IMG/VR virus record: IMGVR_UViG_3300030102_004306
Coordinates: 1-33,051 of that record
DNA length: 33,051 bases
Reading direction: 5' to 3' (one strand)
Source of the DNA: a virus
Positions 1-33,051 of the stretch are shown one piece after another (the stretch's first letter is position 1; every line of letters starts with the position of its first letter). The notes below the pieces were generated by a model. The model had not been told where the DNA came from. It made no database searches and saw nothing but the letters and a program-made list of their open reading frames with translations. The position numbers and the translations under genes were made by a program.

Positions 1-168
1 AAGATGAAAGCTGAGAGTAAAGATGAGATGCGTAAGCGTGGATTAGCGTCACCTGACTTGGCTGATGCGCTTTGTTTGACGATGGCTAGTGATGCTGCAA
101 CTGCATTATCTGGAGCGTTTTCTAGCTGGCGAGGTGACATAAAACGTAATTTGCGTGGTATTGCATAA
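1..168 (+). CDS. terL: Terminase large subunit, C-terminal end (partial)
   Basis: The open frame enters from the left edge and gives 55 residues ending at a TAA. It contains the stretch KRGLASPDLADALCLT, which matches the last nuclease-domain motif of phage large terminases, where the DAL aspartate contributes to the metal site. TerL is the packaging motor: its N-terminal ATPase pumps DNA through the portal and its C-terminal RNase H-like nuclease cuts the concatemer. Only the end of the nuclease domain is present, so the ATPase motifs cannot be checked. The next gene follows after 35 bases. The assignment rests on one motif and the phage context, so it is good but not certain. Confidence 0.8.
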   Translation, partial: KMKAESKDEMRKRGLASPDLADALCLTMASDAATALSGAFSSWRGDIKRNLRGIA

Positions 169-203
169 TGTGGTATGTGTTTAGAAAAATAAAGGAGATG
201 ATC

Positions 204-275
204 ATGCCGATGGGTAAAGGAACTTATGGAAGTAAAAAAGGTAGACCGCCTAAGAAGGGTGGCAAGAAAAAATAA
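204..275 (+). CDS. Tiny basic protein, 23 aa
   Basis: An ATG stands 6 bases after a strong AAAGGAGAT ribosome binding site, and the frame gives 23 residues, about half of them Lys, Gly or Arg (MPMGKGTYGSKKGRPPKK then a GGKKK tail). Its stop overlaps the next ATG in a TAATG junction. No domain is recognisable. The GRPPKK stretch resembles an AT-hook-like core (GRP), so nucleic-acid binding is possible but is only inference. Very short lysine-rich peptides like this are common beside terminase in marine phages. The clean ribosome binding site and the coupled junction support it as a real gene. Confidence 0.65.
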   Translation: MPMGKGTYGSKKGRPPKKGGKKK

Positions 276-451
276 TGGCTAAAGGCGTAAAGCATTATTT
301 TCGAGATGGAACTGAGCATAAAGGCACTATGCACAAAATGGCTAATGGTCAGCTTCATACTGGAAAGACGCATACTAAAACCAGTAAGCGTCTTTTTCAT
401 TTTGCAGACTTAAGTATGGTTGCTAAGAAAAAAGCAAGGAAGAGGGCGTAA
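275..451 (+). CDS. Small basic protein, 58 aa, unknown function
   Basis: The frame starts at an ATG inside a TAATG junction with the gene before and ends inside another TAATG junction with the gene after. It encodes 58 residues. It begins MAKGVKHYFRDGTEHKG and has a Lys/Arg-rich end (KKKARKRA). The pattern DGTEHKGxMHKMxNGxLHTGKTHT recalls short conserved proteins found in many marine phages, but no function is known to me. The two histidine/threonine-rich half-repeats (HKGTMHK and HTGKTHT) might bind metal or nucleic acid; this is inference. Confidence 0.7.
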   Translation: MAKGVKHYFRDGTEHKGTMHKMANGQLHTGKTHTKTSKRLFHFADLSMVAKKKARKRA

Positions 452-618
452 TGTCTTTATATAGAAACATTGCTAAAAAGAGGGCTAGAATTAAAGCTGG
501 TTCTGGTGAGAAAATGCGTAAGAAAGGTGCAAAAGGCGCACCTACAGATAAAAACTTTAAAGATGCAGCAAAAACAGCTAAGAAGCGTCCTAAGAAAACT
601 AAGAAGGGTAAAAAGTAA
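451..618 (+). CDS. Small lysine-rich protein, 55 aa
   Basis: This frame starts and ends in TAATG junctions. It gives 55 residues with about 40 percent Lys plus Arg: an N-terminal RNIAKKRARIKAGSGEKM segment, then KGAPTDKNF, then a tail ending KKTKKGKK. The charge suggests binding to DNA or RNA, perhaps packaged or packaging-associated, but no domain family with a known job is recognised. It is the third of three consecutive tiny basic genes behind terminase, which suggests a shared role in DNA packaging or capsid maturation. That role is inferred from position only. Confidence 0.7.
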   Translation: MSLYRNIAKKRARIKAGSGEKMRKKGAKGAPTDKNFKDAAKTAKKRPKKTKKGKK

Positions 619-1433
619 TGGCTGAACTTTCTGACAAGGAAAAGAAAAAAGAAGCGCATTTTAAACAAATAGAAGAGCACTATGAAATTCTTGGTCAAGA
701 CAATCCTTTTAAAGCTCATTATGATATGCAAAGAAGTATGCGTAACCCATCTTCGAGAAGAGGTGGGCTTGGTGGAAATAAAGGTGCGGCTAGGTACGAA
801 AACACTTCTGTAGAAGATAGAGCCGCGGCTAATTCTGATGGTCGTTTTGGTTATTTTGATGAGGTAAACAAGCGTTACGTTCCTGCTATATTTGATATGA
901 TGGATGGCGGTGGTCGTGATACTCGCGGCGACGAGTTTAAAGGTGGTATTTTTAGCGGTATGCTTAATGATATGGGTGTAAAGCCATACGGTTCTCAAAT
1001 GGAACGAGCTATGGTTAGTCCTAATACATCACCTATTGTGCAGGCTGTAAGTGGTGTTCCTCAAGGAATAACTGATTCTCAACGCGCAAGCGCAGCTATG
1101 GCAGAAGAGGCTAGGCAGAGAGGGTTAAGTCAAGACCGATTTGATGATCCTAGGCTTGGCATGACTCAAAACTCCCCCATAACTATGGGGCCAGCCGATT
1201 ATCAAGTTTATGCTATGGAAAGAGATAAGGCTAAAATGGATCAAGTTACTAGCCCTACTAACATTCCAAGTGATCCTATAGTTCAAAGCTCAGCAATGAA
1301 CTCTGTAATGCAGCAAGCAAGAAACTTAGCTGCTAGGTCTGGTTTAAACTTTGATATGATGACGCAAGAAATGAAAAATCAATATATAAATGCTGTTATG
1401 CCTTTAAGTAATGCTGTAACAGCAGGCCCATAA
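618..1433 (+). CDS. Hypothetical protein, 271 aa, probably virion-associated
   Basis: The 271-residue frame starts in a TAATG junction. The N-terminus is highly charged (LSDKEKKKEAHFKQIEEHYE) and probably helical. The rest is rich in Met, Gln, Ser, Asn and Gly with low hydrophobicity, for example SAMNSVMQQARNLAARSG near the end. There is no signal peptide, no membrane segment and no catalytic motif that I recognise. It lies between basic terminase-neighbour genes and the head-tail adaptor, so a structural or assembly role is likely. A short inverted repeat within it (about 1174-1190) is considered incidental. Confidence 0.75.
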   Translation: MAELSDKEKKKEAHFKQIEEHYEILGQDNPFKAHYDMQRSMRNPSSRRGGLGGNKGAARYENTSVEDRAAANSDGRFGYFDEVNKRYVPAIFDMMDGGGRDTRGDEFKGGIFSGMLNDMGVKPYGSQMERAMVSPNTSPIVQAVSGVPQGITDSQRASAAMAEEARQRGLSQDRFDDPRLGMTQNSPITMGPADYQVYAMERDKAKMDQVTSPTNIPSDPIVQSSAMNSVMQQARNLAARSGLNFDMMTQEMKNQYINAVMPLSNAVTAGP

Positions 1434-1435
1434 TA

Positions 1436-1702
1436 ATGCCTCGAAGACGCGAGAAAGCCATACCTAAAACGACTAAAGGCAAAGGTCGTAATTACCGAAC
1501 GGTAAAAGAAGGTGCTGGCATGACCGCAAAAGGTGTTGCGGCACATAGAAGGAAAAACCCAAAGTCGAAACTAAAAACGGCTGTAACAAAAAAGAAAAAT
1601 TTAACTGCAAAAGAGAAGGCTCGTAAGAAGTCATTTTGCGCTAGGTCTAGAGGCTGGACAGGTGAACGAGGCAAAGCTGCTCGTAGAAGATGGAATTGTT
1701 AG
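1436..1702 (+). CDS. Basic DUF6321-like protein, 88 aa
   Basis: The 88-residue protein is dominated by Lys and Arg. It has a GMTAKGVAAHRRKNP segment, then KLKTAVT, then a conserved-looking end KKSFCARSRGW followed by ARRRWNC. This order (TAKG...Y/HRR.NP...LKT.VT...RRKSFCAR...RRWNC) matches a small phage family that I associate with DUF6321 from memory; the molecular function is unknown. The two cysteines, one in SFCAR and one at the extreme C-terminus, may bind metal or form a disulfide. It ends one base before the adaptor gene, which places it in the packaging or head-completion block. Confidence 0.75.
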   Translation: MPRRREKAIPKTTKGKGRNYRTVKEGAGMTAKGVAAHRRKNPKSKLKTAVTKKKNLTAKEKARKKSFCARSRGWTGERGKAARRRWNC

Positions 1703-2326
1703 ATGGCGTTATCAACATATGATGAATTAAAAACAAGTATAGCTGATTTTTTAAATCGTGATGATTTAACTTCAATTATACCTGATTTTATTACTCTGGC
1801 AGAAAAAAACCTAAATAGAAATGTTCGACATTGGCGTATGGAAAAAAGATCTACCGCCAATGTAAACGCTCAATATAGTTCTTTACCAGTAGATTTTTTA
1901 GAACCTATTAGGCTTACTTTAAATACTGCTGATACGAATACATTAGAAATGGTAAATGCTTTTGAGATTTCTAGGCTTCGTGCGGCAAATCTTGATACTA
2001 TAGGTAGGCCAGTAAATTTTGCTATATTAGATGGATCAATAGAATTATTTCCAACACCTGATGCTACTTATGTATTAGAAATACTATATTACAGCACAAT
2101 AAGCCCATTAAGTTCGAGTAATGCATCTAATTGGGTTTTGCAATATCATCCAGATGCATATTTATATGGTGCGCTTGTACATTCTGCTCCTTATTTGCAA
2201 GAAGATCAAAGAATTACAACTTGGGCAGCGCTTTACCAGAAGTGCATTGATGATATAAACTCAGAAAGTGAAAAAGCAAAAACTAGTGGTTCTGGTAGAA
2301 GAATGAAAATAAGGAGTTATGGCTAA
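1703..2326 (+). CDS. Head-tail adaptor protein (SU10 adaptor-like)
   Basis: The 207-residue protein begins ALSTYDELKTSIADFLNR, then has ITLAEKNLNRNVRHWRME, the usual start of short-tailed phage adaptor (head-tail connector) proteins related to SU10 adaptor and P22 gp4-like proteins. The middle is a beta-rich segment with SLPVDFLEPIRL and IELFPTPDATYVLEILYY. It ends with helices including HPDAYLYGALVHSAPYL and TTWAALYQKCIDDINSESEKA, typical of this family. Twelve copies would dock under the portal and link it to the tail nozzle. It lies next to terminase rather than after the capsid gene, an unusual position given portal, scaffold and capsid at 20246-24565. The family call is from pattern recall. 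Confidence 0.8.
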   Translation: MALSTYDELKTSIADFLNRDDLTSIIPDFITLAEKNLNRNVRHWRMEKRSTANVNAQYSSLPVDFLEPIRLTLNTADTNTLEMVNAFEISRLRAANLDTIGRPVNFAILDGSIELFPTPDATYVLEILYYSTISPLSSSNASNWVLQYHPDAYLYGALVHSAPYLQEDQRITTWAALYQKCIDDINSESEKAKTSGSGRRMKIRSYG

Positions 2327-2697
2327 TGGCAACACTAGCAGATAGGGTAATGGACAACGGTTTATCCGTACTGGATACAGAAGCAAATGCTGTTCATTTG
2401 ACTTCACAAGAAGCAACAACATACACAGAAGCAACTGCAACGTATACTTTAGGAAATGCAACAAGTATAAGTATTTCAGCGCCTTCCGACAGGGCGTCAG
2501 GTGGCAGAAAAGTTACACTTTCTGCTATTACAAATGGGACACTAACCGCCAATGGCACAGCTACTCATTATGCCATAGTAGATACCGTTAATAGCAGGTT
2601 GTTAGCTACAGATTCATTAAGTTCCTCTCAGGCTGTTATTTCTGGAAATAACTTTGCTTTATCTACAATGGATATAGAATTTACAGACCCAATTTAG
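2326..2697 (+). CDS. Hypothetical structural protein, 123 aa
   Basis: The 123-residue frame starts in a TAATG junction with the adaptor gene. The sequence is rich in Thr, Ser, Ala and Asn with alternating hydrophobics (TATYTLGNATSISISAPSD, then RKVTLSAITNGTLTANGTA), which predicts an all-beta fold. No enzyme motif, signal peptide or membrane segment is present. It resembles small beta-rich virion proteins found beside fibre genes in marine phages. A capsid decoration or fibre-base role is plausible, but I cannot tell which. The next gene has its own ribosome binding site (TTAGGAG) in the 9-base gap. Confidence 0.7.
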   Translation: MATLADRVMDNGLSVLDTEANAVHLTSQEATTYTEATATYTLGNATSISISAPSDRASGGRKVTLSAITNGTLTANGTATHYAIVDTVNSRLLATDSLSSSQAVISGNNFALSTMDIEFTDPI

Positions 2698-2706
2698 GAG
2701 TAAACT

Positions 2707-3948
2707 ATGGCGTTGGTTATAGGAGACAGAATAAAAGCAACAACGTCTACAACTGGAACTGGTGCGTATACCATTGGGGCAACCGCTTCAGGTTTTCAAG
2801 GATTTGGTGCTATTGGGGACGGAAATACAACTTATTACGCTGTAACTGATAATACCTCTAATTACGAAGTAGGCTTAGGAACTTACACAGCGTCAGGTGG
2901 AACATTAGCCAGAACAACCGTTTTAGAAAGCAGCAATAGTGATGCGGCAGTAGATTGGGGGGCAGGTGACAAAGATATATTTGTAACAGTACCCGCGGCT
3001 AAATTTTTATTTAAAGATGCGTCAGGCAATGTAGGCGGCGGCTTAACAACAGACAAACTGGCAGAAGGTTCTACTAATCTATATTTTACCAACGCTAGAG
3101 TAGACGCAAGGCTTTCTGGAGGCACTGGTGTTACATATAATCAAGGTGAAGTATCTATTGGACAAGCGGTTGGTACAACAGATGATGTTACATTTGATGA
3201 TGTAATTGTTTCTGGCGATTTAACAGTTAATGGAACAACAACTACAGTAAATAGCACTACGGTTACTATTGATGATCCTATTTTTACAATAGGTGGCGAC
3301 ACACCCCCAAGTAGTGATGATAGCAAAGATAGAGGCATAGAGTTTCGCTGGCATGACGGGTCTAGTGCTAAAGTAGGTTTTTTTGGTTTTGATGATAGTG
3401 CAGGTAAATTTACATTTATACCAGACGCATCAAATAGCAGTGAAGTATTTAGTGGTGCTGTTGGTACTGTTCTTGCAAACTTAGATGGTAATTCGAGTAC
3501 AGCTACAACTTTACAAACATCTAGAAGCATTGCTTTGACTGGATCAGTAACAGGTACGGCAACTTTTAACGGCGGCGCAGACGCATCTATAGCAACAACA
3601 CTTACAGCCGCTGATGTCTTAACGGCGGTTAATTCAGTAGACGGAACTGGTTCTGGGTTAGATAGTGATTTGTTAGACGGACAAGAAGGGTCATATTATT
3701 TAGACGGAAATAATTTTACTAATTTACCTTCTGGCGGTGTAACTTTTAGTGACTTATTGTATGGAAGTTGGGTTAATTCAGGGCAAACATCCGCAGGAAA
3801 TGCAGCTTATTGGGGGTTAGCTGCATTGGATGATAACAGTTGGCCGACGATGTATGCTCAAATAAGCACTTATACAATTTATGTTGGATCAGATAATTCG
3901 GCAGCAAGTGCATACAGATTTAGAAAAGTGTACAGGACATACTCATAA
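2707..3948 (+). CDS. Tail fibre protein, 413 aa
   Basis: The ATG is preceded by TAGGAGTAAACT. The N-terminal 100 residues (ALVIGDRIKATTSTTGTG, later DIFVTVPAAKFLFKD) look like an attachment domain shared by many marine phage fibres. The middle (GSTNLYFTNARVDARLSG, then TTDDVTFDDVIVSGDLTVNG and VDDPIFTIGG-like text) is the beta-rich shaft sequence often seen in cyanophage-type fibres. The last 65 residues, rich in Tyr, Ser and Trp (LYGSWVNSGQTSAGNAAYWG), are likely the variable receptor-binding tip. The protein probably trimerises and contacts the host surface. It directly precedes the enzyme cassette. Confidence 0.75.
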   Translation: MALVIGDRIKATTSTTGTGAYTIGATASGFQGFGAIGDGNTTYYAVTDNTSNYEVGLGTYTASGGTLARTTVLESSNSDAAVDWGAGDKDIFVTVPAAKFLFKDASGNVGGGLTTDKLAEGSTNLYFTNARVDARLSGGTGVTYNQGEVSIGQAVGTTDDVTFDDVIVSGDLTVNGTTTTVNSTTVTIDDPIFTIGGDTPPSSDDSKDRGIEFRWHDGSSAKVGFFGFDDSAGKFTFIPDASNSSEVFSGAVGTVLANLDGNSSTATTLQTSRSIALTGSVTGTATFNGGADASIATTLTAADVLTAVNSVDGTGSGLDSDLLDGQEGSYYLDGNNFTNLPSGGVTFSDLLYGSWVNSGQTSAGNAAYWGLAALDDNSWPTMYAQISTYTIYVGSDNSAASAYRFRKVYRTYS

Positions 3949-4373
3949 TGAAAATAGCAATTAACAAATCTGATAATTCTGTATGTTGTATTGAGATGGA
4001 CGGAAAACTTATACCTCCTGCTGTTTATTCAATGGAAAATGTTAAAATTGTTGATGTCGATCCTGTTTGTTTTGACAATATTGATAAACAATATTGGGAT
4101 AGTATGTTTTATGACCCAGACAATAATACAATGTTTAAAGACCCAAATCTTAAAAATTTAGCTACAGATGAAGGTAAAGAATGGTTAATTGAAGAATTGC
4201 AGAAAATGTCTTTAGTTCCTGCTAACGCAAGAACAGCAGATTTTGATATGCTATCTATGGTTGCTACTCAATATTTAGGTGCTGACAAGGTTGCAGAAAT
4301 TTTAGCTGATGATATTGTTACCGATGAGGAAATTGAAGATATTATGAGCTACCTAAATACTGATGAAACGTGA
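3948..4373 (+). CDS. Hypothetical protein, 141 aa, possible fibre-associated or chaperone protein
   Basis: The frame starts in a TAATG junction with the fibre gene. It is acidic, with a beta-rich first half (MKIAINKSDNSVCCIEMDGK) and a helical C-terminus (EGKEWLIEELQKMSLVPANA, then ADKVAEILADDIVTDEEIED). The order of a small beta domain plus an acidic helical tail directly behind a fibre gene is reminiscent of tail-fibre assembly chaperones, but no family match is claimed. It overlaps the next gene by 11 bases. It is the first gene of the run that leads into the enzyme cassette. Confidence 0.65.
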   Translation: MKIAINKSDNSVCCIEMDGKLIPPAVYSMENVKIVDVDPVCFDNIDKQYWDSMFYDPDNNTMFKDPNLKNLATDEGKEWLIEELQKMSLVPANARTADFDMLSMVATQYLGADKVAEILADDIVTDEEIEDIMSYLNTDET

Positions 4374-4854
4374 AGAAGTAAATCCACAAGTAAAAAACGC
4401 TTTAGGTCAATTCATTCAATCCACAATGAAAACTTGGAATGGATTTATTACACAAAGACCTATCTTGTATGAAGATTTTAATAAGTGGTTAATACCTAAA
4501 AAAAATATAACAAACGCAGGCGGCTGTCTTACTATTGATAGTTATGAAAACCCATATTTGCTAAATGCAAAAAGTGTTTTGAAAGCAAAAGAAATAGTAA
4601 ATGCTGCGCATTATAGTCCCATGTCAGGTATGTTTTGGCACACCAATAACGATAATGAAGGTAATAGAGTTTATTATACTTTTTCATTAGATAAAGCTGT
4701 TTTTAAATATGCAGACCCCAATACTGGTGAGATAATAGAGGATTGGGATGACGAAGGTTGGACAGTTAGAAGTTTTGATATAAACAAACACAAACCTTTT
4801 TGGCATTGCGTATGGACGGCAGGAAGAAGGTTTTCTTTTGGTTTCGTTCGATAA
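4363..4854 (+). CDS. 2OG-Fe(II) oxygenase-like protein, 163 aa
   Basis: The C-terminal half carries a double-stranded beta-helix pattern. MFWHTNND supplies a first His (H93) followed by N95, then VYYTFSLD and a KYADPNTGEI turn, and finally FWHCVWTAGRRFSFG with the distal His (H148) and an Arg-x-Ser (R156, S158) that would bind 2-oxoglutarate. The second metal ligand is Asn instead of the usual Asp (HxN rather than HxD), so the protein may be an atypical or inactive member. Members hydroxylate proteins, sugars or nucleic acids using 2-oxoglutarate, O2 and Fe(II). It overlaps the gene before by 11 bases and the next by 17 bases. The fold assignment is moderate and the substrate is unknown. Confidence 0.6.
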   Translation: MKREEVNPQVKNALGQFIQSTMKTWNGFITQRPILYEDFNKWLIPKKNITNAGGCLTIDSYENPYLLNAKSVLKAKEIVNAAHYSPMSGMFWHTNNDNEGNRVYYTFSLDKAVFKYADPNTGEIIEDWDDEGWTVRSFDINKHKPFWHCVWTAGRRFSFGFVR

Positions 4855-5749
4855 TAGACGGCTGCATGATTTCGAAAACTCAGAGCCTAAAGATTACTAC
4901 AAAATATATTACGCCAATCGTAAAGGTGTACACCATAAACTAATTAATCTTAAATATATAAAAATGTTTGGTGATGCCATACAGGGTCATGTAGAGCCTT
5001 ACGAGTTAGATTGGGAAGAAAAGGTTAGAAAATATAGATATACTGGCGGTTACGGAAATTTTCACCTTATGCGTTTTAGTAAAGGTTTTTATATAGATGC
5101 TTTTCCCATTTGGGGTTTCTACAAAGATGCGCCAGAAGATGAAACTATTTTAGATTACTTTTCACAATATTCTAATGATAGATATGGGCAGCATGAAGGT
5201 ATTTTTAAAAAGCAAAGACCTTATACCTTGTTTCCGTTGCAAATGACGGGTCAAAAAGATTTGTTAGGAACAATAAAATATATTGCTTGGGCAACTGCGT
5301 CAAAAACATATACAATATTTAAAACTCATCCGTGTGCAGGGGGCAACACTCACTATGATATATTATGGGATATAGCAAAAAAACATAATATTCTTAGCGA
5401 ATATACTGAATTAGTAGATGGTTGCAGGTCAGAGGAACTTATTGAGGGTGCGGATAGAGTTGTGAGTATAGATAGCGGCCTTACATTTAAAGCTATTTTG
5501 CATGACAAGCCTGTTTGCACATTGCGCGGCCCAAGTATGACAACCGATATTGTGCCGTTAGTAGAAACAGACGATAGTATATTAGAAGTTAAATCGGTTC
5601 CTTATAAAGATAAAATTAAATGGCTTAACTGGTTTTACGGTAGAGTTTGTATAGATTTTGATAAAGAAGATTACAAAGATCAATTACTTGCAAAATTACA
5701 CAAGTACAAAAAACAAAACATGACGGATTATGAGGTGCATAAATGGTAA
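4838..5749 (+). CDS. Capsule/Kdo-type glycosyltransferase-like protein, TTG start
   Basis: The start is a TTG preceded at 7 bases by AGGAAGAAGG, a strong ribosome binding site; the first in-frame ATG comes only 42 codons later, so TTG is preferred. The 303-residue protein has RPYTLFPLQM (127-136), FKTHPC (161-166), then HNILSEYTELVDG, and VVSIDSGLTFKAILHDKPVC (208-227). This KTHP motif plus a serine-rich loop before gKPV resembles the GT-B half of capsular polysaccharide or KpsS/KpsC-like Kdo transferases. Such enzymes add sugar to lipid-linked glycans at the inner membrane. In a phage it might modify host surface glycan or a virion glycan. The family call is from motif recall. Confidence 0.65.
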   Translation: MVSFDNRRLHDFENSEPKDYYKIYYANRKGVHHKLINLKYIKMFGDAIQGHVEPYELDWEEKVRKYRYTGGYGNFHLMRFSKGFYIDAFPIWGFYKDAPEDETILDYFSQYSNDRYGQHEGIFKKQRPYTLFPLQMTGQKDLLGTIKYIAWATASKTYTIFKTHPCAGGNTHYDILWDIAKKHNILSEYTELVDGCRSEELIEGADRVVSIDSGLTFKAILHDKPVCTLRGPSMTTDIVPLVETDDSILEVKSVPYKDKIKWLNWFYGRVCIDFDKEDYKDQLLAKLHKYKKQNMTDYEVHKW

Positions 5750-6276
5750 TTACGGAACCTTGGGAGCATATCGTCATAGACAATTACTATGATGCAAATG
5801 TTTTTAAAACTATACAGACAGAAGCAAAACGGTTTTTAAGCAAAAACATAAACAGAGAAACAAGAAAGCAAGCTTTTGCATTTCCTGATAACGAATTACT
5901 AAAACAAGCTATTGAAAGCAATAAAATTAATGAAAGCTATTTTGACCAATTAACATACCATAGGCCATATTCAGAAATTAGTTTATTTTGGGAAGTAAAC
6001 TTTCTTAGAGGGCCACATAGATATCCAATACATGATGAAGCTCAAAGAAAAGTATTAAGTTGTGTGGTTTATGTTGATCCAATAGAAAACTCTGGCACAA
6101 GATTGTACGACAAAAATAAAAAATTAATAAAAGAAATAGAATGGAAGCCTAACAGAGCATTAATTTTTGCAGCGCAAGATGATGTAACGTGGCACGATTA
6201 TCATTGTCCTAAAGGAAGTTTTCGTGTCACCATAAACCAATTTTTAGAGCGTCCTAGAGATGAACAGACTGCTTAA
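5743..6276 (+). CDS. 2OG-Fe(II) oxygenase-like protein, 177 aa
   Basis: The ATG overlaps the previous stop by 7 bases. Motifs fit a prolyl-4-hydroxylase-type beta helix: YPIHDEAQRKVLSCVVYVDP with H97 and E99 as the HxE metal pair, then SGTRLYD (117-123), then WKPNRALIFAAQDDVTWHDY with distal His 151 (or H154), and R161 in SFRVTINQF as the 2-oxoglutarate anchor. The N-terminus (WEHIVIDNYYD, 7-17) resembles the lead-in strand of phage 2OG enzymes. It is the second 2OG-like protein in the cassette and, unlike the first, has an acidic second ligand. The substrate is not evident; a sugar, peptide or fibre residue is possible. Confidence 0.7.
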   Translation: MVITEPWEHIVIDNYYDANVFKTIQTEAKRFLSKNINRETRKQAFAFPDNELLKQAIESNKINESYFDQLTYHRPYSEISLFWEVNFLRGPHRYPIHDEAQRKVLSCVVYVDPIENSGTRLYDKNKKLIKEIEWKPNRALIFAAQDDVTWHDYHCPKGSFRVTINQFLERPRDEQTA

Positions 6277-7036
6277 ATATGTTGAGTTAAATTTATCTGA
6301 GTTATGCAATTACACTTGTAACTTTTGCCCAAGAGGTCATGGCTATCCAAATAGCAATGTTCATATGTCAATGAAAACGGCCAAAACAATTGTAAAACAG
6401 CTAGAGGAGCTAGGACAGCCCGTTACAGTGCAGTTAGCAGGAAGAGGTGAGCCAACATTAGCAAAAAATTTTGGCGCAATAGCGGAGCTTCTTATCGACT
6501 TAAAGAACAGATCGCTTATTGAAATAGAAATGAATACAAACGGTAAAAAGGTGGATGAATACTTACATTTGATAGAACAGTTCGATGATGTTGTTTATAA
6601 TGTTTATGCTGAAACTTTAGAAACTCCACAGGCAATACAAAGAAAATATCCTTTTTTCAGAATTAAAAACAAAAAAGACCCATTTTTTAGAAACTGGAAA
6701 ACAAGATCGGGATATATACCAGACCAAATAAATCCAGAACCAAAATATAATCATCATATTTATGGTGAGATGTGTCACAAACCGTTTGAGGTGGTATATA
6801 TTAACTGGAATGGGGACTATAATTTATGCTGTGATGTGTGGAAAGACATAGAGGCTATAAGTAATATATTTGATGAGCCTATTAAAGATTACACAACAAA
6901 AAACAAAAGATTAAACGAATACAGAAGCACTTTAATTAAAGGCAAGCGTAGTATGTCACCATGCAATGAGTGTAATATTCAATGCAGTGTGGAGTTTCTA
7001 GTAAAAATGAAAAATTTGCATCATGTTTCAACTTAA
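6260..7036 (+). CDS. Radical SAM protein with C-terminal auxiliary cysteines (SPASM/twitch-like)
   Basis: The 258-residue protein has the canonical CxxxCxxC motif (C16, C20, C23 in ELCNYTCNFCP), which binds the catalytic 4Fe-4S cluster, and a GRGEPTL segment (61-67) equivalent to the SAM-binding GGEP motif. MNTNG (91-95) fits a strand of the partial TIM barrel. At the C-terminus C172, C190, C191, C235, C238 and C242 (PCNECNIQC) form an auxiliary-cluster domain of SPASM or twitch type. Enzymes of this kind modify peptides, sugars or cofactors by radical chemistry. It overlaps the previous gene by 17 bases and the next by 14. The substrate is unknown. The family call is strong. Confidence 0.9.
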   Translation: MNRLLKYVELNLSELCNYTCNFCPRGHGYPNSNVHMSMKTAKTIVKQLEELGQPVTVQLAGRGEPTLAKNFGAIAELLIDLKNRSLIEIEMNTNGKKVDEYLHLIEQFDDVVYNVYAETLETPQAIQRKYPFFRIKNKKDPFFRNWKTRSGYIPDQINPEPKYNHHIYGEMCHKPFEVVYINWNGDYNLCCDVWKDIEAISNIFDEPIKDYTTKNKRLNEYRSTLIKGKRSMSPCNECNIQCSVEFLVKMKNLHHVST

Positions 7037-7688
7037 TGGCATATGGCTGTCGGCTCCAAGTGATCATGTTTTTGATGTTGTGTCAAAAGGCAAACAATAT
7101 CACGCAGGAATGATAAATTATGCTCAATCAGTATGTAATAATAAAAGGGTGGCGATAGATATAGGTGGTTGCTATGGTTTAATATCCAATCAAATGGCAG
7201 AATTTTTTGACACTGTTTATAGTTTTGAGCCAAGTCCAGAGGCTTATGCTTGTTTAGTGTTAAATGCTCAAGATAATATTAATACTTATAACTTTGGTAT
7301 AAGTGACCAAGCAGAAACAAATAAAACATTATATTTTACTAGAAATGATGGGACAAATAGGTATGAGAAGCCTTCGTTGAATAACTGGAACCGATGGAAA
7401 AGAACAATGAAAACCTTTTCTACTGAGGTTAAAACACTCGATAGTTTAAATGTAAAAGATGTTGATTTAATAAAATTTGATGTTGAAGGGCATGAGTATT
7501 TATCTTTGCAAGGATCACTAAAAACAATTAAAAAATACAAACCTGTTATTATTATGGAGCAAAAACCTTTACGCGACACTACGGTTTTGTGCGATAGAAA
7601 ATTGTTAGAAATAGGTTATACTAAAGATAAAGTTTTTCGTCAAAAAGATTGTATTTATGTACATAGACAGAGCAGTCATAGAAGTTAA
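7023..7688 (+). CDS. FkbM family methyltransferase
   Basis: The 221-residue protein has the Rossmann SAM-binding motif VAIDIGGCYGL (43-53), the acidic-loop motif YSFEPSPEAY (66-75), and the FkbM signature DLIKFDVEGHEYLSLQGS (148-165). FkbM enzymes O-methylate sugars or polyketide-like molecules and are frequent in surface-polysaccharide loci and marine phages. The normal domain is essentially complete. It overlaps the radical SAM genes on both sides (14 and 32 bases), so the three are very likely translated together. Methylation of a sugar made or attached by the neighbouring glycosyltransferase is a reasonable inference, but it is not shown. Confidence 0.9.
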   Translation: MFQLNGIWLSAPSDHVFDVVSKGKQYHAGMINYAQSVCNNKRVAIDIGGCYGLISNQMAEFFDTVYSFEPSPEAYACLVLNAQDNINTYNFGISDQAETNKTLYFTRNDGTNRYEKPSLNNWNRWKRTMKTFSTEVKTLDSLNVKDVDLIKFDVEGHEYLSLQGSLKTIKKYKPVIIMEQKPLRDTTVLCDRKLLEIGYTKDKVFRQKDCIYVHRQSSHRS

Positions 7689-8544
7689 CGGTGCTTGCAA
7701 TTATAGTTGCAATATGTGTCCACAAACAGATGGTAGGGATGTAGATTTCTTAACAGAAATGCCTCTAAGCACATTTAAAGGTTTGCTGTTAGAGTTAAGA
7801 CCCAATGTTGTTAATCTAGATGGTTCAGGAGAAGCTACACTTACAAAAGAATTACCAAAATATATTGAGGCTGTTAAAGAAGTAGGAGCAAAAGCTTATT
7901 TATTTTCTAACGGTTTAAAAATGCGTAATCAATTTATGAAAGATTGCGTTGATGCAGGTTTAGATTTCTATAGGTTTTCTATTATAGGTTATACGCCGCA
8001 ATTATATGCTAAATGGATGAACAGTCGTTCTTTTTATTGGGTGTTAGAAAATATGCAAATGATGCGTGATTATGCTAAAAAGTGTAAGGTTGCTAGTTAT
8101 CATTTAATTTTAGACAACAGCAATATTGAGTACGAAAAGCAAAAGTATTTAGAAATCAGTGATGGCGGTTTAGTAGAAATATGGAAAATGCACAATTGGT
8201 CTGGTGTTTATCACAGTGACAGGAAAGGGAAAAAAAGAACGTGTGGGAGGCCGTTTAGTCCTGATGCAGTCATTAGAGCAAATGGAGCCGTTCACCCTTG
8301 CTGTCAGGTCTTAGGGCGCGATACAGAAGCAACTTTGGGTAATATAAATAAAAATACATTTGAAGAAATATATACAGGTCAGGTCTATCAAAATCTCAGA
8401 GAGCAACATAAAAATGGGGATTATCCAAGTTTTTGTAAGGATTGTGATTTCTTAATAGAAGATAGCGAGGTTTTGGTGTATAGCAATTACGCAAAGGAAA
8501 ACGTTATGAATGGCGCTGAATTTTCTTTGAAGGATTATAGATAA
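7657..8544 (+). CDS. Radical SAM/SPASM-domain protein, 295 aa
   Basis: The CxxxCxxC motif is C14, C18, C21 (GACNYSCNMC). LDGSGEATL (54-62) takes the place of the GGEP motif, and AYLFSNGLKM fits the next barrel strand. The C-terminal part carries C196 (TCGRPF), C215-C216 (HPCCQVLGR), and C260/C263 (FCKDCDF), a reduced SPASM-like cluster site. LGNINKNTFEEIYTG is the linker often seen between the SPASM cysteines. It overlaps the FkbM gene by 32 bases, and its stop overlaps the next ATG (TAATG). It is not a simple duplicate of the radical SAM protein at 6260, as the barrels differ outside the motifs. The substrate is unknown. Confidence 0.9.
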   Translation: MYIDRAVIEVNGACNYSCNMCPQTDGRDVDFLTEMPLSTFKGLLLELRPNVVNLDGSGEATLTKELPKYIEAVKEVGAKAYLFSNGLKMRNQFMKDCVDAGLDFYRFSIIGYTPQLYAKWMNSRSFYWVLENMQMMRDYAKKCKVASYHLILDNSNIEYEKQKYLEISDGGLVEIWKMHNWSGVYHSDRKGKKRTCGRPFSPDAVIRANGAVHPCCQVLGRDTEATLGNINKNTFEEIYTGQVYQNLREQHKNGDYPSFCKDCDFLIEDSEVLVYSNYAKENVMNGAEFSLKDYR

Positions 8545-9107
8545 TGTTGGGATTATCGCCAATAGCAGGCGCGGCAATTTCTGGCGTTGGTAGTTCACTA
8601 ACTGCTATTAGTTTATCAAATTTAACAATAAATACCGTTACTAATAATTCTCAACTTTTCCCAGACGTTTCGAGTATTTTTATTAATGATATCACCGTCA
8701 ATCCTAATTTCACTTCGCAAACATTAACGCAAACTCATAATTTAACTAGCGCAAATATTACCTTAAACACAAACCTAACAATAACTGGTATTCTAAACCA
8801 AACTCAAAATTTAACATCTAACAATCTCACAATAAGCAGTGCTGTAGGTAATCCAGTTATAACTCAAACTCACAATTTAATTCCAAGCACTTTAACAGTC
8901 TCTGTAATATTTGGGAAAACTCGATTTCCATTTAATAGTATAGAAATACCACAAATAGAATTTACTGAAATTTTACCACAAGTTCCCAATTACGGTGACG
9001 CCGCAAGCCCCGATGATTTTTGGACGGAGCAAACAGATAATATTACAGATAGTAATTGGGCAGAACAGCAAACTATTGATTTATCTAACACATGGACGGA
9101 ACAATAA
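8544..9107 (+). CDS. Asn/Thr-rich repeat protein, 187 aa, probable fibre component
   Basis: The 187-residue protein starts in a TAATG junction with the second radical SAM gene. After a short hydrophobic N-terminus (LGLSPIAGAAISGVGSS) it contains degenerate repeats around TQTHNLTSANITLN, NQTQNLTSNNLTIS and TQTHNLIPSTLTVS, predicted as repeating beta strands. About ten Asn-x-Ser/Thr sequons are visible. The C-terminus repeats DxFWTEQT, SNWAEQ and NTWTEQ, a pattern also seen at the ends of marine phage tail proteins. No enzyme motif exists. Its place directly after the enzyme cassette makes it one candidate target of that chemistry; this is inference. Confidence 0.65.
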   Translation: MLGLSPIAGAAISGVGSSLTAISLSNLTINTVTNNSQLFPDVSSIFINDITVNPNFTSQTLTQTHNLTSANITLNTNLTITGILNQTQNLTSNNLTISSAVGNPVITQTHNLIPSTLTVSVIFGKTRFPFNSIEIPQIEFTEILPQVPNYGDAASPDDFWTEQTDNITDSNWAEQQTIDLSNTWTEQ

Positions 9108-9144
9108 TTATTTGATATAGTAAAAAAAATTATGAGGTTTTAAT

Positions 9145-9606
9145 ATGGCTATTACAATTACAAAACCCACAGTTGGCGGTTCTCAAGATACATGGGGCCA
9201 AACTATTAATGATGCACTAGATGTTATTGTGCAGGGTGTTAACGGTACTGGAACGGGAACAACAGCACCTAATTTAGAACAAGGTGCATTTAAAATAAGT
9301 GGCACAGCCGTTACTGTTTCTGCTGCTGAATTAAACGTTTTAGATGGAATAGCGCCAACGTTAGAAAGCTCTGAACTAGATTTGTTAGATGGATCTGTAG
9401 CAAATACCGTAGTCAATGGAAAAGCTGTTATTTACGGTTCAGCAGGTGAAGTGCAAGCTACAACTGTTGATTTAGGTGATTGGACTATTACAGAAACAGG
9501 TGGTTCATTGTATTTTGCAGCAGGTGGCACAAATAAAATGAAACTAGACGCTTCAGGAAATGCTATATTTACTGGCGATGTAACAGCTTTTGGAACTATA
9601 ACCTAA
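9145..9606 (+). CDS. Tail fibre-like structural protein, 153 aa
   Basis: The frame begins MAITITKPTVGGSQDTWG and contains AAELNVLDG and SELDLLDGS, repeat units commonly found in marine phage fibre proteins, followed by TETGGSLYFAAGGTNKMKLD and ASGNAIFTGDVTAFGT. The composition is Thr/Gly/Ala-rich and beta-forming. It is shorter than typical fibres and ends without a tip domain, so it may be a fibre-base segment joined non-covalently to the next gene product. The 37-base gap before it is AT-rich with a GAGG ribosome binding site. Its stop overlaps the next start (TAATG). Confidence 0.7.
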   Translation: MAITITKPTVGGSQDTWGQTINDALDVIVQGVNGTGTGTTAPNLEQGAFKISGTAVTVSAAELNVLDGIAPTLESSELDLLDGSVANTVVNGKAVIYGSAGEVQATTVDLGDWTITETGGSLYFAAGGTNKMKLDASGNAIFTGDVTAFGTIT

Positions 9607-10649
9607 TGGCACTACAATCTAGCGGAGCAATATCACTAAGCCAAATTCAAACAGAATTTGGTGGTACTGCACCTACAAGCCTAAGCGAATATTATGCTGC
9701 GGCTGATGGTATTCCTAACAATAATAACCCTTTGTCATTTAGCGATTTTTATGGAACTTCTAGCAATATAGATTTAGATACTGTTGCAACTCCAGTCGTT
9801 ATAAACGGCCAAAACTCACTGCAAGAAATTACTGTAAGTGATTACATAAGTAGCGGTGGTCAGTTAACAATACCAAGCGGTTGGTGGATTTGGTCAGACA
9901 ATACATCTAATGCAGGAATGACAATCGATATTCCATGCACGATTATAAACAATGGCTATATAATTGGCCGCGGTGGAAATGGCGCAGGAACTATAGGTTA
10001 TAACGGTACGGCAGGTGGACCTGCAATTCGTATAAATTCTGGTGTTTCTGGCGTTACTATAACCAATAATGCTAGTGCATTTATAGCAGGCGGCGGCGGC
10101 GGCGGCGCAACGCAGAACAGCACATCACAACGTAGAGGCGGCGGCGGTGGTGGTGCAGGCGGTGGGACTGGTGGTATTGGTGTAAGAAACAATGGCAGCG
10201 CTCATAGTTCTGCATCTTATCAAAATGGTGCTGTTTTAAATGCTGCGGCAGCGCAGGGAGTTGCGGTCACATCACAAACAGCGCAAGCAGGTGGCGTGGG
10301 CGGTTATGTGCTTGAAAATAGTAGTGGGAGTGAAGTGCAACAAGCAACTGGTAGCGGAGGTGGGCGTATTCTGCCTGGAAATGATTGTAACCCAACAGTT
10401 CAATTTATTACACAATTTTCAGGAAACATAGCAACGGGTGGTGCAGGCGGTCAAAATGGCGGCAATGGTAGAAGAAGTGGTGATACATCTATTGGTGCAG
10501 GTGGTGGAGGTTGGGGAGCCTCTGGTGGTAATGGCGCAAGTGGACGCTCAGTTAACGGCACTGGTGGTGCAGGTGGTAAAGCTGTTGAGGATACTGGCAA
10601 CACATACACACTTATAAACAATGGAACAATGTTTGGAGCAACAACGTAA
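9606..10649 (+). CDS. Glycine-rich fibre tip or adhesin, 347 aa
   Basis: The N-terminus (LQSSGAISLSQIQTEFGG, then SLSEYYAAADG and PLSFSDFYGTS) is a small domain seen in many marine phage fibre proteins. From about residue 120 the protein is built of Gly/Asn-rich stretches (IIGRGGNGAG, AGGGGGGAT, RRGGGGGGAGGG, GAGGGGWGASGGNGASG), which resemble the polyglycine-II sandwich motifs of T-even gp38-type adhesins such as that of Salmonella phage S16. A tip that reads the host receptor through loops between the glycine motifs is the likely role. It lies between the fibre shaft gene and the nozzle gene. Confidence 0.7.
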   Translation: MALQSSGAISLSQIQTEFGGTAPTSLSEYYAAADGIPNNNNPLSFSDFYGTSSNIDLDTVATPVVINGQNSLQEITVSDYISSGGQLTIPSGWWIWSDNTSNAGMTIDIPCTIINNGYIIGRGGNGAGTIGYNGTAGGPAIRINSGVSGVTITNNASAFIAGGGGGGATQNSTSQRRGGGGGGAGGGTGGIGVRNNGSAHSSASYQNGAVLNAAAAQGVAVTSQTAQAGGVGGYVLENSSGSEVQQATGSGGGRILPGNDCNPTVQFITQFSGNIATGGAGGQNGGNGRRSGDTSIGAGGGGWGASGGNGASGRSVNGTGGAGGKAVEDTGNTYTLINNGTMFGATT

Positions 10650-13600
10650 TGCCTTTAGTACCTCTAAAACTTCCAGCAGGTTTTTACAGAAATGGAACTG
10701 AATACGAAGGTTCATACCGATGGCGAGATGGCAACCTTGTTCGGTGGGTAGATGGTAGCTTACGTCCTGTTGGTGGTTGGCAGTTAAGAAAAAGCACATT
10801 TTTAAATAATGTTTGTAGAGGTCTGCATACATGGCAGTCAAATGATGGAACTGCTTGGATAGCAGGTGGTTCTCACGATCAATTGTGCGGAATGACAGGT
10901 GGCGGTTTTAAATACAATTTAACGCCAGATGATTTAGCAGAAGGTAGAGAGGATGCCGCAGTTGGAACTGGTTTTGGTAATAGTTTTTACGGTACTGGTT
11001 ACTATGGTCAACCTAGACCTTCTAGTAGCGCAAGCATTCCGCAAGAAGCTACAACTTGGCAATTAGATAATTTTGGGCAAAATTTAATAGGTTTTCATTA
11101 CGACGATGGCAGATTATGGGAATGGGATTTATCTACTTTTATTGGACCAGAGTTAATAACAAACGGTGATTTTGCTACTGACAGTGATTGGACAAAAGGA
11201 ACAAATTGGTCAATATCTGGCGGCGTTGCAGAGTATCAGTTATATAAGCCAACAATAAATGCAAACGATGCCACAATTGTTGATGCGGTTAACGATACAA
11301 TTACAATAAATGCACACAAATTTGTTGACGGTGATGAAATTACTTATGCAGTACCAACTGGTCAGGTAGCTATTGGTGGATTAACAACAGCAACAAATTA
11401 TTTTATTGTATCTGCTACAACTAATAATTTTAAATTAGCGGCTACTTCTGGAGGCGCACCAATAGATTTGACACCAAATTATGAAGTAATATTTGATGCA
11501 GATGATGGTGCGATCAAAGATATAGTTAACAATAAAATAATAATTTCAAATACTTTTACAAATGGTGATGCTGTAACTTACAACAATGGTGGCGGCACTG
11601 ATATTAGCGGTTTAACTAATGATGCTTCGTACTTTATCGTAGGAGCAAGTTCTTCTGAGTTTCAATTATCAGCAACATTAGGTGGCGCGGCTATAGATTT
11701 AACGGCTGATCCTACAACAACAATCGATCCAAATGGAATTGCAACTAGCGCAACATCTGTAGCTGTAACTGTAGCAAGTGGCACTTTGTACGGTGGTGGA
11801 ACTGGTAATATTTTTTACTTAGACGGTGTGGCAAATCCATCTTTAACACTTATTCAAGGTACAACTTACACGTTCGACGTTAGCGATGGAACAAACGGCG
11901 GTCATCCTTTTAGATTTAAAGATGCGTTGGGGAATACTTTTGCTGTTACTGCAAGCGGCACAGAGGGAACAGCAGGTGCTACAGTAACATTAACTGTTCC
12001 CACATCTGGCACAATGCCTGCATCATATTATTGCACTGTGCATGGTGCAGGAATGGGTAATCTTGTAACTACCGTTACAGCGGCGGCTGCTAATGGCCCA
12101 ATTGACTATGCAACCGAAACAATAACTATTGCTAGTCATGGATTATCAGATGGCAATGAAGTAACATACTCTAATGGTGGTGGGACAGATATAGGTGGCT
12201 TAACAACAGGAACAAATTATTTTGTTGTTTCAGCATCAACAGATACTTTTAAATTATCAGCAACGTCAGGTGGTTCTGCAATAAACTTAACCGCCCCCTC
12301 TGGTTCTTTAGGAACAAATCATTCTTTCGAATTAGATATTGGTTCAACTCATGTAGTTAGATTAGACATTGGTTCTTCGCATGAGTTAAAACGTATTAAT
12401 TTTGGTAACTTAGACCAAACGGTAACTGGTTTATTACCTCAAACAAATCCTGTAACTGTTAATGCCGATGATACATCTGTTGTTGATGTTGCCAATGACA
12501 ATATAGTAATTGCTAATACTTTTGCAGCAAACACTAAAGTTCGTTACTCGAACGGTGGTGGTTCAGACATAGGTGGTCTAGTTAATGATACTGATTATTT
12601 TGTTTTAGGTAGTAGTGCGTCACAATTTCAATTAGCTTCAATTTCTGGTGGAACAGCAATAGATTTGACAGCGCCAAGAAATCTTACTTTTGATGCTGAC
12701 AACGCATCTATTATAGATGTAACTAATGATAAAATTGTATCAACTAACAATTTTGTTACTGGTGATAATGTAATCTATAACAACGGCGGCGGTGTTAACA
12801 TTGGTGGATTAACAAGCGGTACAAGTTATTTTGTTGTATCTGCATCTTCAGCAGAATTTCAACTAGCTACAACGTCAGGTGGAACTCCTATTACACTTAC
12901 GGCTAATAATGAGGTAACTTTCGATGCTGACAATGCTAGTGTAAATAAGTCAGTTACTATTACAGACAGCACAGACACAGCAGTAGTCGATGCCACAAAC
13001 GACAAGATAATTATATCAAATACATTTACTAACGGTGAACAGGTTACATATTCAAATGGCGGCGGTACTGATATTGCTGGGCTTACAAATGGAACAACAT
13101 ATTTTATTATAAGCGCTTCAGGAACAGAATTTCAGTTAGCATCTACTTCTGGCGGTTCTGCCATAGATATAACAGGTGTAGGTGTTGGCAATAATCATGT
13201 ATTTCAACACGTTGGGTTTGCTGTTGATTTGACTAACAATAAAATTATCAGTGCTAATACTTTTACGAATGGAATAGAAGTTGTTTATAATGTTGGTGGC
13301 GGTGCAGCAATAAATGGTCTTACTGATGGCACTAATTATTTTATTGTAAATGCTAGTGCATCTGATTTTCAATTGTCATCTACTTCTGGCGGTTCAGCTA
13401 TTTCATTAAGTGATAATGTTACGGTAACTATAGATAGTACAGATACTGCAATTGTGGACGCAACAAACGACAAAATTATAGTAAGCAACACGTTTTCAGA
13501 CGGTCAAGAAGTTGTTTATTCTAATGGTGGTGGCACAGACATAGCAGGATTGGTAGATGGTACTAATTATTTTATTATAAGTGCTTCTGGAACTGAGTTT

Positions 13601-15031
13601 CAACTGTCGGCAACATCTGGCGGTGCGGCTATAGACATCACTGGCGTTGGTGTTGGTACTGCCCACACATTTAGGCAAGACATAGGTTCGGCACATATTT
13701 TTAGACAAGACATTGGTTCAGCGCATACATTAATTAAAAATTTAGGCACTGCTCATACTTTTACCCATAACATTGGTGATGACCAAGATACATTTGATTT
13801 AGAAGTTACTTTAATTGACCCTAACGATGATGCAAATGTTGCTACTGTTCCTGATGTTAAAGTTAAAATTACTGGTGTTAATACAACAACGGTTTACGTT
13901 GATAAAACGTTAGTTGTTGGGCCAAACATTTTTAGATTTGGCTCTGACGATACGCAAGCCAAGATTGAAATAATACCACAAGCATACGATACTCCTAACT
14001 TTGACATCGATAACGTTAGTTTAAAACAAAAAACAGTTGCAGAGCCTATTGAAAATGCACCTATAAATAACAAAGGAGTTGTTGTAACAGAAGAACGTTT
14101 TATCTTTGCGTTAGGAGCAGGTGGCAATTCTCGCAAAGTTCAATGGTGTGATAAAGAAAATAATACTGTATGGGCTGCGGCTGCAACAAATGAGGCAGGA
14201 GACATAGAGCTTGCTACTGTTGGTCAAATTATGCAAGGCATTAAAACAAGAGGTCAGGTGCTAATTATTACTGATACAGATGCTCATACAGCGCAGTATA
14301 TTGGGCCACCATATGTTTATGGATTTCAAAAAATAGGACAGCATTGTGGAGCTATTTCTAGGTTAAGTGCTGTATCGACTGATTATGGTGTTTTTTGGTT
14401 TGGTCAGGAAAGTTTTCACTTTTTTGATGGTAACAGCGTTCAAGAATTGCCATGCGAAGTTAAAGACTATGTTTTCAGTGATTTTAACCAAGACCAACAA
14501 TCTAAAGTTTGGGGAATGGCATTAGGTGGTGAAAACGAAATATGGTGGTTTTATCCATCTGGAGGCAGTTTAGAAATTGATAGATATGTTGGATATAATT
14601 ATGCTGATAAACATTGGCTTTTAGGTAACTTGTCTAGGACAGCAGGTGCTGCAAGGGGTGTTTTTGCTAATCCTTTAATGGCTGACCACACAACGGTAAC
14701 AAATTTGCAAAACCATGAGCAGGGTTTTAATTATGATAGTTCGCCAGTATTTTGTGAAACTGGTCCTATAAGTATAGGTAATGGCGACAATATTATAAAA
14801 GTAACAGAAGTTATTCCCGATGAAAAAACACAAGGTAATGTAGATTTAAAATTTAAATCTAAGTTTTATCCTAACGACACGGAGCGAACATACGGCCCTT
14901 TTAATCCAAGCAACCCAACTTCTGTTCGTTTTAGTGGTAGGCAAATAAAAATGAGGGTTGAAGGTGATAGCGCAACAAATTGGAATGTAGGAACTATGAG
15001 ATTAGAAACTAAAACAGGAGGCAGACGATAA
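10649..15031 (+). CDS. Giant tail nozzle-like protein (P22 gp10-like) with nested repeat, cupredoxin-like and CBM-like insertions, 1460 aa
   Basis: Residues 1-167 (LKLPAGFYRNGTEYEG, RDGNLVRWVDGSLRPVGGW) and roughly 1128-1460 (VVVTEERFIFALGAGGNSRKV, VFWFGQESFHFFDGNS, DKHWLLGNLSRTA) together give about 500 residues that look like a P22 gp10-type nozzle or stabilization protein. Between them lies an insertion of about 960 residues. It opens with PELITNGDFATDSDWTKG (from 167) and closes with NFDIDNVSLKQ (to about 1127), the two ends of a CBM4/9-like jelly roll. Within that are eight related units of about 75-90 residues and one cupredoxin-like domain (H419, C462, H465, M469). The insertion probably projects from the tail tip and contacts the host surface. 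Confidence 0.75.
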   Translation: MPLVPLKLPAGFYRNGTEYEGSYRWRDGNLVRWVDGSLRPVGGWQLRKSTFLNNVCRGLHTWQSNDGTAWIAGGSHDQLCGMTGGGFKYNLTPDDLAEGREDAAVGTGFGNSFYGTGYYGQPRPSSSASIPQEATTWQLDNFGQNLIGFHYDDGRLWEWDLSTFIGPELITNGDFATDSDWTKGTNWSISGGVAEYQLYKPTINANDATIVDAVNDTITINAHKFVDGDEITYAVPTGQVAIGGLTTATNYFIVSATTNNFKLAATSGGAPIDLTPNYEVIFDADDGAIKDIVNNKIIISNTFTNGDAVTYNNGGGTDISGLTNDASYFIVGASSSEFQLSATLGGAAIDLTADPTTTIDPNGIATSATSVAVTVASGTLYGGGTGNIFYLDGVANPSLTLIQGTTYTFDVSDGTNGGHPFRFKDALGNTFAVTASGTEGTAGATVTLTVPTSGTMPASYYCTVHGAGMGNLVTTVTAAAANGPIDYATETITIASHGLSDGNEVTYSNGGGTDIGGLTTGTNYFVVSASTDTFKLSATSGGSAINLTAPSGSLGTNHSFELDIGSTHVVRLDIGSSHELKRINFGNLDQTVTGLLPQTNPVTVNADDTSVVDVANDNIVIANTFAANTKVRYSNGGGSDIGGLVNDTDYFVLGSSASQFQLASISGGTAIDLTAPRNLTFDADNASIIDVTNDKIVSTNNFVTGDNVIYNNGGGVNIGGLTSGTSYFVVSASSAEFQLATTSGGTPITLTANNEVTFDADNASVNKSVTITDSTDTAVVDATNDKIIISNTFTNGEQVTYSNGGGTDIAGLTNGTTYFIISASGTEFQLASTSGGSAIDITGVGVGNNHVFQHVGFAVDLTNNKIISANTFTNGIEVVYNVGGGAAINGLTDGTNYFIVNASASDFQLSSTSGGSAISLSDNVTVTIDSTDTAIVDATNDKIIVSNTFSDGQEVVYSNGGGTDIAGLVDGTNYFIISASGTEFQLSATSGGAAIDITGVGVGTAHTFRQDIGSAHIFRQDIGSAHTLIKNLGTAHTFTHNIGDDQDTFDLEVTLIDPNDDANVATVPDVKVKITGVNTTTVYVDKTLVVGPNIFRFGSDDTQAKIEIIPQAYDTPNFDIDNVSLKQKTVAEPIENAPINNKGVVVTEERFIFALGAGGNSRKVQWCDKENNTVWAAAATNEAGDIELATVGQIMQGIKTRGQVLIITDTDAHTAQYIGPPYVYGFQKIGQHCGAISRLSAVSTDYGVFWFGQESFHFFDGNSVQELPCEVKDYVFSDFNQDQQSKVWGMALGGENEIWWFYPSGGSLEIDRYVGYNYADKHWLLGNLSRTAGAARGVFANPLMADHTTVTNLQNHEQGFNYDSSPVFCETGPISIGNGDNIIKVTEVIPDEKTQGNVDLKFKSKFYPNDTERTYGPFNPSNPTSVRFSGRQIKMRVEGDSATNWNVGTMRLETKTGGRR
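11265..13660 (+). repeat. Array of eight diverged protein-coding repeats in the nozzle gene
   Basis: Units begin near 11275, 11511, 12098, 12478, 12710, 12982, 13220 and 13450. Each encodes a version of a core: VDxxNDKIIISNTFTNG, then VTYSNGGGTDIxGL, then YFIxSASxxxFQL, then TSGGxAIDLT. Units 2 and 3 are separated by the cupredoxin-like domain. Copies are similar in protein but diverged in DNA, so this is an old expansion, not a recent tandem duplication or an assembly artefact. Unit 6 and unit 8 are the most alike (both carry TDIAGL, YFIISASGTEFQL and IDITGVGVG). Boundaries are by eye and approximate. Confidence 0.85.
12311..12400 (+). repeat. Three 30-bp (10-residue) repeats G-[ST]-x-H
   Basis: Three consecutive decapeptides, GTNHSFELDI, GSTHVVRLDI and GSSHELKRIN, each 30 bases with no gap. 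Every unit has Gly at position 1 and His at position 4. The array follows repeat unit 3 of the nozzle gene and matches a second array at 13655-13777. An evenly spaced His column suggests a short beta solenoid or metal-binding stem, which is inference. Confidence 0.8.
13655..13777 (+). repeat. Four 30-bp (10-residue) repeats G-[ST]-A-H
   Basis: Four consecutive decapeptides, GTAHTFRQDI, GSAHIFRQDI, GSAHTLIKNL and GTAHTFTHNI, follow repeat unit 8 of the nozzle gene. The period is exactly 10 residues, with Gly and His invariant. It is the same motif as at 12311-12400. It ends where the closing half of the CBM-like domain begins (about residue 1045). Confidence 0.8.
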
Positions 15032-15378
15032 TGCCTGTTCGCTCACCTTTGATTGGACCAGATTTGCGGCAATGGGGTAGGCAACTTAATTTGTTTTTAA
15101 ATACAAATTTAGGTAAACTTTTTTTTAAAACCGATGAAGATAATCCAAGCGAAAACGGTATATTTCTTTGGGATGAAGAAAAAAATTATCCTGTTGTTTC
15201 GGCGCAAAATGCATTTAGGCAAATAGCAATGAAGCAAGCAACGCCTAGTTCAAGCATTGGCGCGTCTGGCGATGGGGCAGGAATGATAGCTTGGGACACA
15301 GCATATATTTATATTTGTACAGCCAATTATGATGGAAAAACAACAATTTGGAAAAGGGTAGCACTGTCTACATATTAA
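15031..15378 (+). CDS. Small virion protein, 115 aa
   Basis: The frame starts in a TAATG junction with the nozzle gene. It encodes RSPLIGPDLRQWGRQLNLFL at the N-terminus and a C-terminal DGAGMIAWDTAYIYICTANY followed by TIWKRVALS. The second part is a beta motif that often ends short phage tail-tip or fibre-cap proteins. No enzymatic signature, signal peptide or membrane segment is visible. It is likely a tail accessory protein that binds the nozzle; this is inferred from position. Confidence 0.65.
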   Translation: MPVRSPLIGPDLRQWGRQLNLFLNTNLGKLFFKTDEDNPSENGIFLWDEEKNYPVVSAQNAFRQIAMKQATPSSSIGASGDGAGMIAWDTAYIYICTANYDGKTTIWKRVALSTY

Positions 15379-15753
15379 ATGCCTAAAGACACACAAGTAA
15401 ACGAACTAGAGAGATGCCGCCCTTGGATTGAGGCGGCTTTAGAGTATTCAGGTGGTACGCATAATTTTGAGGATGTGGCAAAAGGTATTGCTGATGGTAA
15501 TATGCAATTATGGCCTAGCCCAAGGGGGTGCATTGTTACTGAAATTGTGATATATCCTAGAAAAAAGGTGCTAAACGTGTTTTTAGGCGGTGGTGAGCTA
15601 GATCAGTTGTTAGATATGCACAATGATGTTACAGATTGGGCAAAACATTATGGATGTGAGGCGTTGACGATTACAGGTCGTTTTGGATGGAAGAAACCTT
15701 TAAAGGCGCATGGCTGGAAACCATTACACGCCTCATTTCAAAAGGAGATATAA
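15379..15753 (+). CDS. GNAT acetyltransferase-like protein, 124 aa
   Basis: The protein begins exactly after the previous stop. It has LERCRPWIEAALEYSGGTHN, a WPSPRGCIVTEIVIYPRKKV beta pair, a LNVFLGGGELDQLLDMHND turn-helix where GNAT enzymes hold acetyl-CoA, and an end with GCEALTITGRFGWKKPLKAHGW. This order matches small GNAT-like proteins found between the tail and internal virion genes of many short-tailed phages. The classical R/Q-x-x-G-x-G/A loop is not clear, so activity is uncertain. The job in the virion or host is unknown. It overlaps no other gene if the next start is at 15755. Confidence 0.6.
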   Translation: MPKDTQVNELERCRPWIEAALEYSGGTHNFEDVAKGIADGNMQLWPSPRGCIVTEIVIYPRKKVLNVFLGGGELDQLLDMHNDVTDWAKHYGCEALTITGRFGWKKPLKAHGWKPLHASFQKEI

Positions 15754-15754
15754 G

Positions 15755-16249
15755 ATGAGTGGTGGAAAAGGGGGCGGTAGAACCTCAAAAACAGAGATAC
15801 CAAAATACATTGAAAGTGCGGCTAAATCTAATTTAGCTCTTGCTGATAGAATATCTAATATAGGGTATGTGCCATATTATGGCCCTGATGTGGCTGCCTT
15901 TTCACCTATGCAAAACGCTGCTTTTGAAAATACACAAGATGCTGCTGAAGCTTTTGGGATGAGCGCAGGAGATGAGCAGTATATGCCTGAAGCAACAGAG
16001 TTTGCTGGCGGTGCTATGGGTTATTCTTCTGCACCTTTATTTGAACAGTCTGTTGAAAATTTAGCTCAATTTAGACCAGCGCAAAGTCAATATATAGATA
16101 CATTTTTTATGGACCCTCAATCTGGCAGTGCAGGAAAAAATGCAGCGCCTTTAGGAAGGGCGCAAAGTTTTAGACCTACAGGTTACTCAAATGACTCACC
16201 GTTAGGGGTACAACCTATATCAAGAGATACTATGTCGAGGGGTAAATAA
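15755..16249 (+). CDS. Probable internal virion or tail protein, 164 aa
   Basis: I place the start at the ATG at 15755, which follows the ribosome binding site AAAGGAGAT and lies one base after the previous stop. A longer version from 15710 would overlap the GNAT-like gene by 44 bases. The product begins SGGKGGGRTSKTEIPKYIE and contains KSNLALADRISNIGYVPYYG then PDVAAFSPMQNAAFENTQDA, a text common in marine short-tailed phages. No catalytic motif is present. It is followed at once by a Gln/Met-rich gene, and the two may be halves of one ejection protein in relatives. Confidence 0.7.
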   Translation: MSGGKGGGRTSKTEIPKYIESAAKSNLALADRISNIGYVPYYGPDVAAFSPMQNAAFENTQDAAEAFGMSAGDEQYMPEATEFAGGAMGYSSAPLFEQSVENLAQFRPAQSQYIDTFFMDPQSGSAGKNAAPLGRAQSFRPTGYSNDSPLGVQPISRDTMSRGK

Positions 16250-16250
16250 T

Positions 16251-16892
16251 ATGGCAGGCGCAGCAAATCCAGCAATGACAATGAACCCCTATCAAGGGGC
16301 GGCACAAGCAACAATGCAAGCAGGCCAAGGCTTTGCTAATCCAAATGTAAATCAATTTATGAACCCATTTAATGATGCAGTGGTTGATAAGACATTGAGA
16401 GATGTTGGAAGCGCTGCTCAGATGGGTCTAAATAATATTGGTGCAGGAGCGCAAAGAGCAGGCGCTTACGGTGGCTCTAGGCAAGGTGTTATGGAAGCTG
16501 AAGCTTTAAAAGGTTTTCAACAACAAGCTTTAGATAAAGTTGGTGCATTGCGTCAACAAGGGTTTGATAATGCTATGAATAATGCATTTAGGTCAGCGCA
16601 GGGATTGCAAGGCGTTGGCGCTCAGGCTTTTAACATGGGTCAGGGTATTAATCAGCAACAAATGCAACAAGGAATGATGCAGCAAAATGCTATGCAACAA
16701 TTAATAGATGCTGCCAAAATGCAATACGATAATTATGCTAATGCCCCAGCAAATAAATTAGGGTTGCCACTTGCTGCATTAGGAGCCGCTCCTGTTCCGC
16801 AAACCAATACTCAAAGCAGAGATTTAGGAATTTTTGATTACTTAACCGCAGGCGCTCAATTTGCAGCTGGTATGCCATCATTTATGGGGTAA
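16251..16892 (+). CDS. Probable internal virion protein, Gln/Met/Ala-rich, 213 aa
   Basis: The ATG lies one base after the previous stop (TAATATG). The sequence is helical and poor in charge: NPYQGAAQATMQAGQGFANP, then GAQRAGAYGGSRQGVMEAEA, then a Gln/Met-rich stretch INQQQMQQGMMQQNAMQQL. Such compositions are typical of proteins stored in the capsid and ejected with DNA. The GAYGGSRQGVMEAE motif recurs in marine podophage proteins, as I recall. No known domain with a defined function. The C-terminal LPLAALGAAP and FAAGMPSFMG segments are weakly hydrophobic and might insert in membranes during ejection. Confidence 0.7.
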   Translation: MAGAANPAMTMNPYQGAAQATMQAGQGFANPNVNQFMNPFNDAVVDKTLRDVGSAAQMGLNNIGAGAQRAGAYGGSRQGVMEAEALKGFQQQALDKVGALRQQGFDNAMNNAFRSAQGLQGVGAQAFNMGQGINQQQMQQGMMQQNAMQQLIDAAKMQYDNYANAPANKLGLPLAALGAAPVPQTNTQSRDLGIFDYLTAGAQFAAGMPSFMG

Positions 16893-16895
16893 AAC

Positions 16896-18617
16896 ATGAT
16901 TAAAGATTATGATTTTAGAGATTTTGCAGGAGCAGCGGCAAGAGCTTTTAATACATTAAGGTTTGAGCCTGATAAAGGATTAAACCAAGCGCTGCAAACA
17001 ATACAACAGCAGCGCACAGCTAACAGGGCAAAAAATAAAACTGTTGAATATTTAAAAGGTTTAGGTACGCCTATGGGCGACAGGCTTGCCTCTATGGTTT
17101 CTACAGGTCAACTAAAAGGCTCTCAAGCATATGGTTATATGTTTGATATGGAAAAAGAAGCTAGAGCTGAAGAAAGAGCGAGACAGTTAGCTACTTTTCA
17201 AAACAAGCTTGCTATGGATAGAGATGCAGCTAAACCTGTTAAGCCTAGCGATATACAAGTTCGTCATAATATGGCTCTTAGAGCAGGTTATCCTGAAGGT
17301 TCTGACGAGTACAATCAAATAGTCTTTAAGTTACCAGCGCAAAAACAATTATCGCCAGAAGTGCAAATGAAGATGGAATTAGCAAAACAAAGAAATTTAG
17401 AGGAAGGCTCACCTGAATTTATGAATTTTGTTTTTGGTGATGAGATTCCGTTATTTATGCCTTCTGGTATGAATGTTAATCTTTACAATAAGTTTGATCC
17501 TACAACGCAGCAAGCAATCACAGCATCTTTTGGGGCTGGCGTTTCTTTTCCTAAAGACGGAACTCAAGCTGATCAGCAAGCTTATATTGAGTCTGTAATG
17601 AAAGTTCGTGATGAGCTTGGTAAAGAAGGCACTATTCTTAAACCTTCTGATGCTCTTTACCAAGAATATGTCAGAAATGCTTTTGGTAAAGACTTTGATA
17701 TGAATCAAGGTATAGGCGGTGTTATTATTAAGAAAAAAGATAATACTGTTGATTTTGTTCCGTTTAGCGGTGGCGGTGTTGATGTTGATGTTACTGTTGG
17801 TACTGGAGATGGTCAGAGTGGCGTTACACCTATTGAGCAAAACCAAATAGATGAAATGGCAAAGGATAATATGGTTCCAGAATATCTTGATCCTAATGAT
17901 CCTAGCAAAGGTTTTAAAAGAGACCCTTCTACTAATCAAATACAATTTATTCCAGCCGCAGGGTCTAAAACAGACTTTGATCGCAAAAAAGCAGAACTTG
18001 ATAAAGTAAAATCTGATTTTACCGCCAGAACTATACAAGCAGTGAAGGCAGATAATATTTCAAATTCAGTAGATACTATTTTAGATTTAGTTGTTGGTAA
18101 GAAAGATAAAACAGGCACTAGGCCTTCTGGAAAAGATGCTAAATATAATAAATCAACAGTTGAAAGAATGTTTACATTTGATCCACCTGAAGCGGGTGTT
18201 AGGGGCGCTGCTTTTGGTAGATTAGGGTTTTTATCTTCTCAAGAAAGTGTTGATGTTGCTAGTCTTCTTACTCAAATCCAATCAAATATTGGTTTTGATA
18301 GATTACAGTTAATGAGAGAAATGTCTACAACTGGTGCAGGACTTGGGCAAGTAAGTAACTTAGAATTAACTCAATTAAATAACTCTTTAGTAGCTCTTCA
18401 ACAAGAATTAACGCCAGAATTATTAGCTAAAAACCTAGAAACTGTGCAAACAGTTTATACTAAAATTCTAAATGATCCGATTGCATTAGCAATAAAAGAA
18501 GCCCCGACAAAAGAAGAGGCTATGAGATTAATTACATTACATAACGAAGTACAAGCTGGACTTGCTGACAGTGATGATATTTTTGTTAAGGGTGGTTATA
18601 CCATTAAAGCGAAGTAA
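16896..18617 (+). CDS. Probable internal virion (ejection) protein, 573 aa
   Basis: A 573-residue, mostly helical protein. The N-terminus (FRDFAGAAARAFNTLRFEPD) is followed by charged helices (MEKEARAEERARQLATFQNK) that may form a coiled coil at about residues 85-110. A Gly/Val/Asp-rich middle (SGGGVDVDVTVGTGDG, near 290-305) separates it from another helical C-terminal half. No lysozyme, transglycosylase or protease motif could be seen. Its length and place between the tail and portal modules match the large ejection proteins of short-tailed phages. It is followed by another protein of the same type. A ribosome binding site is weak (GGGGTAAAAC). Confidence 0.7.
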   Translation: MIKDYDFRDFAGAAARAFNTLRFEPDKGLNQALQTIQQQRTANRAKNKTVEYLKGLGTPMGDRLASMVSTGQLKGSQAYGYMFDMEKEARAEERARQLATFQNKLAMDRDAAKPVKPSDIQVRHNMALRAGYPEGSDEYNQIVFKLPAQKQLSPEVQMKMELAKQRNLEEGSPEFMNFVFGDEIPLFMPSGMNVNLYNKFDPTTQQAITASFGAGVSFPKDGTQADQQAYIESVMKVRDELGKEGTILKPSDALYQEYVRNAFGKDFDMNQGIGGVIIKKKDNTVDFVPFSGGGVDVDVTVGTGDGQSGVTPIEQNQIDEMAKDNMVPEYLDPNDPSKGFKRDPSTNQIQFIPAAGSKTDFDRKKAELDKVKSDFTARTIQAVKADNISNSVDTILDLVVGKKDKTGTRPSGKDAKYNKSTVERMFTFDPPEAGVRGAAFGRLGFLSSQESVDVASLLTQIQSNIGFDRLQLMREMSTTGAGLGQVSNLELTQLNNSLVALQQELTPELLAKNLETVQTVYTKILNDPIALAIKEAPTKEEAMRLITLHNEVQAGLADSDDIFVKGGYTIKAK

Positions 18618-18628
18618 AGGATTATTTA

Positions 18629-20245
18629 ATGCCTGTTTTTGAAATAACTGCTCCAGACGGTAAAGTTTATGAAGTAGAAGGCGCTAATATAGAAGGCGCT
18701 AAAAATGCTTTTCGTCAATTTTTGGCTGAAAACGAAAAAGCAGATAAAATTACCCAAGACTTCATCAATCAAGACGTAAAGCTTAACGAGCAAGGTCTTG
18801 CTGAAGGGTTTTTTACTGACCCTACTAAGCAGTATACAGACCCGACAACAGGCGAAACTGTATTAGGTGTTACGTCTAGAGCTAGATTAAAAGAAGAAAT
18901 AGGTGATCAAAACACACTTATGGGTAATCTGAGAAGTTTTTTTACTGGTGCTGGTAATATGGCTTCAGTATCAGGTCAAGATGAGCTTTTAGGTAAACTT
19001 TCTGGTCAATTTGGTTCTAGCGGAACTGAAGCAGAAAGGGAGAAGTTTGGAACAGAGCTTGCTAGGGCAAATCTGGAAGTTGCTAGAGAGCAAAACCCTG
19101 TTGCTACGGCTGCTGGTGAAATAGCAGGCGGTTTAACTATGCCTTTAGGTAAAGCGAAAACTACTCTTGGAGCTATGGGTAAGGGTGGTATGTATGGTTC
19201 TGCTTATGGCGCTGCTTATGGGTTTGGCTCTGGTGAAGAAGGTTTTGCTGATAGATATAATAGAGCAATGCAAGGCGGTACTGTAGGCGGTTTGTTCACT
19301 GCTGCCAGTGTGCCTGTTTTTAATGTTGTTAGAAGCGGTGGTAATAAAACCTATAATTTTTTAGTTGGTAAAAACCAAGAAAAGCCAACGCTAGAAAGTC
19401 TTAAACAGTTAAAAAATAAAGCTTATGAGTTAGTTGATAAAGCAGGAATAAAAATATCACCTGAAGCTATAGATGATATGTTTTTTAAAGTTTCAAGTGT
19501 GATGGATAGCGCTGGATATGTAAAAGGTAGTAAAACTAAAAACCAAAGAGAACTAGATTATGTTCTTAGCGCAATTAGTAATATGACTAAAATAAATCCT
19601 AATGGAACTAGAAAGTTTAAAGGTAGACTTGCTGATCTAGAAGAAGTAAGAAAAAATCTTACTAAGTCATATGCAAATAGTAATTTTGATCCAAGAATAG
19701 GATCAATTATAGACGAGTTTGATAAAGTTGTAGAAAACTTTGACGGTGGTGAATTAGTTTCTGCTGCAAGAGAGGCTTTTAAAACATTTAAAAAAGTAGA
19801 AATATTTGATCGAGCTATGACGCAAGCAAAAGATAGAACATTTGCAGCAGGTTCAGGCGGTAATATAGATAATCAATATAGGCAAGCTGCTTTAAGAATT
19901 ATTAACGGAAAAGATGCTAGTTTTTTTAGTCCTAAAGAAATAGAAGTAATTAGAAAAGCAGCAAATGGTGATGTGGGTACAGATATACTAAGATTAGTAG
20001 GTAAACTTAGCCCAAGCGGAAACGGCCTTATGACGTTTTTAAATCTTGCTGCTATAACAACTGACCCAGTATTTATGAGCGCTTCACTTGGCGGTATTGT
20101 CGGTAAAACAAGCGCAGATAGGGCTAGGTTGCAAGCTATGGATGATATACGGCAATATTTAGCTACAGGCGCAGCGCCAATGAGAGATAAGGTTTCACCT
20201 TTCTTTGTTGGTGGTCAGGCTGGAACATATCAAGAGGGGCAATAG
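18629..20245 (+). CDS. Probable internal virion (ejection) protein, 538 aa
   Basis: The start ATG follows AAAGGATTATTTA. The first 30 residues (FEITAPDGKVYEVEGANIEG) are a small beta motif found at the N-terminus of many phage internal proteins. Residues about 150-235 (NPVATAAGEIAGGLTMPLGK, then GGMYGSAYGAAYGFGSGEEG) form a Gly/Ala-rich, membrane-compatible region, which is followed by a helical C-terminus. A second weakly hydrophobic stretch (LMTFLNLAAITTDPVFMSAS) lies near residue 465-485. These glycine-zipper-like segments fit a protein that forms part of the channel for DNA ejection. No peptidoglycan-cutting motif was recognised. It abuts the portal gene directly. Confidence 0.7.
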   Translation: MPVFEITAPDGKVYEVEGANIEGAKNAFRQFLAENEKADKITQDFINQDVKLNEQGLAEGFFTDPTKQYTDPTTGETVLGVTSRARLKEEIGDQNTLMGNLRSFFTGAGNMASVSGQDELLGKLSGQFGSSGTEAEREKFGTELARANLEVAREQNPVATAAGEIAGGLTMPLGKAKTTLGAMGKGGMYGSAYGAAYGFGSGEEGFADRYNRAMQGGTVGGLFTAASVPVFNVVRSGGNKTYNFLVGKNQEKPTLESLKQLKNKAYELVDKAGIKISPEAIDDMFFKVSSVMDSAGYVKGSKTKNQRELDYVLSAISNMTKINPNGTRKFKGRLADLEEVRKNLTKSYANSNFDPRIGSIIDEFDKVVENFDGGELVSAAREAFKTFKKVEIFDRAMTQAKDRTFAAGSGGNIDNQYRQAALRIINGKDASFFSPKEIEVIRKAANGDVGTDILRLVGKLSPSGNGLMTFLNLAAITTDPVFMSASLGGIVGKTSADRARLQAMDDIRQYLATGAAPMRDKVSPFFVGGQAGTYQEGQ

Positions 20246-22348
20246 ATGGAACTAAAAGCTAAAACAGAACGCGAAATAGAAACTATTGTTCAGAACGCTA
20301 TAGATGATGCAGTAGATTTTGTTGAGAGTGAAATATCTGAGGATAGAATTAGAGCGCAACGCTACTACGATGGTGAAGTTGATATAGGCTTTGAAGATGG
20401 ACGTAGTAAGGTTGTTGCCACTAAGGTTCGTGATGTTGTGCGTGCAATTAAACCAAGCTTGATGCGTGTGTTTTTAAGTACAGCTAGGCCAGTAGAATTT
20501 ATGCCACATGGCGCTGAAGATGTGGCAATGGCAGAACAAGCGACTGATTACGTTCATTATGAGTTTCAGCGCAGCAATGGTTATAGGGTGTTGAACGATG
20601 CGTTTCACGATGCGCTAATTAAAAAACAGGGTATAGTCAAAGCTTACTGGGAAGAAATGCCAGAAGCAGAGATTTATACTTATACAAACTTATCTGATGA
20701 TGAGTATACGTTTCTAGTACAGGATGATGATGTTAGTGTCTTAGAGCATACTGTCGAGCAGGAAATGAGTATAGATGAAGATGGCGCTGAAATGAAAACG
20801 CCTGTTCATTCTGCTAAAGTTTCAAGAAAAGCATATGCTGGTTGTCTAAAAATAGAGAGCGTACCGCCAGAAGAATTTTTTGTAGATAGAAATTGTAGAA
20901 CTTTAGAAGATGCCCATGTTGTTGCTCATAGAACAGAGATGAGAGCTAGTGACCTTATATCTATGGGTTTTGATGCTGATGATGTTCTTAAATTAGACAG
21001 CTTTGATGCAGGCTCAGAAATGACTGAGGCAGAACGACAAGAACGCCAAGGTTATTCAGATGATTTTAACGAAACAAGCTCTGATCCATCTATGAGGCTA
21101 GTTACTGTAACTGAAGCCTATATGAGGATGGACGTTGATGGAACAGGGGTTGCTGTGTTGCATAAGTTTTTATGCGGTGGAACAAAGTACAAACTGCTAG
21201 ATTATGAGTTAGCAGATGAATTACCTTTTGCAAAATTTGAAGTAGACCCAGAACCACACACATTCTATGGCAGAAGCATTGCTGACCTAGTTATAGATGA
21301 TCAAGACGCAGCAACCTCTATTTTAAGAGGTATATTAGATAACGTAGCTATGACCAATAATCCTAGAGTTGGTATAGTCGATGGCGCAGTAAATATAGAT
21401 GACGTTTTAAATAACGAAATAGGTGCGATTGTTCGTATGCGTCAAGCTGGTGCGGTGCAAGATTTAGCTGTGCCATTTACAGCAGGGCAGACGCTAGGCG
21501 CACTAACCTATCTAGATCAGCTTGTAGAGGGCAAGACAGGCGTTACCAAGGCCTCTATGGGCTTAGACCCTGATGCTATGCAGTCTACAACTAAGGCTGC
21601 TGTGCAAGCCACTGTGCAAGCCGCAGCAGGGCAAGTAGAAGTGATGGTTAGAAATTTAGCTGACGGTGCAAGAGATTTATTTGGTTTAATGCTGAGATTG
21701 CTGCAAAAGAATATGGAAGATGGCGCTATGATGCGTATGAATGGGCGCTTTCAGCCTGTTGATCCAAAAGCTTTTGACATAGATATGGATATTAGCATTA
21801 ATGTTGGGCTTGGTACTGGCAGAGAAGAAGAAAAAACTAGCGCTTTAGCTATGGCCCTACAGCAACAAACTATGGTTTATCAAACATATGGCGCTATGAA
21901 CGGTTTAGTTTCTCTTACAAATATTCGTAATACTCTTGCAGATATATTAGCTTCTAGCGGTATTAGAAATGCAGATCGTTACTTTGCACCGATTACGCCA
22001 GAAATAGAAATGCAGTTAATGCAAATGCAGCAACAGCAGCAAGCTATGTTGGCGCAGCAAGGTCAGGGTCAAGACCCAGCTTCTATGATGGCGCAAGCTG
22101 AACAAATGAAAGCGCAAACAAAAGCGCAAGTTGATTTGCAAAGAGCGCAAATGGATGATGCTAGAAAACGTGAAGAGATGGTTATGCAGGATGATTTAAA
22201 GAGAGATCAAATGGCGCAAAACTTATACGTTGATGCTGCTAGGACATTAGGTCAATATGGATCAACCGTGGACGTAGCTAGAATTAAAGCAGAACAAGAA
22301 AAAGAACGTCAAATAAACGATATGACCGCTAGAGCAGCAGGATTATGA
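20246..22348 (+). CDS. Portal protein (SU10/P22-like), 700 aa
   Basis: The ATG directly follows the previous TAG. The protein starts with helices (KTEREIETIVQNAIDDAVDF) and has RSKVVATKVRDVVRAIKPSL then MRVFLSTARPVEFMP, a typical portal clip and wing lead-in. GRSIADLVIDDQDAATSILR and LTYLDQLVEGKTGVTKASMG (about residues 343-455) are the long stem-helix region that lines the DNA channel. The C-terminus is Gln/Met-rich (EIEMQLMQMQQQQQAMLAQQ) and helical, which fits the barrel that reaches into the capsid. Twelve copies form the ring where terminase packs DNA. The length of 700 is normal for the P22/SU10 type. The family call is strong. Confidence 0.88.
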   Translation: MELKAKTEREIETIVQNAIDDAVDFVESEISEDRIRAQRYYDGEVDIGFEDGRSKVVATKVRDVVRAIKPSLMRVFLSTARPVEFMPHGAEDVAMAEQATDYVHYEFQRSNGYRVLNDAFHDALIKKQGIVKAYWEEMPEAEIYTYTNLSDDEYTFLVQDDDVSVLEHTVEQEMSIDEDGAEMKTPVHSAKVSRKAYAGCLKIESVPPEEFFVDRNCRTLEDAHVVAHRTEMRASDLISMGFDADDVLKLDSFDAGSEMTEAERQERQGYSDDFNETSSDPSMRLVTVTEAYMRMDVDGTGVAVLHKFLCGGTKYKLLDYELADELPFAKFEVDPEPHTFYGRSIADLVIDDQDAATSILRGILDNVAMTNNPRVGIVDGAVNIDDVLNNEIGAIVRMRQAGAVQDLAVPFTAGQTLGALTYLDQLVEGKTGVTKASMGLDPDAMQSTTKAAVQATVQAAAGQVEVMVRNLADGARDLFGLMLRLLQKNMEDGAMMRMNGRFQPVDPKAFDIDMDISINVGLGTGREEEKTSALAMALQQQTMVYQTYGAMNGLVSLTNIRNTLADILASSGIRNADRYFAPITPEIEMQLMQMQQQQQAMLAQQGQGQDPASMMAQAEQMKAQTKAQVDLQRAQMDDARKREEMVMQDDLKRDQMAQNLYVDAARTLGQYGSTVDVARIKAEQEKERQINDMTARAAGL

Positions 22349-22581
22349 CAGTAGATATAAGAATACAGGCAGATGATGCCAAAAGGTTAAAGAACGATAC
22401 TGCTTTTATGCAGTTTGTTGAGGACGTTCGTAATGAGCAAATTAGGCTTTTTACGACTAGCGCGGCTCAAGACGTTGAGCAACGTGAAGAGGCGCACGCA
22501 ATGTTGCGTGCATTAAACAAGATCGAAGTGCAGCTTGACGCCGCTATTGCAGCAGAGACACTTTTAGATCGTAAACAATAG
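22345..22581 (+). CDS. Small protein between portal and scaffold, 78 aa
   Basis: The ATG overlaps the portal stop in an ATGA junction. The product is charged and helical: VDIRIQADDAKRLKNDTAFM, then QEVEQREEAHAMLRALNKI-like text and an end with AAIAAETLLDRKQ. No cysteines, signal peptide or membrane segment. Helical proteins of this size next to portal genes are frequent in short-tailed phages and might help head assembly. No specific function can be given. Confidence 0.7.
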   Translation: MTVDIRIQADDAKRLKNDTAFMQFVEDVRNEQIRLFTTSAAQDVEQREEAHAMLRALNKIEVQLDAAIAAETLLDRKQ

Positions 22582-22591
22582 GAGCAGTACC

Positions 22592-23569
22592 GTGCAAACG
22601 ACTGACAATATAGAAAGCGCGATTGAACAAATCATAGCGCCAGCGCAACAAGAAACAGGCGAAACTAATCAAGTTGAGGAGGAAACATCTGTAACTCCAG
22701 AAGCTGAAGAGGCTGAAGTGGAAGCAGTTGAGGAAACTGATGAGCTTGATGAATTAGAGGTATCTGATGAGGAATTATTAGATGCTGATATTGAAGCAAC
22801 TGACATTGAAGAGGAAACTGTCGAGCCAGAGTATTACACCGTCAAAGCAGACGGCAAGGAAGAAACGGTAACAATAGATCAGTTAAAGCAAAGTTATTCA
22901 GGTCAAAGCGCAATAAATAAGAGATTTCAAGAGGTTGCCGAAGCTCGAAAACAAATTGAGCAGAAAGAAGCTGAGATTTCTCAAATGAGCCAAATGTTAA
23001 CTCAGATGCACAATCAAGCACAGCAACAAGGTTTTATGTCACCACCCAAGTTACCAGATCATACTCTGGCAGAGAGTGACCCCATTGCTTATATGGAGCA
23101 AAGGGCAAAATATGATGCTGATATGCAGAGTTACCAGCAGCAGCAGATGCAAATGCAACAATTACAACAGCAACAACAGAAGCAAGCTCAAGAACAGCAC
23201 CAATCTTTTGTTGCAGAACAGGCTGAAATAATTAGAGGCAAAATCCCTGAACTGGCTAATCCAGAAAAGAGTCAAACTCACTGGAAGTCGCTCATGGATA
23301 GCGCCAAAGAGTATGGCTTTAGCGATGAAGAAATCGCAGCCACAGCCGATGCACGTTATATTCAGATGGCTAATGATGCTATGAAGTTTAGACGTATTGT
23401 TGCAAATCGCAAAAAGGCAGAAGCCAAGGGCAAGAAAGCTAAACCTGTTGTAAAAGCTGGTGCTAAGAAGGTCGCTGATCCAGAAGGTTCACTAAAGCGT
23501 AAGCAATTTGCTAAATTGCAAAAGACAGGTCGAATGGAAGATGCAATCGACTTAATTATGAAAACTTAG
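22592..23569 (+). CDS. Capsid assembly scaffolding protein, 325 aa, GTG start
   Basis: The GTG start follows a GGAG at 7 bases (GGAGCAGTACC); no closer ATG exists. Residues about 20-90 are extremely acidic (EEAEVEAVEETDELDELEVS). Then comes YYTVKADGKEETVTIDQL (a motif I know from phage scaffolds), a coiled-coil region (FQEVAEARKQIEQKEAEISQ) and a Gln/Met tract (QQQQMQMQQLQQQQQKQAQ at about 185-205). The C-terminus is Lys-rich (NRKKAEAKGKKAKPVVKAG), as expected for the part that binds capsid subunits. Scaffolds guide capsid shell formation and are lost on maturation. It precedes the major capsid gene, which supports the call. Confidence 0.85.
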   Translation: MQTTDNIESAIEQIIAPAQQETGETNQVEEETSVTPEAEEAEVEAVEETDELDELEVSDEELLDADIEATDIEEETVEPEYYTVKADGKEETVTIDQLKQSYSGQSAINKRFQEVAEARKQIEQKEAEISQMSQMLTQMHNQAQQQGFMSPPKLPDHTLAESDPIAYMEQRAKYDADMQSYQQQQMQMQQLQQQQQKQAQEQHQSFVAEQAEIIRGKIPELANPEKSQTHWKSLMDSAKEYGFSDEEIAATADARYIQMANDAMKFRRIVANRKKAEAKGKKAKPVVKAGAKKVADPEGSLKRKQFAKLQKTGRMEDAIDLIMKT

Positions 23570-23608
23570 CATTAACAAATGCTATAAGCCGTTGAAAGGA
23601 ATAAAAAA

Positions 23609-24565
23609 ATGGCACAACCAGCAAACACGTTTGACAGCTATGATCAAGTTGGCATAAGGGAAGATTTGAGCGATATCATAACTTCCATTTCGCCAGAATC
23701 TACACCATTTCATAGCAAATGTGCGAAGACAACAGCCAACAATACGTTGGTCGAATGGCAGACTGATACACTCCGTAACAGTGCCTCAAACGCCCATATA
23801 GAAGGTGATGCAACAACTGCACAAGCTGCTGTTGCAACTGTTCGTCTTAACAACCGAACACAAATCTTCAAAAATGCGGTAATCGTATCTGACACTGATG
23901 AAGGTCTTAATAAAGCAGGCCGACAGCGTGAGATGGCCTACCAAATTGTAAAAATTGCCAAAGAGCAAAAGCTCGATATAGAGAAAGCGCTATTTGACAA
24001 TAATGCAAAAGTGGCAGGAAACTCATCTACTGCGAGAGAGTTAGCAGGCGCACCTTCTTGGATTAAAACAAATGTTGATTTCCAATCAGGTAACTCTGGT
24101 GCAAACCCAACTGGCGACGGTACTGACGCTCGAACAGACGATGGTACTCCTACTGCATTTTCACAAACCAAGTTTGACACTGTTATGCAATCAATTTGGG
24201 AGAATGGTGGAGAGCCTGACACTGTGTATCTATCTGCGTTCCAAATGAATGTGGCATTGGGCTTTACTGGTAACAACAACCAGCGTTCACAAGTGCAGGC
24301 ATCTGACGAGCGTGTTATCAAAAGTCTCGCAGTATACACAACTCCTTGGGGAACCATTGAGTTTTTGCCCTCAAGGGAGAACAGAAGCCGTGACGTTTTC
24401 ATCATGCAAGATGATAAGTGGGAAATCGCAACATTGCGTCCAACTAAAAACACTGAACTTGCAAAAACTGGTGATAACACTCAGAGACAAATCGTTACTG
24501 AGCTTACACTCTGCGCTAAAAATGAAGCTGCAAACGGCATTATTGCTGATAACACAACTTCATAA
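23609..24565 (+). CDS. Major capsid protein (SU10 MHP/DUF5309-like), 318 aa
   Basis: The ATG follows GAAAGGAATAAAAAA. The N-terminus (NTFDSYDQVGIREDLSDIIT then SPESTPFHSKCAKTTANNT) is characteristic of the SU10-type major head protein family (DUF5309-like), which has the HK97 fold. Further typical segments are VEWQTDTLRNSASNAHIEGD, VIVSDTDEGLNKAGRQREMA and a spine-like helix YQIVKIAKEQKLDIEKALFD at about residues 110-130. The end TELTLCAKNEAANGII is the usual C-terminal strand. It lies after the scaffold gene, and a stable hairpin follows its stop. The length of 318 is normal for this family. Confidence 0.9.
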   Translation: MAQPANTFDSYDQVGIREDLSDIITSISPESTPFHSKCAKTTANNTLVEWQTDTLRNSASNAHIEGDATTAQAAVATVRLNNRTQIFKNAVIVSDTDEGLNKAGRQREMAYQIVKIAKEQKLDIEKALFDNNAKVAGNSSTARELAGAPSWIKTNVDFQSGNSGANPTGDGTDARTDDGTPTAFSQTKFDTVMQSIWENGGEPDTVYLSAFQMNVALGFTGNNNQRSQVQASDERVIKSLAVYTTPWGTIEFLPSRENRSRDVFIMQDDKWEIATLRPTKNTELAKTGDNTQRQIVTELTLCAKNEAANGIIADNTTS

Positions 24566-24576
24566 TAAGATAATAG

Positions 24577-24598
24577 GTAGGGGCATTTTTGCCCCTAC
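24577..24598 (+). terminator. Stem-loop after the major capsid gene
   Basis: GTAGGGGCA and TGCCCCTAC form a perfect 9-bp stem with a TTTT loop, 11 bases after the capsid stop. No U-run follows (TGTAAC), so it is a weak or partial terminator, or an mRNA-protecting hairpin that keeps capsid transcripts abundant. The next gene's ribosome binding site (AGGAG) lies just downstream at 24605. Confidence 0.6.
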
Positions 24599-24615
24599 TG
24601 TAACAGGAGATTAAA

Positions 24616-24867
24616 ATGAAAGTATTAGTAGTAGATAGAAGCATTTCATCATCTAAAGGTATTATTAAAAATGGTGATGAAGTTGATCTGCCAGAAGCAG
24701 AAGTAAAAAAGATTATGGCTATGAAGCCTACAGCTTTTGAAATATTAAAAGCAGACCCAAAGCCTGCAAAGAAAACAGCAAAAAAGAAGCGTGCTAGAAA
24801 CGATGATGGCACACTAAAAGCTGATGATCCTAGCACACCAGAGAATGAGGCTTGGGAAGATGGCTAA
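24616..24867 (+). CDS. Small basic/acidic head-associated protein, 83 aa
   Basis: The start follows ACAGGAGATTAAA. The protein has a short beta N-terminus (MKVLVVDRS, then GDEVDLPEAEVKKIMAMKP), a Lys/Ala-rich linker (KPAKKTAKKKRARND) and a polar tail (DGTLKADDPSTPENEAWEDG). The tail text recurs in marine phage proteins encoded after the capsid gene. A role in head completion or decoration is likely by position, without direct proof. Its last 8 bases overlap the next gene. Confidence 0.7.
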   Translation: MKVLVVDRSISSSKGIIKNGDEVDLPEAEVKKIMAMKPTAFEILKADPKPAKKTAKKKRARNDDGTLKADDPSTPENEAWEDG

Positions 24868-25150
24868 GATTGGCGAGTCATATAAGTTTGAAGATGATAA
24901 ATTAATCATCAAGAAAACGCATGACGCTAACGAAATGCTGAAGGATGTTGAACACGCGAAGCAACATTCTGATAATAGCTTTGGTTCTGATTATAAGCAC
25001 GTTGGTAATGTCGATATGGCATTACTTGGCGTGTGGCTAAAAGAGGCTGGCGTTAGCTGGTCAGATACAGGTGCAGTTAAAGAAGTGCTTAAAAGAAAGC
25101 TTATGAGTAATGAGTTTGCTAAACTAAGAGTTTGGGAAGGTAGTTACTAA
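24860..25150 (+). CDS. Conserved phage head-neighbour protein, 96 aa
   Basis: I choose the ATG at 24860 (product begins AKIGESYKFEDDKLIIKKTH). A start at 24824 would extend 36 bases further into the preceding gene and add 12 residues of unconvincing sequence. The protein has THDANEMLKDVEHAKQHSDN, then SDYKHVGNVDMALLGVWLKE and a C-terminal KRKLMSNEFAKLRVWEGSY. The order (HDxN, then HVGxxxxxLLxxWxKEAG, then KRKLxxxEFxKxRxWEGxY) matches a small protein I recall next to capsid genes in many short-tailed phages. Its function is unknown, possibly head-tail joining. Confidence 0.75.
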   Translation: MAKIGESYKFEDDKLIIKKTHDANEMLKDVEHAKQHSDNSFGSDYKHVGNVDMALLGVWLKEAGVSWSDTGAVKEVLKRKLMSNEFAKLRVWEGSY

Positions 25151-25531
25151 ATGGAATTGCCCAAGGTAAATATAGCTGTAGCCGCATCTGCTGTGGTGGC
25201 GATTGTATCTACTGTGGGCGGCGGTATTTGGTATGCTTCTCAGCAAGCTTCTATAATTGAAGGACTTACCTCACAAGTAGAAATTTTGACTATAGAAAAT
25301 AATGCTACTGACAGAACAAATCTTATAAGGGATGTAGAACAAAATACCAATAACATTGATGAATTGATAGACATACTTGTAGAGATGCAAGAAGAATATG
25401 AGGAAGCTGACAGCGAATTGTGGGATGAGGTGGAAAACATGATTAATTACTTTACTCAATTGGTTCAGCTTCAAGCAAGGGTAGCAATATTAGAAAAGAC
25501 TGTTGAGTTTACTCGTAAAGACGGAATGTAA
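25151..25531 (+). CDS. Membrane-anchored coiled-coil protein, 126 aa
   Basis: The ATG directly follows the previous stop. One N-terminal membrane segment is seen (INIAVAASAVVAIVSTVGGG-like, about residues 8-29), followed by a long charged helix region (ATDRTNLIRDVEQNTNNIDE to AILEKTVEFTRKD). The layout resembles an inner-membrane spanin or a phage membrane accessory, but no lipobox partner was found. It starts the lysis-like module with the three membrane proteins that follow. The Asp/Glu-rich helix may pair with the next protein. Confidence 0.65.
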   Translation: MELPKVNIAVAASAVVAIVSTVGGGIWYASQQASIIEGLTSQVEILTIENNATDRTNLIRDVEQNTNNIDELIDILVEMQEEYEEADSELWDEVENMINYFTQLVQLQARVAILEKTVEFTRKDGM

Positions 25532-25599
25532 AAATCGATCCTTTAACGATATTAGCAGGACTGAAATCTGGACTAGCCGCAGGCAAGACCGTTGCCTCT

Positions 25600-25989
25600 T
25601 TGTCAAAACAGATTGGTGAATTTTTTGATGCAACGGATGCAGCCAAGAAAAAGTTACAGAAGAAGGGCGTTACTAGTTCAGATGTTAATTCTGTTGCGCT
25701 CGACAGATGGGCAAAAGAGCGCGAGGCTGCACAGGCCGAAGAACAGCTTCGCGAGTGGGTGACGAACAATCTAGGATTAAGCCAGTGGCAGTCTTTGCTT
25801 CGAATAAGGAAAGAAGTTTTACAAGAGAAGCGCGAAGCAGAGGCTCAGGCGAGGCGTGAGGCACAGGAAAGGGCTGATTTTGCACTTACCTTAATAGCAA
25901 TCGCTTTGCTACTGACAACGGCTTTTATTGGCTCTGTGGGCTATCTGCATTACATGGATTGGATTGATCTTAGAGATTGGATTAAGTGA
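25600..25989 (+). CDS. Membrane protein with C-terminal TM segment; true start probably upstream
   Basis: From the first common start codon (TTG at 25600) the product has 129 residues: SKQIGEFFDATDAAKKKLQK, charged helices (KREAEAQARREAQERADFA) and one C-terminal membrane segment (LTLIAIALLLTTAFIGSVGY). The same frame is open upstream to 25519 and reads IDPLTILAGLKSGLAAGKTV just before the TTG, a text that looks like the usual N-terminus of this family (MDPxTI...). A start at ATC 25534 or CTG 25561 would include it. It lies in the lysis module, so an accessory to holin or spanin function is possible; it has no known domain. Confidence 0.65.
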   Translation: MSKQIGEFFDATDAAKKKLQKKGVTSSDVNSVALDRWAKEREAAQAEEQLREWVTNNLGLSQWQSLLRIRKEVLQEKREAEAQARREAQERADFALTLIAIALLLTTAFIGSVGYLHYMDWIDLRDWIK

Positions 25990-26102
25990 AGCTTGTTGAA
26001 GTAAAGCATAAAAGGTATGTTGTATATACAGATAAAGATAAAGTTGCTATACAAACAAGTGACTTACGAGTTGCAAGAGGGTTTTTAGATGCCAAAAGCT
26101 AA
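25986..26102 (+). CDS. Possible 38-aa protein with GTG start
   Basis: A GTG overlaps the preceding TGA stop (GTGA) and opens 38 residues (MKLVEVKHKRYVVYTDKDKV then AIQTSDLRVARGFLDAKS) that end 14 bases inside the next gene. It fills the 99-base gap between two lysis-module genes exactly. The product is basic and beta-like with no known domain. Overlap coupling and regular amino-acid composition favour a real gene. The lack of a clear ribosome binding site argues against it. Confidence 0.45.
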   Translation: MKLVEVKHKRYVVYTDKDKVAIQTSDLRVARGFLDAKS

Positions 26103-26394
26103 ATACGATTTGAATGATAACGGAAAGATTGACCCTGATGAGCGCGAAATAATGCTCGATCAATTGCGTAGACAGGTTTTAGATGCCGATGCCAAGCGCG
26201 ATGCACAACGCAGGATGGCGTGGTTTAGCTTAACAGGTATGCTTTTGTTTCCATTTGGTGTTATCTTTACGGAATGGATGGAGTTGCCTCAAGCTTCTGT
26301 AATGTTAGCAAGCATGAGTAATATTTATTATGTCAGTATCGCTGCCATTGTTGCAGCATATTATGGTTTCACTAACATGGGTAAAGAGCAATGA
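26089..26394 (+). CDS. Two-TM membrane protein with an EF-hand-like loop, holin-like, 101 aa
   Basis: Residues 7-18 (DLNDNGKIDPDE) fit the 12-residue EF-hand/dockerin calcium loop: D1, N3, N5, G6, I8 and E12. Two membrane segments follow, about 43-64 (AWFSLTGMLLFPFGVIF) and about 77-98 (NIYYVSIAAIVAAYYGF). The small size, two TM segments and position before a 3-TM holin and the endolysin suggest a holin or holin regulator. Calcium sensing by the cytoplasmic loop is possible but not shown. Its stop overlaps the next start (ATGA). Confidence 0.65.
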   Translation: MPKAKYDLNDNGKIDPDEREIMLDQLRRQVLDADAKRDAQRRMAWFSLTGMLLFPFGVIFTEWMELPQASVMLASMSNIYYVSIAAIVAAYYGFTNMGKEQ

Positions 26395-26732
26395 TGGGTA
26401 TAATTTCAAGTGTAGCAAATTTAGCTACAACATTTATCGACAGCAAAGCTAAAGTTAAAGCTGCTGAAGCTGAAACTAAAATGAAAATTGCTACTGGTGA
26501 AATTAGTTGGGAACAAGCTGCAATAGAGGCCAGCGCAGATAGCTGGAAAGATGAAGCTTGGACTCTTTGCTTTATAGCTATAGTGCTAGGATCATTTGTG
26601 CCTTGGCTACAACCATACATGAAGCAGGGCTTTGAGAATTTGCAGGCTGCGCCGCAGTGGTTTAGTTGGGCAATGTACGCCTCAATCGCCGCGAGCTTTG
26701 GAATTAGAACAATGAAGGGATTAAAGAAATGA
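26391..26732 (+). CDS. Holin, 3-TM GTA-release-like, 113 aa
   Basis: The N-terminal 45 residues are charged and amphipathic (DSKAKVKAAEAETKMKIATG), followed by a WKDEAWTLCFIAIVLGSFVP segment, a second AAPQWFSWAMYASIAASFG segment and a short KGLKK tail. The W-K-D-E-x-W motif before the first membrane helix matches the family of holins for gene-transfer release (GTA_holin_3TM), as I recall it. Holins open the inner membrane so the endolysin, which has no signal peptide, can reach the cell wall. It overlaps the endolysin gene by four bases (ATGA). Confidence 0.75.
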   Translation: MMGIISSVANLATTFIDSKAKVKAAEAETKMKIATGEISWEQAAIEASADSWKDEAWTLCFIAIVLGSFVPWLQPYMKQGFENLQAAPQWFSWAMYASIAASFGIRTMKGLKK

Positions 26733-27181
26733 GCTACAAGTTAGGTAAAAGTAGTTTAGCAAAACTAGAGGGTATAGACGAGCGCATGGATGCTGTTGTG
26801 CGCTATGCTATAGGTGTCAGCAAGCAGGATTTTTCAGTAATATGTGGGCTTAGAACTATTGAAGAGCAAAAGGCTCTTGTAGCAAAAGGCGCATCACAAA
26901 CTATGAAAAGTAAACACATTGATGGACACGCTGTTGATTTAATGGCTTATGTAAATGGTGGGCGCTGGGAGCTAAATCTATATGATGAAATAGCTGACGC
27001 AATGGCAGAAGCCGCTAGAGCGGTAGACGTCCCAATTAGGTGGGGTGCAGCATGGACAGTGCCTAATATCGCTCAGTGGGATGGCAATATGGAAAGCGCA
27101 ATGAACGACTACATCGATACGCGCAGATCCCAGAACAGGCGTCCCTTCATTGACGCCCCACATTTTGAATTAATGTTGTAA
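26729..27181 (+). CDS. Endolysin, M15 peptidase (L,D/D,D-carboxypeptidase-like), 150 aa
   Basis: The protein has SKHIDGHAVD (61-70), the SxHxxGxAxD motif with zinc ligands H63 and D70, and DAPHFEL (142-148) with the third ligand H145. FSVICGLRTIEEQKALVAKG (35-54) is the usual substrate-side strand and helix. These enzymes cleave the peptide crosslinks of peptidoglycan. The length is typical of single-domain M15 endolysins. There is no signal peptide, so release needs the preceding holin. It closes the late operon: its stop abuts the stop of the convergent minus-strand gene. Confidence 0.9.
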   Translation: MSYKLGKSSLAKLEGIDERMDAVVRYAIGVSKQDFSVICGLRTIEEQKALVAKGASQTMKSKHIDGHAVDLMAYVNGGRWELNLYDEIADAMAEAARAVDVPIRWGAAWTVPNIAQWDGNMESAMNDYIDTRRSQNRRPFIDAPHFELML

Positions 27182-27388
27182 TTACCAAGGTCTAACTTTA
27201 GGCTTTATAGCTTTAGAAATTATGTCACTTTCTTGGCAAGTTGCTTGCTCTGCATCTATAAGTTTATAGATAGAAACTTTTTCTATTACTGCACCCCAAC
27301 AATCATTTTGATTGTAAAACCAAACGCTAAACTCCATAGGGTAATCTAAAAATTCATAATAAACTGTAAGTAATGTAAAATATTCCAT
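27182..27388 (-). CDS. Hypothetical protein, 68 aa, last gene of minus operon
   Basis: A minus-strand frame of 68 residues (EYFTLLTVYYEFLDYPMEFS then VWFYNQNDCWGAVIEKVSIY and an end with KAIKPKVRPW). Aromatic-rich, with two cysteines and no known domain. It follows the 73-residue gene after 15 bases, and a small palindrome (CTAACTATGTTAG, 27400-27412) lies upstream. Its stop meets the endolysin stop tail to tail. It is kept because it continues an otherwise gap-free operon; its ribosome binding site is weak. Confidence 0.5.
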   Translation of the reverse strand: MEYFTLLTVYYEFLDYPMEFSVWFYNQNDCWGAVIEKVSIYKLIDAEQATCQESDIISKAIKPKVRPW

Positions 27389-27403
27389 TGCCTGTTTCCC
27401 TAA

Positions 27404-27625
27404 CTATGTTAGTTTAAGAGCAGAGAGAGCCTTTAGTTTATACTTTTTCCTGCTCAAATTAAATCCACTTCTGGCTCTCTCGTTTTTCTTACCGTTATTC
27501 TTCAACAACTTAAAATTGTTTTCTTGCGTATGGTATTTAGATGTGCCGTGTAGCATCTTGCGCTGCTTGTCTTTTTCACCTTTAACCATTTCTAACATTT
27601 TTTTAGCCATTTCTTCTTCAGTCAT
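27404..27625 (-). CDS. Basic small protein, 73 aa
   Basis: The start (minus strand) has an AGAGGAAA ribosome binding site directly before the ATG and overlaps the preceding gene by 8 bases. The protein has an acidic-then-basic N-terminus (TEEEMAKKMLEMVKGEKDKQ) and a very basic C-terminus (KNNGKKNERARSGFNL and SRKKYKLKALSALKLT). One helix plus a basic tail suggests nucleic-acid binding, but there is no family match. It is probably an early host-takeover or replication accessory gene, judged from operon position only. Confidence 0.65.
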   Translation of the reverse strand: MTEEEMAKKMLEMVKGEKDKQRKMLHGTSKYHTQENNFKLLKNNGKKNERARSGFNLSRKKYKLKALSALKLT

Positions 27626-27857
27626 TTTCCTCTACCTGTCTAAATACAGATGCCAAGCGTAATAGCTCTTTGTGCATCCCTTTCTCAATAAACCCTGTAA
27701 ACAAAGGCCTACGGTCTTTTGCATTTACAGCCTCACAAGCTTTCAGCGCAAAAGTTTTTTTCTTTCTGCTAAACTCAAAAGTTATATGGCCTACCTGTAT
27801 GCAATCTCTGTCCGCATCTGGGTGACGCCTGTTAGCCTTTAGCGTGTGCGTACTCAT
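27618..27857 (-). CDS. Hypothetical early protein, 79 aa
   Basis: The ATG overlaps the stop of the upstream gene (ATGA). The product has THTLKANRRHPDADRDCIQV, then GHITFEFSRKKKTFALKACE, then GMHKELLRLASVFRQVEEND. A basic beta N-terminus and a helical C-terminus are seen; the single run KKK and one cysteine pair (C19, C45) do not match a zinc finger. No function can be given. It is translated in a tight four-gene chain. Confidence 0.65.
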   Translation of the reverse strand: MSTHTLKANRRHPDADRDCIQVGHITFEFSRKKKTFALKACEAVNAKDRRPLFTGFIEKGMHKELLRLASVFRQVEEND

Positions 27858-28033
27858 ATATTTACGCCCTCTGCCTGCAACTTACCAATAAGAACTTCCA
27901 TTGCAGCTTTTGCTTCCCTGTATTGCTGCTTAATTTCTGGCGTTGCGTCTTTCATCAAGGCCATTGGCTCTAGGCTTTGTATTTCCCTCTTTAAACTGTC
28001 TCTCAGATTCCTGTCTTCTGGCTTCAGTTCCAT
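27854..28033 (-). CDS. Charged helical protein, 59 aa
   Basis: I choose the ATG at 28033 because GAGGAG lies 7 bases before it. A longer start at 28078 would add 15 residues inside the overlapping gene. The product is highly charged and helical: ELKPEDRNLRDSLKREIQSL, then KDATPEIKQQYREAKAAMEV. Its first 104 bases overlap the zinc-ribbon-like gene at 27930-28163 in another frame, which is long for a phage overlap. Function unknown. Confidence 0.6.
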   Translation of the reverse strand: MELKPEDRNLRDSLKREIQSLEPMALMKDATPEIKQQYREAKAAMEVLIGKLQAEGVNI

Positions 28034-28163
28034 TGTTACACTCCTCGCAAATTTGTTTCTGCTTAGTAACATATCCAATGTTAGGCAAAAAGCTCACTGG
28101 ATACGTTACCTCTACCTCAATATAACCTGTATCTTTACAGGTGATGCACGTTATCTTCTTCAT
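27930..28163 (-). CDS. Zinc-ribbon-like small protein, 77 aa
   Basis: From the ATG at 28163 the product reads KKITCITCKDTGYIEVEVTY, then KQKQICEECNNGTEARRQ. Two CxxC knuckles (CITC and CEEC) separated by about 30 residues, each followed by a turn (KDTGY and NNG), form a zinc-ribbon or DnaJ-like pattern. The C-terminal third (ERQFKEGNTKPRANGLDERR) is basic and lies in the overlap with the next gene. A start at 28235 is open but lies inside the previous gene. The overlap with the upstream gene is 29 bases, and the ribosome binding site is weak. Likely a nucleic-acid or protein-binding early protein. Confidence 0.6.
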   Translation of the reverse strand: MKKITCITCKDTGYIEVEVTYPVSFLPNIGYVTKQKQICEECNNGTEARRQESERQFKEGNTKPRANGLDERRNARN

Positions 28164-28785
28164 CCTCAAAAATTCCAAACACATTATTTTTATATAATTC
28201 TGAAGCAATGTCGGAGATGCACCAACAGACTTCACTTACTCTTTTATTGCTACCATCTATATGAAGAGCCAATCTAGCTACCTTGCCTGCTTTATGTAAA
28301 CCACTAAGCTTATTGCCTATGTCTCTACCACCGCAATCAAGTCTATATTCACCTTGCAATTCATTAAGAACATTTCTGGTAGTCATAAAATTATCGCCAT
28401 CTTTTAATATTTTTAAAATGGCCTTATCCCAATCAATAAGTTTCTCGTCAGTCTTTTTATCAGCTATAGATGTTGCTTCGCCATTTAAATTAATTTTACC
28501 TGTTTTCTTATATTCTTGCAGTAATTCAATAAATGGACTGTCTTCATCATATATAGCTTTTATTTTATATTTGCTTACCTCTTTACCTTTGTCAGTATGT
28601 ATCTTTTTTTCTGCTTCTGGAGTTTCACTAACCTCTGCAAAAAAAGTATCATTAACCTCTAAATCATAATCAGTTACAAATTTTTTATTGATAAAAACTT
28701 CGTCAAATGTTCGTAAACATTTACCAAAAGCCTGACCTGATCTTATAATATGGGTGACTGCTATTTGTCTTATATCTATAGTCAT
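28135..28785 (-). CDS. Predicted OB-fold/winged-helix DNA-binding protein, 216 aa, first gene of minus operon
   Basis: I choose the ATG at 28785, which has AAAGGCTTAAA before it, the same ribosome-binding pattern as three plus-strand sites. The start at 28833 would coincide with the expected transcript start. The N-terminal part (RSGQAFGKCLRTFDEVFINK, then DYDLEVNDTFFAEVSE) resembles a cold-shock or S1-like OB fold. The C-terminal part (AILKILKDGDNFMTTRNVLN, then RDIGNKLSGLHKAGKVARLA) looks like a winged helix. Such a protein could bind DNA or RNA and regulate early genes. The domain calls are from pattern only. Confidence 0.6.
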   Translation of the reverse strand: MTIDIRQIAVTHIIRSGQAFGKCLRTFDEVFINKKFVTDYDLEVNDTFFAEVSETPEAEKKIHTDKGKEVSKYKIKAIYDEDSPFIELLQEYKKTGKINLNGEATSIADKKTDEKLIDWDKAILKILKDGDNFMTTRNVLNELQGEYRLDCGGRDIGNKLSGLHKAGKVARLALHIDGSNKRVSEVCWCISDIASELYKNNVFGIFEDEEDNVHHL

Positions 28786-28838
28786 TTTAAGCCTTTCTTT
28801 ATATTTTCTCATATTACGTTTTCGTGTTGACATATTTT

Positions 28839-28867
28839 CTAATATCGAATAAATGCAATAGTGTCAA
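28839..28867 (-). promoter_or_regulatory. Sigma70-like promoter for the minus-strand operon
   Basis: Read on the minus strand: TTGACA (28867-28862), a 17-base spacer, then TATTAG (28844-28839). The -35 is a perfect consensus and the -10 matches 4 of 6 bases. Transcription should begin near 28832, which leaves a leader of about 47 bases before the ATG at 28785 and argues against the ATG at 28833. A second TTGACA lies on the plus strand at 28827-28832, so the divergent promoters overlap; its -10 (TAAATG near 28850) is poor. Confidence 0.75.
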
Positions 28868-28888
28868 ACAAAATATTGAGAGGCGACT

Positions 28889-29095
28889 ATGAGACAAAGA
28901 CAAGAAGTAAAGCAGCAGTGCTTGCGATTAAGTAGCAAGACTACTGTGATGCTTGATAGTATAAGTAACCATACACGCATACCTAAAGGTGTGTTAGCTG
29001 ATATGGCTATGCAGGATTATCTGTCTGACCAAATCAAAACACTTGGCATAAATGTCGAGTATGATGATGAGGAGCTAATAGAGACAGATGGTTAA
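28889..29095 (+). CDS. Ribbon-helix-helix-like DNA-binding protein, 68 aa
   Basis: The ATG follows GAGAGGCGACT. The protein has a basic N-terminus, a beta-strand QQCLRLS, then helices SKTTVMLDSISNHTRI and PKGVLADMAMQDYLSDQI, which fits the CopG/Arc ribbon-helix-helix fold (strand, helix, turn, helix). These proteins bind DNA as dimers and often autoregulate. The gene lies directly beside the divergent promoter with an inverted TTGACA/TGTCAA pair, which might be its operator. It overlaps the next gene by 8 bases. Confidence 0.7.
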   Translation: MRQRQEVKQQCLRLSSKTTVMLDSISNHTRIPKGVLADMAMQDYLSDQIKTLGINVEYDDEELIETDG

Positions 29096-29489
29096 CAGTC
29101 GTGCTAAAGGGGCAACCTTTGAGCGAGACATTTGTAAGAATTTACAACTAGACCTTAATATTAAGGGTTTCGTTAAAAGGGATATAGAGCAGTATAGGAC
29201 GGCAGATAGAGGAGACATATTAATAGAGGACGATAGTTTTCCATACCTTATTGAATGTAAAAGGTATAAAGCAGGAAACACTTATTCAGATGCTTGGTGG
29301 CAACAGGTAGAAAGAGCCGCTGATACTATGAATAAAGAACCTGTCTTAGTCTATAAGTTTGATAGACAACCTATTACAGTCGTTATGCGATTAGAACACT
29401 TGATGAAAGACGGTGCGCTGCATGAAGAAAAGGTAAAAATGGATTGGGAAGCTTTCTGTTATGTGGCTAGAGAGAATTGGAACAGCTAA
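29088..29489 (+). CDS. PD-(D/E)xK nuclease, Holliday-junction resolvase-like, 133 aa
   Basis: The protein begins VNSRAKGATFERDICKNLQL, with E12 in the first helix. The active-site residues are D43 (in RGDILI) and E56-x-K58 (in FPYLIECKRYK), the PD-(D/E)xK pattern, followed by AWWQQVERAADTMNKEPVLV where the basic partner helix sits. The length and order match phage resolvase-like PD-(D/E)xK proteins. Role: cutting branched recombination or replication intermediates before packaging. It stands directly before a RecE-like exonuclease and an SSB-like protein, a recombination module. Confidence 0.8.
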   Translation: MVNSRAKGATFERDICKNLQLDLNIKGFVKRDIEQYRTADRGDILIEDDSFPYLIECKRYKAGNTYSDAWWQQVERAADTMNKEPVLVYKFDRQPITVVMRLEHLMKDGALHEEKVKMDWEAFCYVARENWNS

Positions 29490-29501
29490 GAAAGGCTAAA
29501 A

Positions 29502-30341
29502 ATGACACACATTGATTATGAGATGAGTAATGAGGATTACCACAATACGGAACTACATCCGCATTTTAGCTCGTCAGATATTAAAGAAGTGGTTAAAAAC
29601 TCACCGCTTCACTGGATAATAAAGCAAGAGCTACCTAGAAAAGAATCTACGCTTGCCATGCTGTTAGGCAGCGCAGTACACGCATTTATATTAGAGCCTG
29701 ACAAAGGCGAGTTTGTGCGTGGTGAGGGTTCAGGTAGAACTAAGGATTTCAAGACGAAGAAAGAGGAGCTTGCAGAAAAAGGTAAGACACTTTTGCCTGA
29801 AGCTACCTTCGATGATGCTTTGCGTATTGCTACTAAAGCGATGGAGACAAACGAATACCTAGTTAAGCTTTTAAAAGACAAGCGCTTCGTTGCTGAAGCT
29901 TCTATCTTTACAGAGTGTTCAGAAACAAAGCTTGATATACGCTGTAGGCCTGACGGTTTAATTAAACCAGACGCTAAAGGCAAAGGCGGTATAATCTTTG
30001 ACATAAAAACCACTAACAACATACATCCATTTACTTTTTTTAAGGATGTTAAAATGTGGTCTTATGACATTCAGGCAGCGTTCTACTTGCATACTTGTGC
30101 AGCAGCAGGATTGCCTATTGAGAAGTTTATCTTTTTTGCAGTCTGCAAAGAGACAGGTATTTGTCAGGCGCACGTTTTATCGGAATTGTATTTAGCACAC
30201 GCACACAAGCGTATGTTAAAAGCAATGAGTGACCTATTAGACAGTCAAGTGTCAGGTCGCTTTACAACAGGGTGGGAATTGGAGAATACTATCCACCTAC
30301 CTCAATATCTTCAGGAACCCTCTGAAGAGAAACCATTTTAA
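29502..30341 (+). CDS. RecE/ExoVIII-like exonuclease (DUF3799-type PD-(D/E)xK), 279 aa
   Basis: The ATG is preceded by GAAAGGCTAAAA. The N-terminus (YEMSNEDYHNTELHPHFSSS, then DIKEVVKNSPLHWIIK) is typical of DUF3799 exonucleases. LLGSAVHAFILEPDKGEF gives H60. RCRPDGLI gives D151, and IFDIKTTNN gives D167-x-K169, the catalytic set of the PDDEXK fold. SYDIQAAFYLHTCAAAG is the usual QxxxY helix. This enzyme resects double-stranded ends from 5 to 3 prime and works with an annealing or single-strand binding protein. The family call is strong. Confidence 0.9.
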   Translation: MTHIDYEMSNEDYHNTELHPHFSSSDIKEVVKNSPLHWIIKQELPRKESTLAMLLGSAVHAFILEPDKGEFVRGEGSGRTKDFKTKKEELAEKGKTLLPEATFDDALRIATKAMETNEYLVKLLKDKRFVAEASIFTECSETKLDIRCRPDGLIKPDAKGKGGIIFDIKTTNNIHPFTFFKDVKMWSYDIQAAFYLHTCAAAGLPIEKFIFFAVCKETGICQAHVLSELYLAHAHKRMLKAMSDLLDSQVSGRFTTGWELENTIHLPQYLQEPSEEKPF

Positions 30342-30360
30342 TTAGTGAAAGGCTAATGAT

Positions 30361-31023
30361 ATGAAACATAAATTTATGAACGTTACCGCACGTTATCCAA
30401 AGCTTAATCAACCTTACGTCTGGTCTGATAAAGATAATAGTTATATTGGGTGTAAATGGGATATCCAAGGCGCTGCATTTTACTTAGACGCTTATCTAAG
30501 CAATGAACAATGGCAAGAAGCTGACAAGCTCATTAAGCAAGTTTGGAAAGAGTTTGTTGATGAACAAGAAAAAATTGGCAAACCAGTTAAAAAGCCAAAT
30601 GAAATGCGTAATCCTTTAGACGAAGAGGATGGCAAAGGCTACGTTAAAATGAAGCTTAAATGTTACGATGAAAAAACTAAAGTTAGACAGCTTGATTCTG
30701 ATCTTAAAACACTACCGCCAAGCTTTGAGTTAACTTCAGGCAGCAATATAAACTGTAAGGTTATTATCAAAGCATACAAAAGCGGATCAAGCCAAGGCAT
30801 AACCTTGCGATTAATTGATGTGATGGTCAACGAATTAGCTGACAAGCAGGAAGCACCAATAGACTTTAAACCTAATCCTAATGGTGGTTTTGTTTATCAA
30901 GCTGAAGAGGAAGCTGCGCCAGTTACCCAAGAGAAAGTTTTATTCGGTGATATGGAAGCTGATGTTGCAAGCGAAAATCAAACCGAATCAAAACAAGATT
31001 TTGAGGACGAAATACCCTTCTAG
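30361..31023 (+). CDS. ssDNA-binding protein (DUF2815-like) with SSB-type C-terminal tip, 220 aa
   Basis: The ATG follows GAAAGGCTAATGAT. The N-terminal text (VTARYPKLNQPYVWSDKD, then YVKMKLKCYDEKTKVRQLD, then GSNINCKVIIKAYKSGSSQG) matches the DUF2815 family of phage single-strand binding proteins with an OB-like core. The C-terminus is acidic and ends QDFEDEIPF, close to the DDDIPF tip by which bacterial SSB recruits host repair and replication proteins. It is followed by a strong terminator. It probably coats single-stranded DNA made by the exonuclease and during replication. Confidence 0.85.
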   Translation: MKHKFMNVTARYPKLNQPYVWSDKDNSYIGCKWDIQGAAFYLDAYLSNEQWQEADKLIKQVWKEFVDEQEKIGKPVKKPNEMRNPLDEEDGKGYVKMKLKCYDEKTKVRQLDSDLKTLPPSFELTSGSNINCKVIIKAYKSGSSQGITLRLIDVMVNELADKQEAPIDFKPNPNGGFVYQAEEEAAPVTQEKVLFGDMEADVASENQTESKQDFEDEIPF

Positions 31024-31038
31024 CCATGTAAAAAAAAG

Positions 31039-31061
31039 AAGCCCCCTCATTGAGGGGGCTT
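31039..31061. terminator. Strong stem-loop terminator, possibly bidirectional
   Basis: AAGCCCCCTC and GAGGGGGCTT form a perfect 10-bp GC-rich stem with a 3-base loop. On the plus strand it is followed by a short TAT, which makes a modest T-tract. On the minus strand the stem is followed by TCTTTTTTTT, a far better terminator tail. It separates the recombination genes from the primase-helicase gene and lies 15 bases after the SSB stop. Confidence 0.85.
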
Positions 31062-31091
31062 TATAAGTTAGTCTGACAGAAAGGCTAATAA

Positions 31092-31112
31092 ATGCCAGAC
31101 AAAAGCAGTTAA
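31092..31112 (+). other. Possible 6-codon leader ORF before primase-helicase
   Basis: ATGCCAGACAAAAGCAGTTAA (split here as ATG CCA GAC AAA AGC AGT TAA) encodes MPDKSS and is preceded by GAAAGGCTAATAA, the same ribosome binding pattern as the larger genes. It ends 28 bases before the primase-helicase start. It may be a leader peptide, a decayed gene start or an accident. The ribosome binding site at this place has no other obvious user. Confidence 0.35.
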
Positions 31113-31140
31113 AATAAACCTAAGCGGAGTATTTGGGAAG

Positions 31141-33042
31141 ATGTTACAAGATATAGATAATAAACGCAACATATCCACACCATATTGGAGTGATTATGCC
31201 GCAGGAATTATACACAGATTAGAACTTAAAAAAGTAAACGAGCATGAGTATTGCGGTGGTTGCCCTAATTGCGGTGGAGTTGATCGGTTTCGCATTAATA
31301 ACTACAATGGTGAAATCCGTGTGAACTGTAGAAAATGCAATGACTTCGCGCAGATATTTAAAATACTTAGGGAAGACTTGCAGTTGTTACCAGAATACTC
31401 AGCAAATAAAGATGTAGTCACTTTACATAAAGTTGAGGACATACATCCGTACCTAACACGCAAGAGAATTAAATTACACAACGCTGAAGTCGATGAGACA
31501 GACCTTGTAGTGCCTATTATAGATAAAACAGGTAAAAGGCAGGGATCGCAGTTTATTGACGCTGATGGGAACAAAAAGTTTAACTTTGGGTTAAAGTTTA
31601 AGGGATGCTTCTCTGTACTCAATGGCAAGATAAAAGACTTTGCTTGGCTGTGTGAGGGCTTTGCTACGGCTGCGGCTGTAACAGAATCAACTGGTCAGCC
31701 TGCAATACACTGTCTTAACGCTGCAAATATAATAGATGTGATCGAAGCATTTAAAGAAGTCAGGCCTGAAGTCGAGCTAATAATAGCAGGAGATAATGAT
31801 GAGGCAGGGCGCAAGGTATGCGAGAAAGCCTTAGAGCAACACGGCATCCAGTACGTCTTACCTGATACTGAGGGTTTAGATTGGAATGATGTTTATATCG
31901 CTAGAGGCGCAAGCTTTACTAGAAAAGCACTAAAACCGTCTAGCGTTTTAGATGAGATAGTTATGCCTGAAGACGCAGTAATACCAACGCAATCGAACTA
32001 CATAGTTAAAGGTTGGTTATCTGAAGACACAACTAGCATTGTATTCGGTGCGTCAAATGTAGGTAAAAGCTTTTTCTGTTTAGATATGGCTTATCATATT
32101 GGAGCTAATGAAAACTGGATGGGCTGTAAGGTTAGAGGCGGCTCAGTGCTTTACCTTCAAACTGAAGGCGGTACAGCGTTCAACACACGCTTAGTCGCGC
32201 TTAGAAATAAATATCCTGAGTTTAAAAATGTTAAACTTGCAGTCAGAGCTTTACCTATAAATCTATTTAATGATGAAGGTGACATAGCAAAGATTAAGCT
32301 ACTTATAAAAGAGATCGGCAAAAAGCATGGAGATGTTAAGGTTCTGTGCGTGGATACAATCGCCAGAGCTACTCAGGGGCAGCTAGAGGAAAATTCAAAT
32401 TCAGAGTTTTCTAAATTTTTAGCTAATTTAGATTTAATTCGAGCAGAGACAGGTGTGCATATTATGCTTGTAGGACACACTGGCAAAGACTTGAGCAAGG
32501 GCTTGCGCGGCTCTTACTCTGCTGTAGCCGCAGCAGAAACATTAATAGAAATAACTTTAGATAGTAGCTCAAGCATTAGAACCGCTGTAACAACTAAGCA
32601 GCGAGACATGGAGCTAGGCAAAAGCATAGACTTTGTGCTTACCAGAGAAGCGCTTGGTGAGGATGAGGACGGTGATGAAATTACAACTTGCACCATTAGA
32701 CAGCCAACTGAGGAAGAAATAAAAGAAAACAATAAGCCAAAAATATCTGGCAAAAATCAATTATTGTTTAAACAAGTGTTCTATCAGCTTCGAGGCGAGG
32801 GCATAGGTAAGCCTAACCCAAGCGGAGCAGGGTGGCCTAAAGGTAAAACTTACTGGTGCATAGATGAAGAGACAATTAAGGATCACTTCAAAGGTAAGCT
32901 TGTAGGAGCTTCTAACCCTGCACAAACCTATAAACAGGCTGTAACAGCTTTAATCAGCGCTGGGCATATAGCTGCAAATGAAGGTTACATTTGGTTTGTA
33001 GATAAAGATGGAACAATTAAAAATCCGTTTGATGATGACTAA
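31141..33042 (+). CDS. Bifunctional primase-helicase (zinc finger, TOPRIM, RepA-like ATPase), 633 aa
   Basis: The protein has three parts. A zinc-binding domain lies at 38-66 (CGGCPNCGG with C38, C41, C44, then NCRKC with C63, C66). A TOPRIM domain follows with E172 (LCEGFATAAA) and D218/D220 (AGDNDEAGRK). A RecA/RepA-like ATPase has Walker A GASNVGKS (303-310) and Walker B VLCVDT with D405. This is the layout of phage primase-helicases that lay RNA primers and unwind DNA at the fork, like P4 alpha or T7 gp4 in concept but with the AAA_25-type ATPase. The C-terminal 100 residues (RQPTEEEIKENNKPKISGKN onward) look like a winged helix. Its stop is 9 bases from the window end. Confidence 0.9.
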   Translation: MLQDIDNKRNISTPYWSDYAAGIIHRLELKKVNEHEYCGGCPNCGGVDRFRINNYNGEIRVNCRKCNDFAQIFKILREDLQLLPEYSANKDVVTLHKVEDIHPYLTRKRIKLHNAEVDETDLVVPIIDKTGKRQGSQFIDADGNKKFNFGLKFKGCFSVLNGKIKDFAWLCEGFATAAAVTESTGQPAIHCLNAANIIDVIEAFKEVRPEVELIIAGDNDEAGRKVCEKALEQHGIQYVLPDTEGLDWNDVYIARGASFTRKALKPSSVLDEIVMPEDAVIPTQSNYIVKGWLSEDTTSIVFGASNVGKSFFCLDMAYHIGANENWMGCKVRGGSVLYLQTEGGTAFNTRLVALRNKYPEFKNVKLAVRALPINLFNDEGDIAKIKLLIKEIGKKHGDVKVLCVDTIARATQGQLEENSNSEFSKFLANLDLIRAETGVHIMLVGHTGKDLSKGLRGSYSAVAAAETLIEITLDSSSSIRTAVTTKQRDMELGKSIDFVLTREALGEDEDGDEITTCTIRQPTEEEIKENNKPKISGKNQLLFKQVFYQLRGEGIGKPNPSGAGWPKGKTYWCIDEETIKDHFKGKLVGASNPAQTYKQAVTALISAGHIAANEGYIWFVDKDGTIKNPFDDD

Positions 33043-33051
33043 TAAAATGTT

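Follow-up and report, generated by a model that had tools for sequence, protein, structure and literature searches.

The C-terminal docking peptide of bacterial single-stranded DNA-binding proteins (SSBs), the SSB-Ct, reads DDDIPF in E. coli, and according to passages of PMC5872125 the pocket that receives it holds the ring and the carboxylate of the terminal Phe, the acidic residues being held by a basic rim. Phage SSBs with similar ends are already known, as are T7-type SSBs with acidic aromatic ends. An example of the former is the SSB of phage HK620, a DUF669-type protein outside the bacterial family, whose SSB-Ct-like tip (NDYPPF) mediates protein binding, the partner shown in the relevant passages of PMC5928155 being the phage annealase Sak4 rather than a host protein. 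Among the T7-type proteins, gp2.5 of T7 itself ends in EEADEDGDF, and the T7 genome carries a family-A DNA polymerase; Enc34-type proteins (Enc34 ORF6, DUF2815, PF10991) finish in DEDEV, EEV, DDV or DGI wherever the end is readable (leaving aside L109, and also L102, for which the coordinate gave no sensible C-terminus), and the Enc34 genome likewise encodes a family-A polymerase. In the case of the CRP-822-type roseophages, passages of PMC12629253 list an SSB and state that the subgroups in which a polymerase gene is missing probably depend on the replication machinery of the host; those same passages make no mention of the SSB tip. In a literature search, with most subscription papers outside its scope, no T7-type SSB was found described as carrying an IPF tip.

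The stretch of DNA analysed here (the window) comprises the first 33,051 bases of a virus record of 38,944 bases, and the gene of interest occupies positions 30361 to 31023 on the plus strand, encoding a protein of 220 aa that is predicted to be a T7 gp2.5-type SSB. It matches PHROG 112 (Gp2.5-like SSB) over residues 4–210 with an E-value of 5.3e-11. No Pfam family is matched at E 0.001: PF21265 (SBB_T7, gathering score 27 bits) gives no row at all for this protein, some of its relatives (L006, L007, L029 and L082) scoring 16–25 bits and so remaining under that cut-off, and PF00436, the OB-fold domain of bacterial SSBs, gives no match in a listing that extends to E 10. A search of PDB sequences also found no match. 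The original prediction had placed the protein with DUF2815, but PF10991 reaches only 14.5 bits (E 0.028) against a gathering cut-off of 26, and T7 gp2.5-type SSB is the better name; it is at the level of the fold only that homology to the DUF2815/Enc34 type is supported.

That fold was obtained as an AlphaFold2 model built on 26 aligned sequences (mean pLDDT 72), in which an ordered core extends to about residue 170 and is followed by a tail with pLDDT below 50 at residues 174–217. The best fold match in the PDB is T7 gp2.5 (1je5; Foldseek E 3.2e-9; VIA Z 16.4, rmsd 2.8 Å over 154 residues), model residues 1–172 aligning to 1je5_B as would be expected of a Gp2.5-type extended OB fold. Other strong matches are to two phage-related DUF2815-type proteins (4jg2 and 4klk) and to Enc34 ORF6 (5odj, 5odk and 5odl), also a phage SSB and of the same fold class. 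Bacterial SSB structures, in contrast, reach Z values of only about 6–7, far under those of the T7-type matches, and because of this difference in the fold comparison the body of the protein is, by its model, of T7 gp2.5/Enc34 type, with the tip alone bacterial in type. With T7 gp2.5 the protein shares not only its fold but also an acidic, low-confidence tail and a place in a phage replication module; it differs in ending EDEIPF (unlike any of the Enc34-type ends listed above) and in coming from a record in which no polymerase was found.

As regards the tip itself, positions 30994–31023 read CAA GAT TTT GAG GAC GAA ATA CCC TTC TAG, and the ending QDFEDEIPF that first drew attention to this gene is thus exact in the DNA, closing the open reading frame. 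The SSB-Ct-like tip proper, DFEDEIPF, lies at 30997 to 31020 (plus strand), an acidic stretch with I-P-F at the extreme C-terminus, and is preceded by a linker of low model confidence, probably disordered, at 30880 to 30996 (plus strand; approximately residues 174–212). The tail as a whole is rich in Asp and Glu, and its low pLDDT suggests that it is unstructured. Among 1,691 distinct open reading frames of at least 100 aa from the viral loci, just 78 finish in an end of the acidic-[ILVA]P[FW] kind, and since 76 of these belong to relatives of the SSB (the remaining two being other proteins), the tip is not a chance ending. Within the otherwise variable linkers of the relatives a DPF-like motif recurs (e.g. 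DDPFGLPP); at similar places (30868–30969) the protein of the window reads IDFKP and VLFGD.

Conservation of the tip, unlike that of the linker, reaches far past the nearest relatives. The original prediction was staked on the tip being present in close relatives, and it is kept in all five of these (L001–L005). More widely, of the 138 distinct proteins of the clade among the matches listed, 133 have [ILVA]P[FW] as their C-terminal end, and when the 138 are clustered at 80% identity a free tip is found in 16 of 18 clusters. In the remaining five proteins (L069, L195, L362, L372 and L381) the motif is present but has 1–7 extra residues after it, which should spoil docking through a free carboxylate; in L362, L372 and also L195 the IPF or VPF motif runs on into AYEWRV, LYEWRI or DFAHVA, and the tip would thereby be buried. 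Entropies anchored at the C-terminus, calculated together with codon usage for 13 free-tip clusters out of 15 in an earlier and smaller set of relatives, are 0 bits for D(−5) and P(−2) and 0.39 bits for the last residue, as against roughly 2.2–3.4 bits for most linker positions. All four Pro codons and both Phe codons occur in the tip, and it is because all four Pro codons are used, with a linker that is almost unconserved, that selection can be said to act on the peptide.

Some remarks on sampling apply to these counts. The relatives came from the four scans that found the clade and from six Roseobacter phages (four of which were read); each scan contributed the 80 loci that best matched a query which itself bears the tip, and distant members without a tip could in consequence be under-sampled. 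Three of the scans used search patterns drawn from the SSB body only, and in the fourth one of six patterns came from the tail. The 211 sequences gathered include some contigs more than once, and 138 is the number of distinct proteins. Left out of it are L361, where the frame is broken in the match; L017, which is partial (and ends FEDEIPF); L001–L005, which are the same contigs as L013–L017; roseophages CRP-821 and CRP-822; and L165 and L166, two Rhodobacteraceae genome-bin contigs carrying the phage SSB. The last two are probably phage contigs binned together with a bacterium, and in L166 the protein ends DLEDEIPF.

That the tip resembles the C-terminus of bacterial SSB, as originally claimed, is borne out by direct comparison. 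Out of 30 Rhodobacteraceae SSB loci 29 could be read, and these end in DEIPF (24 loci), DDIPF (4) or DEVPF (1), so that all 29 finish in [IV]PF and the DEIPF of the window is the commonest ending. It should be borne in mind that a first, less directed reading gave 25 of the 30 host ends, and that 29 was reached partly by requiring [ILV]P[FWY] close to the C-terminus, which means that the four ends added in this way are not unbiased. The same two leading forms occur in the phage clade, DEIPF in 88 and DDIPF in 37 of the 138 distinct proteins. The resemblance is one to hosts of related phages, rather than to any identified host of the window's own phage.

The SSB gene stands in a recognisable module, all on the plus strand. 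Upstream lie a PDDEXK_15 endonuclease resembling a Holliday-junction resolvase (29088 to 29489; PF24608, phrog_244) and, as the immediate neighbour in the conserved part of the module, a PD-(D/E)XK exonuclease VIII-like protein (29502 to 30341; PF12684, phrog_412, E 1.5e-49); the next gene downstream encodes a Toprim/AAA_25 primase-helicase-like protein (31141 to 33042; PF13362, PF13481). The order exonuclease, SSB, primase-helicase is common to the window and to annotated roseophages. The CRP-822-type roseophages have homologous SSBs with tips DDEIPF, DDDIPW or DDALPF, and no polymerase was found in them either; they differ in that these SSBs are only about 30% identical to that of the window, whose portal and capsid proteins are of SU10 type. 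The exonuclease also has an acidic-PF end (EEKPF, 30324–30341), corresponding to EEQPF, EENPF, EDQPF and EENPF in L001–L004 respectively, and such an end is present in 5 of 5 genomes of the window clade; in other relatives (a set of 102) the endings are AF, DGEI, DHGL and others. Relatives of the primase-helicase (95) mostly lack it; L074 and L075 do end in SEPF and DAPF. A tip common to the whole module was considered, and is not claimed in view of the other endings of the wider exonuclease relatives and of most primase-helicase relatives. Directly after the SSB stop codon, at 31039–31061, there is a strong terminator-like hairpin, whose T run lies on the minus strand.

The nature of the ending can also be set against the presence of a DNA polymerase. 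Family-A polymerase (PF00476) was found in 0/26, 0/10 and 0/15 clade records, and so in none of 51; 26 of the 51 records are at least 29 kb long, among them four complete circular genomes of Roseobacter phages, absence from incomplete contigs being weak evidence, and one of the 51 (L372) has an extended tip. By comparison, each of the 19 records sampled for T7-type SSBs with other endings has a PF00476 match with an E-value of 0.001 or lower (8/8, 7/7 and 4/4), and in 17 of these it exceeds the family cut-off. Neither PF07733 (Pol III alpha) nor PF00136 (family B) was found in any of 36 clade records; PF03175 gave the same zero, but for want of a functioning positive control that result carries no weight. 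In the virus record of the window itself, no polymerase of family A, family B (PF00136) or Pol III alpha type was found. A PF10991 protein occurs in one of 390 Rhodobacterales genomes, as a prophage SSB (101.5 bits) that ends DDDFLAA and adjoins a protein with a sub-cut-off match to PF00476 (E 1.8e-5).

A strict rule by which an IPF tip means no polymerase was nevertheless rejected. It is broken by L347 (759–1211) and L348 (1770–2222), which carry the same SSB, ending TEDEVPF, together with a family-A polymerase in the same short records; these form one separate lineage of SAR11-phage type, and their tip is apparently an independent gain of a similar ending. L349, which ends EDSPF and in which no polymerase was found, agrees with the rule, but on a long branch, and L161 (DEEDPF, with polymerase) was scored as having a non-tip ending. 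In a tree of the SSB cores the clade forms one branch (99/99), with three changes of tip state and two of polymerase state. These are too few independent changes for a rule: there are only three independent pairs, and for that reason the correlation between tip and polymerase absence reaches no significance and is suggestive only, not independent evidence. What can be said is that these phages may plausibly need partners from the host, because those bearing the tip show no polymerase of the families searched.

The reading that we prefer, and to which we would give somewhat better than even chances, is that this is a T7-type SSB whose convergent SSB-Ct-like tip binds host proteins and so brings replication or repair enzymes to phage DNA. 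The disordered acidic tail on the T7-type OB-fold body would carry at its end the bacterial docking peptide, arrived at by convergence; as the body coated the phage ssDNA the tip would be freed, and could then bind the SSB-Ct pockets of host proteins, for which candidates are Pol III chi, DnaG, PriA and RecO. These candidates are drawn in part from passages of PMC5872125. Host enzymes would in this way reach DNA that the primase-helicase and exonuclease of the phage have opened, no polymerase encoded by the phages themselves having been found. Preferential binding of ssDNA, release of the tail and every one of these partners are things that we infer, and the capture of host proteins by the tip, which the original prediction had put forward, is plausible.

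Other explanations of the tip must be weighed against this. It could serve to recruit partners encoded by the phage itself, either the primase-helicase or the exonuclease next to it, in which case the likeness of the tip to host SSB would reflect convergence on a general acidic-aromatic dock. There are precedents, in that the last six residues of HK620 SSB are needed for both binding and stimulation of Sak4 (in passages of PMC5928155) and the tail of T7 gp2.5 is implicated, according to parts of PMC5686142, in binding the T7 polymerase and primase-helicase; the gene order shared with annotated roseophages would also suit such an arrangement. However, polymerase-bearing T7-type relatives mostly end in DGDF, EEF, DEDEV or similar whereas the clade keeps I-P-F, the resemblance to host SSB goes further than a generic acidic-aromatic tail would call for, and the scan of eight window proteins recognised no Sak4-like annealase, so that we regard recruitment of phage partners as unlikely, with perhaps one chance in a handful in its favour. 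A tail that merely regulates its own protein, by competing with ssDNA for the OB cleft or by helping to reject dsDNA, with the exact IPF ending having no partner, finds a parallel in the Enc34 SSB, where removal of 21 residues from the tail leads to dsDNA binding, and in tail effects for T7 gp2.5 and T4 gp32 (all from passages of PMC5686142); but regulation by charge needs no invariant Pro and aromatic end while the remainder of the tail drifts, and sister clades manage with other ends, which makes it improbable. More improbable still is a decoy that pulls partners of host SSB off the host DNA, whether to shut down repair and replication or to avoid host nucleases. Near identity to Rhodobacteraceae SSB tips speaks for a decoy, and the data nowhere separate competition from productive recruitment, yet a place in a replication and recombination module fits recruitment better.

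Returning to recruitment of host enzymes, a broader form of it may be offered tentatively, as something that falls a little short of an even bet: that in this widespread, polymerase-less marine phage clade the host-matched tip makes a T7-type SSB into an adaptor bringing the host replisome or repair factors to the phage DNA, and that the ending of a T7-type tail in general records the replication partner, IPF denoting the host and DF, EF or EV the phage's own polymerase. Were this so, one could predict from the final residues of a phage SSB whether host or own replication enzymes are used, and these phages would constitute a tip swap made by nature, with which to test what SSB-Ct contacts suffice to hand DNA to the bacterial replisome. 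It would also mean that the bacterial SSB-Ct has evolved convergently on the OB-fold body of a different SSB family.

A few minor observations may be added. In L099, an Enc34-like phage whose SSB ends DDEEV, a separate protein of 124 aa (1219–1590; PHROG 8318, function unknown) ends in EWDDDIPF. Within the window, positions 5743–8544 hold, amid tail-like genes, a weak sub-cut-off match to 2OG-Fe(II) oxygenase, two radical SAM/SPASM proteins and an FkbM methyltransferase. Outside the window, in the same virus record (L011, 8014–8913, minus strand), there is an anti-restriction protein of ArdC type, combining ArdcN with a metallopeptidase.
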